A DNA stretch of 64,000 nt. It comes from Gemmatimonadota bacterium. Its GTDB lineage: Bacteria > Gemmatimonadota > Gemmatimonadetes > Gemmatimonadales > Gemmatimonadaceae. How positions within the stretch are numbered: position 1 is the stretch's first letter; every line of letters starts with the position of its first letter. Location of the stretch: positions 1 to 64,000 of the forward strand of contig JAJTGR010000007.1 of the NCBI GenBank assembly GCA_021299375.1. The letters are read 5' to 3'. The notes under the pieces are model-generated. The model had not been told where the DNA came from. It saw nothing but the letters and a program-made list of their open reading frames with translations, and made no database searches. Below, piece after piece: positions 1-64,000 of this stretch. The position numbers and the translations under genes were made by a program.

Positions 1-864
1 CACCCAGCGTCCAAGCGAGTCGGTGCGCGTGAAGTGCCCCGATGCCGTGAGCACGACGAGCGCGTCCACCAACGGGCCACCTCGCTCGTCACGAACCACG
101 CCGCGTAGCTCACCGCTGCCGGCCCGCAGACTCGTGCTGTCCCCGCCGAGTTCGCTGCTCACGTACAGGTCACGCCGCAGCACCCGCGCGGCACCGATGG
201 TGAGTGAGACGGTGCCGCTGGCCGTCAGCGAATCGCCGGCGAGCGTTGTCAGCGACAGATCGTGCGGAAGGCCGCAGATGCTGTAGCTCCCCTCGTCGTC
301 GGTACGGGTGGTCCGCGTGGGGATGCCAAGGCGCATGTCGCGGCCCGAGGTATCCACCGCGAACCACTGGAACGCCACCTGGCCGCTGGTCAGGCGTGCG
401 CGGGTCCCCGCGTCGTACACCGTGCCGAACACGATCGCACTGTCGGCCGATGGCTGGTCGGTAGGCGTGCACATGCGCGCGTGAAACGTGCGGAACGAGG
501 GGGTGGCGAGCGTCACCGACGGCATCTGCGCATGGACCTCGACGTCGACCGCGAACCCGAACAGACCGATCGAGTCGAGGGCCGGCGACGAAAAGGTGAG
601 GCGCTGTGGCCCCAGCGGGACACTGTCGAGGCGAAACGCGCCACGCCGATCGGCGATGACCATGCGGGTGGAGCCGGACAGTTCGATCAGGGCACCCGCC
701 AGCGGCTGACCGCGCAGACTATCGAATGCCACACCGCGCACGGTGGTGACTGATGAGTGCGCGGCACGGGGCGCCTCAGACACTCCCACGGCAACGGCCG
801 CAGTCCCCGGGGCTATCGCTGCAAAGCGGAGCCACCCAAGCCACATCAGTAACGCATTCAGCAT
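1..864 (-). CDS. Secreted protein with repeated carboxypeptidase-regulatory-like domains (3' end outside window)
   Basis: Reading the minus strand from the ATG at 864, the frame is open for all 288 codons to the window edge, so the C-terminus is missing. The N-terminus is hydrophobic (residues 1-30) and looks like a signal peptide. At least three carboxypeptidase-regulatory-like beta-sandwich units follow: VRGVAFDSLRGQPLAGALIE then RRGAFRLDSVPLG; FGTVYDAGTRARLTSG then DDEGSYSICGLP; and LRGVVRDERGGPLVDALVVL then TDSLGRW at the edge. Such domains are common at the N-terminus of outer-membrane receptors and in secreted adhesion-like proteins of Gemmatimonadota. It is divergent from the BNR-repeat gene at 990. 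Whether a TonB plug and barrel follow cannot be seen. The exact role is unknown. Confidence 0.75.
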   Translation of the reverse strand, partial: MLNALLMWLGWLRFAAIAPGTAAVAVGVSEAPRAAHSSVTTVRGVAFDSLRGQPLAGALIELSGSTRMVIADRRGAFRLDSVPLGPQRLTFSSPALDSIGLFGFAVDVEVHAQMPSVTLATPSFRTFHARMCTPTDQPSADSAIVFGTVYDAGTRARLTSGQVAFQWFAVDTSGRDMRLGIPTRTTRTDDEGSYSICGLPHDLSLTTLAGDSLTASGTVSLTIGAARVLRRDLYVSSELGGDSTSLRAGSGELRGVVRDERGGPLVDALVVLTASGHFTRTDSLGRWV

Positions 865-935
865 GGTACCGTTCCCCCACCACGAGGTTCAATAACTCAG
901 CACCTCCCCCTCCAACGTACCGCGGGACATCGCCT

Positions 936-964
936 TTGACTAGAAGCCCGGCACGCCGCAGAAT
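936..964 (+). promoter_or_regulatory. Putative sigma70-type promoter for the BNR-repeat gene
   Basis: A -35-like TTGACT (936-941) is followed after 17 bases by a -10-like CAGAAT (959-964). A start point near 971 would place the GAGG at 980-983 and the ATG at 990 in a short leader. This also argues against starts upstream of 971. Confidence 0.4.
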
Positions 965-989
965 CATGGGACTTCAGCCGAGGTCCGCC

Positions 990-3900
990 ATGCCCCGTGT
1001 TCTGCATCCCTTCGTGACGTACGCTCGCCGGCGCCGTCTGTCGTTGCTGGCTCGCTGCCTGCCGGTGGCGGTGCTTGCTCCCATCCCGACGGTGACGGCG
1101 CAACAGATGGTCGAGCCGTCGACAGTGTCAACGCCTCCCCGGCCAGCAGGGGCGGCGGAGCCAGCGGTTGCGGCGCGACAGGGAGGGGTGAACGCAAACG
1201 CGTGGGCACAACTCCCCTGGCGCCACATCGGCCCCGAGGGCAACCGCTTCACATCGGCCGCGGGTATTCCCGGCGACCCGAACACGTACTATGTGGGCGC
1301 CGCCTCGGGTGGCATCTACAAGACCACCGATGGCGGGGTGCACTGGAGCGAGCTGTTCGACGGGCAGCCCGTGCAGTCCATCGGCTCGCTCGCCGTGGCG
1401 CCCAGCGACCCCAACATCGTGTGGGCGGGCACCGGTGAAGCCCACATCCGCAGCCACATTTCCATCGGGCAGGGCATCTACCGGTCACTCGACGCAGGAA
1501 AGACCTGGCAGCTGATGGGGCTGGAGAAGACCGGCCGTATCGCGCGGGTCGTGGTGCACCCCACGAATCCTGATATCGTGCTCGCCTGTGCGCTGGGCAC
1601 GGCCTACGGGCCGCAGCAGGAGCGCGGCGTGTACCGCACCACCGATGGTGGCGTGACCTGGACGCGGACGCTGTTCACCACCGAGGATGCAGGCTGCTCG
1701 GATCTGGCCATGCATCCCGGTAACCCACGGGTGCTCTACGCCGGCATGTGGCAGATCGAGATCCACACGTGGGGGCGTACCAGTGGTGGCCCGGGGAGTG
1801 GCCTGTTCAAGAGCACCGATGGCGGCGTGACGTGGGCCCGCCTCGTCGGCCACGGCTTGCCGACCAAGGTCACGGGCAAGCACGCGCTCGCCATCGCGCG
1901 GTCGAACCCGTCGCGCGTGTACGTGCTCATCGAGACGGGTGACGGCCTACCGTGGAATGGCGAGGCCACCGAGAGCGGTCAGCTCTGGCGCTCCGACGAC
2001 GACGGTGCCACCTGGCAGCTCATCACCCGCGACCGCAACGCCATGGGCCGTGCGCACTACTACTCGCGCATGGCGGTGGCCACCGACAACGAGAACGAAG
2101 CGTACTTCCTCACCGCCTCGTATCACGCCACCATCGATGGCGGGCGTACACTCGTGCAGAAGACGGGCGCCGAAGCACCCGGCGGCGATCACCACGACAT
2201 CTGGATCGACCCCACGAACGCCAACCGGCAGATTGTGGCGCACGATCAGGGGCTGTCGATCACGGTGAACCGGGGGCGAACCTGGTTCAAGCAGCGGCTC
2301 AGCAACGCGCAGATCTACCACGTCACCGTTGACAACCAGGTTCCGTACAACGTGCTGGGGAACAAACAGGACGAGCCGAGCTACCGCGGCCCCAGCAACA
2401 GCCGCGTCCAGGGCGGGCGCAGCGCGGGCATTTCGCGTGGCATGTGGCACTCGGTGGGCGGTGGGGAAAGCGGGTGGGCCACCCCCGATCCGGTGGATCC
2501 CAACCTCATCTGGAGCACTGCGTCCGGCTCCGGCATGGTGGGCGGCATCGTCGTGCGCTTCGAGGAGAACCGGCGGCAGTTCCGCAACGTCGAGGTGTGG
2601 CCGCAGCAGTCCAACGGCCCCGCCGACGGGGTGAAGTACCGGTTCGTGTGGGACGCGCCGCTGCTCATCTCGCCGCACGACCGCCACACGCTCTATACGG
2701 GCAGCCAGCATGTGCATCGCACGCGCGACGGCGGCAGCAGCTGGCAGGTGATCAGCCCCGATCTCACGCGCAACGATCGCAGCCGGATGAAGAGCTCCGG
2801 CGGCCTCACGCCCGACAACATCGGCGTGGAGTATTCGGGTGTGGTGTACGGCATTGCCGAGTCGCCGAAGACGCCGGGCCTCATCTGGGTGGGGACCAAC
2901 GACGGCCTCGTGCAGCTCACCCGCGACAACGGCGCCACGTGGACGAACGTCACGGCCAACATCCCGGGGATCCCCGCCTGGGGTTCGGTGCGCTCCATTG
3001 CCGCGTCGAAGTGGGACGCTGGCACGGCCTACCTCACGGTGGACGCGCATCAGGAGAACGACCGCGATCCGCATGTGTACCGTACGCGCGACTATGGCCG
3101 CACGTGGACGAAGATCGTGAACGGCATTCCGCGCAGCATGCTCAGCTACGCCAAGATCATCATCGAGGATCCGGTCCGGCGCGACATGCTCTACCTCGGC
3201 ACGGAGAACGCGATCTACTTGTCGTACAATGCCGGTGACAGCTGGCTGCCACTGCAGAACAACCTGCCGCACGCTCCGGTCTCGGGGATCATCGTGCAGG
3301 AGCATTTCAACGATCTGGTCATCTCCACCTACGGGCGCGGCTTCTGGATCTTCGATGATCTGACACCGCTGCAGCAGCTCGACGCGACGGTGCTGAACAA
3401 GGGCGCGCACCTGTTCCCGCCGCGTGCGGCCTACCGTTTCCGCCCAATCACGGCGCCGAGCACCACCTACGACGATCCGACCACGGGGCAGGACCCCGAA
3501 TACGGCGCGTCCATCAACTACTACCTCAAGGCGCCATCGACCGCAGTGCCGCGCATCGAGATCCTTGATGCCGCCGGTACGCTGGTGCGCACACTCTCGG
3601 GCACGAACACGGCGGGCGTCAACCGTGTGCATTGGGATCTGCGGGACGAGCCCAGTCGCGAGGTGCGTCTGCTTACCAGTCCGCTGTACGCCGAACACAT
3701 CGTCGCCGGCCCACAGGGGCGTGTCGCGCCCGGTACCAACCGACTGCAGATTCTCATGCCGCCGGGTCGATACACGGTGCGCCTCACCGTGGGAGGTACA
3801 ACCGAGTCACAGCCGCTCGAGGTGCGCAAGGATCCGAACAGTGCCGGAACCGTTGCCGAGATCGCCGAGCAGGTGAAGGCCCTTGGTGCGTTGAAGGTGG

Positions 3901-4334
3901 AGCTGGACAAGGCGGCGGAGGCCGTGACACGCGTGGAGCGTGTCCGCCTGCAGGCCCAGCAGGTGCAGCGCCTCGCCGCCGGCGATGCCGATGCTGTCCG
4001 TGAGGTGCGCGCGTTCGACGCCAGGCTGGTGGAGGTGGAGATGGCGCTGGTGGACCTGCGCCTCACCGGCGGCGGCCAGGATGGCGTGCGCTTCGGCTCG
4101 AAACTCATCGGCAAGGTTGGCTACCTGGCCAATGGCATTGCGGTGGCCGATTTCACACCGACCACCCAGCACATCGAGGTACAAGGGATCCTTGGCAATG
4201 AACTGGCGGCGGCACTGCGGGCGATCGACGGCCTGCTGGCCGGCGAGCTGCCGCCAGTGAATCGGATGCTGGAGGCGAAGGGACTGCCGCGGATCGCGGA
4301 TCAGCGGGCGGGAGCAACGCGGATTGTGCCGTGA
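990..4334 (+). CDS. VPS10/sortilin-like BNR (Asp-box) repeat protein, secreted
   Basis: A 1114-residue exported protein with a signal peptide (about 1-37, ending near VTAQ). Many Asp-box motifs (S/TxDxGxxW type) recur: KTTDGGVHW near residue 110, then RSLDAGKTW, RTTDGGVTW, KSTDGGVTW, RSDDDGATW, RTRDGGSSW, LTRDNGATW, RTRDYGRTW and LSYNAGDSW. They predict one or two large beta-propellers of the VPS10/sialidase-like fold. The last 300 residues hold an Ig-like segment (IEILDAAGTLVRTLSG) and a helical stretch. Such proteins are often called glycosyl hydrolases, but no catalytic centre is evident, so binding or scaffolding is equally possible. The ATG at 990 was chosen because GAGG lies 6 bases upstream; the frame is open back to 753 but there it would overlap the divergent gene. 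Confidence 0.8.
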   Translation: MPRVLHPFVTYARRRRLSLLARCLPVAVLAPIPTVTAQQMVEPSTVSTPPRPAGAAEPAVAARQGGVNANAWAQLPWRHIGPEGNRFTSAAGIPGDPNTYYVGAASGGIYKTTDGGVHWSELFDGQPVQSIGSLAVAPSDPNIVWAGTGEAHIRSHISIGQGIYRSLDAGKTWQLMGLEKTGRIARVVVHPTNPDIVLACALGTAYGPQQERGVYRTTDGGVTWTRTLFTTEDAGCSDLAMHPGNPRVLYAGMWQIEIHTWGRTSGGPGSGLFKSTDGGVTWARLVGHGLPTKVTGKHALAIARSNPSRVYVLIETGDGLPWNGEATESGQLWRSDDDGATWQLITRDRNAMGRAHYYSRMAVATDNENEAYFLTASYHATIDGGRTLVQKTGAEAPGGDHHDIWIDPTNANRQIVAHDQGLSITVNRGRTWFKQRLSNAQIYHVTVDNQVPYNVLGNKQDEPSYRGPSNSRVQGGRSAGISRGMWHSVGGGESGWATPDPVDPNLIWSTASGSGMVGGIVVRFEENRRQFRNVEVWPQQSNGPADGVKYRFVWDAPLLISPHDRHTLYTGSQHVHRTRDGGSSWQVISPDLTRNDRSRMKSSGGLTPDNIGVEYSGVVYGIAESPKTPGLIWVGTNDGLVQLTRDNGATWTNVTANIPGIPAWGSVRSIAASKWDAGTAYLTVDAHQENDRDPHVYRTRDYGRTWTKIVNGIPRSMLSYAKIIIEDPVRRDMLYLGTENAIYLSYNAGDSWLPLQNNLPHAPVSGIIVQEHFNDLVISTYGRGFWIFDDLTPLQQLDATVLNKGAHLFPPRAAYRFRPITAPSTTYDDPTTGQDPEYGASINYYLKAPSTAVPRIEILDAAGTLVRTLSGTNTAGVNRVHWDLRDEPSREVRLLTSPLYAEHIVAGPQGRVAPGTNRLQILMPPGRYTVRLTVGGTTESQPLEVRKDPNSAGTVAEIAEQVKALGALKVELDKAAEAVTRVERVRLQAQQVQRLAAGDADAVREVRAFDARLVEVEMALVDLRLTGGGQDGVRFGSKLIGKVGYLANGIAVADFTPTTQHIEVQGILGNELAAALRAIDGLLAGELPPVNRMLEAKGLPRIADQRAGATRIVP

Positions 4335-4363
4335 TCTTCTGGAGCGAACCGCGGTAACCGCTT

Positions 4364-4455
4364 GGAAGCAGGAAGGAGGAAATCAGGAAGGAGGAGGCAG
4401 TCACTGCTCCCTCCTCTCTGATTCCCTTTCTCCTGCTTCGCTCCTTCCTGCTTCC
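4364..4455. repeat. Large imperfect palindrome between convergent genes (IR1)
   Basis: Perfect 15-base outer arms, GGAAGCAGGAAGGAG (4364-4378) and its reverse complement (4441-4455), enclose a second imperfect pair (about 4381-4401 against 4403-4423). The left side is almost all purine and the right side almost all pyrimidine. It fills the gap between two convergent genes and could act as a bidirectional terminator, or be a dispersed palindromic repeat. There is no T-tract, so intrinsic termination is not certain. Confidence 0.75.
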
Positions 4456-4477
4456 TAAGGGTTGGCCAGCCCAGCCG

Positions 4478-6301
4478 CTACTTGCCCAACTCCCGAACCA
4501 CTCCTGCCAGCAACCGCACCTTCCCCGCGTCGGCACTCGACGTCGCGTCCCGCTCCAGTTGCGCCGCCAGCGCACCCAGCGCCGTCTGCCGCGACGCCCC
4601 ACGCGCCTTCTCGGCGGCATCGAGCTGCGTGACCACCCCATCCAGCCAGGACTTCGGCACCGTGCTGTTGCGCGCCAGCTGGTCGGTGTACGCGCGCGCC
4701 ACCACGAACGCCGCCGGCCACACGAGCTTTGGCTGCTCCTGCGGATTGAAGTACTCGAAACGCACCAGCTTCGCGGCCTCGAGTTCGTTGCGCGAGAGAT
4801 GCGCACTGGGCGTGAGCTCGAGAATGTCGAGCCCGCGGGAGATCTCGGAGCCGTAGATGAAGCCGTTGTACCAGTACGCCGACCAATGGCCGGCACTCAC
4901 CAGGCGCGTGGAGTCCATCGGGCCGCGGTCGAAGAAGGCGATCTCGTAGGCGTTGGTCGGGTCGGTCCAGTCGAAGACGTTGATGCCCCCCTGATACCAC
5001 GACTGCACCATGACTTCGCGGCCCGGAATCGGGATGAGTGAGCCGTTGTGGGCCACGCAGTTCTCGAAGCGCGACTGGGCGGCCGGTAGCTTGAAGTAGC
5101 TCGAGAAGACCAGGGAGTCGCCGCTGCGCACGAAGATGGCGTCGGCCCCCCATTCTTTTTTGTCGGTGGCGCGGCAGCGGGGCGCCGTGCCGCCGCCCCA
5201 CTCGTCGGAGAAGAGCACCTTGCTGCCGTCGTTGCTGAACGTGGCCGAGTGCCAGGCCGACATGTTCGTGTCCGCGGCCGCGTAGAGCCGCTTGGGGTTC
5301 TTGATGTCGCGGATGTCGAGCAGGATGCCATAGCCGCTGCAGGCACCGCCGGCGAGGCCGACCGCAGGGTAGGTGGTGATGTCGTGGCACTGCGTCGGAC
5401 CACGGCCTGCCACCGATGGGCGTGGCGCAGCGCCGGGGCGTGGCGCGCGCTGGCGCACGTCCGCGGGATCGTCACCGTGGCGCGCCGCCTCCCCAAGTCC
5501 CTCGAAGATGCGCGGTGAGCTGACGATGGCCGCCGCCGCCGGGTTCTTGAGCGGCACCTGAATGACTTCAATGCGGAACAGTGCCGAATTGGGGTTCACA
5601 TCCGGCGATTCCGCCGAGCAACCCGCGAGTTCATTCGGCGAGCGCACGCCGGCGGAACCGGACACGTAGATGTACACGTGCTCCGGGTCTTTCGGGTCAG
5701 TGACCAGCGTGTTGGTGTGCGACCCGCGACACGTCTGCACGGTCTTGATGGACCTCGGCTGCGTGACATCCGTGATGTCGATAATGCGGATGCCGCGCGC
5801 CCGCTCGGGGCTCACCTCGTCGGCCACGCCTTGCAGGCCGCAGTCCACGCGGCCGCTCACCGCCTCGGCCGATACGAACAGCAGATGGCCGTACACTGTC
5901 ACGTCGCTCTGCGACCCCGGACAGACGAACTCGGTGCGCAGCGTCGGCTTGCGCACGTTGCTCACGTCCCACACCTGCCAGCCGCTGTAGTTGCCCTGGA
6001 AGACGAGATTGCCGAGGAAGGCGAGGTCGGAGTTGGTGAGGCGCGGATCGCCGGGGTTGGCCGGCACGGCGAAGGCCGGCGACGGCTTGGTGGTGGAGAC
6101 GAGGCGCAGGTTCCACGACGCCTGACCAGCATCGTACCAGCCGGCCTTGAGGCCGACGCGCGGATCAGGAGAGGGCGGCGTGAGGGACATCGACGCGGGC
6201 GTCGGCTCGGTGGACGCGCTGCCGGAGACACTGCCGGAGGCACCGGCGCAACCAGCCAGCAGCGCCGCGCCGGCGAGGAAGAAAGGGGAGGGGCGTCGCA
6301 T
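4478..6301 (-). CDS. LVIVD-repeat lipoprotein
   Basis: A 607-residue protein with an N-terminal signal and lipobox (LLAGC, Cys18), hence probably a lipoprotein. LVIVD-type repeats are visible: WQVWDVSNVRKPTLR, IRIIDITDVTQPRSIK, ILLDIRDIKNPKRLY and INVFDWTDPTNAYEIAFF, consistent with a beta-propeller. The last 100 residues are helical and Ala/Arg-rich. LVIVD proteins have no established enzymatic role. It is the last member of a minus-strand run that includes a multicopper oxidase and a DUF305 protein; the gap to the DUF305 stop is 57 bases. The start is an ATG directly before the signal; the ribosome binding site is weak. Confidence 0.8.
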   Translation of the reverse strand: MRRPSPFFLAGAALLAGCAGASGSVSGSASTEPTPASMSLTPPSPDPRVGLKAGWYDAGQASWNLRLVSTTKPSPAFAVPANPGDPRLTNSDLAFLGNLVFQGNYSGWQVWDVSNVRKPTLRTEFVCPGSQSDVTVYGHLLFVSAEAVSGRVDCGLQGVADEVSPERARGIRIIDITDVTQPRSIKTVQTCRGSHTNTLVTDPKDPEHVYIYVSGSAGVRSPNELAGCSAESPDVNPNSALFRIEVIQVPLKNPAAAAIVSSPRIFEGLGEAARHGDDPADVRQRAPRPGAAPRPSVAGRGPTQCHDITTYPAVGLAGGACSGYGILLDIRDIKNPKRLYAAADTNMSAWHSATFSNDGSKVLFSDEWGGGTAPRCRATDKKEWGADAIFVRSGDSLVFSSYFKLPAAQSRFENCVAHNGSLIPIPGREVMVQSWYQGGINVFDWTDPTNAYEIAFFDRGPMDSTRLVSAGHWSAYWYNGFIYGSEISRGLDILELTPSAHLSRNELEAAKLVRFEYFNPQEQPKLVWPAAFVVARAYTDQLARNSTVPKSWLDGVVTQLDAAEKARGASRQTALGALAAQLERDATSSADAGKVRLLAGVVRELGK

Positions 6302-6358
6302 CGCTTCGTGGAGTGAGAGGACAAGGGGCCGCCGGAGGCACGGCGGGCGAGGGCGAAC

Positions 6359-7021
6359 TCAGGGTTTGGGTCGGGTCTTCAGCAGCAGCTCCATACGGGC
6401 GATCTCGGTACTCTGATCGGCCACGACGTCGGACACGAACTTGAAGACGTTGTCGTCGTTGGCCGCCGATCGCGCCTGCATGAGCGCATCGACCATGGTG
6501 ATCGCGCCGCGGTGATGCTGAATCATGTAGGTGAGGAAGTACCAGTCGAAGGCGGGCCCTCTGGCGCGGGCGAGCGTATCCATCTGCGCCGGCGACAGCA
6601 TGCCCGGCATCTGGCCGGACGCGCCGGACATGTCCATGCCCGCGTGATGATGATGCGCACCATCGCGCGGAGGCACGGTCTGCTTGCGCGTGCGCAGCCA
6701 GTCCTCCATGAAGTCCATCTCGTCGGTCTGGGCCACCGCAATGCGCCCCGCGAGCACGCGGACCTCGGAGCTGGCGCCGTTGGGCTCGGCGAACGATGAC
6801 ATGGTGACGGCCTGCGCGTGGTGGCCGATCATGCCCTGCATGAACTCGACGTCGGCTTTGGTATAGGGTGGGATGCCGCCATCGCGGATGGCCAGTTGGG
6901 CGGGCGTGAGCGGGCGCGGCGGGCCGGCGCTGGCGCAGGCGCCGAAGAGCGTGGCCCCGCCAAGGACCGCGAGCACCGCGACCCGGGCCGTACGCGGACA
7001 AGGCAAGCGCATGGCGGTCAC
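6359..7021 (-). CDS. DUF305 lipoprotein, probable copper/metal-binding four-helix protein
   Basis: A 220-residue protein with a lipobox-like ending of its signal (LFGAC, Cys29). The DUF305 hallmark, two Met/His helices, is clear: MQGMIGHHAQAV (61-72) and YMIQHHRGAI (165-174). Between them lies a His/Met-rich stretch (HHHHAGMDMSG, 123-133). DUF305 proteins are ferritin-like bundles often linked to copper resistance. The GTG at 7021 overlaps the stop of the multicopper oxidase gene by four bases (GTGA), so the two are probably translationally coupled; an alternative ATG lies at 7012. The pairing supports a shared periplasmic or extracellular copper function. Confidence 0.85.
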   Translation of the reverse strand: MTAMRLPCPRTARVAVLAVLGGATLFGACASAGPPRPLTPAQLAIRDGGIPPYTKADVEFMQGMIGHHAQAVTMSSFAEPNGASSEVRVLAGRIAVAQTDEMDFMEDWLRTRKQTVPPRDGAHHHHAGMDMSGASGQMPGMLSPAQMDTLARARGPAFDWYFLTYMIQHHRGAITMVDALMQARSAANDDNVFKFVSDVVADQSTEIARMELLLKTRPKP

Positions 7022-8535
7022 GCGATCGCGAAGTTGAGCATCATCCCCATGTCCTCATGGATCATGTTGTGGCAGTGCATCAGGAATCGGCCACGATAGC
7101 TGTCGAAGGTGGCCGCCACCGATACCCGTTCGCCGGGCAGCACCAGCACGGTGTCCTTGAGGCCGCGCTCCCACGGCATGACCTCGGCGCGTCCGCCCGT
7201 CCGCTCCAGGACGCGGAACTGCGTCTCGTGTACATGCACCGGGTGCGGGAACGGGCTGTCGTTCACGAAGGTCCACACCTCGGTGTCGCCGAAGCGGACC
7301 GTTTCGTCCATGCGCTCCATGTCGAACGTGCGCCCATTGATGGCGTGCCGCATCATGGCGCTTTCGAAGGAGAAGGTGCGCGTCTTCGTGGCGCGACGGG
7401 CCTCCGGGAGTGGCAGCGGGGGCAGGGGCACCGGCCGCCAGGCCACGGGCGAGACCGACCTGGTCACGCGGAACTCCACCAGCGTCATCTCGCCGCCCTG
7501 CGGCACGCCGCCGGCGCCCATGCGTCCCATGCCACCACCCATTCCGCCGCCCATCCCGCGCCCCATGCCCATGCCGCCCATGCGGGCCGGAGATGGAAAG
7601 GCCGCGGAGAGCAGCGACACGGTGCTGCCGACCCGCTCCCCGGCGAAGCTCACCAGCACGTCGACGCGCTCGCCGGTCCCGAGGTCGAGCGTCGGCAGCG
7701 TGACTGGCGCCTCGAGCAATCCGCCGTCGACGCCGATCAGCGTGAACGATGCACCGTTGGAGAGCGCGAGGCGCAGGATGCGCGACGAGGTCGCATTGGC
7801 GATACGCAGCCGGTATGTCGTGGTCTCGACATCCTGCGACGGCAGTCGGATGCCGTTCACGAACGGGGCGTCACCGAAGTAGCCCTCCATCTGCTCGTGC
7901 ATGACGGGCTCGTACTCGAAGGTGCCGTCGGCGGCGAGGCGCCGATCCTGCACCAGCATCGGCAGCTCATGGTCGCCGCCGGGAAGGCCGAGGCGGTCCT
8001 CGTACTCATCGCGGATGAGCAGCAGGCCCGCCATGCCGCGGTACGCCTGGATGCCGGTGCGATGATGCGCGTGCGAGTGGTACCAGTACGTCCCGGCGCG
8101 ATCGATGAGCGGAACGTCGTAGTCGTAGCGCCCGCCGGGCGCAATGGCGAGTCGCGGATGACCGTCGGCCGCCTCGGGCACTCGCAGCCCGTGCCAGTGA
8201 AGGATGGTGGATTCCGGCAGCGCGTTGTCGAGGCGAATGCGGAGCCGGTCGCCGGTCCGCCCTTCGATGGTGGGCCCAACCGGCCCCGGTCCGGGGCTCC
8301 ACACGCGCGCCATCACGCCGGGGGCGATCTCGGCCGACTGCTCCTGCGCCCGCAGCAGCAACTCGGGACCTCGCAGCACGGGCGGCTTGATGAGTGGCGC
8401 GCGCGGTAGCGCACCGGGCCGTGCCGGTGCCGCACCGGGGCGGTGCCCGGGATGCGCAGACCAGGCGACCTGGGGACGGACGAGCGGGGCCAGGCCGGCA
8501 ACCGCGGCCAGCCGGAAGAACTGTCGTCGCTGCAC
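7018..8535 (-). CDS. Tat-exported multicopper oxidase (CopA/CueO type)
   Basis: A 505-residue, three-cupredoxin oxidase. The start MQRRQFFRLA is a twin-arginine signal, expected for an enzyme folded with copper before export. All four copper-binding motifs are present: HWHG (113-116), HSHAHH (153-158), HPVHVH, and HCHNMIHEDMGM, in which Cys488, His493 and Met498 are the type 1 ligands. A Gly/Met-rich insertion (encoded at about 7500-7590) resembles the methionine-rich copper-binding inserts of CueO-like cuprous oxidases. Most likely it oxidises Cu(I) or phenolic substrates with O2. It overlaps the DUF305 gene and lies 71 bases downstream of a small secreted protein gene. Confidence 0.92.
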   Translation of the reverse strand: MQRRQFFRLAAVAGLAPLVRPQVAWSAHPGHRPGAAPARPGALPRAPLIKPPVLRGPELLLRAQEQSAEIAPGVMARVWSPGPGPVGPTIEGRTGDRLRIRLDNALPESTILHWHGLRVPEAADGHPRLAIAPGGRYDYDVPLIDRAGTYWYHSHAHHRTGIQAYRGMAGLLLIRDEYEDRLGLPGGDHELPMLVQDRRLAADGTFEYEPVMHEQMEGYFGDAPFVNGIRLPSQDVETTTYRLRIANATSSRILRLALSNGASFTLIGVDGGLLEAPVTLPTLDLGTGERVDVLVSFAGERVGSTVSLLSAAFPSPARMGGMGMGRGMGGGMGGGMGRMGAGGVPQGGEMTLVEFRVTRSVSPVAWRPVPLPPLPLPEARRATKTRTFSFESAMMRHAINGRTFDMERMDETVRFGDTEVWTFVNDSPFPHPVHVHETQFRVLERTGGRAEVMPWERGLKDTVLVLPGERVSVAATFDSYRGRFLMHCHNMIHEDMGMMLNFAIA

Positions 8536-8606
8536 GGGGATGTGGGGCTGGGGAGAAGATCTCCGAGGATATGCGCCGCCCGTACCCGGATGGGAAGACC
8601 CCGCGC

Positions 8607-9035
8607 CTACCGCGCCGACGTGCAGAGGTGCATCATGGCCACTGCGGCGAGTGATCCCTTGAACGCCGGACCGAATCCCGGCGTCTTCACTACCCGATGC
8701 ATGCCTTCCTTGCGGCCGTCATCGTCGTGGTAGTACCAGCTCTCCTTGGTGGCCACCGTCTGACGGGCGCAGTCGTACATGGCAATGGTGCGGGAGCTGC
8801 GCAGGTCACCGTTGGGGTGTTTGAGCGGCGGCTGCAGTCGTACGCGTACGGCTGCGGTCACCACGGTGCCCTTTCGCGACACCGAGCCGGGCTCGAGAAA
8901 CACGGGGGTGCCCACGGAGGTCGTGCCGATCGCCTTGAGGGGGCGTGCGGACTGCGCGCTGAGCGGCGGGCACAGCATGATGGCACCAAGCCACAGGCCG
9001 AGCACGGTGCCCAGGCGCCTGGCTGAGCGGTCCAT
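8607..9035 (-). CDS. Small secreted protein resembling surface-adhesin protein E
   Basis: A 142-residue protein with a clear signal peptide (1-28, ending near LSAQ). The mature part has the layout of the adhesin-E-like family: a segment PVFLEPGSVSRKGTVV, a charged middle, then YDCARQTVATKESWYY. Two cysteines (YDC and MHLC) could form a disulfide. It lies three bases downstream of the plug/TonB-C fusion gene, so the two are almost certainly cotranscribed, and 71 bases upstream of the multicopper oxidase. The family match is from memory of the pattern and is moderate; the function is unknown. Confidence 0.65.
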   Translation of the reverse strand: MDRSARRLGTVLGLWLGAIMLCPPLSAQSARPLKAIGTTSVGTPVFLEPGSVSRKGTVVTAAVRVRLQPPLKHPNGDLRSSRTIAMYDCARQTVATKESWYYHDDDGRKEGMHRVVKTPGFGPAFKGSLAAVAMMHLCTSAR

Positions 9036-9038
9036 ACC

Positions 9039-10208
9039 TCAGCGCCTCCGGCGGGCGGTGGAATCCGGGATGAACCGGAAGGGCAGTTGCACGACCTGCG
9101 GTACCACGCGCCCCGCCCTCACCGCGGGGGTGAAGCGCTGCTCGCGCACCGCGCGGCGCACGGGTTCAACGAGTTCGCGATGCGTGGTGGTAACGGCGCT
9201 GAAGGTATCCATGTCTGCCTCGCCGTTGGTGCCCACCACGAACTCGGCAAGCACCTGGCCACCCGTCTGGGCCTCGAACAGCGAGTCGGGGTAGACGGGC
9301 CGGACGAGCGCCGCCGAATCGGGACGGGCCCCCGCATCCACCTCGCCGTGAACAAAGGCCTTGCCCTCCTCGATCAGCGCCGCGATGCGCATGGTGGGGG
9401 TGGGTTCGTCCTTCTTGCGCTTCTTGGGGCGGAGTTCGCCGCGCCGAGACCAGAGCACAATGGTCCCGCACGCAGAGCTCATGCGCTGGTTGCCCTGAAA
9501 CTCCACCGGAACGCTGGCGGCGCCACTGTAGATCTCGATCCCCTCGAACGAACGCGGGTCGAAGGCATCGAGGTCGACCTCACCGGCGTACAGTGGCTGG
9601 TTGTCGAGCCACACGAGCGGGGCGCAGCGGCTGCCGCGAATACGGACCGTATTCTGCATGCCGCGCGTCTCGATCCGCATGCCCGGCACCATGCGGAACA
9701 CATCGGTCATGTGCATGGCGTTGCGGCGATCGAGGTCCGCGAAGGTGAAGAAGCGGCCACCGCCGTTGGCCATGCGGCTGTAGAAGCCGGCCATGGGGCC
9801 CGAGACCTCGCGCCGCCCGACGATATTGACCGTGGAGAGCTCGACGGCGAGCCGCTCCAGCGACAGCGTCGCCGTGGTGGGCTCGCCCTGCGCCACGCGC
9901 ACCCGAATCGAATCGGGGCGATAGCCGATGCGGCGGGCCAGCAGCCATGCGTCGCCGACCGGTACCCGTCCGAAGCTGAACGCGCCCTCGTCGTCCGACT
10001 CGGTGGTCACCGCCGAGGTGAAGGTGCCGACGCGGATGCGCAGCTGGGCGCCGCCAAGCGCCGGGCCACCGCGGGCGGAAATGGTGCCGCGCACACTGCC
10101 GGTGGCCTCGCCGGAGTCCTGTGCGGCCGCGAGGTGCGGCAGCGCAGTGCACAGGCTGGCCGTAATGGCGGCAAGGGCCGCACGGAGCATTCGGTGACGG
10201 GTGCGCAT
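9039..10208 (-). CDS. Carboxypeptidase-regulatory / TonB-plug / TonB C-terminal fusion protein lacking a barrel
   Basis: A 389-residue exported protein. The signal is about 1-30. A carboxypeptidase-regulatory-like domain covers about 36-125 (SVRGTISARGGPALGGAQLR, with IGYRPDSI near its end). A plug-like domain covers about 135-255 (MTDVFRMVPGMRIETRG, VRIRGSRCAPLVWLDN, IEIYSGAASVP). After a basic linker (PKKRKKDEP), a TonB C-terminal-like domain covers about 300-385 (PVYPDSLFEAQTGGQVLAEF and FTPAVRAGRVVPQVVQLPF). No 22-strand barrel is present. A receptor plug and an energy-transducer domain in one periplasmic protein is unusual. The start at 10208 is the first ATG before a plausible signal; the frame is open further upstream to 10388. 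Confidence 0.8.
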   Translation of the reverse strand: MRTRHRMLRAALAAITASLCTALPHLAAAQDSGEATGSVRGTISARGGPALGGAQLRIRVGTFTSAVTTESDDEGAFSFGRVPVGDAWLLARRIGYRPDSIRVRVAQGEPTTATLSLERLAVELSTVNIVGRREVSGPMAGFYSRMANGGGRFFTFADLDRRNAMHMTDVFRMVPGMRIETRGMQNTVRIRGSRCAPLVWLDNQPLYAGEVDLDAFDPRSFEGIEIYSGAASVPVEFQGNQRMSSACGTIVLWSRRGELRPKKRKKDEPTPTMRIAALIEEGKAFVHGEVDAGARPDSAALVRPVYPDSLFEAQTGGQVLAEFVVGTNGEADMDTFSAVTTTHRELVEPVRRAVREQRFTPAVRAGRVVPQVVQLPFRFIPDSTARRRR

Positions 10209-10406
10209 GAGAACGCGGGTGGAGGTGGTCGCACGGTGCGCGCCACGCAACACGGAGCAGGACGTTGAATCATGCCCCGCGTCCCATGACCGAGCAAGGT
10301 CGGCTGCGGGCTCTGCCTCTGTCGCGGTCCTGTCGCATGGCATAACGTCCCCCGAGCGCCTCGTCGGCCGACGCATCGCCGACTTCACGTTCTATTCCCG
10401 CCGTCC

Positions 10407-13400
10407 ATGTTCCGATCCCTCGACCGGCTGTTGCTCGCCTGCGCCGCGGCCAGTGCGTGCACTGCCGTCCATCCGCTCTCGGCCCAGTCCGGCACGCGCC
10501 TGCTGCGCACGCCCACGGTCAGCGCGCAGCACATCGCCTTCGCGTACGCCAACAACATCTGGGTCGTCGAACGCAGCGGTGGCGCGGCGCGCCGGCTCAC
10601 CAGCTTTCAGGGGCAGACACAGAATCCCCGCCTGTCGCCCGACGGCAAGCTGGTGGCGTTCAGCGCCGAGTATGCGGGCAACACCGACGTCTATGTGGTG
10701 CCCGTCGAGGGGGGGCAGCCTCGGCGGCTGACATGGCATCCCTCGGCCGACGTGGTGCAGGGCTGGTCGCCAGATGGCAAGGCCATCATGTTCGCATCGC
10801 CGCGAGCCACCTGGGCGCCGAATGCGGCGCCGCGATTCTGGACGGTGCCGGTGGAGGGCGGTGTGGAAACGGCCATGCCGATGCCGCGCGCCTTCCAGGG
10901 CAAGCTGTCGCCCGACGGCAACCGGGTCGCCTATCGCATGCCCTCGTCGTGGGACGAGGAACGGCGCAACTATCGCGGCGGGCAGAACAAGCCGATCTGG
11001 ATCCTCGACCTCACGTCGTTCGCCCTCGACACCACTCCGTTCGCCGGCACCAAGGAGATGGACCCGGTGTGGGTCGGCGACGCGGTGTACTTCCTGTCGG
11101 ATCGTGACGGTATCTCCAACATCTGGGCCTACGACACCAAGGCCAAAGCGCTCAAACAGGTCACGCAGTTCACCGACTTCGACGTCAAGGCGCTCGACGC
11201 CGCAGGCACCACGGTCGTCTTCGAGCAGGCCGGCTACCTCCACGAACTCGACGCGCGCACCGGCGCTTCCAAGATCGTTCCCATCACGGCGGCGGGGGAC
11301 TTCCCGTGGATGATGGCCGCGTGGAAGGACGTATCGCCGCGCATTACCGGTTTGGCGCTGTCGGCCACCGGCAAGCGGGCGGCGGTCGAGGCGCGCGGTG
11401 AGGTGTTCACGATTCCCGCCGAGAAGGGCGACGTGCGCAACCTCACGAACACCAGTGGCGCCGCTGAGATCGCGCCGGTGTGGTCGCCGGATGGCCAGTC
11501 GGTGGCGTACTTCAGCGATGCGTCGGGCGAGTATCAGCTCGTGATTGCGCCGCAGACGGGGCTGGGCGCCGTGCGCCGCATTGCGCTGCCGGAGCCGAGC
11601 CGCCCGTACACGCCCGCGTGGTCGCCGAACGGGCGTACGATTGCCTACCATGATTCGCACTTCCGCATCTGGCTGGTGGATGTGGCGAGCGGACGGGCGA
11701 AGCTGGCCGACACCGATCCGTACTTCATGGGCGATCGGTCGATCGTGCCGGTGTGGAGCCCGGACGGACGGTACGTGGCCTATCCGAAGCGCCTCAAGTC
11801 GCTCTTCCGCGCCATCTTCGTGTACGACATCGAGACGGGGCAGACGCGACAGGTCACCGACGGCCTCGCCGATGCCACGAGTCCCGCGTGGGACGCCGGT
11901 GGCAAGTATCTCTGGTTCTTCGCCTCGACGAACTTCGCGCTCAACTCGTCGCTGCTGGACATGTCGAAGTACGATCGGCCCGACACGCGCGCGCTGTACA
12001 TGGCCATCTTGAGCCGGAGCGAGCCGTCGCCGCTGTTGCCGGAAAGCGACGACGAGGTGGCGCGCCTGAGTCCGATGCGCGACAGTGCGGCGTCGGCCAC
12101 TGCGACACGTCCCCGCGTTGACGGTGAGCGCGGTGATTCCGCCCGCGGACCGGCGGTGGTTCGCCCGGTGCGCATCGACTTCGACGGCATTCAGCAGCGT
12201 ATCGTGGCGGTGCCGGGGCTCGCCGATCGCGACTACAGCGCGCTGCGCGCCGGTCCGGCGGGTACGGTGTTCTTCCTCGAGCCGGTGCCAGCCACGGGCA
12301 CGGCCGGCGGCGGCAACGGCGGCAGCACCCTGCATCGCTTCCAGCTATCCACGCGCCGGGCTGCTCCATTCGTGAGCGGCGTGTCGCAGTACACGGTCAG
12401 CGCCGACGGGCGCAAGCTCCTGTATCGGAGCACCGGGCAGGGCGGGGGGCTGTTCCTCGTTGACGCCGACCGCGCCGTGCCGGCCCCGGGCACTGGCCGG
12501 CTCAACGCCGCGCTGCGGGCGTACATCGATCCGCGCGAGGAGTTCAAGCAGATCTTCAATGAAGGGTGGCGTAACCAGCGCAACAACTTCTACGTGAAGA
12601 ATCTGCACGGCACCGACTGGCCGGCGATGAAGAAGCTGTACGAGCCGTTGCTCGCGCACGTGAACCATCGCGCCGATCTGAACTACCTGATCGACAACAT
12701 GGGTGCCGAGACGGCGATCGGGCATTCGTACGTGCGTGGCGGCGACTTCCCGGACGTGCCGGATGGGGCCGGCGGGCTGCTCGGTGCCGACTTCACCATC
12801 GAGAACGGGCGCTATCGCCTTTCGCGCATCTACGACGCGGAAAGCTGGAACCCGGAGCTGCGGGCGCCGCTGGCGGTGCCGGGGCTGAACGTCTCGCGCG
12901 GTGACTACCTCCTCGCCGTCAATGGCGTGGAGCTGCAGGCGCCGGACAACATCTATCGTCTGCTCGACGGCACGGCCAACCGGCAGACGGTACTCACGGT
13001 GAACAGCCGCCCCGACATGCAGGGCGCGCGTCAGATCACGGTGCTGCCGGTGGCCAACGAGCAGGGGCTCCGGACGCGCGCGTGGGTGGAGTCCAATCGG
13101 CGCTACGTGGACTCGCTATCGGGTGGCAAGATCGCCTACGTGTACCTGCCCAACACCGGGCAGCCCGGCTACACGAGCTTCAACCGCTATTACTTCGCGC
13201 AGCAGGACCGTCAGGGCGTGGTCGTGGATGAGCGCTTCAACGGCGGCGGGTCCGCGGCCGACTACATTGTCGATCTCCTCGGCCGCGACTACGACGGCTA
13301 CTTCAACAACCCGGTCGGTGATCGCTATCCGTACACCAGCCCCGCGAACGGCATCTGGGGCCCGAAGGTGATGATCATCAACGAGATGGCCGGCTCCGGC

Positions 13401-13748
13401 GGCGATCTGATGCCGTACATGTTCAAGCGGCGCAAGCTCGGGCTGCTGGTGGGTTCGCGGACGTGGGGCGGCCTCGTGGCCACCACCGACACGCCGCCGT
13501 TCGTGGATGGCGGGTCGATGATCGCGCCGCGCTTCGGGTTCTTCTCCCGGGAGAATCAATTCGCCGTGGAAAACGAGGGCGTGGCGCCGGATATCGACGT
13601 GGAGAACTTCCCGAAGGAGGTCATCGCCGGACGCGATCCGCAGCTCGAGCGCGCGGTACAGGAGGCTTTGCGGCTGCTGTCCACGTGGAAGAACGACCGG
13701 GCCACGAAGGAACCCGCACCGCCGGTGTGGGGCAAGCGGGGCCGCTGA
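10407..13748 (+). CDS. Tricorn-like serine protease (S41 family)
   Basis: A 1113-residue exported protein with a signal peptide (about 1-27). WD40-like/PD40 propeller repeats fill roughly residues 35-640 (NPRLSPDGKLVAFSAEY, VVQGWSPDGKAIMFAS, APVWSPDGQSVAYFS). The tricorn core, a PDZ domain and an S41 peptidase domain follow. Tricorn-type catalytic positions are recognisable: His in AIGHSYV (about 773), the nucleophile region NEMAGSGGDLMPY (about 994) and Glu in VENEGVAPDI (about 1054). It probably cleaves oligopeptides in the periplasm or outside the cell. Its stop overlaps the next gene's start (TGATG), so it is likely coupled to the PepSY and beta-lactamase-fold genes. It is divergent from the plug/TonB-C gene. 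Confidence 0.9.
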   Translation: MFRSLDRLLLACAAASACTAVHPLSAQSGTRLLRTPTVSAQHIAFAYANNIWVVERSGGAARRLTSFQGQTQNPRLSPDGKLVAFSAEYAGNTDVYVVPVEGGQPRRLTWHPSADVVQGWSPDGKAIMFASPRATWAPNAAPRFWTVPVEGGVETAMPMPRAFQGKLSPDGNRVAYRMPSSWDEERRNYRGGQNKPIWILDLTSFALDTTPFAGTKEMDPVWVGDAVYFLSDRDGISNIWAYDTKAKALKQVTQFTDFDVKALDAAGTTVVFEQAGYLHELDARTGASKIVPITAAGDFPWMMAAWKDVSPRITGLALSATGKRAAVEARGEVFTIPAEKGDVRNLTNTSGAAEIAPVWSPDGQSVAYFSDASGEYQLVIAPQTGLGAVRRIALPEPSRPYTPAWSPNGRTIAYHDSHFRIWLVDVASGRAKLADTDPYFMGDRSIVPVWSPDGRYVAYPKRLKSLFRAIFVYDIETGQTRQVTDGLADATSPAWDAGGKYLWFFASTNFALNSSLLDMSKYDRPDTRALYMAILSRSEPSPLLPESDDEVARLSPMRDSAASATATRPRVDGERGDSARGPAVVRPVRIDFDGIQQRIVAVPGLADRDYSALRAGPAGTVFFLEPVPATGTAGGGNGGSTLHRFQLSTRRAAPFVSGVSQYTVSADGRKLLYRSTGQGGGLFLVDADRAVPAPGTGRLNAALRAYIDPREEFKQIFNEGWRNQRNNFYVKNLHGTDWPAMKKLYEPLLAHVNHRADLNYLIDNMGAETAIGHSYVRGGDFPDVPDGAGGLLGADFTIENGRYRLSRIYDAESWNPELRAPLAVPGLNVSRGDYLLAVNGVELQAPDNIYRLLDGTANRQTVLTVNSRPDMQGARQITVLPVANEQGLRTRAWVESNRRYVDSLSGGKIAYVYLPNTGQPGYTSFNRYYFAQQDRQGVVVDERFNGGGSAADYIVDLLGRDYDGYFNNPVGDRYPYTSPANGIWGPKVMIINEMAGSGGDLMPYMFKRRKLGLLVGSRTWGGLVATTDTPPFVDGGSMIAPRFGFFSRENQFAVENEGVAPDIDVENFPKEVIAGRDPQLERAVQEALRLLSTWKNDRATKEPAPPVWGKRGR

Positions 13749-14293
13749 TGGCCTCATCGGCTGGGGCATCAGGCCCCAACTTCCGCCTCCTCAATCGCAA
13801 GCTGCATCGCTGGGGCTCCATCGCGGTCGCGCTGCCATTTCTGGTGGTGATCACCACCGGCCTGCTGCTGCAACTCAAGAAGCAGCTGGCGTGGGTGCAG
13901 CCGCCGGAGCAGCGGACGCCGAACACTGTGCCCATGCTCTCGATGGACCGCATCCTGGAGGTCGCCCGGTCGGTTCCGGAGGCGCAGGTCTCCGACTGGT
14001 CGCACATCGATCGGCTCGATGTGCGCCCCGGGAAGGGCATCGTGAAGGTCGCCGCGAAGAACCATTGGGAGTTGCAGCTCGACCTCGCGAGCGGCGAGCT
14101 GCTGCAGTCGGCATACCGGCGCTCCGATCTCATCGAGCAACTGCACGACGGCTCGTGGTTCCACGACGCGGCGAAGCTGTGGGTCTTCCTGCCGTCGGCA
14201 GTGGTCGTGCTCGGGCTGTGGGTGACGGGCCTGTACCTGTTCCTGTTGCCCTTCCGGGCGCGAGCAGCCAAGCGGCGTGGCGCAGCATCGTAG
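13748..14293 (+). CDS. PepSY-associated membrane protein
   Basis: A 181-residue protein that starts at the ATG overlapping the protease stop. There are two hydrophobic segments, about 20-42 (HRWGSIAVALPFLVVITTGL) and about 148-170 (LWVFLPSAVVVLGLWVTGLY), with a PepSY-like extracytoplasmic domain between them (ILEVARSVPEAQVSDWSHID). The layout, an RKLHRW helix then a loop then a final helix, matches the short PepSY-TM proteins. Family members are linked to metal/siderophore reduction or to inhibition of proteases. Its position directly behind a secreted protease makes a protease-associated role attractive, but that is inference. Confidence 0.75.
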   Translation: MASSAGASGPNFRLLNRKLHRWGSIAVALPFLVVITTGLLLQLKKQLAWVQPPEQRTPNTVPMLSMDRILEVARSVPEAQVSDWSHIDRLDVRPGKGIVKVAAKNHWELQLDLASGELLQSAYRRSDLIEQLHDGSWFHDAAKLWVFLPSAVVVLGLWVTGLYLFLLPFRARAAKRRGAAS

Positions 14294-15371
14294 CGGCGGA
14301 GCCGACGGGCTCGACCTTCCGTCCGGCATCGAGGTGTCGGGCACAAGCCTGCTCAAGTGGGCGTGGCAACGGGCGCGGCAGCGGCTGCCGCGCCCGCCTG
14401 CGTCGCCGATCGTGGGCGTCCCGCCGGACCTCACGTTCCTTCACGCCAATCGGACCGTGCCGGCCTACACGTGGATCGGCCATGCGTCCGGGATGTTGCA
14501 GGTTGGTGGTGCCAACCTGCTGCTCGACCCGGTTTTCAGCCCGGTGGCGTCGCCATTCCGGTTTGCCGGACCGCGTCGCCACCAGCCCCCCGGGCTCACC
14601 GCGGCACAGTTGCCGCATATCGACGCGGTGCTGCTCTCGCACAACCACTACGACCATCTCGACCGGCCGTCGGTGCGCGCGGTGGCACGGCAGTCGGGCG
14701 GGGCGCCGTGCTATGTCGTGCCGCGTGGGCTGGAGGGCTGGTTCGGGCGGAACCTGCCTCGACGCCGCGGCATGCTGCCGGAGATCGTACCGCTGGACTG
14801 GGGGGGCGAGGTCACGCTGCCGGTGGGTGCGTCACTGCTCACCCTGCATTTCCTGCCGGTGCAGCATTGGTCGAACCGCACGATGTTCGACCGCAACCGG
14901 TCACTCTGGGGCAGCTGGGCTATCGTCCACGAGACGTTCCGGTTCTGGTACTCGGGCGACTTGGGATACTCGACGCATCCGGCGCGTATCGGGGAGCGCC
15001 TGGGGCCCTTCGATGCCGCCGCCATTGCCGTCGGTGCCTACGAGCCACGCTGGTTCATGCGCTCGCAGCACGTCAATCCCGCGGAGGCGGTGCAGGTGAT
15101 GCTCGACGTGCGCGCGCAGCAGGCCATTGGTGTGCACTGGGGCACGTTCGCTCTCACCGACGAGCCGCTGGATCAGCCGCCGCGTGATCTGGCCACGGCG
15201 CTGGCGGCGCGGGGCATTGGCGCGGACCGCTTCACGGTGTTGCGCCACGGAGAGACGCGCGTGTTCGGGCCGCAGTCAGCCGACAGGGAACGGCGGTCGC
15301 GTGGGGACGGCAACGGGAACGGCGGCACCGCAGACGGCGGCACCGACAGCGACGTCAGGGAGACGACGTGA
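14277..15371 (+). CDS. Metallo-beta-lactamase-fold hydrolase (NAPE-PLD/RomA-like)
   Basis: A 364-residue protein with no signal peptide. The zinc motif HNHYDH (His122, His124, Asp126, His127) follows the IDAVLLS strand; further ligand candidates are the His near 205 (FLPVQHWSNRTMFD), Asp in YSGDLGYS, and His in IGVHWGTF near the C-terminus. The WIGHASGMLQVGG opening and WSNRT segment are typical of the NAPE-PLD/RomA group of phosphodiesterases. The GTG at 14277 overlaps the PepSY gene by 17 bases, suggesting coupling. The last 35 residues are Gly/Arg/Asp-rich and probably disordered. The substrate is unknown. Confidence 0.82.
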   Translation: MAQHRSGGADGLDLPSGIEVSGTSLLKWAWQRARQRLPRPPASPIVGVPPDLTFLHANRTVPAYTWIGHASGMLQVGGANLLLDPVFSPVASPFRFAGPRRHQPPGLTAAQLPHIDAVLLSHNHYDHLDRPSVRAVARQSGGAPCYVVPRGLEGWFGRNLPRRRGMLPEIVPLDWGGEVTLPVGASLLTLHFLPVQHWSNRTMFDRNRSLWGSWAIVHETFRFWYSGDLGYSTHPARIGERLGPFDAAAIAVGAYEPRWFMRSQHVNPAEAVQVMLDVRAQQAIGVHWGTFALTDEPLDQPPRDLATALAARGIGADRFTVLRHGETRVFGPQSADRERRSRGDGNGNGGTADGGTDSDVRETT

Positions 15372-15397
15372 GCTGGACCGCGTGCACCGCTATCCCC

Positions 15398-15430
15398 CGA
15401 CGTCATGGTCACGCGGTGTCCATGACGTCG
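15398..15430. terminator. Hairpin between convergent genes, possible bidirectional terminator
   Basis: CGACGTCATGG (15398-15408) pairs perfectly with CCATGACGTCG (15420-15430) across an 11-base loop. It lies between the convergent stops at 15371 and 15494. There is no T-tract. Confidence 0.45.
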
Positions 15431-15493
15431 TCACCGGGGCCGCCATTCGCGCTGCCGCCGTTTCACCCGCGCCGATTCGCCCGCGCCGTTTCG

Positions 15494-15820
15494 CTATCGT
15501 GGCTTCGCTGTCGTTGCTTCGCTGGCGCGGGTCGCGAGATACACCAGCAGCGGCGGACACCCCAGCAGCAGGGTCGCCGGCCACCACGCGAGTGATCGAC
15601 CGCTCCGGTGCACGTCGCGCCAGAGCCAAATGAGCACGAGCGCCGTGAAGATGCCCATGTCGTTCCAGGCCATGAACACCATCGGATCCTGGCGCAGTGT
15701 CATCCACGCGTGCGACAGGCCGGCCGAGACCGAGCCGTGCTGCTGCATCCACTGGGAGAAGGCCCACTGCTCGTACCCGAAGAACAGGGCGGCGGCGCCC
15801 CACAACAGCGGTTTGCGCAT
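15494..15820 (-). CDS. Small three-helix membrane protein (DUF2834-like)
   Basis: A 108-residue protein with three predicted membrane segments: about 4-20 (PLLWGAAALFFGYEQWAF), 45-67 (PMVFMAWNDMGIFTALVLIW) and 77-96 (LAWWPATLLLGCPPLLVYLA). The pattern of an FxxW motif, then an xDPMVFMAWND loop, then a final helix pair resembles DUF2834 proteins of unknown function. Its ATG overlaps the stop of the FAD oxidoreductase gene by one base (TGATG), so it is probably coexpressed and may be a membrane anchor or partner of that enzyme. Confidence 0.65.
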   Translation of the reverse strand: MRKPLLWGAAALFFGYEQWAFSQWMQQHGSVSAGLSHAWMTLRQDPMVFMAWNDMGIFTALVLIWLWRDVHRSGRSLAWWPATLLLGCPPLLVYLATRASEATTAKPR

Positions 15821-17226
15821 CAGCCGGGCGGCCGCTCGTATTCCTGCGTGGGCAGCGCGAACGCCTTCACGAGCGCGGGGTCGCCCTCGATGCCGACCAC
15901 GCGCTGCGCGACGTATTCGCCCACGACCGGGCCGAACTTGAATCCCTCCGCCTGACCGACGCCGGCGATCCACGCGTTGCTGGTGCCCGGCACATGGTCG
16001 ACGATGAAGTTCTGGTTGACGCTCGATTCGTAGTGGCAGGCGCGCGTTTCCAGCAGCGGCGCGTTGGCCAGCAGCGGAAAGCGGGCCTCGAGGAAGCGAC
16101 GGGCACCGTCGACGCGGTCCTGATTCGTCCACCGGGAGCTGAGATCGGGATCCTGCTGCGCCGGATCGACCGGCGTGGCGGGTGGCGCCGGCGGGCGCGG
16201 TGCACCGGCCGGTGGCGCCGGCGGAGCGATCGCGCCGCGAACGCGGAAGCCGCGACTGTCCACGGGGAGCATCGGCCAGCCCGTGACACCGGGGAAGTTG
16301 AAGCTCGGCAGGTTGGGGAAGGTGAAGCGCGTGTCGCCCACCGGCACCCCGAAGTAGAGCGCGTGCCCGATGGGCACGCGCATCCGGTTCTCCATGTACG
16401 GAAACAGCTTGCGCAGCCACGGCCCGCACGCGAATACGTAGGCGTCGGCGCGCAGCACGGTCCCGTTCTCCAGGATCACCCCGTCCATCTGCCCATTCAC
16501 GATGGGGCCGGGGCGCACGCGCCCGATGACCAGTTCGGCCCCAGTCTTCTGGGCGGCCGACGCCACCGCCTGGGTGGCGGCGCGGCAGCGCACGACGCCG
16601 GCGTCCGGCTCGGTGATGGCGACGGTGATATCATCGGCCTTGATCACCGGCCAGCGCTTGCGGGCTTCGTCACCCGAAAGCACCTCGTGGGCGACGTTGT
16701 TCTTCGTCCAGAGTTCGATGGTCCGGGTGATGAACGGCTCACGGGTGGCGCGCATGATCACGTCGCCCGTCTGATGCCAGAACCTCGTGCGGAAGACCGG
16801 GCCCCACTCCTGCTCGAAGAGCTGCCAGCGGGCGATCGCGGTGCGGGCCCACGGGGTCCACAGCTCGCCGGTCGCGCGGTCGCCGTACGACGAGCGGATG
16901 CCACGGGTCTCGTCGCCGCTGGTGGAGCGCGAGTTTCCTGGGCCGTAGGCGTCCACAAGGGTGACGCGGACGCCGCGGGCGCGCAGGTGGTAGGCCGTCC
17001 AGCCGCCCCAGGCGCCGGCGCCGATGACGAGCACATGGCTGCTGCTCCCGGCCCCGCGGCGGCCGCGTTCGATGCCGGGCGCCGGGGCGGCGGAAAAGGC
17101 TGGCGGCGGGGCGCACCCGGCAAGGAGCAATCCGGCACCGGCGCCAGCCATCCGCAGGAAATCGCGCCGGGGAAGGCCGTGTTCGTCGGTCGCGGAGGGA
17201 ACTTCTGGAGTCTCGGAAGCGTCCAT
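15820..17226 (-). CDS. Tat-exported FAD-dependent oxidoreductase (DAO / monomeric sarcosine oxidase-like)
   Basis: A 468-residue flavoprotein. The N-terminus has a twin-arginine motif (RRDFLRM, 20-26), then a hydrophobic stretch ending in a lipobox-like LLLAGC (Cys38), so a Tat-exported lipoprotein is likely. The FAD Rossmann motif VIGAGAWGGW is at 68-76. STSGDETRGIRSSYG resembles the flavin-contact motif of the sarcosine/N-methyltryptophan oxidase group. A Pro/Ala/Gly-rich insertion (PPAPPAGAPRPPAPPA) interrupts the substrate domain. The divergent neighbour is a cytochrome c, so electrons may leave the flavin through it instead of O2. The start is uncertain (17226 or 17247); the frame is open to 17481 but would overlap the cytochrome gene. 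Confidence 0.8.
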   Translation of the reverse strand: MDASETPEVPSATDEHGLPRRDFLRMAGAGAGLLLAGCAPPPAFSAAPAPGIERGRRGAGSSSHVLVIGAGAWGGWTAYHLRARGVRVTLVDAYGPGNSRSTSGDETRGIRSSYGDRATGELWTPWARTAIARWQLFEQEWGPVFRTRFWHQTGDVIMRATREPFITRTIELWTKNNVAHEVLSGDEARKRWPVIKADDITVAITEPDAGVVRCRAATQAVASAAQKTGAELVIGRVRPGPIVNGQMDGVILENGTVLRADAYVFACGPWLRKLFPYMENRMRVPIGHALYFGVPVGDTRFTFPNLPSFNFPGVTGWPMLPVDSRGFRVRGAIAPPAPPAGAPRPPAPPATPVDPAQQDPDLSSRWTNQDRVDGARRFLEARFPLLANAPLLETRACHYESSVNQNFIVDHVPGTSNAWIAGVGQAEGFKFGPVVGEYVAQRVVGIEGDPALVKAFALPTQEYERPPG

Positions 17227-17348
17227 TGGCCGAAAATGCCGGTACATACGGACGGCCGCAATCACGAGATTGGGCCATCGCGTGATTCGGAGGGTACCGA
17301 CTCCGACGCGCCCCGGCTTGCCAGCGAAATCCTTCCCGTACACGTTCC

Positions 17349-17807
17349 ATGGCCATGCACCGTCCCTCACTGCTTCCCAACGCTTTGCTCGTCGCCGTGG
17401 TGGTGTCGAGCGTCTTCGCGGCGTCCCGCATGACGGCTCAGGCGCCGCGCGTCGGCCCCCGCGTCTTCGTGGCCGACTCACCGCGCGTCTATACCGACTC
17501 GCAGGCCGTCCAAGGGCAGACCCTCTGGACCAAGAACTGCGTCGAGTGCCACGAGAGCACCGACGTGACGGGGGCGGACTTCCGGACCAAGTGGTCGGGT
17601 CAACCGCTGTTCACGCTCTACGAGCAGATTCGGACCACCATGCCGGATGGCAACCCGGGGACGCTCTCGCGCGAGGAGTACGCGGCGACCCTCGCTTACA
17701 TCCTGAAGTTGAACGGGCTACCGCCGGGCGAGGCGAAGCTGGAGCCCGATTCGGTCGCCTTGACGGCCATCACGCTCACCCTGCCGCCCGCCCCTCCGGC
17801 GCCGTAA
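17349..17807 (+). CDS. Secreted c-type cytochrome, mono-heme
   Basis: A 152-residue protein with a signal peptide (about 1-31) and one heme-binding motif, CVECH (Cys64, Cys67, His68). The probable axial Met is in TTMPDGNPG (Met98). The tail is Pro-rich (LPPAPPAP). The segment from KWSGQPLFTLYEQI to YILKLNGLPPGEAKLEPD closely parallels the C-terminal domain of the HupE/UreJ fusion at 32516-34342, so the two are paralogues. It is divergent from the FAD oxidoreductase (122 bases between starts), which suggests an electron-transfer partnership. Confidence 0.88.
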   Translation: MAMHRPSLLPNALLVAVVVSSVFAASRMTAQAPRVGPRVFVADSPRVYTDSQAVQGQTLWTKNCVECHESTDVTGADFRTKWSGQPLFTLYEQIRTTMPDGNPGTLSREEYAATLAYILKLNGLPPGEAKLEPDSVALTAITLTLPPAPPAP

Positions 17808-17840
17808 GGCGGGGAAGCGGGACAAAACGCATGCGAACAC

Positions 17841-17873
17841 GAGGCCCCGGTCCAAAAGCCGGGGCCTTGCTAT
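17841..17873 (+). terminator. Rho-independent-like terminator after the cytochrome c gene
   Basis: GGCCCCGG (17843-17850), an 8-base loop and CCGGGGCC (17859-17866), then TTGCTATT. The stem is perfect with a weak T-tract. Confidence 0.7.
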
Positions 17874-17901
17874 TGACAGTCGAGTCTGCGCGTCGTACCG
17901 T
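17873..17901 (+). promoter_or_regulatory. Putative promoter of the SusC/SusD operon
   Basis: A consensus -35 TTGACA (17873-17878), then 17 bases, then a weak -10 TACCGT (17896-17901). It would give a leader of about 320 bases before the SusC start. Confidence 0.35.
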
Positions 17902-18133
17902 CTGCGCCGGTTGTCCCCGGTGATATGGGACCAGTCCGGACGGCGCTTGGATGGACCTGCGCGACGGACTGTGACTCCAAACGCCGATTCGTGGTTTCCT
18001 GTCGTCCCCGGTGTGTGACAGCACGCCGGTCCCACCTCCCGAGGTCTGCGCGTTCGAGTCGCTGCAGCCTCCTTACCCCGTGCATGCCGGGAGCCACGCT
18101 CCCGTTCTAGGCAGTGGCGTGGCCGAGTGGCCG

Positions 18134-18200
18134 TGTGCGATCGACGCACAGGGCCGGCATCGGTCTGCGACCATGGACCGGCCACAATTCGGGTGGCCGG
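18134..18200 (+). promoter_or_regulatory. Two hairpins in the SusC leader
   Basis: TGTGCG/CGCACA with a 5-base loop (18134-18150) and CCGGCCAC/GTGGCCGG with a 7-base loop (18178-18200). The second ends 17 bases before the GGGGAG ribosome binding site. They could modulate translation, but this is not demonstrated. Confidence 0.35.
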
Positions 18201-18229
18201 CAGGTGATCCTGATCTGGGGAGTCACGAG

Positions 18230-21200
18230 ATGCGATTGTTCGGACCTGCTGCGTTCCTGCGCGGCGAGCGAGGCTGCTCGCCGCCGCCGTCTTCGTCGCC
18301 TCACACAGCGGCGCGCCGCGGGTGGGCCGCCTGGCTCCTCGCCTTGGCCGTCGCGGTGGGGATGGCGACCCCGCCCACCCTGCCGGCGCAGGGGGCTGGC
18401 GGCACCATCACCGGTCGGGTCACCGACGCCGCCACCGGTCAGCCCATCCAGCAGGCGCGCGTGCTTGTCTCCGGAACTCAGAACGGCACGCTCACGGCGG
18501 AGAATGGCCGGTACTCCCTTCGGGTCACCGAGACGGGCGCGGTCACGCTCGAGGTCAGCCGCATCGGCTTCGAGGCCAAGAAGGTCACGGTCACCGTCGG
18601 CTCGGCGCCGGTGGTGCAGGATGTCGCGCTCACCCAGGCAGCCTTCTCCCTGGCGGCGGTCGTCACCACGGTGACCGGCCAGCAGCGCAAGGTCGAACTG
18701 GCCAACGCCACCACGCAGATCGCCGTCGCCGAAAAGGTGGCCGAGCTCCCGGTGTCGAACATGGGCCAGCTGCTCTCCGGCCGCGCGGCCGGTGTGCAGG
18801 TCACGACGGCCGGGGCCACCGGCGCCGGCTCGCGTATCCGCATTCGCGGGCAGGCCTCGCTGTCGCTCACCAATGATCCGGTCGTCATCATCGACGGCGT
18901 GCGTATGACCGCCAACGCTGGCAGCTCGTCCATCGGCGTGGGCGGGTCCGCGCCGTCGCGTCTCGATGACCTCAATCCCGAGGAAATCGAGAACATCGAA
19001 GTCATCAAGGGGCCGTCGGCGGCCACGTTGTACGGCACCGAAGCGGCCAACGGCGTCATCAACATCACCACCAAGCGCGGCAAGGTCGGCAAGACGCGGT
19101 GGAACGTGTACACGGAAAACGGCCGCATCACCGATCCGAACGAATATCCGCTCATGTACTACGGCTGGGGCACCCAGCTCAGCGGCGCGACGGCGGGCAC
19201 CCGTGTGCGCTGCCCAGCCATCTCGATCGCCGCGTCCATCTGCCGCGCCGACAGCCTCCGGGTGGGCAACGCGTTCCTCATCGACAGCCTCACCCCGGTT
19301 GATCAGGGATCGCGCCAGCAGTACGGCATGCAGGTCTCTGGTGGGACCGACCGCGTACAGTACTTCGTGTCGGGCGAAACCGAGGTGGAAACCGGCATCT
19401 ACAAGATGCCGGACATCGAGATCAACCGCCTCAAGACCGAGCGTGGGGTTTCGGGCATTCCGTCGTCGCAGATCCGCCCCAACGCCCTCGACCGCAACAG
19501 CCTCCGCGCGAACGTCACCGCGCAGCTCACCCCCAAGGCCACCCTGCAGGTCTCCTCGGGCTACATCAACAGCCGCCAGCGGCTGCCGCAGAACGAGGAC
19601 AACGGTAACGGGCTCATGGTGGGTATGCTCGGCGGCGAGTGGCGCGAGGATCTGCGCGACAGCCGTGGCGTGCCGTTGCTCGGCTACCGCGCCTTCCCCA
19701 TGGGCGACATCCTGTCGCGTACCACCAGCCAGTCGATCAACCGCTTCATCAACAGTGTGCAGCTGCAGTACAACCCCATCAGCTGGCTCACCACCCGTGC
19801 CATCGTCGGCTCCGACTTCACGGCGCGTAGCGACGTGGGCATCAACCTGTTCGAACAGGGCCCGCTGGGCGTGAACCGCGCGGGGCAGGTCAGCGCCAAC
19901 AAGGCCGAAATCAACCAGCAGACGGTGGACCTTGGCGGGACGGCCAACAAGCAGGTGTTCTCGTGGCTGAACTCCAAGACGTCCGTGGGCATGCAGTACA
20001 TCCGCAACGCCTTCGCCCAGTCCGAAGGCACGGGGCAGGGTTTGCCGCCAGGCGCCACCACCACCTCGGCCGGTGCCATACGCAATGCCTCGCAGTCGTT
20101 CGATGAGCGTCGCACGCTGGGCTACTACGTCGAACAGGTGTTCAACGTCAACGAGAAGCTCTTCATCACCGCTGGCTTGCGCCGTGACGCCGCGAGCGCG
20201 TTCGGTAAGGAGTTCCGCGCCGTCAACTATCCCAAGATCGGTGCGTCGTGGGTGGTGTCGGACCAGGGCTTCTTCCCTGCCTATAGCTGGCTCAACACCC
20301 TGCGCCTGCGCGCCACGTACGGCGCCTCCGGCCAGATCCCGGGGACCACGGACGCCCTCCGCTTCTTCTCGCCCTTCCCAACCACCATCTCCGGCACGGC
20401 CGACCAGCCGGGCGTGACGCTCGGTGCGCTGGGGAATGCCACCCTCCGCCCCGAGTACTCGGCGGAAACGGAGGCTGGCTTCGACCTCACCATGTTCGAC
20501 GGCAAGTCGAACTTCGAGTTCACCTACTACGACAAGAACACCACCGACGCCCTCATCGATCGTCGTGTGGCCCCGTCCCTCGCCGGCGTGACCTCACGGT
20601 TCCAGAACATCGGCAATACGCGTAACACGGGGCTGGAGCTGGTGTACAACCAGAAGGTGATCTCGACCGACAATCTCGGATTGGATTTCGTGCTCACCGG
20701 CTCCACCCTCCGGAACGAGCTCATCACGCTGGGTGAGGGGGTGAGCCCCATTCCGACCGGCAACCGCAACACGCAGTTGAACACGCCGGGTTTCCCGTTG
20801 TTTGGTCTCTGGGGGCGCCCGTACACCTTCAACGATGCAAACGGCGACGGGATTCTGGTGGCCAGCGAGATGACGTACGGGGACAATACGTTCATCGGAG
20901 CGACCCTCCCCACCCGCGAACTCGCCTTCACGCCCACGCTCGAGCTGTTCGGCCGCAAGCTGCGCATCTCGGGGCAGATGGATAGCCGGTGGGGCATGAA
21001 GAAGCTCAACAACACCAAGCGCCACCAGTGCCAGGGCGGTATCTCCTGCCAGGGCCTCTACGCTGGCGCGCCGCTCGAGGAGCAGGCCAAGGCGGTCGCG
21101 GCGGCCGCATCGGTGTTCACCGGCTTCTACGAGGACGGGTCGTTCACCCGCTTCCGTGAACTGTCGCTGTCCTACCAGATGCCGAACGCCTGGGCCAAGG

Positions 21201-21379
21201 CCCTCAAGGCCGAGCGCTGGAACCTGGTGCTGACCGGCCGCAACCTCGGCGTCTGGACGCCGTTCACCGGTGTCGACCCCGAAACCACCGTCGGCAACGG
21301 CGACCAGCGCGGCAACGAGGAGTTCTTCTCCACGCCTCCGATGCGCTACTGGACGTTCCGCATGAACTTCAACTTCTGA
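18230..21379 (+). CDS. SusC/RagA-type TonB-linked outer-membrane receptor
   Basis: A 1049-residue receptor. The signal is long (about 1-56) with an Arg-rich front and a core AAWLLALAVAVGMATPP. A carboxypeptidase-regulatory domain (about 59-140, ITGRVTDAATGQPIQQAR) precedes the plug (about 155-265), which carries the SusC-family signatures IRIRGQASLSLTNDPVVIIDG and IEVIKGPSAATLYGTEAANG. The rest is barrel, ending WTFRMNFNF with a terminal Phe. The ATG at 18230 has GGGGAG seven to eight bases upstream. It works with the SusD partner 20 bases downstream to import large ligands (glycans, peptides or others). No glycosidase or protease is adjacent, so the substrate cannot be inferred. Confidence 0.95.
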   Translation: MRLFGPAAFLRGERGCSPPPSSSPHTAARRGWAAWLLALAVAVGMATPPTLPAQGAGGTITGRVTDAATGQPIQQARVLVSGTQNGTLTAENGRYSLRVTETGAVTLEVSRIGFEAKKVTVTVGSAPVVQDVALTQAAFSLAAVVTTVTGQQRKVELANATTQIAVAEKVAELPVSNMGQLLSGRAAGVQVTTAGATGAGSRIRIRGQASLSLTNDPVVIIDGVRMTANAGSSSIGVGGSAPSRLDDLNPEEIENIEVIKGPSAATLYGTEAANGVINITTKRGKVGKTRWNVYTENGRITDPNEYPLMYYGWGTQLSGATAGTRVRCPAISIAASICRADSLRVGNAFLIDSLTPVDQGSRQQYGMQVSGGTDRVQYFVSGETEVETGIYKMPDIEINRLKTERGVSGIPSSQIRPNALDRNSLRANVTAQLTPKATLQVSSGYINSRQRLPQNEDNGNGLMVGMLGGEWREDLRDSRGVPLLGYRAFPMGDILSRTTSQSINRFINSVQLQYNPISWLTTRAIVGSDFTARSDVGINLFEQGPLGVNRAGQVSANKAEINQQTVDLGGTANKQVFSWLNSKTSVGMQYIRNAFAQSEGTGQGLPPGATTTSAGAIRNASQSFDERRTLGYYVEQVFNVNEKLFITAGLRRDAASAFGKEFRAVNYPKIGASWVVSDQGFFPAYSWLNTLRLRATYGASGQIPGTTDALRFFSPFPTTISGTADQPGVTLGALGNATLRPEYSAETEAGFDLTMFDGKSNFEFTYYDKNTTDALIDRRVAPSLAGVTSRFQNIGNTRNTGLELVYNQKVISTDNLGLDFVLTGSTLRNELITLGEGVSPIPTGNRNTQLNTPGFPLFGLWGRPYTFNDANGDGILVASEMTYGDNTFIGATLPTRELAFTPTLELFGRKLRISGQMDSRWGMKKLNNTKRHQCQGGISCQGLYAGAPLEEQAKAVAAAASVFTGFYEDGSFTRFRELSLSYQMPNAWAKALKAERWNLVLTGRNLGVWTPFTGVDPETTVGNGDQRGNEEFFSTPPMRYWTFRMNFNF

Positions 21380-21398
21380 GCGAGGCGAGCACGCTTCT

Positions 21399-22772
21399 AT
21401 GCAATTCCCCCATGTGACTCGTCGACTCATCCGTCCGGCGAGTGCGGTATTCCTCGCCGTCGGGGTGGCGGCGGGGTGCACCACCGACACACTCGAGATC
21501 ACCGATCCCGACGTCCTCAACGTCGAGGATTACGCCACCACCGCCGGCGCGACGCCGCTCCGGCTGGGCGTCATCCAGGACTTCCAGAACGTCTTCAGCG
21601 GCAACGCCAATCTGGAGAGCATGGTCGTCGTGACCGGCAACGTGTCCGACGAGATGTACTCCACCGATACGTTCGACGACCGGCTGTTCCCGAACCAGCG
21701 GGCGATGAACGACAACCTGCCGGCGATGGATGGCTTCTACCGGAACCTCCACCGTGCGAGATCGGGGGCGACGCGTACCATCAACGTGCTCCGGCGCGTG
21801 GCGCCCACGCCGGTACAGAACATCGGCGAGATGTACAACGTGCGTGGCTATACCGAGACGTTCTTCGCCGAAGCCTACTGCTCGGGCGTGCCCTTCTCCG
21901 AGGAAGACGGCACCACGACCACGTTTGGCCAGCCACAGACCACGGCGCAGATCTACACGCGTGCTCTCGCCAGCTTCGACTCGGCGTTGGCCAGCGCCGG
22001 CACCGACACGCGCGTGCAGAACATCGCCCGTATCGGTCGTGGCCGCGTGCTGCTCAACCAGGGGCGGTTCGACGATGCCGCGGCTGCCGTTACTGCGGTG
22101 CCGACGAGCTTCGCGTGGGTCACCGCGCACTCCACGGGGTCGCCGCGTCAGGAGAACGGCATGTGGAACGCGCTTACCGTGCCGAATTCCCGCTACGCGA
22201 TCGTGCTCCCCGACGCGCAGGGGCGTGGCGAAGGGATCAACGGCATTGCGTTCCTCACCACACCGGCCGACCCGCGTATCCCGTGGGTGCCGTCCACCCG
22301 GACGGGCTTCAACGGCTCCAGCCGGAACCTCCCCACGCAGCTCAAGTACGACCGCACCACCGGGGCGGTGGTGGCCAACGGCATCGAAGCGCGCCTGATC
22401 GAACTCGAGGCGCGTCTGCGCCGCGATACGCAGGCCGATCGCGACGCCGTGTTCGCGGGGCTCAACAACCTCCGCGCCACGGCCATCACGCCGGCTATGG
22501 CTCCACTGGCCGGGACGGCGCCCACCACGCAGGCCGCGGCGGTTTCGCTGCTCTTCGAGGAGCGGGCCAAGTGGCTCTACCTCACCGGCCACCGCCTGGG
22601 CGACCTGCGCCGGCTCATTCGTCAGTACGGCCGCGCCGCCAACACGGTGTTCCCCACCGGCAACCTGCCGGCGCCGCTTGCGGGCGTCTACGGGAACGAC
22701 GTGAACCTGCCGATTCCGTTCGACGAGCGGAACAACCCGAACTTCACGGGCTGCATCGATCGCAATCCGTAA
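21399..22772 (+). CDS. SusD/RagB-type nutrient-binding lipoprotein
   Basis: A 457-residue surface lipoprotein. The signal ends in a lipobox (GVAAGC, Cys27). SusD features include the N-terminal segment LEITDPDVLN, helical TPR-like repeats through the middle (YTRALASFDSALASAG), and the C-terminal region LLFEERAKWLYLTGHRLGDLRRLIRQYG typical of the RagB/SusD fold. The length fits the family. It directly follows the SusC receptor and is followed by a strong terminator, defining a two-gene operon. Confidence 0.93.
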   Translation: MQFPHVTRRLIRPASAVFLAVGVAAGCTTDTLEITDPDVLNVEDYATTAGATPLRLGVIQDFQNVFSGNANLESMVVVTGNVSDEMYSTDTFDDRLFPNQRAMNDNLPAMDGFYRNLHRARSGATRTINVLRRVAPTPVQNIGEMYNVRGYTETFFAEAYCSGVPFSEEDGTTTTFGQPQTTAQIYTRALASFDSALASAGTDTRVQNIARIGRGRVLLNQGRFDDAAAAVTAVPTSFAWVTAHSTGSPRQENGMWNALTVPNSRYAIVLPDAQGRGEGINGIAFLTTPADPRIPWVPSTRTGFNGSSRNLPTQLKYDRTTGAVVANGIEARLIELEARLRRDTQADRDAVFAGLNNLRATAITPAMAPLAGTAPTTQAAAVSLLFEERAKWLYLTGHRLGDLRRLIRQYGRAANTVFPTGNLPAPLAGVYGNDVNLPIPFDERNNPNFTGCIDRNP

Positions 22773-22790
22773 CGTCGTGCTGGGCAGACG

Positions 22791-22824
22791 AAACGGCCGC
22801 CGGGAAACCGGCGGCCGTTTTGCA
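22791..22824 (+). terminator. Strong rho-independent terminator after the SusD gene
   Basis: AAACGGCCGCCGG (22791-22803), GAAA tetraloop, and the perfect reverse complement (22808-22820), which ends in a T run. The 13-base stem is perfect. Confidence 0.85.
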
Positions 22825-22882
22825 TCTGCGCACGTCTGAGATGGCAGGGGGGGAGGCGAGAGGGGAGAGTCGAGCGATCGAA

Positions 22883-23047
22883 CCGAGACGACGATAGATG
22901 TTTGAGAGGTGAGCGACGAAAGAGCGTTGAGAACACCGAGCAGATGCCTCCGCATGCCCGTGCCGGGCACAGCCTCGCGGATGAAGCGCTCGGTGCTCTC
23001 GACGCTCTTTCGTCGCTGACTGTCTCAATGCTCTATCGTCGTATCGG
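22883..23047. repeat. Large imperfect palindrome between convergent genes (IR2)
   Basis: Two 30-base arms (22912-22941 and 22988-23017) are inverted copies matching at 28 of 30 positions; they contain GACGAAAGAGCG and its complement. Outside them a weaker pair continues (around ACGACGATAG near 22888-22897 against CTATCGTCGT near 23032-23041), and inside there is a short TGCCCG/CGGGCA stem. Overall it spans about 165 bases. It lies beyond the SusD terminator, so it is not needed to end that transcript. Confidence 0.8.
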
Positions 23048-23089
23048 CTCTAACTCCTGTCGTCTGCCAACTCGACCCTGAGCGCCTCA

Positions 23090-24088
23090 CTACTGACGTC
23101 CGGCCGCCGCCCGCCCCAGTTCGACGGCCTTGAAGCCCTGCTCGCCCCACCCGATCACAAAGACGCTGAACCCCTCCTTCATGCGCTTCTCGATGTCGGC
23201 CGCGCCCGCCGGGTAGCCGCAGGGCACCTTGAACTCCTTGCACGCCGCCAGCACCGATTGGATGGCGGCCTCCCACGCCGCTTCGTCGAATTTCCGCTGG
23301 CCGCCGGCGTCGGTCGTGGTGAATACGCCACGTAACGTACCGGCGCCGGGGAAGAGCACACCCACGCCCGGCGTGGCGGCGATTTCGCGCACGTTCTTCA
23401 GCCCTTCCTTGCTCTCCACGATGGTGAACGTGAGGAGTTCCCCCTTCGGATTGAGGGGCCACAGGTCGGCGCGTTCCTTGTACTCCTTTTCGCTCATTCC
23501 CCAGCGGGCAGGGGCGTTCCCTACGTCGTCGGCACGCGTGCCACCCTTGCTCCTGAAGCGCAGCGCGGCAATCCCCTGCTTGAGCTCGGCCGCGTTGAGC
23601 ACGTCCACGAACACGATGCCGGTTACGCCCTCGTTGAGCTGCTTACCGATGCGGGTGGCCGCGACAGCCGGATCGGGCGCGATCTCCGGCGTCTTCACGA
23701 ACAGCGGGTGCGTGAAGCGCGCGGGCTTGCCCTTGGTGAGCGCCCCGCCCTCGTGCATGGCCTTGGCAAACTCGGTGAACGGCGGGTACGTCTGGTCGAA
23801 GTTGTACTCCATGGTGCCTTCGAAGACGTAGTCGAGCGGCTTGTACGCCAGCGCCTCGGCGGCCAGCTGGCTCATGGACTTCATCGAATCGGCCGGTGGT
23901 GCAGGCTGTCCCGGGCGCGCACGGCGATTGGCCGGGGCGTACAGCCCGAAAACCGGCTTGCCCGCGGCCACCAGGTCGATCACGGGGTTGAGGCGCGGCT
24001 GCGCCACGGCAGCCGGTGGCGGCACGAGGCCAAGGGCCAGCACTGCAGTGGTCGACCGCATCCAGCTCGATCGCATGTTCGATCGCAC
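23090..24088 (-). CDS. Secreted HpcH/HpaI aldolase-family protein, possibly inactive
   Basis: A 332-residue protein whose GTG start at 24088 is set by GGAGG five bases upstream. The N-terminus is a signal peptide (ending near AAVAQ), unusual because HpcH/HpaI aldolases are cytoplasmic class II enzymes. The TIM-barrel pattern is recognisable: GIVFVDVLNAAELKQGI, FTIVESKEGLKNVREIAATPG and VLFPGAG. The Glu of VESKEG matches a metal ligand, but the usual Asp of the GPxDL motif seems replaced (GAGTL), and the catalytic His/Arg are not evident. It may have lost aldolase activity or act on another substrate. It is divergent from the DUF1592 gene. Confidence 0.72.
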   Translation of the reverse strand: MRSNMRSSWMRSTTAVLALGLVPPPAAVAQPRLNPVIDLVAAGKPVFGLYAPANRRARPGQPAPPADSMKSMSQLAAEALAYKPLDYVFEGTMEYNFDQTYPPFTEFAKAMHEGGALTKGKPARFTHPLFVKTPEIAPDPAVAATRIGKQLNEGVTGIVFVDVLNAAELKQGIAALRFRSKGGTRADDVGNAPARWGMSEKEYKERADLWPLNPKGELLTFTIVESKEGLKNVREIAATPGVGVLFPGAGTLRGVFTTTDAGGQRKFDEAAWEAAIQSVLAACKEFKVPCGYPAGAADIEKRMKEGFSVFVIGWGEQGFKAVELGRAAAGRQ

Positions 24089-24196
24089 GAACGCCTCCGG
24101 GAAGGTTTGAGGGGCAGGAACGCAAGACACTCTATCCCTCCCAACGGGCGAGGGAGCACAAGCGCTGAGCCGGCGGGTCCGGCCATGTTCCAGCGG

Positions 24197-24227
24197 TTGA
24201 ACGCTTTCCGCTTCTCGGTCGTATAAA
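24197..24227 (+). promoter_or_regulatory. Putative promoter of the DUF1592-DUF1552-ankyrin operon
   Basis: A -35-like TTGAAC (24197-24202), 19 bases, then a good -10 TATAAA (24222-24227) in an otherwise GC-rich divergent region. The leader would be about 75 bases. Confidence 0.5.
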
Positions 24228-24309
24228 TTCTCGGGTCCCGCCTTTCCGGGGCGCGCGCCTGCCCGCGCCCCCAACCCGACCACACCCGCTCGAGCCTGGA
24301 GGCCCGGGG

Positions 24310-26892
24310 ATGAAGTCGTTGGTAGCTGCTGGAGCTGGTTGTGCTGCACTGTTGGCGCTGGCCATGCTCGACGGTCCCGAGCGCGAAGTGGCCGCAACGG
24401 CCCGGGCCGCCAGTGACGCGCCGTCCGCGCCCCTTGCCACGGCGTCGTACGACCTGTCGCTTGTGGATGGCACCGCTGGTCGGATGCGGGCCTCGGCCGC
24501 GCGCGCCAGTCACCGCGTCGGTCACCCGGTGCTCACGCCGGCGACGGCCACCATGACGGCGGCGGCGCTCGGCGACGTCGTGAAGAAGACCTGCGCTGGC
24601 TGTCACAGCGATCAGCGCCGGCAAGGCAACCTGTCGCTGCAGAATCTCGACCTCGCCACCATCGGGCAAACCGCGCCCGACGTGGCAGAGAAGATGATCA
24701 ACAAGCTGCGCACCGGCATGATGCCGCCCCCGGGGCGTGCGAGGCCAGGTGGGGACACGCTGCAGATCCTGATGGAGTCGCTGGAGCGTACGATGGATGC
24801 GCGGTATGCGGCCGATCCGAATCCCGGATCCCGTACCTTCCAGCGGCTCAACCGCGCCGAGTACGAGCGCGCCATCCGGGACGTGTTGCTGCTGGACATC
24901 AAGGCCGACGCCTGGCTGCCGCTGGACACCAAAAGCGCCAACTTCGACAACATCGCCGATGTGCAGCTACCGTCGGCGACGCTGCTCGACTCGTATCTCG
25001 ACGCGGCCAGTGAGATCAGCCGCCTCGCGGTGGGAGACCCGAAGGCGAGCGTGTCCACGAGTACCTACAAGATCCCGCGCCTCGCCTCGCAACTCGATCG
25101 CGTGGAGGGGGCGCCCGTCGGCACACGCGGCGGCTCCTCGGTGACCCACACGTTCCCTGCCGACGGCGAGTACGTGTTCACCGTGACGCTGCACGCCATT
25201 CCCACGGGGCAGCTCTTCGCATCCACCGCGCCATTCGACGAAAAAATCGAAGTGTCGGTGAACGGCGAGCGGGTCGCCCTGCTGGATATCGACCGCGGCA
25301 TGTCGCAGGCCGATCCGCAGGGCATGGAGATGCGCACCAAGCCGGTGCCGGTGCGCGCCGGCCCGCAGCGCATCTCGGTGACCTTCCTGCGCACCTTCGA
25401 AGGGCCGGTCAACGACAACATCACGCCGCTCGGGCACAGCATTGCCGACACGCAGATCGGCGCGCAGGCGGGCATCACGGTGCAGGCGCACATTCAGAAC
25501 TTCGCCGTCACCGGCCCGCACAACCCGACCGGCGTCTCCGACACGCCGAGCCGCCGGCGGATCTTCAGCTGCCGCCCGTTGGCGCCGGCCGAGGCGCGGC
25601 CGTGCGCGGAGAAGATCATCGGACGCCTCGGCGCTCAGGCCTACCGTCGGCCCATGGGGGCGAACGACATCAAGGCGCTGATGACCTTCTACGATGCAGG
25701 CGCGAAGGACGGTGGGTTCGAGGTCGGCATCCGGAGCGCCCTCGAGGCGTTGCTGGCCAGCCCGCATTTCATCTTCCGCATCGAGGAAGTGCCGGCGTTG
25801 GCCAAGGGGCGGGTGGCCGTGAACGGACTCGACCTGGCGTCGCGTCTCTCGTTCTTCCTCTGGGGGGCGCCGCCGGACTCGCAGCTGGTGGCCCTCGGGC
25901 GCAGCGGGCGGCTCCAGGACACCACGGTGCTCATCCAGCAGACGAAACGCCTGCTGGCCGACCCGCGCAGCGAAGCGCTCGCCACGCGCTTTGCCGCCCA
26001 GTGGCTGCGCCTGCAGGACATCGACCTCGTGCACCCGGACGCCAACCAGTATCCCGATTTCCGCGAGCAGCTCGCCGACGACATGCGGCGCGAGACGGAG
26101 CTGTTCTTCTACAACCTCGTGCGCGAAAACCGCAGCCTGCTCGACCTCTTCACGGCCAACTACTCCTATGTGAACGAATCGCTCGCGCGGCATTACGACA
26201 TGCCTGGCGTGGTGGGTGACCAGTTTCGTAAGGTCAGGTATCCCTCCGGCTCGCCGCGCAGTGGCATTTTCGGGCACGGCAGCGTGCTGACGCTCACGTC
26301 GCACGCCAATCGCACGTCACCCGTGCTGCGCGGCAAGTGGGTCATGGAAGTGCTCATGGGGTCCCCGCCGCCGCCGCCGGACGTGCCCGACCTGGAGAAG
26401 ACCGGGGAAGCCAAGGAAGGGCGGCTGCTCACCACGCGTGAACGCATGGAGATCCACCGTGCCAACGCCACCTGCAAGTCGTGCCATCAGTTCATCGATC
26501 CGATCGGACTGGCGCTCGACAACTTCGACGTCATGGGGCGCTGGCGCATTCGCGAGAATGGTGAGCCGCTCGACACCCGTGGCGACTTCTACGACGGGAC
26601 GAAGGTGTCGAGCCCCATGGAGCTGCAGCAGGCGCTGCTCAAGCGGCCCGTGCCGCTCATGCGCTCCTTCACGCAGAACCTGATGGCCTACGCCCTCGGC
26701 CGGCGGGTGGAGTACTCCGATGCCCCCGCCGTCCGGAAGATCGAGGCGGCCGCCCGGGCCAACAAGTACCGCATCAACGACTTCATCGTCGGTGTGGTGA
26801 AGAGTGACGCCTTCCGCATGCGCAAGGTCGTTGCCAGCACCGACGTGGCACCTACCAATTCCACTGCACCGGCTGGCAGCCGGGGCCGCTGA
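24310..26892 (+). CDS. DUF1587/1595/1592/1588/1585 multi-domain di-heme cytochrome-like protein
   Basis: An 860-residue exported protein of the type abundant in Planctomycetes and Acidobacteria. After a signal (about 1-20) comes a first heme motif CAGCH (Cys95, Cys98, His99). DUF1587 begins near FQRLNRAEYERAIRDVLLLD, DUF1595 near ARPCAEKIIGRLGAQAYRRP, DUF1592 near DLASRLSFFLWGAPPD, DUF1588 near GSVLTLTSHANRTSPVLRGK, and DUF1585 at the C-terminus. A second heme motif CKSCH lies in DUF1588. The ATG has GGAGG seven bases upstream. The role is unknown; coupling of an extracellular redox reaction to polymer degradation has been suggested for the family. It is followed by the DUF1552 gene after 35 bases. 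Confidence 0.9.
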   Translation: MKSLVAAGAGCAALLALAMLDGPEREVAATARAASDAPSAPLATASYDLSLVDGTAGRMRASAARASHRVGHPVLTPATATMTAAALGDVVKKTCAGCHSDQRRQGNLSLQNLDLATIGQTAPDVAEKMINKLRTGMMPPPGRARPGGDTLQILMESLERTMDARYAADPNPGSRTFQRLNRAEYERAIRDVLLLDIKADAWLPLDTKSANFDNIADVQLPSATLLDSYLDAASEISRLAVGDPKASVSTSTYKIPRLASQLDRVEGAPVGTRGGSSVTHTFPADGEYVFTVTLHAIPTGQLFASTAPFDEKIEVSVNGERVALLDIDRGMSQADPQGMEMRTKPVPVRAGPQRISVTFLRTFEGPVNDNITPLGHSIADTQIGAQAGITVQAHIQNFAVTGPHNPTGVSDTPSRRRIFSCRPLAPAEARPCAEKIIGRLGAQAYRRPMGANDIKALMTFYDAGAKDGGFEVGIRSALEALLASPHFIFRIEEVPALAKGRVAVNGLDLASRLSFFLWGAPPDSQLVALGRSGRLQDTTVLIQQTKRLLADPRSEALATRFAAQWLRLQDIDLVHPDANQYPDFREQLADDMRRETELFFYNLVRENRSLLDLFTANYSYVNESLARHYDMPGVVGDQFRKVRYPSGSPRSGIFGHGSVLTLTSHANRTSPVLRGKWVMEVLMGSPPPPPDVPDLEKTGEAKEGRLLTTRERMEIHRANATCKSCHQFIDPIGLALDNFDVMGRWRIRENGEPLDTRGDFYDGTKVSSPMELQQALLKRPVPLMRSFTQNLMAYALGRRVEYSDAPAVRKIEAAARANKYRINDFIVGVVKSDAFRMRKVVASTDVAPTNSTAPAGSRGR

Positions 26893-26927
26893 CTCACGCT
26901 CGCACCACACCACACGGAGACGCGTCC

Positions 26928-28316
26928 ATGTATTTCTTGAGCGGAAAGGCGATGCCACGCCGCCAGTTCCTGCAGGGGATGAGTGCCACCATCGCGCTGC
27001 CCTATCTCGATGCGATGATCCCGACGGGTCGTCGCGCTTTCGGTGATGCGAAACAGGCGCCGCGCCTGGTGGCCATCGAGATGGTGCACGGCGCCGCCGG
27101 CTGCAACGAGTGGGGCGCCAAGCAGCACCTCTGGTCGCCAGCTGCGGCGGGCCGCCAGTTCGACCTCTCGCCCACGGCGCTCCAGTCGCTGGACTCCTAC
27201 CGCGACTACCTGACCATCATCAGCAACACGGACGTGCGCGAGGCCGAGCCGACGTCGCCCAACGAAATTGGCGGCGACCATTTCCGCTCGAGCGCGACGT
27301 TCCTCACGCAGGCGCACGCCAAGCAGACGGAAGGCTCCGACGTGCGCGTCGGCACGTCGCTCGACCAGCTCTACGCCAGGCGCTTCGGGCAGGACACGCC
27401 CATCCCGTCCATGCAGCTGTGCATCGAGAACGTGGACCAGGCGGGTGGCTGTGCGTACGGTTACGCGTGCGTGTACACCGACTCGATCAGCTGGGCGTCG
27501 CCCACGGAGCCGCTGCCGGTCATCCGTGACCCGCGCGTGGCGTTCGAGAAGCTGTTCGGGGTGGGCGGCACGAGCGCCGAGCGGGCGGAGCGGCGTCGCA
27601 CGCGTCGCAGCATCCTCGACTTCGTGTCCGGTGAGATGTCGTCGCTCAAGGCGGCGCTCGGCCCCGAAGACAAGGTGCGCCTCGATCGGTACATGGAGGA
27701 CATCCGAGAGGTCGAGCGTCGCATCCAGCGCGTGGAAGCCCGCAACCTGAGCGGTGAAGTGCGCGAACTGCCCGAAGCGCCCGCCGGTGTGCCCGATTCG
27801 TTCGCCGAGCATGTGAAGCTGATGTTCGATATTCAGGCGCTGGCCTTTGCCGCCGACATCACCCGGGTGTTCTCGTTCAAGATGGGGCGCGACGGCTCGA
27901 GCCGCACCTACCCGGAGAGCGGCACCGACAAGCCGTTCCATCCGGCCTCGCACCACGGCGGTACCGAGCGTGGCGTGAAGGACTTCAACCTGATCAACAA
28001 GTACCACGTGTCGATGCTGCCGTACTTCCTGGACAAGCTCAAGAGCATTCAGGAGGGCGAGAGCAACATGCTCGACAAGACGATGATCATCTACGGGTCG
28101 CCGATGGGTGACTCGAACCTGCACAACCATCGCCGCTGCCCGCTCATCGTGCTCGGCAAGGCGGAGCATCGCCTCTCCGGCAACCTGCACATCAAGGCGC
28201 CGGACGGCACGCCGATGGCGAACGCCATGCTGAGCATGATGCACACGCTGGGCCTCGAGGAGATGCGCGCGTTCGGCGACAGCAACGGTGTGCTGAACCT
28301 GAACGCCCATGCCTGA
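26928..28316 (+). CDS. DUF1552 protein with Tat-like N-terminus
   Basis: A 462-residue protein. MYFLSGKAMPRRQFLQGMSATIALPYLDAM is a twin-arginine-like export signal. The body matches DUF1552: LVAIEMVHGAAGCNEWG, TIISNTDVREAEP, GGDHFRSSATFLTQAHAK, TSLDQLYA, FSFKMGRDGSSRTYP, HHGG and ESNMLDKTMIIYGSPMGDSN. DUF1552 proteins are nearly always encoded next to DUF1592 proteins, as here, and have an alkaline-phosphatase/sulfatase-like fold relation. The substrate is unknown. Its stop overlaps the ankyrin gene start by eight bases. Confidence 0.88.
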   Translation: MYFLSGKAMPRRQFLQGMSATIALPYLDAMIPTGRRAFGDAKQAPRLVAIEMVHGAAGCNEWGAKQHLWSPAAAGRQFDLSPTALQSLDSYRDYLTIISNTDVREAEPTSPNEIGGDHFRSSATFLTQAHAKQTEGSDVRVGTSLDQLYARRFGQDTPIPSMQLCIENVDQAGGCAYGYACVYTDSISWASPTEPLPVIRDPRVAFEKLFGVGGTSAERAERRRTRRSILDFVSGEMSSLKAALGPEDKVRLDRYMEDIREVERRIQRVEARNLSGEVRELPEAPAGVPDSFAEHVKLMFDIQALAFAADITRVFSFKMGRDGSSRTYPESGTDKPFHPASHHGGTERGVKDFNLINKYHVSMLPYFLDKLKSIQEGESNMLDKTMIIYGSPMGDSNLHNHRRCPLIVLGKAEHRLSGNLHIKAPDGTPMANAMLSMMHTLGLEEMRAFGDSNGVLNLNAHA

Positions 28317-30207
28317 CCGCGAGGTGTTCGTCCGCGGGGCGCCGACGCGTCGCCCCGCACGCCGGCTGGTGGGCGTGCTGGCCGTGGGCGCGACGCTGCT
28401 GCTGGGTGCCGCGCGCGACAATCCCACCGAGGCGCCCGTCGCCGACGCGGTGATGCGCGGCGACACTGCCAAGGTGCGCCAGCTCATCCGGCAGGGGCTC
28501 GACGTGAACGCCTCGCAGGCCGATGGCATGTCGGCGCTGCACTGGGCCGCGCAGCGCGGCGATGCGGTGTCGGCGCAGATGCTGGTCTACGCGGGGGCTC
28601 GGGTGGATGCGGTCACCCGCAATGGGAACTACACCCCGCTGCACCTCGCCGCGCGTGAAGGGCGGGGCGCCGTGGTGCAGGTGCTGCTGGCCAACGGTGC
28701 CGATCCCCTCGCTGCGACCTCCACCGGTGGCGCCACCGCCTTGCACTTCGCAGCGGGTCACGGGGATTCGCTGAGTGTGCAGGCGTTGCTCGACAAGGGC
28801 ACGCCGGTGGACATGCGCGAGACCGCGTGGGGGCAGACGCCCCTCATGTGGGCGGCGGCGTACGGGCGGGTGACCGCGATGGCGGTGCTCATCCGGAAGG
28901 GAGCCGGGCTCGAGGCGGCGTCGCGCATCGACGACATCCCGAAGCAGGAGCGGGAGATTCGGACCCTGTTGACGGCCCGCAGCCGCCGCGTGGCAGCGCT
29001 CAAGGCCGCCGAGTCACCGCTAGCGCCGACGACGGTGACGCCGAACATCACGCCCTCACCCGCGCCTGCTGCGGCGCCTGCTGCCGCTCCTGCTGCTGGA
29101 CGATCGGCGCCAGCCCCTGCCGCTGCAGCGGCGGGCACCGCGACGGTTGCCCGAGCCGCCGGCGATTCGGCGCGCCCCGCCACCGGCTTCCAGCAGCGTG
29201 GCCCGTCGTACGGCGAGCTGATCGGCAACAAGGGCGGGCTCACGCCGCTCCTGTTCGCGATTCGCGAGGGGCAGGCGGAGGTCGTCGATCGTCTGCTCGA
29301 GGCTGGTGCCAAGGTGAATCACGTGAGTGAGGGCGATCACACCAGCCCGTTGCTCATGGCGACCATCAACGGCCGCTTCGACATGGCGAAGATGCTGCTT
29401 GGCAGGGGCGCCGATGTGAAGCTGGCCAGTGATGCCGGGGCCACACCGCTGTATGCGGTGGTCAATACGCAGTGGGCGCCCAAGTCGCTCTATCCGCAGC
29501 CCACCGCGCAGCTGCAGCAGCAGACCACGCACCTCGAGCTGATGGAGATGATGCTCAAGGCGGGGGCCGATCCGAACGTGCGCCTCAAGAAGCATCTGTG
29601 GTTCATGTCGTACAACTTCGACCTGCTGGGCGTGAACACCGTGGGGGCCACGCCCTTCTGGCGGGCCGCCTACGGTCTCGACGTCCCGGCCATGAAGCTG
29701 CTGAAGCAGTACGGTGCCGACCCGTCCGTGCCGACCATCAAACCCATGGGGCGCCTGCCCGGTGATGACGCGCCCGAGGAGGGTGCTGCAGGTGGCGCCG
29801 ATCCCTCTGGCCTGCCGCCGGTGCCCGATGGGGGCCCGGGGGTGTATCCGATTCACGCGGCGTCCGGTGTGGGCTACGGCGAAGGCTATGCTGCCAACTC
29901 GCATCGCCACGCGCCGGATGCGTGGATGCCGGCGGTGAAGTACCTCGTCGAGGAGCTCAAGGCCGACGTGAACGCGCGCGACCACAATGGCTACAACCCG
30001 CTGCACCATGCGGCGGCGCGCGGCGACAACGAGCTCATCGAGTACCTCGTGTCGAAGGGCACCGACGTGAAGGCCCTCAGCCGGCGCGGGCAGACAACCG
30101 CGGATATGGCGAATGGGCCGGTGCAGCGCATCCCACCCTTCCTCGAGACGGTCGACCTGCTCGTGAAGCTCGGCTCGAAGAACAGCAACAAGTGCCGGTC
30201 GTGCTGA
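28309..30207 (+). CDS. Exported ankyrin-repeat protein with C-terminal CxxC
   Basis: A 632-residue protein with an N-terminal hydrophobic segment (about 20-37). Ankyrin repeats occur in two blocks: about 43-225 (DGMSALHWAAQRGDAVSAQMLV, NYTPLHLAAREGRGAVVQVLL, GATALHFAAGHGDSLSVQALL) and about 310-600 (GLTPLLFAIREGQAEVVDRLL, NGYNPLHHAAARGDNELIEYLV). An Ala/Pro-rich linker separates them. The chain ends in NKCRSC, a Cys-x-x-Cys tail that may bind metal or be redox-active. The 8-base overlap with the DUF1552 gene means coupled translation, and the three gene products probably form one functional unit. Confidence 0.88.
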   Translation: MPDREVFVRGAPTRRPARRLVGVLAVGATLLLGAARDNPTEAPVADAVMRGDTAKVRQLIRQGLDVNASQADGMSALHWAAQRGDAVSAQMLVYAGARVDAVTRNGNYTPLHLAAREGRGAVVQVLLANGADPLAATSTGGATALHFAAGHGDSLSVQALLDKGTPVDMRETAWGQTPLMWAAAYGRVTAMAVLIRKGAGLEAASRIDDIPKQEREIRTLLTARSRRVAALKAAESPLAPTTVTPNITPSPAPAAAPAAAPAAGRSAPAPAAAAAGTATVARAAGDSARPATGFQQRGPSYGELIGNKGGLTPLLFAIREGQAEVVDRLLEAGAKVNHVSEGDHTSPLLMATINGRFDMAKMLLGRGADVKLASDAGATPLYAVVNTQWAPKSLYPQPTAQLQQQTTHLELMEMMLKAGADPNVRLKKHLWFMSYNFDLLGVNTVGATPFWRAAYGLDVPAMKLLKQYGADPSVPTIKPMGRLPGDDAPEEGAAGGADPSGLPPVPDGGPGVYPIHAASGVGYGEGYAANSHRHAPDAWMPAVKYLVEELKADVNARDHNGYNPLHHAAARGDNELIEYLVSKGTDVKALSRRGQTTADMANGPVQRIPPFLETVDLLVKLGSKNSNKCRSC

Positions 30208-30236
30208 GCGTGTCTGGCGGCAGCGGGACCGAGTAA

Positions 30237-30368
30237 CCGATCACGCAGAGGCAAAGAGACGAGGAGGCCACGACATCGCACGTTGGGCGCCGTTTCCAAT
30301 CAAGAAATGGAACCGCGCCAAACCATCGATGTCGTTGCCTCCTCGTCTCCTTGCCTCTGCGTGATCGG
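30237..30368. repeat. Large near-perfect palindrome between convergent genes (IR3)
   Basis: A 42-base arm (30237-30278) and its inverted copy (30327-30368) match at 40 of 42 positions. Between them lies a further imperfect inverted pair around GTTTCCA and TGGAAC. The arm contains CACGCAGAGGCAAAGAGACG, like a motif seen in dispersed intergenic repeats of many environmental bacteria. It sits between the ankyrin stop and the convergent fmdB-like gene. Confidence 0.85.
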
Positions 30369-30390
30369 GAAACCGCCGTGTCGCCCTCGC

Positions 30391-30636
30391 TCAGTCGTCG
30401 TGACTCAGCTCGTACTGCCGCTGCGCGTGCACGCGCTCCTGTCCCTGCGCCTTGTCGCGCCGCTTGGCAGCGGCCATCGCCTGGCCGTGTGTGGACGACG
30501 TCTTGATGGCCGGCAAGGAGAGTTGCTTCTCGATCGCGGTGCTGCTGCACGCCGGGCAGGCGGGTTGCGCGCTCCCGCGCACCAGCGCCTCGAAGGCGTG
30601 CTGGCAGGACGTGCAGACGAAGTCGAACATGGGCAT
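30391..30636 (-). CDS. FmdB-family zinc-ribbon protein
   Basis: An 81-residue cytoplasmic protein. Two CxxC pairs (Cys8/Cys11 and Cys27/Cys30) with the opening MPMFDFVCTSCQHAFEALVRG are diagnostic of the FmdB/putative regulatory zinc-ribbon family. A basic helical tail follows. The ATG at 30636 has GGGGAG nine bases upstream; the earlier in-frame ATG is too close to it. It is divergent from the RidA gene (55 bases between starts). The function is unknown; family members are small nucleic-acid- or regulator-like proteins. Confidence 0.82.
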   Translation of the reverse strand: MPMFDFVCTSCQHAFEALVRGSAQPACPACSSTAIEKQLSLPAIKTSSTHGQAMAAAKRRDKAQGQERVHAQRQYELSHDD

Positions 30637-30691
30637 ATTGACCATCTCCCCTGAGTTGCCGAAGCCCCCAACCGCTCCTGGAGGACACACG

Positions 30692-31147
30692 ATGCTTCCG
30701 ACGCGACGCGCCACGAACGCGCTGCTTTCCCTCGCCATCTCAATGCTGGCGGCCGCCCCGCTGTCGGCGCAAGCGGCCGCGGCGCGCCAGCCCATCGTCG
30801 GCGAAGGGCAGCGCATCAGCCCCACCCTCACGCCCGGCATTCGCGTGGGCAACATGATCTTCGCCTCGGGGCAGCTGGGCACCAGCCCGAACGACACCAC
30901 GATTGCCGGTCAGACCACCCGGGCGCTGGAGAACACCGAAAAGGTGTTCAAGGCCGCCGGTACCACGCTGATCAACGCCGTGAAGTGCACGGTCTTCCTC
31001 ACCGATGTGAAGGATTTTCAGGGAATGAACCAGGCCTACACCAAGTTCTTCCCGTCCAACCCGCCGGCGCGTTCCACCGTGGTCGTCGCGGCGCTGGTGG
31101 TGCCCAACGCCAAGGTGGAGATCGAATGTCAGGGCGTCATTCCCTGA
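30692..31147 (+). CDS. Exported RidA/YjgF-family protein
   Basis: A 151-residue protein. The first 28 residues are a signal peptide (ending near LSAQ), unlike cytosolic RidA. The RidA fold is clear: RVGNMIFASGQLGTSPND, TTRALENTEKVFKAAGT, KCTVFLTDVKDFQGMNQAY, FPSNPPARSTVVVAALVVP and VEIECQGVIP. The Arg in PARST and the Glu in the last strand correspond to the imine-binding residues of active RidA. GGAGG seven bases upstream fixes the ATG at 30692. The secreted form's substrate is unknown. Confidence 0.88.
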   Translation: MLPTRRATNALLSLAISMLAAAPLSAQAAAARQPIVGEGQRISPTLTPGIRVGNMIFASGQLGTSPNDTTIAGQTTRALENTEKVFKAAGTTLINAVKCTVFLTDVKDFQGMNQAYTKFFPSNPPARSTVVVAALVVPNAKVEIECQGVIP

Positions 31148-31160
31148 CCAGACTTGCACG

Positions 31161-31200
31161 AAAAAACACGGGGGACGAGGCGTGATGCCCCGTCCCCCGT
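31161..31200 (-). terminator. Terminator of the NHL gene, probably bidirectional
   Basis: ACGGGGGACG (31168-31177) pairs perfectly with 31191-31200. On the minus strand the stem is followed by GTGTTTTTT (31166-31161), a proper T-tract. It sits between convergent stops at 31147 and 31222. Confidence 0.8.
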
Positions 31201-31221
31201 TGTCTATCCCACGACTCGACG

Positions 31222-32403
31222 TCAGCGGCCCGTCGGCCAGACCACACCCTGACTTCCGCGCGGCACCGCGGCGATGCCACGGTAGCGGAACTTCTGTACG
31301 CGTTTTCCCTCGTAGGTTTCGGTGGTGTAGATGTTGCCCTTCGAGTCGCTGGCAATGCTGTGGACGGCGAAGAACTGGCCGGGCTGGCGGCCGCCGTCAC
31401 CGAACCAGGTGAGCGTCTCGAGCGACTGGCGGTCCATTACGTAGACGCGCTCGTTCTTGCCGTCGGCCAGGTACAGGTACTTCTGGGCGGCGTCGCGCGA
31501 GAAGGCGATGTCCCACACCGAGCCGTCGCCGCGCGTGGCCGGGGCCACCCGTACTTCCTTCACGAACGTGCCGTTCTTCTGGAAGACCTGGATGCGGTCG
31601 TTGGGACGGTCGCACACGTACACCAGCCCGTCGTTCGTGGGCTCGGCGCAGTGCACCGGATTGCGGAACTGCTGGGCCAGCGGTGCCGACGGATCGTAGG
31701 GGGGCAGGCGGGCGTCGTCGGGCTTGTTGCCGTACGCGCCCCAGTAGCGCTTGAGCTTGCCGGTCTGCATGTCGATTACGGCCACGCGCTTGTTGCCGTA
31801 GCCGTCGGCCACGTAGGCCTCGCCGGCCTTGGCGTCGAAGGAGATCTTGGCCACGCGGCCGAAGTGCGTGCTGTCGTTACTGTTGGCGCCCTGCTTTGGG
31901 GTGCCGAACTGCGCCAGGAACTTGCCGTCGTGCGAGAACTTGAGGATGTGGGAGTCGTTACCGCCGTTGCCCCCGATCCAGACGTTGTCCTTGTCGTCCA
32001 CCGACACGCCGTGGTTGGACGAGGGCCACTCGTAGCCGGTACCCGGCCCCCCCCACGCCTTGACGAGGTTGCCGTCGGGGTCGAACTCGAGGATCGGCGG
32101 TGCCGACCGGCAGCACTCTCCCACCGGTGGCGTGGCGTCGGCACCGGCCTCGGTGCGCTGGTTGAGCGTCGAGTCGCCGCGATGGATGATGAAGACATGG
32201 TCCCGGCTGTCCACCCCGACACCGATGACGGAGCCGAGGATCCAGTGATTGGGGAGCGGCTTCGGCCAGAGCGGGTCGACCTCGAACTTCGGGGCCTGCA
32301 CCGTCTGGCGACTGTCGGCCTGCAACGACGCCTGGGCCGCCCCGAGGGCAGCCAGCGCCAGCACCAGCATCGACCAGCGGGTCGACGGACGAAACCTCGG
32401 CAT
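31222..32403 (-). CDS. Secreted NHL-repeat six-bladed propeller protein
   Basis: A 393-residue protein with a signal peptide (about 1-29). NHL-type blades repeat: VIGVGVDSRDHVFIIHRGDS, NHGVSVDDKDNVWIGGNG, RVAKISFDAKAGEAYVADGYGN, VHCAEPTNDGLVYVCDRPNDRIQVF, and AVHSIASDSKGNIYTTETYEGKRVQKF. The pattern resembles the peptidyl-alpha-hydroxyglycine amidating-lyase-like propellers, but enzymatic activity cannot be inferred. A second such protein is at 36683-37744, so the two bracket the HupE-cytochrome/PQQ genes. The ATG at 32403 was chosen because it directly precedes the signal. Confidence 0.82.
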   Translation of the reverse strand: MPRFRPSTRWSMLVLALAALGAAQASLQADSRQTVQAPKFEVDPLWPKPLPNHWILGSVIGVGVDSRDHVFIIHRGDSTLNQRTEAGADATPPVGECCRSAPPILEFDPDGNLVKAWGGPGTGYEWPSSNHGVSVDDKDNVWIGGNGGNDSHILKFSHDGKFLAQFGTPKQGANSNDSTHFGRVAKISFDAKAGEAYVADGYGNKRVAVIDMQTGKLKRYWGAYGNKPDDARLPPYDPSAPLAQQFRNPVHCAEPTNDGLVYVCDRPNDRIQVFQKNGTFVKEVRVAPATRGDGSVWDIAFSRDAAQKYLYLADGKNERVYVMDRQSLETLTWFGDGGRQPGQFFAVHSIASDSKGNIYTTETYEGKRVQKFRYRGIAAVPRGSQGVVWPTGR

Positions 32404-32515
32404 TGCACACTCCGGTCGGGCGGGAACCCGGGAGAGGAACCCGTGTGCAACCCGGGTCCCGGTGGTAAGTTCGAGCAACGGCGGCGATCGCAGGAGGGAG
32501 ACGGTACCGCCGGCC

Positions 32516-34342
32516 ATGGTCTGGACGCGCGCCATGAAGCTACCCGCCCGCTCTCCCCTGTCCAGAGAATCGTTGCGCCTTTTCCGCCTGCCGCGTGCGG
32601 TGCTCCTGCTGTTGGGGCTCGTGTCGCTTGCCCGCCTTGCCCGAGCGCATGAGGTGCCCCGACACGTCGGGGTGCGCGCCTACGTCGCGCCGGCGGCTGA
32701 TCGAGTGCGGCTGCTGGTGCAGATTCCCATGAATGCCGTGCGCGACGTGGACTTTCCACTCGTCGCCAACGACGCGCTCGACATGACGCGCGCCGCTCCG
32801 TATCTGCGCGATGCCGCGCGTCTGTGGGTGGCCGATGGGGTGACGCTGCGTGACGGCGCGCGCGACCTTGGTGCGGCGCAGGTGGTCGCGGTGCGCGCGG
32901 CGCTCCCGTCGGATCGCGCCTTCGAGCAGTACGCCAGTGCGCTGCGCGCCATGCAGGGGGGCGCGCCGCTCGGCCAGGTGGACATCCCGCACGGGCAGCT
33001 GTCGTTGGAAGTGCTGCTCGAGGTCCCGCTGGCCGCTCCGGTACGCGATCTCGTGATCGAACCACGCTGGGCGCACCTCGGGGTGCGTACCACCTCGGTT
33101 GTGCGCCTCGTGAACGGCGACGGCAGCGAGCGGGCTTACCGCTACGAGGGCGACCCGGGCGCGCTGCGCCTCGATCCTCGCTGGTGGCACGCCGCCGCGC
33201 GCTTTGTCCGCGAAGGTATGGGGCACATGCTGGGCGGCATCGATCATGTGCTGTTCGTGCTCTGTCTCGTGTTGCCATTCCGTCAGCGGCGGCCACTCAT
33301 CGGCATCGTGACAGCCTTCACCGTGGCGCACTCCATCACGCTCGTGGCGTCGGCGCTCGGCTACGCGCCTGGGGCGGTGTGGTTCGTGCCGCTGGTGGAG
33401 GTTCTGATCGCCGCATCCATCGTGTACATGGCACTCGAGAACATTCTTGGTCCGCGACTGGAACGCCGCTGGCTGGTGGCCTTCGTGTTCGGCCTCGTGC
33501 ACGGCTTCGGCTTTTCGGCGGCGCTCGGCGACACGCTGCAGTTCGCCGGGCGTCACCTGCTGGTATCGCTGGCGGCCTTCAACGTGGGCGTGGAACTCGC
33601 GCAGGTGGGCGTGCTGCTGCTGGCCGTGCCGTTGCTCGATCGCCTGTTCGCGCGGACGATCCCCGAGCGCGCCGGCATCGTGGTGGCGTCGGCGCTGGTG
33701 GCGCATGAAGCCTGGCATTGGATGACGGCGCGCGGGGCGGAGCTGCAGGCGCAGTCGTTCCGCTGGCCGGTGTTCGACGCGACGTTCGTGTCGGCGTTGC
33801 TGCAGGGGGCGATGGGTGTGCTGTGCCTCGTGGGCGTCGCATGGCTGCTGCAGGGGCTCATGGCGCGTCTCCAACGGGGCGGGGCGCGTCCCGAGGTGGG
33901 CTCGGTGAGCGTGCTGCTCGTGGCCGTCGGCGCGGCGCTCGTGGCTACCAGTGCGCCACTCGACGCGCAGGCGGCCCCGCGCACCACCATGGCGGGTGCC
34001 TATACCGCCGAGCAGGCCGTAAAAGGGCGTGAGGTGTTCAACGGCTCCTGCCTGGGCTGCCACACCACGGCGTCGCATATGGGGCCAGCCTTCCAGATCA
34101 AGTGGTTCGGCCGTCCGCTGTACGACTTGTTCGACTACGTGAGCCAGGCCATGCCGAAGTCCGCGCCCGGCAGTCTCACCGAAGACGAATACGTGTGGGT
34201 CACGGCGTACATCCTGCGCCTGAATGGGATGCCGCCAGGGAAGATCGCCCTCTCGCCGGAACCGGCGTGGCTCAAGGCCGTGCGCGTCGATTCCACCGTC
34301 CGCAACGGGACACGCGAGGGGCGCCCGTCTCGACCACGATGA
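32516..34342 (+). CDS. HupE/UreJ-type membrane protein fused to a cytochrome c domain
   Basis: A 608-residue fusion. After a signal (about 1-45) comes an extracytoplasmic domain (about 46-220), then about seven hydrophobic segments with HupE/UreJ_2 motifs: GHMLGGIDHVLFVLCL, FTVAHSITLVASALG, FGLVHGFGFSAALG and LAAFNVGVELAQVG. The last 100 residues form a cytochrome c: CLGCH (Cys512, Cys515, His516) with a likely axial Met in SQAMPKSAPG. HupE/UreJ proteins are putative nickel/metal transporters; a C-terminal cytochrome is unusual. The PQQ dehydrogenase begins 72 bases downstream, making the heme a plausible electron acceptor. The start is uncertain (32516 or 32534). Confidence 0.83.
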   Translation: MVWTRAMKLPARSPLSRESLRLFRLPRAVLLLLGLVSLARLARAHEVPRHVGVRAYVAPAADRVRLLVQIPMNAVRDVDFPLVANDALDMTRAAPYLRDAARLWVADGVTLRDGARDLGAAQVVAVRAALPSDRAFEQYASALRAMQGGAPLGQVDIPHGQLSLEVLLEVPLAAPVRDLVIEPRWAHLGVRTTSVVRLVNGDGSERAYRYEGDPGALRLDPRWWHAAARFVREGMGHMLGGIDHVLFVLCLVLPFRQRRPLIGIVTAFTVAHSITLVASALGYAPGAVWFVPLVEVLIAASIVYMALENILGPRLERRWLVAFVFGLVHGFGFSAALGDTLQFAGRHLLVSLAAFNVGVELAQVGVLLLAVPLLDRLFARTIPERAGIVVASALVAHEAWHWMTARGAELQAQSFRWPVFDATFVSALLQGAMGVLCLVGVAWLLQGLMARLQRGGARPEVGSVSVLLVAVGAALVATSAPLDAQAAPRTTMAGAYTAEQAVKGREVFNGSCLGCHTTASHMGPAFQIKWFGRPLYDLFDYVSQAMPKSAPGSLTEDEYVWVTAYILRLNGMPPGKIALSPEPAWLKAVRVDSTVRNGTREGRPSRPR

Positions 34343-34414
34343 AGTCCGTTGAGTGAAGTCCGCCGTCGTGTCGTTTCACCACGCAGCACCAACCAGAGCA
34401 GGAGCAGAGTTCCC

Positions 34415-36604
34415 ATGACCAGACGTGGTACCACCAAGTTCGTGGCGCTGGCCTCGATCAGCGCCGGGCTGGCGGGCGTACTGCTGACGCAGGTCGGCAC
34501 GTCGCGCGCGCAGGCGGGCAAGCCGCTCGCCCGTGGCAACGCCTACGGCGAGTGGCGGCACTGGGGGGCCGACCAGTGGAGCACGCGCTATTCGCCGCTC
34601 GAGCAGGTCAACGCCTCCAACTTCGATTCGCTGAAGGTGGCGTGGGAGTGGAAGGGCGGGGCCAAACACGGGCCCGACGAGTACTATCGCACGACGCCGT
34701 TGTACGCGAACGGCCGCCTGTTCACGGTGGTGTCCACCAAGCGGCATGTGGTGGCGCTCGACCCCGAGACCGGCAACGAGCTCTGGTCGTACAAGGTCGA
34801 AGAAGGCATTCGCTGGCAAAAAGCGCCCCGCCAGTTCGCCGGCCGCGGGCTGTCGTACTGGACCAACGGCACGCAGGAGCGCGTGCTGGTGACCACGCCG
34901 GGCTATCACCTGATCTCGCTCGACGCGAAGACCGGCAAGCCCGATCCCGCCTTCGGCAAGGGCGGGAAGCTCGACCTGATGGAGGGCCTCGGCTATCCGC
35001 TGGTGAAGCTTGCCGTGGATGACTCAGGGCCGCTCATCATCTCCGACGCGGCGCCGTATCGCGAGGCGAAGCCGGGAGAAGGATGGGATCCGGTGAAGAA
35101 GATCGGGGCCGACGGCAGCGTGGGCATTCCCAGCCAGATCGCGGCGAGCTCGCCGGCCATGGTGGTGGGCAATGTGCTCATCGTGGGCAACTCGTCCATC
35201 CACGGCTACTACCCCATTCGCGCGTCAAACCCCATCGGCACCATTCGCGCCTTCGACATTCCCACCGGCAAGCTGCTCTGGAAGTTCAATCTCGTGCCGC
35301 AGCCGGGTGAGTTCGGCGCCGAAACGTGGAAGAACGGCTCCAAGCAGGGCACGAAGGGGGTTGGCAAGACCGACGCCTGGGCGCCCTACGCCGCCGACGA
35401 GCAGCTCGGTCTCGTGTACATCCCGGTGGGCATGCCGCTGATGGACGAATACGGCGGCCACCGGCCGGGCGACAACCTGTATGGCAACTCGCTCGTCGCG
35501 CTCGACGTGAAGTCAGGCAAGCGCAAGTGGCACTTCCAGATGGTGCATCACGACATCTGGGACTACGACACGCCGATGGCGCCGAACCTGATGGATGTCA
35601 CCATCGACGGCCGGCTGCGCAAGGTCGTCGCCCAGCCCACCAAGCAGGGCTGGCTCTACGTGTTCGATCGGGCCACGGGTGAACCCATCTGGCCGATGCC
35701 GGAAACGCCCGTGCTCAAGAGCGGGGTGCCGGGGGAGGAGTCGGCGCCCACCCAGCCCATTCCCAGCAAGCCCGCGCCGTACTCGCAGCAAGGGCTCGTC
35801 GAGGCGGACCTCATCGACTACACGCCGGCCATCCGGGACTCGGCGCTCGCGCTGGCGAAGCGGTGCCGCATGGGACCGTACTACATCCCGCCGGCCGCGG
35901 CCGACGGCAAGGATGCGAGCGGGTACCGCTGCGCGTGGTACGCACCCGGGGCGAGCGGCGGCGTGAACATCGACGGGGGCGCCACGCACGATCCCGAGAC
36001 CGGCATGATCTACGTGGCCTCGATCACCGGGCTGAGCACCACCACGCTGCTCAACGATCCGTGCTCGGAGTTCGCGTACAGCTCGCCGGCCAGCAACTGC
36101 GGGCTGATCGGCGCCCTTCCCGCGCCCGCCGGCTACAAGAAGCCGGAGAACGTGGGCTTTGCCGGTCGGGCGTCGGGCTCGATGATCGGGGGCATCTCGA
36201 TCGCCAAGCCCAAGGAGTACGGTGGCATCACGGCGTACGACATCAAGACCGGTGACAAGACGTGGTGGGCGCCCAACGCGGGCTACATCAAGCAGACGAG
36301 CCGCGACCCGCTCTTCGCGGGTGTGACACTGCCGCCCTTGCCCGGACGCGGTCAGGCGCAGGCGATCACCACCAAGTCGCTGTTGATCTACGGCACCGGC
36401 CGAAGCGGTGGCCTGCCCGGTGAGCCGCCGAAGCTCTACGCGGTGGACAAGAAGACCGGGAAGCAAGTGGGGGCGGTACAGATCCCGAGCAAGACCACCG
36501 CGGTGCCCATGACGTTCCTGCACAAGGGCCGCCAGTACGTCGTCTTCGCCACCGGCGCCGAGGGCGACGTGAGCCTCGTGGCCCTCGCCCTCCCGCGCAA
36601 GTAG
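34415..36604 (+). CDS. PQQ-dependent dehydrogenase (quinoprotein, glucose/alcohol dehydrogenase-like)
   Basis: A 729-residue periplasmic enzyme with a signal peptide (about 1-33). PQQ-propeller blades are evident: RTTPLYANGRLFTVVSTKRHVVALDPETGNELWSY, HLISLDAKTGKPDPAFG, PIGTIRAFDIPTGKLLWKF, KQGWLYVFDRATGEPIWPMP, and GGITAYDIKTGDKTWW. VHHDIWDYDTPMAPNLMD is typical of the membrane-type glucose dehydrogenase group. There is no membrane domain or heme of its own, so electrons probably go to the neighbouring cytochrome fusion. AGGAG lies ten bases before the ATG at 34415. No pqq biosynthesis genes are in the window. Confidence 0.9.
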   Translation: MTRRGTTKFVALASISAGLAGVLLTQVGTSRAQAGKPLARGNAYGEWRHWGADQWSTRYSPLEQVNASNFDSLKVAWEWKGGAKHGPDEYYRTTPLYANGRLFTVVSTKRHVVALDPETGNELWSYKVEEGIRWQKAPRQFAGRGLSYWTNGTQERVLVTTPGYHLISLDAKTGKPDPAFGKGGKLDLMEGLGYPLVKLAVDDSGPLIISDAAPYREAKPGEGWDPVKKIGADGSVGIPSQIAASSPAMVVGNVLIVGNSSIHGYYPIRASNPIGTIRAFDIPTGKLLWKFNLVPQPGEFGAETWKNGSKQGTKGVGKTDAWAPYAADEQLGLVYIPVGMPLMDEYGGHRPGDNLYGNSLVALDVKSGKRKWHFQMVHHDIWDYDTPMAPNLMDVTIDGRLRKVVAQPTKQGWLYVFDRATGEPIWPMPETPVLKSGVPGEESAPTQPIPSKPAPYSQQGLVEADLIDYTPAIRDSALALAKRCRMGPYYIPPAAADGKDASGYRCAWYAPGASGGVNIDGGATHDPETGMIYVASITGLSTTTLLNDPCSEFAYSSPASNCGLIGALPAPAGYKKPENVGFAGRASGSMIGGISIAKPKEYGGITAYDIKTGDKTWWAPNAGYIKQTSRDPLFAGVTLPPLPGRGQAQAITTKSLLIYGTGRSGGLPGEPPKLYAVDKKTGKQVGAVQIPSKTTAVPMTFLHKGRQYVVFATGAEGDVSLVALALPRK

Positions 36605-36624
36605 GCGGTTTCGCTGTAGGAAGT

Positions 36625-36661
36625 AGACGGCCCACGCCAATCGGCGTGGGCCGTCTCGTTT
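36625..36661 (+). terminator. Terminator after the PQQ dehydrogenase gene
   Basis: AGACGGCCCACGCC (36625-36638), AATC loop, and the perfect reverse complement (36643-36656), then CGTTT. It also faces the convergent NHL gene ending at 36683. Confidence 0.82.
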
Positions 36662-36682
36662 CCCGCCGTGAACCCCGCGTGC

Positions 36683-37744
36683 CTACTTCTTCTTTTCGTA
36701 GCGCTTGAGGGCGCGCTGCCCGACTTCGGCGCCGTAGATGTTGCCGGCGGCATCCACCGCCACGCCCTCGGCGGAGCTCGTGTTGGCCGGCTTGGTCTCG
36801 GGGTCGGGGATGAACGCCGTCACCTCACCCGTCCGTGCGCTGCCGATGCGGATGCCGCGCATCCACGCCCCGTGCGGCGGGTTCACCGAGCCCGACTCCG
36901 AGTCGGCCGAGTAGAGCACGTCGTTCTTGTCGATCCAGAGCCCGCTTGCGCGGCTGAACTGGTACCACGTGTCGAGTACCGTGAAGTTCGCGTCGACGAT
37001 CAGGATGCGGTCGTTGCCGCGATCGGCAATGAACAGGCGGCCGCGCGAATCCATGGCCAGCGCGTGCGGCTGGTCGAGCTGTCCATCGCCCTTGCCCCAG
37101 CTGCCCCACGTGCGCTTGAGCGTGCCCGCCTTGTCGAACACGAGGATCCGTGCCGTGGACCCGGCGCGCGACGAGTGGCCCTCGGCCACGTAGATGTCAC
37201 CGTTGGGCGCGGTGAGCACCGCGTTGGGCTGCCAGAAGAACAGCGAATCGCGCCCGCCGCCGGGTGTGCCCAGCGTCATCAGCACCTCACCCTTCGGCGA
37301 GAACTTGACGATCTGGTGTCCCTTGCCGGCATAGGCCGGTGTGGACGAGGTGCCGGTGCAGGCGCAGTCCACCACCCACACGTTGCCGTCGCGATCGACG
37401 TGAATACCGTGAGGCGAGAGAATCAGGCCCGTGCCGAACGATGCAACCAGCGTGCCTTTGTCGTCGAACTTGAGAACCGGCGGCAACGGCGAGCCCCCGC
37501 ACGAGTTGGCGCCACAGCGTTCGGCCACCCAGATGCTCTTGCCGTCCTTGTCGATGGCAACGGCGCTCGTGGAGCCCCAGGGGCGTCCTTCGGGGAGTTT
37601 GGCCCAGCCTTCGACGGTGCGGTACGGGTTGGGGCGGTCATTCACCGGCGGCATGGACGGCGAGGACTGGGCCGGCGCGGTGGGCCACGGCGCGAGGCCG
37701 ACGATGGTGGCCGAGAGAACGGCGGGCAGAAGAGTGCGTCGCAT
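36683..37744 (-). CDS. Secreted NHL-repeat propeller protein (second copy)
   Basis: A 353-residue protein with a signal peptide (about 1-25). Blades are visible: SAVAIDKDGKSIWVAERCG, PHGIHVDRDGNVWVVDC, PNAVLTAPNGDIYVAEGHSS, PHALAMDSRGRLFIADRGNDRIL, ASGLWIDKNDVLYSADSESG, and EGVAVDAAGNIYGAEVGQRALKRY. This is a complete six-bladed NHL propeller like the one at 31222-32403. A Cys-rich patch (CGANSCGG, DCACTG) could form disulfides. It is 180 bases downstream of the porin stop and may have its own promoter. The function is unknown. Confidence 0.82.
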   Translation of the reverse strand: MRRTLLPAVLSATIVGLAPWPTAPAQSSPSMPPVNDRPNPYRTVEGWAKLPEGRPWGSTSAVAIDKDGKSIWVAERCGANSCGGSPLPPVLKFDDKGTLVASFGTGLILSPHGIHVDRDGNVWVVDCACTGTSSTPAYAGKGHQIVKFSPKGEVLMTLGTPGGGRDSLFFWQPNAVLTAPNGDIYVAEGHSSRAGSTARILVFDKAGTLKRTWGSWGKGDGQLDQPHALAMDSRGRLFIADRGNDRILIVDANFTVLDTWYQFSRASGLWIDKNDVLYSADSESGSVNPPHGAWMRGIRIGSARTGEVTAFIPDPETKPANTSSAEGVAVDAAGNIYGAEVGQRALKRYEKKK

Positions 37745-37924
37745 GGTGGGGGAGGCGGGAGCGAGACGGGCGGGCGGTGACGTGTCCGCGAGGGCGTACC
37801 GCCGGGGGCAGTGGCCGCGGAGGGTCTGCGTGGTGGAAGTTGCAGCGTCGACCAGCTGTGGCGCCAGCGAGGACAGGGGCGATGGCCGTCGATACGACTC
37901 GCCGGCACCCGCCGTTCAGTCAGA

Positions 37925-39199
37925 TCAGAACATGACCTGCAGACGGGCCGTGGCGAAGCGCTCCGTCGGGCGGCTGGCGCCTCCGGGGGCCCCCCCGTCG
38001 AACTGGATACGTTCGAACGCCATCTGCACCTTGGTCTGGCGCTGAAGGTACCAGTTGAGTCCGAGCGCGAGCTCGGTGGCACGCTGCGGCGCCGCTGCCG
38101 GATCGGCGAATGTGGGAAACGCCGCGTCGCCCACCCGCACGCCGGCGACGCGCGCGAGTACTTGCCACGCACTCCCATTGCGCGATGGCGTCAGTCCGAC
38201 TTGTGACGCCGGATGATCGGTCAGCGACCATGCGGCCAGCCCCAGCCAGCTGCTGGTCTGTACCCGCGCCGCTGCGGTACCTCGGCGCAGCATGGCCCGG
38301 TTGGTCAGCACCTCGCCGTTGAGCGAGAGGCGCCCCTCGTGGAGTTGCACGAACCCGCCAGCGCGCTCGCGCCACCCGTCGGCTGCCGTGCCGCCGACAC
38401 CGGTGCGGTAGGTGAACCACGTCGTGCCCGTTGGTGTGCGAAACGCCGGCGTCTGCAGGTCCGTACCCCGCGGTGACTGGCGACCACGCGTCGCACTGGA
38501 CCCCAGCACCAGCCCCTGGGCGCTTCCGCGCACCGTGCGGCGCCGCGGCCGCCAGATGACGCGGGCGGCGAGATCCTTGTCGGTGTTGGCATCGGCAAAG
38601 GCGCTGGCGTTGTCGGGCACGCCGTTGAACACCCCGCCCATCAGTTCGAGCTCGCCGCGATTGATCTCGTGGGTGAGCTGCAGCCCCTGATCGCGGTTGC
38701 TCGTGAGTGACGACGCAATGGAACGCTCGGGGAAGTACTGATCGATGATGAGGGTCGCCCGTTCCTGCCCGTACGGCGAGCGAAAACGGCCGACACGCAG
38801 CCACGTGGCCCGCGAGAATGACACGTCGGCGAAGCCGTCTTCGAGATCGACCACGCCGTTCGCCGAGAACTCGGGCATGAGCCGCATGGACACACGCGGG
38901 TGCAGCACGATGTCCATGGTCATGCGCGCCCGGCGGATCGCGAAGCTGGAGATGCCCGGCTGGTCATCACCGATCCAGAGTCGCGGCATGTCCATCTGGA
39001 TCACGTTGCGCAGGCGCAGCTGCCGGTCATTCTCCGGCGAGCGCAGGCGTAGCCCCTGGCCATCCCAGTGGATGGCGGGGCCCGTGGTGTCCACGGGCCC
39101 GATGCGGGCCTGCGCCTGGCTCTCATCGGCGGGGAGGGCGAGGAGGCTCGCCAGCAGCAGGGTGCTGGGCCGGGCAACGGCACGGAGCATCGAATGCAC
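37925..39199 (-). CDS. Outer-membrane porin of the phosphate-selective O/P type
   Basis: A 424-residue protein with a signal peptide (about 1-30). The OprP/OprO-like pattern is seen: LRLRNVIQMDMPRLWIGDD, FAIRRARMTMDIVLHPRVSMRLMPEF, WLRVGRFRSPYGQERATL, and LQLTHEINRGELELMGGVFNG; the chain ends FATARLQVMF with a terminal Phe. Its start lies two bases after the stop of the transporter ATPase gene, so it is the last gene of the sugar ABC operon. This suggests it passes the same substrate across the outer membrane, whatever the family name says. Confidence 0.85.
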   Translation of the reverse strand: MHSMLRAVARPSTLLLASLLALPADESQAQARIGPVDTTGPAIHWDGQGLRLRSPENDRQLRLRNVIQMDMPRLWIGDDQPGISSFAIRRARMTMDIVLHPRVSMRLMPEFSANGVVDLEDGFADVSFSRATWLRVGRFRSPYGQERATLIIDQYFPERSIASSLTSNRDQGLQLTHEINRGELELMGGVFNGVPDNASAFADANTDKDLAARVIWRPRRRTVRGSAQGLVLGSSATRGRQSPRGTDLQTPAFRTPTGTTWFTYRTGVGGTAADGWRERAGGFVQLHEGRLSLNGEVLTNRAMLRRGTAAARVQTSSWLGLAAWSLTDHPASQVGLTPSRNGSAWQVLARVAGVRVGDAAFPTFADPAAAPQRATELALGLNWYLQRQTKVQMAFERIQFDGGAPGGASRPTERFATARLQVMF

Positions 39200-39201
39200 C
39201 C

Positions 39202-39978
39202 TCAGACTGGCGCCTCGGCGCCGCCGGTCATGATGGCGACGGCGTCGGGCATGGTGATGGTGGCCGTCTCCACGAACGCCACGCGTTTCCCGAGACGCTG
39301 GATGTGGATGCGGTCGGCGAGCGCGAACACGTGCGGCATGTTGTGGCTGATGAGCACCACCGACAGGCCACGGTCGCGCACACGGCGGATGAGCTCGAGC
39401 ACCTGGCCACTTTCGCGCACCCCCAACGCGGCCGTCGGTTCGTCGAGGATCACGACATGGCGCGCAAACGCCGCCGCGCGGGCCACGGCGATGCCCTGCC
39501 GCTGCCCGCCGGAGAGCGTCTCCACCGGCTGCGTGATGTCACGCACGCGCACGCCAAGGTCGGCCAGGTGCTGCTCGGCCTCGCGGATCATGCGCGGACG
39601 GTCGAGCCAGCGCAGCAGCTGCCCGCGCAGACCGGGCCGCCGCACCTCGCGGCCGAGGAACAGGTTGTCGGCGATGCTCATGGCGGGGGCCAGCGCGAGG
39701 TCCTGATAGACGGTCTCGATGCCGGCCCGGCGCGCATCGGCCGGGGTGCGGAAGTGCGCCGGCTGCCCGTCCAGCGTGATGGTCCCGCCGTCGGGCACGA
39801 GCGCCCCCGACAGCGCCTTGATGAGCGACGACTTGCCGGCGCCGTTGTCGCCGATCACGGCGACGATCTCGCCCGCCCGCACGGCGAAGTCGGCGCCGTC
39901 GAGCGCCACCACCTGGCCGTACTGCTTGGTCAGGCCGCGTGCCTCGAGCACCACGGCCGCATCGGGCGCCACGCTCAC
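39202..39978 (-). CDS. frcA: Sugar ABC transporter ATP-binding protein, FrcA-like (single NBD)
   Basis: A 258-residue ATPase. Walker A GDNGAGKS (43-50), signature LSGGQ (155-159) and Walker B VVILDEP (175-181) are intact. The C-terminus VLISHNMPHVFALADRIHIQRLG is characteristic of FrcA-type fructose/ribose-family ATPases that have one nucleotide-binding domain, not the tandem RbsA type. The GTG at 39978 overlaps the permease stop by four bases (GTGA). The frame is open much further upstream, but that part is only the permease gene read out of frame. Confidence 0.9.
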   Translation of the reverse strand: MSVAPDAAVVLEARGLTKQYGQVVALDGADFAVRAGEIVAVIGDNGAGKSSLIKALSGALVPDGGTITLDGQPAHFRTPADARRAGIETVYQDLALAPAMSIADNLFLGREVRRPGLRGQLLRWLDRPRMIREAEQHLADLGVRVRDITQPVETLSGGQRQGIAVARAAAFARHVVILDEPTAALGVRESGQVLELIRRVRDRGLSVVLISHNMPHVFALADRIHIQRLGKRVAFVETATITMPDAVAIMTGGAEAPV

Positions 39979-40916
39979 GCGGCCCGCCGGGACCACTGGT
40001 CGGTTGCCACGGCGGCAATCACGAGGATGCCCGTGATGAGAATCTGGTACACCGACGATACCCCCATCAGCGTGAGCCCGTTGCGGAAGACCCCCACGAT
40101 GAGCGCGCCGACGAGTGAGCCGGTGATGAGGCCCCGTCCGCCGAACAGGCTCGTGCCACCGAGGACGACGGCGGTGACCGTGTCGAGGTTCTCCGTCTGG
40201 CCGGCCTGCGGGTCGCCGACACCGGTGCGCGCGATGGACAGCAGCGCCGCCAGCCCCGCGCATAGCCCCGCAAGCGCGTAGGCCACCAGCAACACCCGTG
40301 ACGTGTCGATGCCGGACAGGCGGGCCGCTTCCCGATGATTGCCCACGGCGTACAGATGGCGCCCGCCCGCCGTTTCGCGCAGCAGCCACCAGGCCACCGC
40401 GTACAGGGCCAGCATGGCCAGTGCGCCGTACGCGATCGGTGTGCCGCCGAGCCGCACCGTGTCGCCGAGCGCCGTGAGCAGCGGCGGCAGGTCGGTGACG
40501 CTCTGCGACCGCGACACGATCTGCGTGAGGGCGAAGGCGATGTTCATCGTGCCCAGCGTGACGATGAATGGCGGCAGGGCGAGACGTGTGACGAGGAGCC
40601 CATTGATCGTACCGGCCAGCGTCGTCGCCCCGAGCCCGATGGAGATGGCGAGCACGGGCGACACGCCCGCCCGTGTGGCCAGCAGCGACATCACCATGCT
40701 GCCGAACGCCATGACCATGCCGCACGACAGGTCGATCCCTGCCGTGAGGATCACCAGCGTCTGTCCGATCGCCAGCACGCCCACCACCATCACCTGCTGC
40801 ACGATGAGCGAGAAGTTCTCCGGCGACAGGAACCGGCTGGACTGCGACGCGAAGAAGACGCACGCCACCAGCAGCGCCACGAGTGGGCCGAACGCCGCGT
40901 ACCGCCGTGCCGTCAC
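39975..40916 (-). CDS. frcC: Sugar ABC transporter permease, FrcC/RbsC-like
   Basis: A 313-residue membrane protein with about eight hydrophobic segments. Family motifs include VILTAGIDLSCGMVMAFGSMV, TINGLLVTRLALPPFIVTLGTMNI, YAVGNHREAARLSGID, and VLGGTSLFGGRGLITGSLVGALIVGVFRNGLTL, all typical of BPD_transp_2 sugar permeases. It lies 46 bases downstream of the binding-protein gene and overlaps the ATPase gene start by four bases. Confidence 0.92.
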   Translation of the reverse strand: MTARRYAAFGPLVALLVACVFFASQSSRFLSPENFSLIVQQVMVVGVLAIGQTLVILTAGIDLSCGMVMAFGSMVMSLLATRAGVSPVLAISIGLGATTLAGTINGLLVTRLALPPFIVTLGTMNIAFALTQIVSRSQSVTDLPPLLTALGDTVRLGGTPIAYGALAMLALYAVAWWLLRETAGGRHLYAVGNHREAARLSGIDTSRVLLVAYALAGLCAGLAALLSIARTGVGDPQAGQTENLDTVTAVVLGGTSLFGGRGLITGSLVGALIVGVFRNGLTLMGVSSVYQILITGILVIAAVATDQWSRRAA

Positions 40917-40962
40917 CGCGCGTCCGCCGGGAATCCGCGCGGCACGGGGTTGTGCGCCGCGC

Positions 40963-41967
40963 TCACCTGGTGCCCCAGCAGCGCTGGGTGCCTTCCGCAG
41001 CGGTCAGGCTGGGCACTCCCGAGGCCGCGGTCCCCGCCACGAGCGACACACCGGTGTCGGTGTAGCCGGTCGGCCTGGTGCCGGTGCGCATGAAGGTCAT
41101 GGCTGCCTCGACACCAAGCTCCGCCATGCGGATCGGATACTGCTGCGCGGTGGCGGCGAGACGTCCCGCCGCCACGTCGGCCACGCCGCGGCACCCGCCG
41201 TCAACGCTCACGAGAATCACGTCCTTGTCGCGTCCGGCCTTCTGCAGGGCATTCCACGCCCCCGCGGCGGTGGGTTCGTTGATCGTGTACACCACGTTCA
41301 CGTCGGGATGCTGCTGCAGACAGTTCTCCATGACGGTCTGCCCCTTGGCCTGATCGCCGATGCTGTCCCCCATGCATACCACCTCGGGCGGCTGGGCGAG
41401 GTCGTTGCGCGCGCGGTCGTAGCTCGCCAAGCCGAAGCCCTGCAGGAAACCGTTGTGCCGCTGGGCGCCGGTCGGATGTCCCGGCAGCAGGTCGATGGTG
41501 ACGATGCGTGGCGCCCGGTCGCCGAGGCGTGCCTTGGCGTAAGCGCCGATCAGCTCCCCCGCCTTGTAGTTGTCGGTGCCGAAGAAGGCGTCGGCCGCGT
41601 CCATGGGGTCGGTGGGGCTGTCCACGGCGATCACCACCGCACCGGCCTCGCGCGCCTTGCGGATCGTGGGCACGATCGCCTTGGCGTCGCTGGGCGAGAT
41701 GAGGATGACCTTCGCCCCCGCCGCGAGCTGGTTCTCGAGGGCGCTGACCTGACCGGCGTTGTCGCCATCGTTGCGGCCGGCCCCGGAGAGCAGTGTGGCG
41801 CCGGCGGCCCGGGCAGCCTGCTCGGCGCCTTCCTTCATCGTGACGAAGAAGGGGTTGGTTTCGGTCTTGGTGATCAGCCCGATGGTCGGGGTATCAGCGG
41901 TGCGGCCGCCGCAGGCGACGATCAGGGCCGCACTCGCGGCGATCGGCAGGAAGGATCGGAAGGACAT
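40963..41967 (-). CDS. frcB: Sugar ABC transporter substrate-binding lipoprotein, FrcB-like
   Basis: A 334-residue lipoprotein: the signal ends in LIVACG (Cys19). The periplasmic-binding-protein fold of the ribose/fructose family is clear: GLITKTETNPFFVTMKEGAEQA near the N-terminus, KVILISPSDAKAIVPTIRKA, VVIAVDSPTDP, FFGTDNYKAGELIGAY, VYTINEPTAAGAWNAL and DKDVILVSVDGGC. It is first in an operon with permease, ATPase and porin. The substrate is probably a sugar (fructose or a relative); exact specificity cannot be read. The divergent neighbour is the MATE exporter, 134 bases away. Confidence 0.9.
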   Translation of the reverse strand: MSFRSFLPIAASAALIVACGGRTADTPTIGLITKTETNPFFVTMKEGAEQAARAAGATLLSGAGRNDGDNAGQVSALENQLAAGAKVILISPSDAKAIVPTIRKAREAGAVVIAVDSPTDPMDAADAFFGTDNYKAGELIGAYAKARLGDRAPRIVTIDLLPGHPTGAQRHNGFLQGFGLASYDRARNDLAQPPEVVCMGDSIGDQAKGQTVMENCLQQHPDVNVVYTINEPTAAGAWNALQKAGRDKDVILVSVDGGCRGVADVAAGRLAATAQQYPIRMAELGVEAAMTFMRTGTRPTGYTDTGVSLVAGTAASGVPSLTAAEGTQRCWGTR

Positions 41968-42101
41968 GGGCCAAGTATGGGAGCAGATGCAGGTCCGGGG
42001 AAGTTGCGCTGCATGGCGCGCCGCCGCACCGTTGGGGATGCCACAACCGCCGTGCCATCGTCCCGGTTGGCTCGACACGCACCCCGCCAGTCCGATCTGC
42101 C

Positions 42102-43448
42102 ATGCGTGACCTGACCACCGGGTCGATTCCCGCCCATCTCGTCCGCCTCGCCCTGCCGATGGCGCTCGGCATGATTTTCCAGACCCTCTACTACCTCGTG
42201 GACCTCTGGTTCGTGACGAGGCTCGGCGACGCGGCCGTGGCCGGCGTCGGTTCGGCCGGGAATGTGCAGTTCCTCGTGATGGCGCTCACGCAGGTGCTCG
42301 GCGTGGGGACCATGCCGCTCATTGCCAACGCGGTGGGGCGCAAGGATCGGGACGACGCGACGCTGGTCTTCAATCAGAGCGTCGTGTGGGCTGCCGTGTG
42401 TGCGCTGCTCACGCTGGTGCTGGGCTATGCCTTGAGCGGGCGGTACATGCAGGCGGTCGGTGCCGATGACGCCACGCGCGAGGCGGGACTCAGCTATCTG
42501 CGCTGGTATCTGCCGGGACTCGCGCTGCAGTTTGCCCTGGTGTCCACGGGCGCGGCGCTGCGCGGCACGGGCATCGTGAAGCCGACCATGATCGTGCAGA
42601 TCGTCACCGTGGTGCTCAACATCGTGCTGGCGCCGGTGCTCATCGCCGGGTGGGGCACCGGCCGGCCGCTCGGCGTGGCGGGCGCCGGATTGGCCAGTTC
42701 ACTCGCCATTGCGATCGCCGTGATCCTGATGATCGCATACTTCTTGCGCCTCGAGCACTACGTGGGGTTCCGACCGGAGCTGCTGCGCGCGCGGTGGGAT
42801 GTGCTGGCGCGCATGCTGCGCATCGGTGTACCGCCGGGCGCCGAGTTCGCGCTCATGTTCCTGTTCACCGGTGTGATCTACTTCGTCATCCGCGACTTCG
42901 GCCCGGCGGCGCAGGCTGGCTACGGGATCGGGTCGCGGGTCATGCAGTCCATCTTCCTGCCCGCCATGGCCGTGGCGTTCTCGGCAGCGCCGCTCGCGGG
43001 GCAGAACATGGGCGCTGGCCGCATGGACCGGGTGCACGAGACCTTCCGCTGGGCGGCCATCATGGGCAGCGCCCTCATGCTGCTGCTCACCCTGTGCTGT
43101 CAGTGGCGCCCGGAGCTGTTCGTGGGCGGCTTTGCCGACGAGGCGGCGGTGCTGGTGGTCTCCACCGACTTCCTGCGCACGATCTCGTGGAACTTCGTCG
43201 CGTCGGGACTCATCTTCACGTGTAGCGGCATGTTCCAGGCCCTCGGCAACACCCTGCCGTCCCTCATCAGCAGCACCACCCGGCTGGTGACGTTCGCGGC
43301 GCCCGCGCTATGGTTGGCGCAGCGCCCCGGTTTTCGGTTGCGGTATGTGTGGATGCTGTCGGTCGTAACCATGACGGCGCAGGCGGGATTCACCCTCTGG
43401 CTGCTGCGCAGCGAGATGCGCCGGCGCTCCGTCGTGACGGCAGCATGA
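42102..43448 (+). CDS. MATE-family multidrug/cation antiporter
   Basis: A 448-residue inner-membrane protein with twelve expected helices. N-terminal MATE features are LVRLALPMALGMIFQTLYYLVDLWFVTRLGDAAVAGVG and, in the second half, MLRIGVPPGAEFALMFLFTG; the internal repeat is typical of NorM/DinF-like transporters. It would export drugs or metabolites in exchange for Na+ or H+. Its stop overlaps the following lipoprotein gene by four bases (ATGA). Confidence 0.92.
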   Translation: MRDLTTGSIPAHLVRLALPMALGMIFQTLYYLVDLWFVTRLGDAAVAGVGSAGNVQFLVMALTQVLGVGTMPLIANAVGRKDRDDATLVFNQSVVWAAVCALLTLVLGYALSGRYMQAVGADDATREAGLSYLRWYLPGLALQFALVSTGAALRGTGIVKPTMIVQIVTVVLNIVLAPVLIAGWGTGRPLGVAGAGLASSLAIAIAVILMIAYFLRLEHYVGFRPELLRARWDVLARMLRIGVPPGAEFALMFLFTGVIYFVIRDFGPAAQAGYGIGSRVMQSIFLPAMAVAFSAAPLAGQNMGAGRMDRVHETFRWAAIMGSALMLLLTLCCQWRPELFVGGFADEAAVLVVSTDFLRTISWNFVASGLIFTCSGMFQALGNTLPSLISSTTRLVTFAAPALWLAQRPGFRLRYVWMLSVVTMTAQAGFTLWLLRSEMRRRSVVTAA

Positions 43449-43987
43449 AGCGACGGGCCATGGGGGTACCCGTGTGCCTGCTGCTGGCGCTCGCGGCCTG
43501 CGGTAAGCTGGAGGATGCCACGCCAGCCGACGTGGCGATGCAGCTATACGTGACCCTCGAGGTCAGCGGCGTGCAAACGGTGCCCGATGATCGGGCGCGC
43601 CCCGGGCTGCAGCCGTATCTTTCGGATTCACTGTACGCTCTGCTGATCGCCGCCCGGCGTGCACGTGATGCCGCGGCGGCGAGTGCGCCGTCCGGTGCCG
43701 CGCCGAACGCCGAGGGTGACCCGTTCAGCAGTCTACCCGAGGGGCGTAATCGCTACGCTGCCAAGACGACGCTCAGGCGGGGCGACACGGCGCTCGTGCT
43801 CATGGACTTCACCTACGACGCCCAGAAGCCCGCCGTCTCGTGGAGCGATACCCTGGTTATCACGCGCCAGCGTGGGCGCCACGTCGTGGACGATATCCGC
43901 TACGGGGCCGGGTTCGAGTTTGCGCATCAGGGGACGCTGCGGGGGATGCTGCGGGGGATGCTGCGGGGGATGCTGCAGTCCCGGTAG
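43445..43987 (+). CDS. Small lipoprotein with repeat-encoded C-terminus
   Basis: A 180-residue protein whose signal ends in a lipobox (LALAACG, Cys19). The mature part (YVTLEVSGVQTVPDDRARPG, YLSDSLYALLIAARRARD, AKTTLRRGDTALVLMDFTYD, DTLVITRQRGRHVVDDIRYG) has the look of an alpha/beta DUF3828-like domain, but this match is weak. The last residues, LRGMLRGMLRGMLQSR, come from three in-frame copies of a 12-base DNA repeat. It overlaps the MATE gene (ATGA). The function is unknown. Confidence 0.75.
   Translation: MKRRAMGVPVCLLLALAACGKLEDATPADVAMQLYVTLEVSGVQTVPDDRARPGLQPYLSDSLYALLIAARRARDAAAASAPSGAAPNAEGDPFSSLPEGRNRYAAKTTLRRGDTALVLMDFTYDAQKPAVSWSDTLVITRQRGRHVVDDIRYGAGFEFAHQGTLRGMLRGMLRGMLQSR
43937..43976 (+). 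repeat. Three tandem copies of a 12-base unit plus a partial copy
   Basis: CTGCGGGGGATG occurs at 43937-43948, 43949-43960 and 43961-43972, then CTGC. The repeat is in frame and encodes LRGM three times at the C-terminus of a lipoprotein. Copies are identical, as expected of recent slippage. Confidence 0.95.
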
Positions 43988-44086
43988 ACTCTTGCGCCCC
44001 AACGGACCCCGGCGTCGGCCCAACGCGCGGGCTCCTGTGCGCGTCAGCATAGGAGCGCCGTTGTCACTCCCTCTTCCCCGTCCCCC

Positions 44087-45325
44087 ATGCGCCGCCTCCA
44101 CACCGCTTTCCTGGGGTTCGCCCTCGCCGGCAGCGCCTCGGTCGCCGCCGCCCAGGTCCAAGTCCTGCCCACGCCCCCGGCCGTCATCGACTCCACCGAC
44201 CCCGTGGCGGTGCTGGTGTCGCGCCTCGACCTCGAGCGCTACAAGGCCACCATCAAGGGCCTCACCCAGTTCGGTGATCGTCGGCAGGGCACCAAGCGCA
44301 ACCGCGATGCCGTGGATTGGATCGAAGCGCAGCTCAAGAGCTACGGCTGCACCAACACCGAACGCATCACGTACGAGTACAATCCGCCCGAGTTCGCGCC
44401 GCGGCCACCCGCGCCGGCGGCTGGCGCTCCCGTGCCGCGTCGGGAGCTGGCGACGACGGCGGCCGGCGGCGGTCGCGCGCGCGGGGTGCGCACCCGCACC
44501 GGGGTGAACAACGACTCGCTGCGGCAGCCGGATGCGCGCCTCCGCGCGCTCAACGCCGAACCCAGCACGCCCGGCCAGCGGCAGGAAGTGTACTGCACCA
44601 AGGTCGGCACCACCCGCCCCGACGAGATGTACATCATCGGCGGCCACATGGACGGTATCGGCTGGGGTGAGGCGGCCAACGATGATGCCTCCGGCTCGGC
44701 GATCGTGATGGAACTGGCGCGCATCTTCAGCGATCCCGCCGTGCAGACGGAGCGCTCCATTCGCTTCGTGCTCTGGAACAACGAGGAGACGGGGCTCAAC
44801 GGCGCCCGCGCCTACATCGAGCAGCGGGCCAAGCTGCAGGGCATCGAAGAGCCCAAGGGCTCCGGCAAGTATCCGGAGCCCAGGTGGCTCGGGATGATCC
44901 AGCACGACATGATGCTGTTCGATCACGGCATGCCGAACCCCGACGGGACCATGCGCAAGGAGCAGCGCCCCGAGGCCGATGTGAACATCGAGTTCCAGAG
45001 CAACTCGAAGATGGCGAAGCAGTCGGCGGAGCTGGCCTGGCTGCTGCACGCGGCCAACGCGAAGTACGCCACGCACTATCCGGCCCAGGTCGGTCCGCAC
45101 ATGACCAACACCGACTCGGGGCCGTTCCAGGATCTCATCCCGGCCATCAGCCTGCGCGAGAACGAGCGGGGCACGCAGGTCGGCAGCGGGTGGGACCCGC
45201 ACTGGCACCAGCCCACGGACCTCTTCAAGACGTTCAGCGACGACGACTTCCGACTCGGCCTCAACGCTGCGCAGACCACGCTGGGTGGCGTGGCGAAGCT
45301 GGTCGGCGCCGTCCTCAAGAAGTAG
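44087..45325 (+). CDS. Secreted M28-family metallopeptidase
   Basis: A 412-residue protein with a signal peptide (about 1-22). Zinc-site positions of the M28 aminopeptidase fold are seen: His187 in IIGGHMDG, Asp200 in EAANDDASGSA, the Glu pair in NNEETGLNGA (233-234), and Asp in MIQHDMMLFD; a late His occurs in WDPHWHQPTDLF. A Pro/Ala/Arg-rich insertion (about 100-150) precedes the catalytic core. It probably removes N-terminal amino acids from peptides outside the cytoplasm. Its stop is 27 bases from the convergent amidase stop. Confidence 0.9.
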   Translation: MRRLHTAFLGFALAGSASVAAAQVQVLPTPPAVIDSTDPVAVLVSRLDLERYKATIKGLTQFGDRRQGTKRNRDAVDWIEAQLKSYGCTNTERITYEYNPPEFAPRPPAPAAGAPVPRRELATTAAGGGRARGVRTRTGVNNDSLRQPDARLRALNAEPSTPGQRQEVYCTKVGTTRPDEMYIIGGHMDGIGWGEAANDDASGSAIVMELARIFSDPAVQTERSIRFVLWNNEETGLNGARAYIEQRAKLQGIEEPKGSGKYPEPRWLGMIQHDMMLFDHGMPNPDGTMRKEQRPEADVNIEFQSNSKMAKQSAELAWLLHAANAKYATHYPAQVGPHMTNTDSGPFQDLIPAISLRENERGTQVGSGWDPHWHQPTDLFKTFSDDDFRLGLNAAQTTLGGVAKLVGAVLKK

Positions 45326-45352
45326 CGCGACCTGTCGCCGCGCGGGGGCTCG

Positions 45353-46849
45353 TCAGTCGAGCGGTGGAACGCGTCCGGTCCATGGTCGGGCGCGTTCCAG
45401 CTGACCGGCCACGCGAAACAGCGTGGCCTCGTCGCCGACGCGGGCCACGACCTGGGTGCCGATGGGTAGCCCCTGTGCATTCCAGTACAGCGGCACCGAC
45501 ATCGCCGGCTGCCCCGTGACGTTGAACAGCGGCGTGTAGGGCATGAACCCGAACACCTTCTTCGCCGTCTCGTCGAGCAGGCCGGCGGCCTTGAGCGCGC
45601 CGCCGAGGCCGAAGCGGCCCAGTAGAGCGAGTGCGGCCCGCTCAGTTGACGACGGTTGCAGGGCACCGATGGGAAACGGTGGCGATCCCAGCGTCGGTGT
45701 CACCAGCAGGTCGTACCGCGTCAGGAACTCCCCGCAGGTGCGCCCCGCCATCTGCAGGCGGCGCATGCTGGCAGCATAGTCCGACGCCTGGAACGCCTGA
45801 CCCAACAGCCCCAGCGCCCAGGTGGCCACTTCGACATCGTCGCGGCGCGGCGCCCGCTGCAGCTGCTCCCCCATCCATGCCAGATCGGCGCGGCACTCGG
45901 CGGCCACCACCGTGAGGAAGTCGCGCGCCAACTGCTGGCCCTCCACAACGGGTTCGTCGCGTTCCACGTGGTGCCCGAGCGACGCCAGCAGGGCGGCGGC
46001 ATCATCCAGCGCGGCCACGCAGTCCGGATGGACGCGGCTGCCGAAGAACGGCGACGCCGTGACCGCAATGCGCAGCGCGCCCGGTTCCGTGGTGACCTCG
46101 TCGAGATAGGGCCGGGCCTGCGGCGGACACGAGAGCGGCGCGCCGACGTCTTCCCCCGCCGTGGCGTCGAGCATCGCTGCCGAATCACGCACCGTGCGCG
46201 TGAGCACATGTTCCTGCACGAAGCCCCGCCAGACATCGCCAAGGTCGGGACCTGTGGGCATGCGCCCGCGCGAAGGCTTGAGGCCGAACACGCCGGTGCA
46301 CGACGCCGGTATGCGAATGGAGCCGCCGCCGTCGCCGCCATGGGCAATGGGGACAATGCGTGCCGCCACCGCCGCGCCGCTGCCGCCGCTCGAGCCGCCC
46401 GGTGTGCGCGTGACATCCCACGGGTTCCGCGCCGGCCCGAGCGCTTCGCTTTCGGTGAACGGGGTGAGCCCCAGTTCGGGCGTGTTGGCCTTGCCCACGA
46501 ACACCGCCCCTGCGCGCCGGTAGCGGGCCACCAGCGCCGAGTCGTGGCCCGGGGTGACTTGCTGCATGACGCGGGTACCATGGCTGGTTGGGACGCCGGC
46601 GATGGTCGCCATGAGGTCTTTGATGAGCATCGGCACCCCAGCAAAGGGCGCCGCCGGGTCGACGCGGCGCGCCATGTCGCGGCCGAACGCATCGAGCGGC
46701 CGTACCACGGCGTTGAGGCGTGGATTTCTGGCCTGCACGCGGGCCAGGGCCGCATCGGTGACTTCGGTGGCGGACACCTCGCCGCGCCGAACGAGGTCGG
46801 CGATCGCGAGGCCGTCGAGCGTGTCGTACTCGGGGAAGGGCAGGGACAT
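45353..46849 (-). CDS. Amidase-signature-family amidase
   Basis: A 498-residue cytoplasmic enzyme without a signal. The Ser-cisSer-Lys triad is in place: Lys77 (PMLIKDLM), the cis-Ser in GGSSGGS (153-154), and the nucleophile Ser177 in DGGGSIRIPAS. It hydrolyses an amide or carbamate of unknown identity; it lacks features that would mark it as GatA (no gatB/gatC nearby). It is the last gene of a run that begins with the antitoxin, 45 bases after the DCC protein gene. Confidence 0.9.
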   Translation of the reverse strand: MSLPFPEYDTLDGLAIADLVRRGEVSATEVTDAALARVQARNPRLNAVVRPLDAFGRDMARRVDPAAPFAGVPMLIKDLMATIAGVPTSHGTRVMQQVTPGHDSALVARYRRAGAVFVGKANTPELGLTPFTESEALGPARNPWDVTRTPGGSSGGSGAAVAARIVPIAHGGDGGGSIRIPASCTGVFGLKPSRGRMPTGPDLGDVWRGFVQEHVLTRTVRDSAAMLDATAGEDVGAPLSCPPQARPYLDEVTTEPGALRIAVTASPFFGSRVHPDCVAALDDAAALLASLGHHVERDEPVVEGQQLARDFLTVVAAECRADLAWMGEQLQRAPRRDDVEVATWALGLLGQAFQASDYAASMRRLQMAGRTCGEFLTRYDLLVTPTLGSPPFPIGALQPSSTERAALALLGRFGLGGALKAAGLLDETAKKVFGFMPYTPLFNVTGQPAMSVPLYWNAQGLPIGTQVVARVGDEATLFRVAGQLERARPWTGRVPPLD

Positions 46850-46894
46850 CCGCGAAAGGTGCCCACCGGCCTCGTCCTTGGCGAGGGCGCCCGG

Positions 46895-47314
46895 TCAGTC
46901 GAGGAAGCGCGCGCGTTCGTCGGGGCGAGGAAGCAGGCAGGCCGGGGCGACCAGACGCAGGCGATTGCGAGCGATCAGGTCATAGACGGCGTCGCGCATC
47001 GGGCGCGGCGTGAGGCGGCCAAGCAGGCCAAGCACGCCCCAGATCCCGCCAAGGTGGCGGGCGACCGCGAGGGCGGCGGCACTGCGCACCAGCACGCGCC
47101 CCGCAGTGGGCTCCACCCACACCACCGAATCGACGCCAGCCAGCTCCGGGTACGCGGCGCGCACCTCGGCCCCGAACGCGCCCTGCAGCGGGGCGAAATG
47201 CAGGCGATGACGGCGGGAGGGCGGTTCATGGCGCAGCACGAACTGCACGCTGCCGGCGCAGAGGCCGCAGTCGCCGTCGTAGAGCAGGACTGCCGGGCGC
47301 GCCGTGGCCAACAT
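46895..47314 (-). CDS. DCC-family thiol-disulfide oxidoreductase-like protein
   Basis: A 139-residue protein with the family hallmark YDGDCGLC near the start (Cys16, Cys19), then FVLRHEPPSRRHRLHFAPLQG and SAAALAVARHLGGIWGVLGLLGRLTPRPMRDAVYDLIARNR. DCC proteins are thioredoxin-like. The ATG at 47314 overlaps the toxin stop by one base (TGATG), so translation is coupled to the toxin gene, an unexpected pairing. A link to the toxin-antitoxin pair is not known and may be accidental. Confidence 0.85.
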   Translation of the reverse strand: MLATARPAVLLYDGDCGLCAGSVQFVLRHEPPSRRHRLHFAPLQGAFGAEVRAAYPELAGVDSVVWVEPTAGRVLVRSAAALAVARHLGGIWGVLGLLGRLTPRPMRDAVYDLIARNRLRLVAPACLLPRPDERARFLD

Positions 47315-47733
47315 CACGACGCCTGCAACCGGAACCCCACCGCCACGAAGTCGTGATCGAAGGCGAACACCGTCGAGATCCTCTCGCGTCGCATCAGCTC
47401 GCACGTCACGGCGTCCACGAGCGACAGCCGGAGATCGGCGAACCGCATCAGCCAGTTCATCGTCGCGGCTTCGAGCAACTCCCCGTCAACCGCACGCCAT
47501 TCATACGCCGGATCGGCGCGCACACGATCCACGACGGTGTGCGCCACGCGGGGCTCGCGCCACCGCAACAAGTGACCGTGCAACTCGGCAAGCACCAGCA
47601 CCGAACCGATCCAGCGCCCACCGCTGCCGAGGTGTTGGCGAGCCACGGCCAGCGCGTCTGCGTGGTGCTGGTCGCGCGGGGACGCCAGCGCCAGCAAGGC
47701 CCCGGTGTCAATCGCTGCGCGCGCTGTCGGCAT
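47314..47733 (-). CDS. PIN-domain ribonuclease toxin (VapC-like)
   Basis: A 139-residue protein. The PIN acidic residues are recognisable: Asp9 in AIDTGALLALA, Glu50 in VLVLAELHG, Asp107 in LRLSLVDAV, and Asp in VFAFDHDF near the C-terminus. PIN toxins cleave RNA, often tRNA, and are held in check by a DNA-binding antitoxin. The start at 47733 overlaps the upstream antitoxin gene by 26 bases. The reading frame continues upstream but there it only mirrors the antitoxin gene. Confidence 0.85.
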   Translation of the reverse strand: MPTARAAIDTGALLALASPRDQHHADALAVARQHLGSGGRWIGSVLVLAELHGHLLRWREPRVAHTVVDRVRADPAYEWRAVDGELLEAATMNWLMRFADLRLSLVDAVTCELMRRERISTVFAFDHDFVAVGFRLQAS

Positions 47734-48001
47734 CGGGGGCAGGGTACAGGTACTCGTCGTGCTTCGCGGCAAGATCGGTGGGAACCGAGAGCTCGATGCC
47801 GAGGGCGCCGACCAGATCGTCCAGGGAACGCCCGGGGGCGCGCGCACCGCGCAGCTCCGCAGCAATGCGGCGCAACCCGCGTCGCAGCAGTTCGGCGCGG
47901 GAGAGTGAGGTCTCAGCGGCCAACTCGTCGAGCAGCGCCTTGTCGTCCGGATCCATGTAGACCTGAACGGGTTCCCGAACTCGCGGTGTGCGCTTGTGCA
48001 T
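47708..48001 (-). CDS. Ribbon-helix-helix antitoxin
   Basis: A 97-residue protein. The N-terminal ribbon-helix-helix is visible: VREPVQVYMDPDDKALLDELAAETSLSRAELLRRGLRRIAAEL (strand, then two helices). The acidic tail (about 70-97) would bind the toxin. It overlaps the PIN gene by 26 bases, the usual gene order. Two starts are possible, 48001 and 48022; promoter-like bases just upstream of 48001 favour a nearly leaderless start there. Confidence 0.82.
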   Translation of the reverse strand: MHKRTPRVREPVQVYMDPDDKALLDELAAETSLSRAELLRRGLRRIAAELRGARAPGRSLDDLVGALGIELSVPTDLAAKHDEYLYPAPDADSARSD

Positions 48002-48008
48002 GCATGAC

Positions 48009-48035
48009 TGTATAACGTACATGTAAAGGCTTCAA
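48009..48035 (-). promoter_or_regulatory. Putative promoter/operator of the toxin-antitoxin operon
   Basis: On the minus strand TTGAAG (48035-48030) and TATACA (48014-48009) are separated by 15 bases. The self-complementary TACATGTA (48018-48025) lies between them and could be the ribbon-helix-helix operator. A start point near 48002 would leave almost no leader before the ATG at 48001. The region is AT-rich relative to its surroundings. Confidence 0.35.
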
Positions 48036-48094
48036 TGCTCACCGCCGACGCCTGTCGCTAAACTCTTGCCTTCACCGCTTCGCGCCCCCTGAGC

Positions 48095-49704
48095 ATGCCT
48101 CTCGTGATTTCGCGTGTCCGTTCGATCCTGTTCGGCCTGCTGACGCTGACGTCTGCCGCCTCGCTTCCGGCACAGGCGCGCTCCAGCACACCCGCCCCCG
48201 CCATCCCCCGCGAATTCCGCGGCGCCTGGGTGGCCAGTGTGGCCAACATTGACTGGCCGTCGAAGCCCGGCCTGACGGCGTGGGCCCAGCAGGCGGAGCT
48301 CATTGCCATCCTCGACCGGGCCCGCACGCTGCGACTCAACGCCATCCTGCTGCAGGTGCGCCCGGCCGGTGATGCCCTGTACGCGTCGCCGTACGAGCCG
48401 TGGTCGGCCTATCTCACCGGCGTCGAAGGGCGCCCGCCCGAGCCGTACTACGACCCGCTGGCCTTTGCCGTGAAGGAAGCGCATGCCCGCGGCCTCGAGC
48501 TGCACGCGTGGTTCAATCCGTATCGCGCCCGCCATCCGAGCGCGACGGGTGAGCATGCGCGCACCCATGTGAGTGTGAGGCATCCGCAGTGGGTCCGCCG
48601 CTACGGCAAGTACGAGTGGATGGACCCGGGCGAGCCCGGCGTGCTCGCGCATTCGCTGCGCGTGGCGCTCGACGTGGTGCGCCGCTATGACATCGATGGC
48701 ATCCACGTGGACGACTACTTCTATCCCTATCCGGAGACGGGTCCCGACAGCGTCGAGGTGCCGTTCCCGGACAGCGCGTCGTACGCGCGCTATAGTCAGC
48801 GCGGGGGTACGCTGGGACGCTCCGATTGGCGGCGCCACAATGTCGACGAATACGTGCGGCGGCTCTACCAGCGCACCAAGGCGATCAAGCCGTGGGTCAA
48901 GGTCGGCATCAGCCCCTTTGGCATCTGGCGTCCCGGCTACCCCGAGAGCATCAAGGGCTTCGACGCCTACGAGAAGCTTGCTGGCGACTCGCGCAAGTGG
49001 CTGCGCGAGGGGTGGGTGGACTACTTCACCCCGCAGCTGTACTGGCCCATCGCCCAGACGGCCCAGAGCTATCCGGTGCTGCTCGACTGGTGGCTCGGCG
49101 AGAACGTGCAGCGGCGGCACATGTGGGTGGGGCACAATGCGAGCCGCGCCGCGGCCGGCGCCACGGGCTGGGGCGCCGACGAGCTCAATGCGCAGGTGCG
49201 CGCCACCCGCGCCACCACGGCACGGCCCGACGGCGGTGCCACGGGCGACATCCACTTCAGCATGCGGGCGCTCATGCCGGCCGAGGGCAGCGCGCGGTCG
49301 CCGGTCTCGGTGGGGGTGGCCACGCAGCCGCCGGCTCCGACCGCCGCCGCGGCACTGGCCGAGCGGCTCGCATCGGCGCTGTACGCGGATGACGCGCTCA
49401 TTCCCGCGTCGCCGTGGCTCGGTGCCCAGCGCCCGGCACGCCCCGCGGCGCGCGTCATGCGGGAGCACCAGTCGGGGGAGGCTACGCTCGTCATTGCGCC
49501 CGGGCCCAGGGCGCGCTGGACCACCGTGCGCGTGCTGCGTGATGGCGGGTGGTCGTCACATGTGCTCCCGGCCGCCTTCACGCGCCTGGTGATCAGCGGC
49601 GCCGACGCGCCATCAGCCCAGCGCGTCGTCGTGACCGCCGTCGATCGGAATGGCAACGAAAGCCGACCGCTCGAGCTTAGCGGCACACCGTCTGGAACGC
49701 GCTG

Positions 49705-49705
<1 letters not shown>
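48095..49705 (+). CDS. GH10-like (GHL10/DUF187) glycosyl hydrolase, secreted
   Basis: A 536-residue protein with a signal peptide (about 1-27). The family signature runs through the barrel: EFRGAWVASVANIDWPSKPG, LNAILLQVRPAGDALY, GLELHAWFNPYRARHP, YDIDGIHVDDYFYPYPE, and VKVGISPFGIWRPG. GHL10 proteins are predicted to act on peptidoglycan or other glycans; the acidic residues of HVDDYFYPYPE are catalytic candidates. A beta-rich C-terminal domain (about 400-536) may bind carbohydrate. Its stop overlaps the ABC-F gene by one base. Confidence 0.88.
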
Positions 49706-51609
<1,904 letters not shown>

Positions 51610-51791
51610 CCTCGCGCCAGCGACGGCGTCCGTCGGGCATGTCCCTCCGCCAGCCCGCCGCGGCCGACGATGCCTCGGCCACCCCGTGCCAAACCCGACG
51701 CCGGACGACAAGTTCAGCGCGGCGCCGAGTGGGCGCGTTGGTGTACGGATTCTCCCGTCTCCCCCTGTCACCGCATTTGCGCGGAGTTCTC

Positions 51792-53777
51792 GTGGTGCCT
51801 CCCCGCCTGTCCTCGCTGCTGTTGTCGGGCTTGCTCGTTCCCGCCGTGTCGCTTGCCCAACCGGGTGGCGTGAAGCCCACGACCAAGCAGCAGTTCCCCG
51901 CCGATCCCAAGGCCGCTGTCCCCTCGTTGGCCGCCATGACCAAGGCGGCCACCAGTGAGCTCGCCGATGTCGTATCGCGCTTTGCCGCCGACAACCAGGC
52001 ACTGCAGCGGCGCTACGACGCGCCCGACTCCGACGTGCAGCGGAAACGCCTGCGGGCGTTCTACGAGGGCTGGCGTGCCCAGCTGGCGGCGCTCGACTTC
52101 GGCGGGCTCTCGGCCGAGGGCAAGGTGGACTATGTGCTGCTCGACAACCATCTGCGTTACCAGTTGCAGATGATGGAGCGGTCGGAAAAGCAGCGGCAGG
52201 AGACGGCGCCGCTGCTCCCTTTTGCCGGCCGGCTGCTGGCGTTGCAGGACGTGCGCCGGGATCTGGTCACCGTGAACGGGCAGGAGGCGGCGCGCACCCT
52301 GGCTGAGGTCACCAGGCAGGTGGACAGCCTGCGCGCGCTGTATGAGCCCGCCCCACCTCGGCCCGCCGGAGACAGCGCGTCAGGGGCCGCACGTCCCGCC
52401 CGCGTGGTGCCCCCCAAGGTCTCCCGCACCGTTGGGAATCGGGCGGCCGATGAACTGGATCAGGTGCGCAACACCGTGGGGCAGTGGTTCCGCTACTACA
52501 ACGGCTACGATCCGCTCTTCTCGTGGTGGGTGGCCAACCCGTATCAGAAGCTCGACGAGTCACTGCGCCGCTACGCGCAGACCATCCGTCAGCGGGTGGT
52601 GGGCATCCAGATGGCCGGAGCACCAGCTGCCGGCACGATGGTCACCGGTGGCCCGGGGGGCGGCGGCAGTGGGGGTGGTGGTGGTGGTGGCGCCGCCGCA
52701 CAGGCCCCGCGCAACGCCGCCGCCGCCAACGAGCCGATCATCGGCGATCCCATCGGCGCCGAGGGGCTGGCCATGGATCTGCGCCACGCCATGATCCCCT
52801 ACACGGCGGACGAATTGATCGCGATCGCCGAGAAGGAGTATGCGTTCAGTCTGGCCGAGGCGAAGAAGGCTGCCAAGGAGCTCGGTTTCGGTGACGACTG
52901 GAAGGCGGCCATGGAGAAGGTGAAGAACACGTTTGTCGAGCCGGGCAAGCAGCCGGATCTCATCCGCGATCTCGCCAACGAGGCCGACGCGTTCTTCGCG
53001 AAGCACGACTGGGTCACCATCCCCGCGCTCGCGCGCGAGGACTGGCGCATGGAAATGCTCTCCCCCGAGCGGCAGCGCGTGAGCCCGTTCTTTCTCGGTG
53101 GCGAAAGCATTCTCGTGTCGTACCCCACCGCCGACATGACCGACGAAGAAAAGGCCATGAGCCTGCGCGGCAACAACCCGCACTTCTCACGCGCGGTCGT
53201 GTTCCACGAGCTCAACCCCGGGCATCACCTGCAAGGCTTCATGTCGGCGCGCTACAACAGCCACCGTCGGCTCTTTTCGACGCCGTTCTGGAACGAGGGG
53301 CAGTCGCTGTACTGGGAGATGTTCCTCTGGGACCGCGATTTCCACGTCACACCCGAAGACCGCCTCGGTGCGCTCGCGTGGCGTATGCACCGCAGTGCCC
53401 GCATCGTCTTCTCGCTCAGCTTCCACCTTGGCAAGATGACGCCCGAGCAGTGCATCGAGTACCTGGTGGACAAGGTGCCGTTCGAGCGCGCCAACTCCGA
53501 GGCTGAGGTACGCCGGTCATTCAACGGCAGTTACTCGCCCATCTATCAGGCGGCGTACATGCTCGGGGGGTTACAGTTACGCGCGCTGTACAAGGAGCTG
53601 GTTGACTCGAAGAAGATGACCGATCGGCAGTTCCACGATGCCATCCTGCAGGGCGGGCCGATGCCCATCGCGATGGTGCGGGCGCGATTGGCAAAGGTGC
53701 CGATGACCCGCGAGGGGCCGTCGCCGTGGCGCTTTGCGGAGCAGTTGCCAGCGCCAAGGCCGTTTCCGGTGAAGTGA
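51792..53777 (+). CDS. DUF885 family secreted peptidase-like protein
   Basis: A 661-residue protein. The GTG start at 51792 has GGAG five bases upstream and opens a signal peptide (SLLLSGLLVPAVSLAQ). DUF885 is a gluzincin-like metallopeptidase family; the motif HELNPGHH (His472-His479) fits its HExxPGHH zinc site, with downstream WNEGQSLYWEM and AWRMHRSARI. A poly-Gly linker (about residues 285-297) interrupts the middle. The frame is open upstream to 51564 but lacks coding character. It is 182 bases downstream of the ABC-F gene. Confidence 0.83.
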   Translation: MVPPRLSSLLLSGLLVPAVSLAQPGGVKPTTKQQFPADPKAAVPSLAAMTKAATSELADVVSRFAADNQALQRRYDAPDSDVQRKRLRAFYEGWRAQLAALDFGGLSAEGKVDYVLLDNHLRYQLQMMERSEKQRQETAPLLPFAGRLLALQDVRRDLVTVNGQEAARTLAEVTRQVDSLRALYEPAPPRPAGDSASGAARPARVVPPKVSRTVGNRAADELDQVRNTVGQWFRYYNGYDPLFSWWVANPYQKLDESLRRYAQTIRQRVVGIQMAGAPAAGTMVTGGPGGGGSGGGGGGGAAAQAPRNAAAANEPIIGDPIGAEGLAMDLRHAMIPYTADELIAIAEKEYAFSLAEAKKAAKELGFGDDWKAAMEKVKNTFVEPGKQPDLIRDLANEADAFFAKHDWVTIPALAREDWRMEMLSPERQRVSPFFLGGESILVSYPTADMTDEEKAMSLRGNNPHFSRAVVFHELNPGHHLQGFMSARYNSHRRLFSTPFWNEGQSLYWEMFLWDRDFHVTPEDRLGALAWRMHRSARIVFSLSFHLGKMTPEQCIEYLVDKVPFERANSEAEVRRSFNGSYSPIYQAAYMLGGLQLRALYKELVDSKKMTDRQFHDAILQGGPMPIAMVRARLAKVPMTREGPSPWRFAEQLPAPRPFPVK

Positions 53778-53861
53778 TCCACTCGGCTTTCGAATGATGA
53801 CACGAGTCGGGGGTGTGCTGCCAATGTTTCGGCGGCCCACCCCCCGGAGTGTTTCGGCATC

Positions 53862-54221
53862 TTGCGGCATCAGGAACTGTCAGATCGCATCATCAAGGGT
53901 TGCTACACGGTCTACAACAGCCTACCGCGCGATCTCGACGAGGTGCTTTATCGGCGTGCGTTGCAGATCGAGCTGCAGCATCTCGGTCTTGTTGGGCAAT
54001 CCGAAGTGCCATTCAGAGTACACTATCGCGGCGAAGTGGTCGGCACGTACCGCGCCGATCAGGTCGTGAACGATCTCGTGATCATCGAACTCAAGACGGC
54101 TGAACGGCTGCGGCCACCACATCGCATGCAGTTGGCCAGGTACCTGCGACTGGCCGAACGGCAGGTCGGCCTCCTGCTCAACTTCGGGGATCGTGCCGAG
54201 GTCCTTCGCGTCGACTTGTAG
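53862..54221 (+). CDS. GxxExxY protein (PD-(D/E)XK-like fold)
   Basis: A 119-residue protein. DLDEVLYRRALQIELQHLGL is a variant of the GxxExxY motif (Gly replaced by Asp), followed by RVHYRGEVVGTYRADQVVNDLVIIELKTAERL, in which the ADQVV and IELK residues form a nuclease-like D-ExK pattern, and a C-terminal QLARYLRLAERQVGLLLNFG. Such short proteins are widespread in Gemmatimonadota and Bacteroidota; their role is unknown. The start is a TTG at 53862 by default; no better candidate with a ribosome binding site was seen. Confidence 0.78.
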   Translation: MRHQELSDRIIKGCYTVYNSLPRDLDEVLYRRALQIELQHLGLVGQSEVPFRVHYRGEVVGTYRADQVVNDLVIIELKTAERLRPPHRMQLARYLRLAERQVGLLLNFGDRAEVLRVDL

Positions 54222-54295
54222 TCAAGAAGTGAACCGCACGGGCGCCGGCTTCGCCGTCGCGATCACCTGCCGAATGAACAACCGGATGCTCACCC

Positions 54296-56368
54296 CTACT
54301 CCTCGAATCTCGGCGTCACCTCGAGATTGGCGAACACGAACGCGAACACGTCTGCCGTCTCGTCGATCTGTTTGCTCAGCGACGAGCTCCCGTGCCCGGA
54401 CTTCGTTTCGATACGGATCAACACCGGATTCGGCCCACGGTGCGCCTCCTGCAGGCGCGCCGCAAACTTGAAGGAGTGCGCCGGTACCACACGGTCATCA
54501 TGATCGGCGGTCGTGATCAGCGTCGCCGGATACGCCACGCCTTCGCGCAGATTATGCAGTGGCGAGTAGGCATACAGAAAGCGGAACGACTCCGGATCGT
54601 CGCTCGACCCATAGTCGGCAATCCAGTTCCACCCGATGGTGAAGGTGTGGAAACGGAGCATGTCCATGACGCCCACGGCGGGCAACGCCACGCGCGCGAG
54701 TTCGGGACGCTGGGTCATGATGGCGCCCACCAGCAGGCCGCCGTTCGATCCCCCCTGGATGGCGAGCCTGTTACTCGACGTGTAGCCGTTCGCAATCAAC
54801 CACTCGGCCACCGCAATGAAGTCATCGAAGACATTCTGCTTCTTCGCTTTCATGCCGGCCTGATGCCACGCCTCCCCGTACTCGCCGCCGCCGCGCAGGT
54901 TGGCCTGGACGTACACGCCCCCCTGTTCGAGAAACGCCACGCGCAACGCGCTGAACGCCGGCGGCAAGGACACGTTGAATCCGCCATAGCCGTACAGGAG
55001 GGTCGGATTGCTGCCGTCGAGCACCAGCCCCTTCTTGGCCACGATGAACGCGGGCACCCGTGTGCCGTCCGTGCTTGGGACGAACACTTGCCGGGTTTCG
55101 AACTGCAACGGGTCGAAGGGCAGGGCGACCGCCTGGTAGACCGCGCTGCTCCCAGTCGCGAGATCGAGCCGGTACACCGTGGCCGGGGCCGTGAACGACG
55201 TGAACGTGTAGTACACGTGCGTCGCCTCACGCTCGCCGTCAAAGCCCAAGGCCGTGCCAAGGCCTGGCAGTTCCAGCTCGCGCTCGAGCGTCCCGTCGTA
55301 TCGGTGCACGACCGCGCGCGACGTCACGTCCTTGAGGTACAGCGCGATCAGGCGTCCACCGGCGGTACTCACCGCTTCGAGCGGTTCGTCGCGCTCGGGG
55401 ATGACCGTGGTCCAGTGCGCCTCGCCGGGGTGCGCCGGATCGATGCGCACGACGCGCTGGTTCGGGGCGCCGCGATTCGTGAGCACCAGCAGCGTGTCGC
55501 CGTCGGCGTCGAGCACCGTGAGCTGGTCGTCGAACTCCGTCCACACCGGGTGGAACTCGCTGCCCGGATGCGACAGGTCCTGCACCAGCAGGGCGTTGCC
55601 GTCCTTCCCCTGGCCCCGGTCGCTGATGCTGAGCACCGCGAAGCGCTCGTCTTCGGTCGTGCCGAGGATGTGGAAGCGCTGCCCGTGCTCGGGGTCGTGG
55701 TACACGAGCCGGTCGTCAGCCTGCGTGGTGCCCAGCGCGTGGTACCAGACCTGATGGTCTTCGTTTTTCGACGAGAACGCCCCGTCGCCCTCGCCGGGTA
55801 CCGGATACCGGCTGTAGTAGAACCCGTCGCCATGCCAGGCAATGGCCGAGACCTTCACCCAGTCGATGACATCGGGCAGGGCGGCGCGCGTGCTGAGGTC
55901 CAGTACCCGGATCTGCTGCCAGTCTGACCCTGCGTGACTGACCATGTACGCCAGGTACCGGGCCTGGCGGTCGAAGGTCAGCCCGGCCACCCGGGTCGTC
56001 CCGTCGGGGGAGAGTGCGTTGGGGTCGAGCAGGACCTCGGCCGGTCCGCCCTCGCCGCGCTGCAGGTAGTACACGGGCTGGTTCTGCAGCCCCTCGTTCT
56101 TCGCAACGAGCAGCCACGGGCCCTTCTGCTCGGGGGCCGACGTGCGGGGGTAATCCACCAAGGTCGTCATCCGCCGCCGGAGCGCCTCCCGGTACGGGAT
56201 CGTCGCCAGGTAGTCGAACGTGACGCGGTTCTGGGACTCGACCCACGCGGCCGTTTCCGCCGACCGGTCGTCTTCGAGCCAGCGGTAGGGGTCCGGGACC
56301 AGGGTGCCGTGGTAGTCGTCGACCTGACCGGACTTGCGGGTCGCAGGGTAGCGGAGCGGCGGCGTCAT
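54296..56368 (-). CDS. Prolyl oligopeptidase (S9A family)
   Basis: A 690-residue enzyme without a signal peptide, of the usual POP length. The N-terminal part (YPATRKSGQVDDYHGTLVPDPYRWLED) begins the seven-bladed propeller gate. The catalytic triad is Ser in QGGSNGGLL (about 541), Asp in TADHDDRVVP, and His in SGHGSSS. It cleaves after proline in short peptides. The ATG at 56368 directly precedes the conserved start; the frame is open much further upstream into rplS territory on the opposite strand, which is not coding. Confidence 0.93.
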   Translation of the reverse strand: MTPPLRYPATRKSGQVDDYHGTLVPDPYRWLEDDRSAETAAWVESQNRVTFDYLATIPYREALRRRMTTLVDYPRTSAPEQKGPWLLVAKNEGLQNQPVYYLQRGEGGPAEVLLDPNALSPDGTTRVAGLTFDRQARYLAYMVSHAGSDWQQIRVLDLSTRAALPDVIDWVKVSAIAWHGDGFYYSRYPVPGEGDGAFSSKNEDHQVWYHALGTTQADDRLVYHDPEHGQRFHILGTTEDERFAVLSISDRGQGKDGNALLVQDLSHPGSEFHPVWTEFDDQLTVLDADGDTLLVLTNRGAPNQRVVRIDPAHPGEAHWTTVIPERDEPLEAVSTAGGRLIALYLKDVTSRAVVHRYDGTLERELELPGLGTALGFDGEREATHVYYTFTSFTAPATVYRLDLATGSSAVYQAVALPFDPLQFETRQVFVPSTDGTRVPAFIVAKKGLVLDGSNPTLLYGYGGFNVSLPPAFSALRVAFLEQGGVYVQANLRGGGEYGEAWHQAGMKAKKQNVFDDFIAVAEWLIANGYTSSNRLAIQGGSNGGLLVGAIMTQRPELARVALPAVGVMDMLRFHTFTIGWNWIADYGSSDDPESFRFLYAYSPLHNLREGVAYPATLITTADHDDRVVPAHSFKFAARLQEAHRGPNPVLIRIETKSGHGSSSLSKQIDETADVFAFVFANLEVTPRFEE

Positions 56369-56722
56369 GCCGGAGTGTAGCGGTCCGGCCGTGGCGCCCG
56401 GAAGCGTGGGCGCGTCTACCCGCCGGATCCCGCCCCTAGCGAACCGGTCCGAAACCCTTCTATTTTTCGAGACTGTCCCGGAAACGGGACGCTTTCTCTG
56501 AGTACGCAGCAGTCCCGACGCCTTTCCTTTCCCCATTCGGGGAGTGACGGCGCGGCGGCGATGCCACGTCGGTCCCGGCCCGGAAGACTTCGCTTTCGGC
56601 ACCGCGTCTTGGCCTCTCGCACCGACTGGTCCGCCTGAACGCGCTCCATCCGCGCGGGGGTGGCAGTCGGCATCGCAGCACCTTGAACCGGGTCGGTGCC
56701 ATACCGGCCCCGGAGAATCACG
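56369..56722. other. Intergenic region between divergent prolyl oligopeptidase and rplS genes
   Basis: This 354-base gap should hold divergent promoters. One perfect hairpin, GTCCCG-GAAA-CGGGAC (56475-56490), lies in the rplS leader side, downstream of an AT-rich TATTTTT (56461-56467). No convincing -35/-10 pair or gene was found. Confidence 0.5.
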
Positions 56723-57079
56723 ATGCACCCGTTTATCGAGACCCAGAAGGAGTGGATGAAGGAAATCCCGCCGTTCCGCGCCGGTGACACCGTGCGCGTC
56801 AACGTGCGTGTGAAGGAAGGCGACAAGGAACGCATCCAGGCCTTCGAAGGGATCTGCATCGCCCGGCGCGGCGCCGGTGTCAGCGAGACGTTCACCGTGC
56901 GCAAGGTGTCGAACGGCGTCGGCGTGGAGCGCATCTTCCCGGTGCACAGCCCGATGCTTGCCGAGATCGTCGTGGTGCGCCGTGGTGTCGTCCGTCGCGC
57001 CAAGCTGTACTACCTGCGCAACGTCACGGGCAAGGCCGCCCGCATCAAGGAGCGCAAGGTCGTCCGGCCGGCCAAGTAA
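56723..57079 (+). CDS. rplS: 50S ribosomal protein L19
   Basis: A 118-residue protein of normal L19 length. Conserved stretches are [63 protein letters not shown] and [25 protein letters not shown] seven bases upstream supports the ATG at 56723. L19 sits at the 30S-50S interface. In many bacteria it follows rpsP-rimM-trmD; here it stands alone before rnhB. Confidence 0.98.
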
Positions 57080-57122
57080 GCGGCCGCAGCGCGCCATCGA
57101 ACGGCACGGAGACTCGCCGTCG

Positions 57123-57785
57123 GTGGCGCGTTGGAGCCCGATCGAGCGGACGCTGCGTGAGCAGTATGGGCCACTGCTGGTTGGTGTCGATGAAGTCGGA
57201 CGGGGCCCCCTTGCGGGCCCCGTTGTCGCATGTGCCGTGGTCATGCCCCCCGACCGGCGCGCCATCCCCGGCGTGGACGACTCCAAGCAGCTCGACCACG
57301 CCACGCGGGTGGAGCTCGCCGCTCGAATCCGCGCGCACGCGCTCGTCGTTTCGCTCGGTGCCGCCAGTGTCCGCGAGGTCGACCGACTGAACATCTACCA
57401 TGCCACCGTGCTGGCCATGCGCCGCGCCCTCGCGCGGGTGGTGCACCGGCTCGGACAGGCGCCGCATCACGTGCTGGTTGATGGCACGCCCCTCCGTACT
57501 CTGGGCACCCCCCACACCGCCGTCGTGAAAGGCGACGCCAGATGCTACGCCATTGCCTGCGCCTCGATCGTCGCCAAGGTCACCCGCGATCGACTCATGA
57601 CGGCCCTGGCTGCCCGCTACGACGGCTACGCCTGGGCTCGCAACAGCGGCTACGGCACCCCGCAGCATCGGCAGGCCCTCGCGGAGTTGGGGCTCACGCC
57701 ACATCATCGTCGCAGCTTCTGCCTCGATGCGCAGGTCGCGCTCGCCCTCGATGCCTCGTCCACCCAGGATGCGTCCCATGAGTGA
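57123..57785 (+). CDS. rnhB: Ribonuclease HII
   Basis: A 220-residue enzyme that removes RNA from RNA-DNA hybrids. The catalytic motif GVDEVGRGPLAGPVVACAVV has Asp23 and Glu24; the third acidic residue lies in HVLVDGTP and the fourth in KVTRDRLM. GYGTPQHRQALAELGLTPHHRRSF is the typical C-terminus. The GTG at 57123 lies 43 bases after rplS; the two are the classic rplS-rnhB order. It overlaps the next gene by eight bases. Confidence 0.95.
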   Translation: MARWSPIERTLREQYGPLLVGVDEVGRGPLAGPVVACAVVMPPDRRAIPGVDDSKQLDHATRVELAARIRAHALVVSLGAASVREVDRLNIYHATVLAMRRALARVVHRLGQAPHHVLVDGTPLRTLGTPHTAVVKGDARCYAIACASIVAKVTRDRLMTALAARYDGYAWARNSGYGTPQHRQALAELGLTPHHRRSFCLDAQVALALDASSTQDASHE

Positions 57786-58620
57786 CTCTGCTGCCATGGC
57801 TTCCGTGTTTCGTTCCGGCCTCCTCGACGGCCAGGTGGCCCTTGTGACCGGCGGGGGAACCGGTATCGGGTTCGGCATTGCGGAGCTGCTCGCAGAACTG
57901 GGCGCTCACGTCGTCATCGCCAGCCGCAAGCCGGCCCATCTCGAAGCAGCCCTCGCCGCGCTCACGTCACGTGGCCACAAGGCCAGCGCGGTGTCGCTCG
58001 ATGTGCGTGATCCCGAGCGCGTCACCGCCGTGGTCAGGGAGATCGCCACCCAGTACGGCCGCATCGACCTGCTGGTCAACAACGCGGCCGGCAATTTCTA
58101 CGCGCCGAGCGCCACCCTGTCGCCCAACGCGTGGCGCAGTGTGGTGGAGATCGATCTCTTCGGCACGTTCTACTGCTCGCAGGCGGTGTACCCGATCATG
58201 GCGGCGCAGGGAGGCGGCCGCATCGTGAGTACGTCCATGACGCTGCATTACCGCGGGTGGCCGATGATGGCCCATGCGACGGCGGCCAAAGCCGGAGTCG
58301 ATGCGCTCACGCGGACGCTCTCCGTGGAGTGGGCCCCGCAGCGCATCCGGGTCAACGCGATTGCGCCCGGTCCCATTCCCACCGAGGGCGTGCGCAAGGC
58401 GTTCATGCCACCGGCTGACAGCGGCATACCCGATCGCTTCGCGGCGGCGGAAGACAGGATGGCCGAGTACGCCCGCACCGGCATTCCCCTTGGCCGGTGG
58501 GGAGCGCCCCGCGACATCGCGAACATGGTGGCCTTTCTCGCCTCACCGGCCGGCGACTGGATCACCGGCGCGATCTTCGTCGTCGATGGGGGCGAGTGGC
58601 TGGCCAAGGCGACGACCTGA
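57778..58620 (+). CDS. Short-chain dehydrogenase, 2,4-dienoyl-CoA reductase-like
   Basis: A 280-residue SDR. The cofactor motif TGGGTGIGFG (about 24-33) and NNAAGNF are intact. The usual YxxxK is replaced by a Tyr-less pattern (MAHATAAKAGVDALTRTLSVEW), as in the peroxisomal-type 2,4-dienoyl-CoA reductases, which use a different proton donor. This suggests unsaturated fatty-acid beta-oxidation. The ATG at 57778 overlaps rnhB by eight bases, so it is likely cotranscribed with it. Confidence 0.85.
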   Translation: MSDSAAMASVFRSGLLDGQVALVTGGGTGIGFGIAELLAELGAHVVIASRKPAHLEAALAALTSRGHKASAVSLDVRDPERVTAVVREIATQYGRIDLLVNNAAGNFYAPSATLSPNAWRSVVEIDLFGTFYCSQAVYPIMAAQGGGRIVSTSMTLHYRGWPMMAHATAAKAGVDALTRTLSVEWAPQRIRVNAIAPGPIPTEGVRKAFMPPADSGIPDRFAAAEDRMAEYARTGIPLGRWGAPRDIANMVAFLASPAGDWITGAIFVVDGGEWLAKATT

Positions 58621-58891
58621 TCGCGATCATCACCGTGTGAAATGGGCCGTCCTGCGGTGAGGTCCGTCGAGCCTCACTCGACGCCGTGGCCGCCGGCGCC
58701 GTCGGCGTCCGTGCCGTGGACGTGGGGTGCGGTTCGTCATGACGGTGCACGTCGGATTCGACGATCTCGCCGTGCGTCAGGAGGATCAGGCGGTGCTCGC
58801 ATGGCTGTGATGCCATCCGGCACCGTCCTGATTGACAGTGCCGCCCGGAGGCGACACTTCATCGCCATCACCCTTTCGTGAGGCATTCCCG

Positions 58892-61717
58892 ATGCTCAAC
58901 GCGATGCGGCGTGTTCTGACGCGCGCCGTGCTTCTGCTCGCCACCGTCTGGGCCGTGCCCGCCGACATGGCTGCCCAGGCATCTACCGTCGAAGGACAGG
59001 TCGTGGCCCGTGAGACCGGCGCCCCGATCAACGGGGCGCAGGTGACCTTGCGGAACCTCGAGACCAACGAGCGACGCAACGCCGTGGCCGGAACGACGGG
59101 CAACGTCCGCTTTCTCGGTCTCTTCTCCGGCCGCTACGAGCTCACCGCCCGTGCGCTGGGCTACCGGCCGGCCACCCAGACCGTACAGCTCGTCATCGGC
59201 CAGCGCGCCTACCTCACGATTTCGCTGGAGAGCGGCGCCGCCGAGATCGCCGGCGTCCAGGTGCAGTCGACGCGCGTCAAGTCCGTGGAGGTCCAGCGCC
59301 TGTCCGTATCGGCGCCGATCCTCAAGGAAGAGATCGAAAACCTGCCGATGAATGCGCGCGGCGTCATGAACCTCGCGGCCATCGCGCCGGGCGTGAAAGC
59401 GTACGCGCCACAGCAGGGGCGGTCGTTGCCGTCCGCCGGGGGGGCTCCCGACCTGCGTTTCATCAACCTGTACATGGACGGCGTCGAGATGAAATCGCTG
59501 TTCAACGGCAACCTGGTGGGCATTCCGCAGACCGGATCGCCGCTGCCGCAGGAAGCGCTCGAGGAATTCCGGGTGTACACCACGCCCTACGACGCCGAGT
59601 TCACGCGGGGCGCGTCGTACGTGATTGCGGCGGCCAGCCGCCGCGGCACGAACAAGTGGGAGGGGTCGGGGTTCGGCTACTTCCAGAATGCCGACTTCAT
59701 TGCGCGCACCTTCGTCCAACGCAACCTCAACCAGGGAATTCCCGACTACAGCCGACAGCAGCTCGGCCTCAACGTGCGCGGGCCGCTGGTGAAGGACAAG
59801 CTGTTCCTTGCCGCCAGCTACGAACTCACCAGCACAAACAACTACATCGATGTCGTGCCCGGGCGTCCGGCCATCAATCCCGGCATCTGGGACCAGTTCG
59901 GCGGCAGCGTTCTGGCGCCCCAGAAGAATCACACGCTGTACAATCGCCTCACCTACGTGCCCAACGACAGGAACACGTGGGACCTGATGCTTTCGACGCG
60001 CAACCTGTCGGGTGAGGGGAACTTCGGCAACCGCACGTCGGCGCAGACCGGCATTGCCCAGACCTACTGGATCACGACCGGGCAGTTGCGGCATCGCTGG
60101 CTGCCCGCCACCAACGTGGCCAACGAGGCCTCGCTGCAACTGGTGAGCTGGTCGCATAACGAGCCGTCGCTCACCCAGTCGGCGCAGCTCGCCTATCCGA
60201 GCCTCACCATCGGTGGCGCGGCCGGGTTCCCGCTCGAACTGCGCGAAACCCACCTCCGCTTCATCAATCGGGCGCAGATCACCAAGGACGACTTCTACGG
60301 CACCCACCTCGTGAAGGCCGGCGTCGAGGTGAGCATGGTGCAGGGGTCGCAGTACAACCCCATCAACCAGTACGGCGCGTTCACGTTCCCCACCGATACC
60401 AGCAGCAATCCCAATGCCGGCAACATCGGCGTGGGCTTCTTCACCCCCGCAACGCGCGACGATGCCCGGGCCAAGGCCGATGGGCAGATCATCGGGCTCT
60501 ATTTCAATGACGAGTGGCGCCCGATTCCGAACGTCGCGGTGAACATCGGGGTGCGATGGGACGCCGAGCTGAACACGCTCAACAACGACTTCGTGTCGCC
60601 CTGGCTCACCGATCGCGGCGGCATGCTCACGAACATCGCCCTGCTGCAGCCCTACCTGAATCGCGGCGATCGCGAGAACGACATGAACAACATCTCGCCG
60701 CGGCTCTCCTTCTCCTGGGACCCGCGCAAGGACAACCGGACCTTCATTCGCGGTGGATTCGGCATCTTCTTCGACCGCACCACGAGCTTCATCGGCTTCC
60801 AGGAGAAGCTCAACGCCGCATGGCGCACATACAACTTCGTCAATCCGGGGACACGCGACGGCGAGACGCTGCGCCAGCGTGTCATTTCGGGCGGTGCGTC
60901 ACTCACGCCGGCGCTCATCCTCGTCAAGAACCGGATGGAGACGCCGGAGAACCGGCAGATGTCCATCGGCGTGGGCCACCAGTTCACCGAAACGTTCGGC
61001 ATGAACGTGGACTACGTCCGGCAGCGCATCTCGCACCTGTACACGCGCTGGAATCCGAACTGGTTCAACACCACGACCCGTGCCCGCCAGCTCACCCCGA
61101 GCTACGGCGACATCACGCTGTGGGATGACTTCGGCAAGGCCACCTTCGACGGCATGGTGCTGTCGGCCACGTACAACAAGCCCGGCCATCGGGTGAATGT
61201 GGCCTACACGCTCGGCTTCTACGAGAGCGAGTTCGAGGGCAACCTGGCACCCGTGCACACCGACCTCGCGCTGTACGACATGCAGCCCACGACCGGCGAC
61301 GAGCGCCACCGACTGGTGGTGAGCTCCATCGACAACCTCCCGCTCAAGGTCAGGCTGTCGAGCATCGTCACGCTGGCGTCGCCCCGTCCCTACGCCGTGA
61401 CCACCGGCACCGACGACAACCGCAACAACATCTTCACCGATGACTTCCCGAACGGCGTGCGTACGGCTCGTCCATCGAATGCGTTCGAGAACTGGTATCG
61501 CTCAGTGGATCTACGGCTCGCGCGGGAGCTCTTCGTGCAAGGCGGTCGCAAGGTCGAGTTGAACGTCGAGGCATTCAACCTGTTCAACTTCGACAATTGG
61601 TCGACGATCGCCGGACGGCGAGCCGATGCCTCCGGGCGGGCGCTCACCGACTTTGGTACCAGAACCGGCGCCTTCGCCGCCCGGCAGCTGCAGGCAGGGC
61701 TGCGCGTGGCCTTCTGA
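58892..61717 (+). CDS. TonB-dependent outer-membrane receptor, Oar-like
   Basis: A 941-residue receptor with a signal peptide (about 1-30). A carboxypeptidase-regulatory domain follows (about 32-115; VEGQVVARETGAPINGAQVTL, LFSGRYELTARALGYRP), then an Oar-type plug (NARGVMNLAAIAPGVKAYAP, LEEFRVYTTPYDAEFTRGASYVIAAASRRGTN) and a barrel ending LQAGLRVAF. GAGG eight bases upstream supports the ATG at 58892. Oar-like receptors are TonB-fed importers or adhesion-linked proteins whose ligands are mostly unknown. It stands alone, without a SusD partner. Confidence 0.92.
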   Translation: MLNAMRRVLTRAVLLLATVWAVPADMAAQASTVEGQVVARETGAPINGAQVTLRNLETNERRNAVAGTTGNVRFLGLFSGRYELTARALGYRPATQTVQLVIGQRAYLTISLESGAAEIAGVQVQSTRVKSVEVQRLSVSAPILKEEIENLPMNARGVMNLAAIAPGVKAYAPQQGRSLPSAGGAPDLRFINLYMDGVEMKSLFNGNLVGIPQTGSPLPQEALEEFRVYTTPYDAEFTRGASYVIAAASRRGTNKWEGSGFGYFQNADFIARTFVQRNLNQGIPDYSRQQLGLNVRGPLVKDKLFLAASYELTSTNNYIDVVPGRPAINPGIWDQFGGSVLAPQKNHTLYNRLTYVPNDRNTWDLMLSTRNLSGEGNFGNRTSAQTGIAQTYWITTGQLRHRWLPATNVANEASLQLVSWSHNEPSLTQSAQLAYPSLTIGGAAGFPLELRETHLRFINRAQITKDDFYGTHLVKAGVEVSMVQGSQYNPINQYGAFTFPTDTSSNPNAGNIGVGFFTPATRDDARAKADGQIIGLYFNDEWRPIPNVAVNIGVRWDAELNTLNNDFVSPWLTDRGGMLTNIALLQPYLNRGDRENDMNNISPRLSFSWDPRKDNRTFIRGGFGIFFDRTTSFIGFQEKLNAAWRTYNFVNPGTRDGETLRQRVISGGASLTPALILVKNRMETPENRQMSIGVGHQFTETFGMNVDYVRQRISHLYTRWNPNWFNTTTRARQLTPSYGDITLWDDFGKATFDGMVLSATYNKPGHRVNVAYTLGFYESEFEGNLAPVHTDLALYDMQPTTGDERHRLVVSSIDNLPLKVRLSSIVTLASPRPYAVTTGTDDNRNNIFTDDFPNGVRTARPSNAFENWYRSVDLRLARELFVQGGRKVELNVEAFNLFNFDNWSTIAGRRADASGRALTDFGTRTGAFAARQLQAGLRVAF

Positions 61718-61740
61718 GGCGCGGCGCCCGGTGACCCGCA

Positions 61741-61789
61741 CGCGCACACGGTGCTGGCCCAAATGGCCAGCGCCGGTCGCGTGTGCGCG
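61741..61789. terminator. Long hairpin between convergent genes, probable bidirectional terminator
   Basis: CGCGCACACG (61741-61750) pairs with 61780-61789, and GTGCTGGCC pairs with GGCCAGCGC inside around a CAAAT loop, giving a nearly continuous stem of about 20 pairs between stops at 61717 and 61799. Confidence 0.65.
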
Positions 61790-61798
61790 GATGAGGGG

Positions 61799-63049
61799 TC
61801 AGCGATAGAGCCGATACGGGGCAATCGCCTTGGCAAAGGCGGCGGCATCGGCGTCACCCTCGGCCAGCCACGTGCGGACCGCCTCGTCGCCGCTCTCGAC
61901 CGCTTTGCGCAGCCGATCGGTGCCCGCGAGGCGGTCGATGGCGCCCACGCGCCATTCCCACTGCGCGGCATGCCGCTTGTACAGCACACGCAGCATCCAC
62001 GCCCCAAGGGCGACCGGGCGCACGACCTCCCGGTCGGTGACCTGCACCTTGAGCATCGGAATGGTCTGCCCGCCGAACTTGTATCCCGGCTCAATGGCCC
62101 GGCTGGTGGACTCGAAGCGCACCCCAGGCAGGCCCATGGCGTTCAACTCGGCCGCGGCATCGGCCGCGTCGGTGAGCCAGGCCGCGCCGATGAGCGTGAA
62201 CGGGTCGTCGGTGCCACGCCCCTCACTGACGTTCGTGCCTTCGAAGAACACGGTGCCCGGATACACCACCAGCGCCGACACATTGCGCAGGTTTGGTGAC
62301 GGGTTCACCCACGGCAGGCGCGTGTCCTCCCACCACATGTCGGCGCGATAGCCGCACATTGGCACCACGGTCACATCCACGGCGAACATGCCGATGCCGC
62401 CCAGGTAGCGCAGCAGTTCGCCGGGCGTGAACCCGTAGCGGGCCGCCACCGGGTACAGCCCCACGAGCGTTGAAAACTGCGGATCGAGCATACCGCCTTC
62501 CACCCGGTCGGCGCGGATCGGATTCGGGCGGTCGAGCACGATGAACGGCTTGCGGGCGGCGCGCGCCGCGAGCACCATCGACCACTCGTAGGTGTAGACC
62601 CGCGCCCCGACATCCTGGACGTCGTACACCAGCACGTCGACATCCTTCAGCATCGCGGGGGTCGGCACGCGGGTGTCACCGTACAGCGAATAGACCGGGA
62701 CGCCCGTCGTGGGGTCGACGGCGTCCGAGATCTTTTCGCCGGCCTTGGCGGCGCCACGAATGCCGTGTTCGAGACCGTACAGTGCGGTGAGGCGCACACC
62801 GGGGGCCTTGTGCAACAGGTCGATCGTGCTGCGGCCGTCGCGGTCGCGGCCCGAATGGTTCGTGATGAGACCGACGCGCTTGCCGCGGACGAGATGGAGC
62901 GAGTCGCGCAGGAGGACTTCCACGCCCGGCACGACGCCCCGGGCATCGGCTGAGCACGTTACCGGCGTACGCTGCGCCGCGAGCGAGAGGGGCAGGAGCA
63001 ACGCCGCCGATGCCAGCGTCGGAAGCCCGGGAAAGCGGAGGAGTGTCAT
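61799..63049 (-). CDS. DUF1343 / NamZ-type exo-beta-N-acetylmuramidase, secreted
   Basis: A 416-residue protein with a signal peptide (about 1-25). The DUF1343 pattern is strong: GKRVGLITNHSGRDRDGRSTID, LYGLEHGIRGAAKAGE, DVDVLVYDVQDVGARVYTYEWSM, FIVLDRPNPI, PSPNLRNVSALVVYPGTVFFEGTNVSEGRGTDDPF and TLIGAAWL. NamZ enzymes release N-acetylmuramic acid from the non-reducing end of peptidoglycan fragments, so this is probably a cell-wall recycling or scavenging enzyme. Confidence 0.9.
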   Translation of the reverse strand: MTLLRFPGLPTLASAALLLPLSLAAQRTPVTCSADARGVVPGVEVLLRDSLHLVRGKRVGLITNHSGRDRDGRSTIDLLHKAPGVRLTALYGLEHGIRGAAKAGEKISDAVDPTTGVPVYSLYGDTRVPTPAMLKDVDVLVYDVQDVGARVYTYEWSMVLAARAARKPFIVLDRPNPIRADRVEGGMLDPQFSTLVGLYPVAARYGFTPGELLRYLGGIGMFAVDVTVVPMCGYRADMWWEDTRLPWVNPSPNLRNVSALVVYPGTVFFEGTNVSEGRGTDDPFTLIGAAWLTDAADAAAELNAMGLPGVRFESTSRAIEPGYKFGGQTIPMLKVQVTDREVVRPVALGAWMLRVLYKRHAAQWEWRVGAIDRLAGTDRLRKAVESGDEAVRTWLAEGDADAAAFAKAIAPYRLYR

Positions 63050-63131
63050 GCGAACAGTGTACGCGTCCTCGCCCCGTGGCGCACGGTCGCCTGTAACTCG
63101 GGTCGGGGGGGGCCGGGCGCGGGTTGACCGG

Positions 63132-63160
63132 TTCGACCGAACCGATGATCCTTCTAGGCT
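63132..63160 (+). promoter_or_regulatory. Putative tRNA-Lys promoter overlapping a short inverted repeat
   Basis: TTCGAC (63132-63137), 17 bases, then TAGGCT (63155-63160), about 18 bases before the tRNA. The -35 lies within the inverted repeat CGGTTCG/CGAACCG (63129-63144). Confidence 0.4.
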
Positions 63161-63177
63161 GGCAGCGGATGCCGGTC

Positions 63178-63250
63178 GACCGGGTAGCTCAGTCGGTAGA
63201 GCAGCGGACTTTTAATCCGTAGGTCGTGGGTTCGATCCCCACCCCGGTCA
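63178..63250 (+). tRNA. tRNA-Lys (anticodon UUU)
   Basis: A complete 73-base cloverleaf. The acceptor stem GACCGGG pairs with CCCGGTC, discriminator A at 63250. D-arm GCTC/GAGC, anticodon arm GCGGA-CTTTTAA-TCCGT with anticodon TTT, T-arm GTGGG-TTCGATC-CCCAC. CCA is not encoded and must be added enzymatically. Confidence 0.97.
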
Positions 63251-63291
63251 TGCCTTGGGGCCAGTCGTCTTCGTCGTGGCAGGAGTGAAGA

Positions 63292-63861
63292 GTGGGACGC
63301 TTGACTGTTCGGTTCGGGGTGGCGGCGCTGTGCGCGCTCGCTGCCTGTGACACGCCGGCCGTGCGCGACGTGCCGGCGGCGGCGGGGGAGGCCTCGGCGG
63401 CGACGTCACCGGCCGACACACCGGCCGACTCGGCCGCAGCGACGGCAGCGGGCGCTCCGGCCTTGGCCCCGCAGTCCATCACGGCCGGCGGGCAAACGCT
63501 GACGGTCCAGTTCGATGTGCGGTGCACGGGCGGGCAGACGACGCAAATGGCCCTGCTCGTGAGCGGGGCGCCCCCGATGAAGGTGTTCGAGCCAAGCAGC
63601 CGGGGCGCCATGTCCACCATGGTTACAGTCTCGATCGACGGTCGCGCCCCGCTGCGGGAACCATGGACGCTGACGGGGGACGGGGAGCAGATCGCCACCG
63701 CGCCTTCGGCCGTCGACGTGGGTATGCAGCTCCGCGGGGCCACCCGTCTGCGGGTGACCTTCCAGCCCTACGGGGCGAAGCCGACGAGTCTCGAGTGGGA
63801 CCTGGTGCCCCTGCAGCCCCAGTTGACGCGCACGGCGCGGGAATGCCAGTGGCCGATCTAG
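63292..63861 (+). CDS. Small lipoprotein of unknown function
   Basis: A 189-residue protein. The GTG at 63292 has GGAG six bases upstream. The signal ends in a lipobox (CALAACD, Cys19), followed by an Ala/Asp/Pro/Ser-rich linker (about 20-60) and a compact beta-rich domain (about 62-189; LTVQFDVRCTGGQTTQMALLVSG, GAMSTMVTVSIDGRAPLREPW) with two cysteines that may pair. No family was recognised. The next gene starts one base after its stop. Confidence 0.75.
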   Translation: MGRLTVRFGVAALCALAACDTPAVRDVPAAAGEASAATSPADTPADSAAATAAGAPALAPQSITAGGQTLTVQFDVRCTGGQTTQMALLVSGAPPMKVFEPSSRGAMSTMVTVSIDGRAPLREPWTLTGDGEQIATAPSAVDVGMQLRGATRLRVTFQPYGAKPTSLEWDLVPLQPQLTRTARECQWPI

Positions 63862-63862
63862 G

Positions 63863-64000
63863 ATGACGCGCGCCGCTGGCTCACTGTGCCAGATGCGACA
63901 CGCTGCGTTGGCGTTGCCCCGCGCGATCGTGACCGCGGGACCCGTGCTCTTGCTGTTCGCCGCTCACGCGGCGCTGGCTCCTCGTCCGCTGGCGGCCCAG
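63863..64000 (+). CDS. Start of a secreted protein (truncated by window edge)
   Basis: From the ATG at 63863 the frame is open for all 46 codons to the edge. The visible part is a basic start, a hydrophobic core (IVTAGPVLLLFAAHAALA) and a probable cleavage region near LAAQ, so it is a signal peptide. An alternative ATG is at 63893. The mature protein is outside the window. Confidence 0.55.
   Translation, partial: MTRAAGSLCQMRHAALALPRAIVTAGPVLLLFAAHAALAPRPLAAQ

Follow-up and report, generated by a model that had tools for sequence, protein, structure and literature searches.

A HupE/UreJ-type metal permease and a cytochrome c in one reading frame beside a PQQ dehydrogenase in Gemmatimonas, with a predicted internal signal peptide between them

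FbcH of Bradyrhizobium is a cytochrome b/c1 precursor made as one chain, in which an internal signal peptide preceding the cytochrome is cut by signal peptidase. Here we describe a locus in which a membrane protein and a cytochrome c again share one chain, with a putative internal signal peptide before the cytochrome; the proteins joined are different ones, and cleavage, demonstrated for FbcH, is predicted for this locus. The membrane half of the chain resembles the anglerase HupE/UreJ-2 (Ang-1/Ang-2). The Ang-1 domain of anglerase binds Cu(II), and such domains have been proposed to supply the permease with captured metal ions (PMC12537917). Both proteins begin with a signal peptide, have an invariant His at the start of the mature chain, and continue with a beta-sandwich and a HupE_UreJ_2 domain. 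The protein described here differs in coming from another phylum, in its low sequence identity and in its C-terminal cytochrome c, and its metal binding is predicted.

The gene directly downstream encodes a secreted PQQ dehydrogenase, for which two known types offer a comparison. Its propeller is 31% identical to that of E. coli Gcd and retains the HHDxWDxD and PxKxG motifs, which we take to carry the catalytic Asp and Lys. However, aligned with Gcd it lacks the N-terminal membrane part, and a cytochrome gene adjoins it. Without this domain, the direct electron transfer to ubiquinone known from Gcd is probably beyond this enzyme. It also has no CxxCH, and the preliminary description of this DNA was correct in stating that the adjoining quinoprotein has neither heme nor membrane anchor of its own. 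The profile of the glucose/quinate membrane type (TIGR03074) gave 328 bits against a cut-off of 832.65, which places the enzyme outside that family and leaves it a PF01011 quinoprotein only. MoxG/cytochrome cL and the type II quinohemoprotein alcohol dehydrogenases offer the other comparison, a small CxxCH cytochrome beside a PQQ dehydrogenase without its own heme. Unlike in those systems, the cytochrome of this locus falls outside the MoxG family (TIGR03872, 11.8 bits against 147.8, E 0.2) and is joined to a permease and not to the dehydrogenase.

Our best explanation of the locus, to which as a whole we assign a probability of about 0.55, is one polypeptide of two joined modules in which an internal signal exports the cytochrome and the precursor is probably cleaved. 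The first module would be a metal-capture domain beginning with His, set on a HupE_UreJ_2 metal permease, and the second a small periplasmic cytochrome c accepting electrons from the adjacent PQQ dehydrogenase. In Gemmatimonas, and in a small number of lineages besides, the stop codon between the HupE and cytochrome genes would have been lost. We infer topology, cleavage and electron transfer in the fused protein as follows: the seven HupE helices would end in the cytoplasm, and what was once the cytochrome's signal peptide would act as an internal export signal that carries the chain back across the membrane. Heme would be attached in the periplasm, and signal peptidase would split the precursor, releasing the cytochrome from the metal permease.

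Layout and distribution of the fused frame

In the window, by which we mean the whole stretch of 64,000 nucleotides analysed, the features run within a single open reading frame from signal peptide through His-first periplasmic domain, HupE_UreJ_2 domain and internal hydrophobic segment to cytochrome c (Table 1). The domain search that the preliminary description had proposed as a check placed both main domains above cut-off: HupE_UreJ_2 (PF13795) at residues 230-376 (E 1.7e-40, 138.7 bits against 24.5) and Cytochrome_CBB3 at residues 500-566 (E 1.1e-8, 35.7 bits against 27). The fusion of a HupE/UreJ-type protein to a cytochrome c reported there is thus borne out as one frame with a Pfam match to each half, although the periplasmic domain at its N-terminus had gone unmentioned.

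Table 1. Features of the locus, with positions in the window
Feature	Position	Strand	Remarks
Fused ORF, HupE + cytochrome c	32516..34342	+	608 aa; translation, Pfam; ATG to stop codon; ATG at 32534 an equally likely start
N-terminal signal peptide	32516..32647	+	residues 1-44; end RLARA^HEVP; sequence inspection
Periplasmic beta-sandwich, anglerase-like	32648..33181	+	residues 45-222; AlphaFold2, Foldseek, H45 invariance
HupE_UreJ_2 membrane domain	33182..33877	+	residues 223-454; 7 predicted helices; HX5DH H237/D243/H244
Predicted internal signal peptide	33878..33973	+	SPase-I-type site LDA^QA or AQA^AP, residues 482-487
Cytochrome c domain	33968..34339	+	residues 485-608; Cytochrome_CBB3
CxxCH of cytochrome c	34049-34063	+	C512, C515, H516 (residues 512-516)
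Probable axial Met M546	34151-34153	+	ligand role inferred
Secreted PQQ dehydrogenase, mGDH-like propeller	34415..36604	+	PF01011 E 4.3e-156; lacks heme and N-terminal membrane domain; frame open from 34349, likely start ATG 34415
NHL1, six-bladed NHL propeller, PAL-like	31222..32406	-	constant HupE neighbour, nearly always divergent
NHL2, second NHL propeller	36683..37744	-	convergent with PQQ gene; frequent, not constant neighbour

Conserved ligand-type residues are present in both halves. The C-terminal domain combines the Cytochrome_CBB3 profile with a CxxCH and a conserved distal Met, as in class I cytochromes c, and C512, C515, H516 and M546 were invariant across 21 aligned fused homologues. 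In the HupE half, H45, H237, D243 and H244 of the HX5DH motif, H272, H329, H347, E360, H397 and H401 were invariant in the 21 fused sequences. His45 follows the signal peptide directly; in the homologues inspected this peptide ends in A/G/S^H[ED], and the His was also present in the split homologues inspected. An AlphaFold2 model built with 21 homologues (mean pLDDT 80.9) consisted of a beta-sandwich at residues 45-222, seven membrane helices and the cytochrome. Among PDB entries it matched the Cu-bound Ang-1 domain (9gce) best, with a Foldseek E of 8.2e-4 and, by VIA, a Z of 10.7 and an rmsd of 3.1 across 135 residues. Sequence and model together give the HupE half the appearance of a complete metal-capture permease.

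Another 26 genomes carry the fused frame, at 46-70% identity to the window protein; single-contig assemblies (4.64, 4.72 and 5.18 Mb) are among them, which rules out a frameshift or assembly error. An uninterrupted open frame through both domains was found in 26 genomes, including that of the window, among 395 Gemmatimonadota genomes: 21 belong to the genus of the window, Gemmatimonas, two each to genera g12 and g8, and one to g24. A fragment at a contig end (G112) was also fused, giving 27 fused Gemmatimonadaceae genomes in the sample. In the other Gemmatimonadaceae genera sampled, HupE and cytochrome c were mostly adjacent separate genes. The preliminary description had allowed that homologues might be two separate genes with a frameshift in this sequence; the separate genes do exist in other genera, but the frameshift does not exist here.

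Outside the phylum, our coverage comprised one Acidobacteriota class, plasmids and a pattern-based scan of species genomes. In that scan, 12 Gemmatimonadota loci matched over nearly the full length (one, L010, interrupted by Ns) and three Acidobacteriota loci matched in HupE only. No fusion was found outside Gemmatimonadaceae among 119 genomes of the Acidobacteriota class, where no listed HupE match reached the cytochrome part, and none of 429 plasmid records covered 80% of the query. A phage origin of the locus was rejected, as there was no PHROGs match. A literature search found no paper describing this domain combination, which has apparently not been reported before.

A tree of 60 HupE sequences (quick method, SH-aLRT support) required five changes between the fused and split states, at least three of them forced by well-supported branches. 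By this tree, the fusion is placed as having arisen at least three times. It came about from neighbouring genes, and it should not be taken to prove a joint function of HupE with the PQQ enzyme.

Gene units that meet in the fusion

We inspected about 40 gene neighbourhoods, and the fused or split state and gene order were known for about 80 loci. The usual order was NHL1 on the minus strand, then HupE, cytochrome c and the PQQ dehydrogenase, all on the plus strand, often followed by NHL2 on the minus strand. In most Gemmatimonadaceae genera sampled, the three central genes were tightly packed in the same direction. Fused loci had been selected solely through their match to the HupE query; in each of the 23 whose downstream sequence reached far enough, the PQQ gene followed after 0-135 bases. 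The association with a PQQ dehydrogenase, which the preliminary description had wanted checked in other genomes, thus had no exception where it could be seen. The split loci had been picked for holding a PQQ orthologue, and their PQQ adjacency therefore carries no statistical weight of its own.

In some loci the order was broken. The cytochrome gene remained directly upstream of the PQQ gene where HupE was convergent to the pair (L014-L016), where HupE lay elsewhere in the genome (L072, L074) and where HupE was not found (L085). Conversely, the same HupE gene occurred across Gemmatimonadota and in Acidobacteriota without an attached cytochrome or PQQ enzyme, and all 15 sampled HupE loci that had no cytochrome or PQQ neighbour had NHL1 nearby, divergent in 14. 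Since the cytochrome tracks the PQQ gene and HupE tracks NHL1, we recognize two units, cytochrome with PQQ enzyme and HupE with NHL1, and the fusion unites one member of each. The position of the cytochrome directly upstream in 23/23 fused genomes and in split genomes supports its proposed role as the partner of the PQQ dehydrogenase. This would name a likely electron acceptor for a PQQ enzyme that is widespread in Gemmatimonadaceae.

As HupE occurs with neither partner attached, it has a function of its own, independent of both. The suggestion in the preliminary description that the HupE part is a redox module or mere anchor is not supported, given this distribution and the retained ligand-type residues. 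A coupling of the two halves, in which electrons from the PQQ enzyme would pass through the attached cytochrome to reduce a metal on His45 and HupE would import the reduced ion, would amount to metal uptake powered by the oxidation of sugars or alcohols. Both domains are expected on the periplasmic side, Ang-1 of anglerase binds Cu(II) (PMC12537917) and the fusion always adjoins the PQQ enzyme where this can be checked. However, HupE is widespread without an attached cytochrome or PQQ enzyme, the cytochrome-PQQ pair stands without HupE nearby in L085, and the linker described below suggests separation. We regard such coupling as barely credible.

The open reading frame of NHL1 extends to a first ATG at 32535, which is too far upstream as a start because Met44, at about 32406, is where its signal peptide begins. 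The best match of the NHL1 model was rat peptidyl-alpha-hydroxyglycine amidating lyase (PAL; 3fvz), and the PAL profile also aligned over the full length. We take the metal and catalytic positions of PAL to be HRGD, HG, DGY, DR and the last His; most of these aligned with invariant NHL1 residues, with one His offset by one. In the window and in L102-L116, NHL1 and HupE_UreJ_2 form a conserved pair of PAL-like propeller and metal permease. A copper monooxygenase partner for the PAL-like NHL1 was considered and dropped, as a PF03712 search of its own genome, run without a positive control, gave no match.

Further upstream in the window, at 24310-28313 on the plus strand, lie genes for a DUF1592/1588/1585/1595/1587 protein and, after it, a DUF1552 protein and an ankyrin-repeat protein. 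Gemmatimonas genomes have this group at a conserved place ahead of the cluster, and two Acidobacteriota loci (L014, L015) have it nearby.

Supply of PQQ

A profile search for PqqC gave no hit in the genome of the window or in any genus member listed; 19 of 200 phylum genomes above cut-off served as the positive control, the search of the own genome alone being without one. For PqqE, none of the 30 genus genomes reached the cut-off of 381; scores did not rise above about 78 bits, which generic radical-SAM proteins also reach. The genome of the window does encode a TonB-dependent receptor (L096, C21:49493-51466) with 26-27% identity to E. coli PqqU. Residues 99, 304 and 365 form the PqqU signature, and Gemmatimonadetes are among the main carriers of PqqU (PMC12124388). 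The receptor has F99, R304 and R365 at these positions, and also Q84, K274 and R536, and is a candidate PqqU-like PQQ importer. As PqqC and PqqE went undetected and a PqqU candidate is present, the PQQ dehydrogenase probably works with scavenged PQQ, and the pattern is that of a PQQ scavenger as far as PqqC, PqqE and PqqU cover it. In no listed Gemmatimonadota genome does a PqqC above cut-off seem to be accompanied by a close orthologue (>900 bits) of the PQQ dehydrogenase.

The junction between permease and cytochrome

All 21 fusions had the same plan at the junction: basic residues (Arg) after HupE, then 14-24 uncharged hydrophobic residues, then an A-Q dipeptide. Because the N-terminal signal is cleaved and seven helices follow, the C-terminus of HupE is expected in the cytoplasm, and a hydrophobic segment that follows such a domain and ends in a conserved signal peptidase I motif is the arrangement of FbcH. 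The site was located by rule and by inspection. At least one [AVSTGIL]xA site was present in each linker. The A-Q dipeptide was found in 21/21 linkers, a figure that is partly by construction, as this anchor was sought within a 27-residue stretch, and that does not represent 21 independent observations, because the fused sequences are related. The linker was otherwise the least conserved part of the protein, with 26% identity against 51% for the Ang-like domain, 61% for HupE and 63% for the cytochrome.

We compared this motif with signal peptides of the same organism, using about 460 kb of the genome of the window. The pattern [AVSTGIL]xA-Q followed an N-terminal hydrophobic segment in 22 of 74 secreted-like proteins versus 27 of 840 windows taken at random (Fisher p 4e-13), and by this enrichment the linker motif resembles the organism's own cleavage sites. 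These numbers come from a count of c-regions; an earlier rule-based signal-peptide finder gave too few matches and favoured AQA^ over A^Q. The N-termini of split cytochromes are hydrophobic in a similar way and lead into comparable sites. In some fused sequences, one of the two candidate positions for cleavage has an unfavourable residue at -3, which is Leu in the window. Since the signal-peptidase site has been kept, the precursor is expected to be cut, and given the fusion we consider it probable that signal peptidase I cleaves the linker.

If the fusion were left uncut, the hydrophobic segment would serve as an eighth transmembrane helix tethering the cytochrome to a normal HupE permease, where it would serve the PQQ enzyme as membrane-bound acceptor. 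A stretch of 14-24 hydrophobic residues is long enough for a membrane anchor, the topology permits it, and the fusion has persisted across a whole genus. However, the cleavage-type A-Q motif is retained in linkers that are otherwise variable, and the split cytochromes carry the same kind of segment and site. AlphaFold2 gave the segment a low-confidence helix of 16 residues (462-477), with 477-487 also at low confidence, versus 22-33 residues in most HupE helices. We therefore hold an uncut tether to be unlikely. Of the membrane-bound acceptor put forward in the preliminary description, the cytochrome as partner of the PQQ enzyme stands, while its permanent tethering is doubtful, given the signal-peptidase-type site retained in the linker.

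The cytochrome might also be translated separately from an internal start in the region of Met449 (MARLQRGG) and secreted beside the fusion. AGGG precedes an ATG that lies 36 codons ahead of the cleavage motif and opens MARLQRGG, with the hydrophobic stretch behind it; L003 is similar. However, L042 has no candidate, and in several other sequences no candidate has a Shine-Dalgarno-like stretch. A conserved internal translation start was rejected on these grounds, as the combination of candidate ATG and Shine-Dalgarno-like stretch is not conserved, and we consider separate translation very improbable.

Cleavage of a single precursor remains the reading that we prefer. Repeated loss of a stop codon between packed genes, together with a kept signal peptide, is consistent with a nearly neutral fusion that the cell reverses once the protein is made. 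A kept internal signal peptide would thus explain how the fusion of unrelated proteins is tolerated, as signal peptidase may reverse it post-translationally.

Secreted-like proteins of Gemmatimonas (L117-L136 and the window) often had Gln at +1 of signal-peptidase sites. A 'Q-rule' has been described as specific to Bacteroidetes, in a paper that does not mention Gemmatimonadetes (PMC5837995), and the Gln-at-+1 pattern of the Gemmatimonas sites resembles it.
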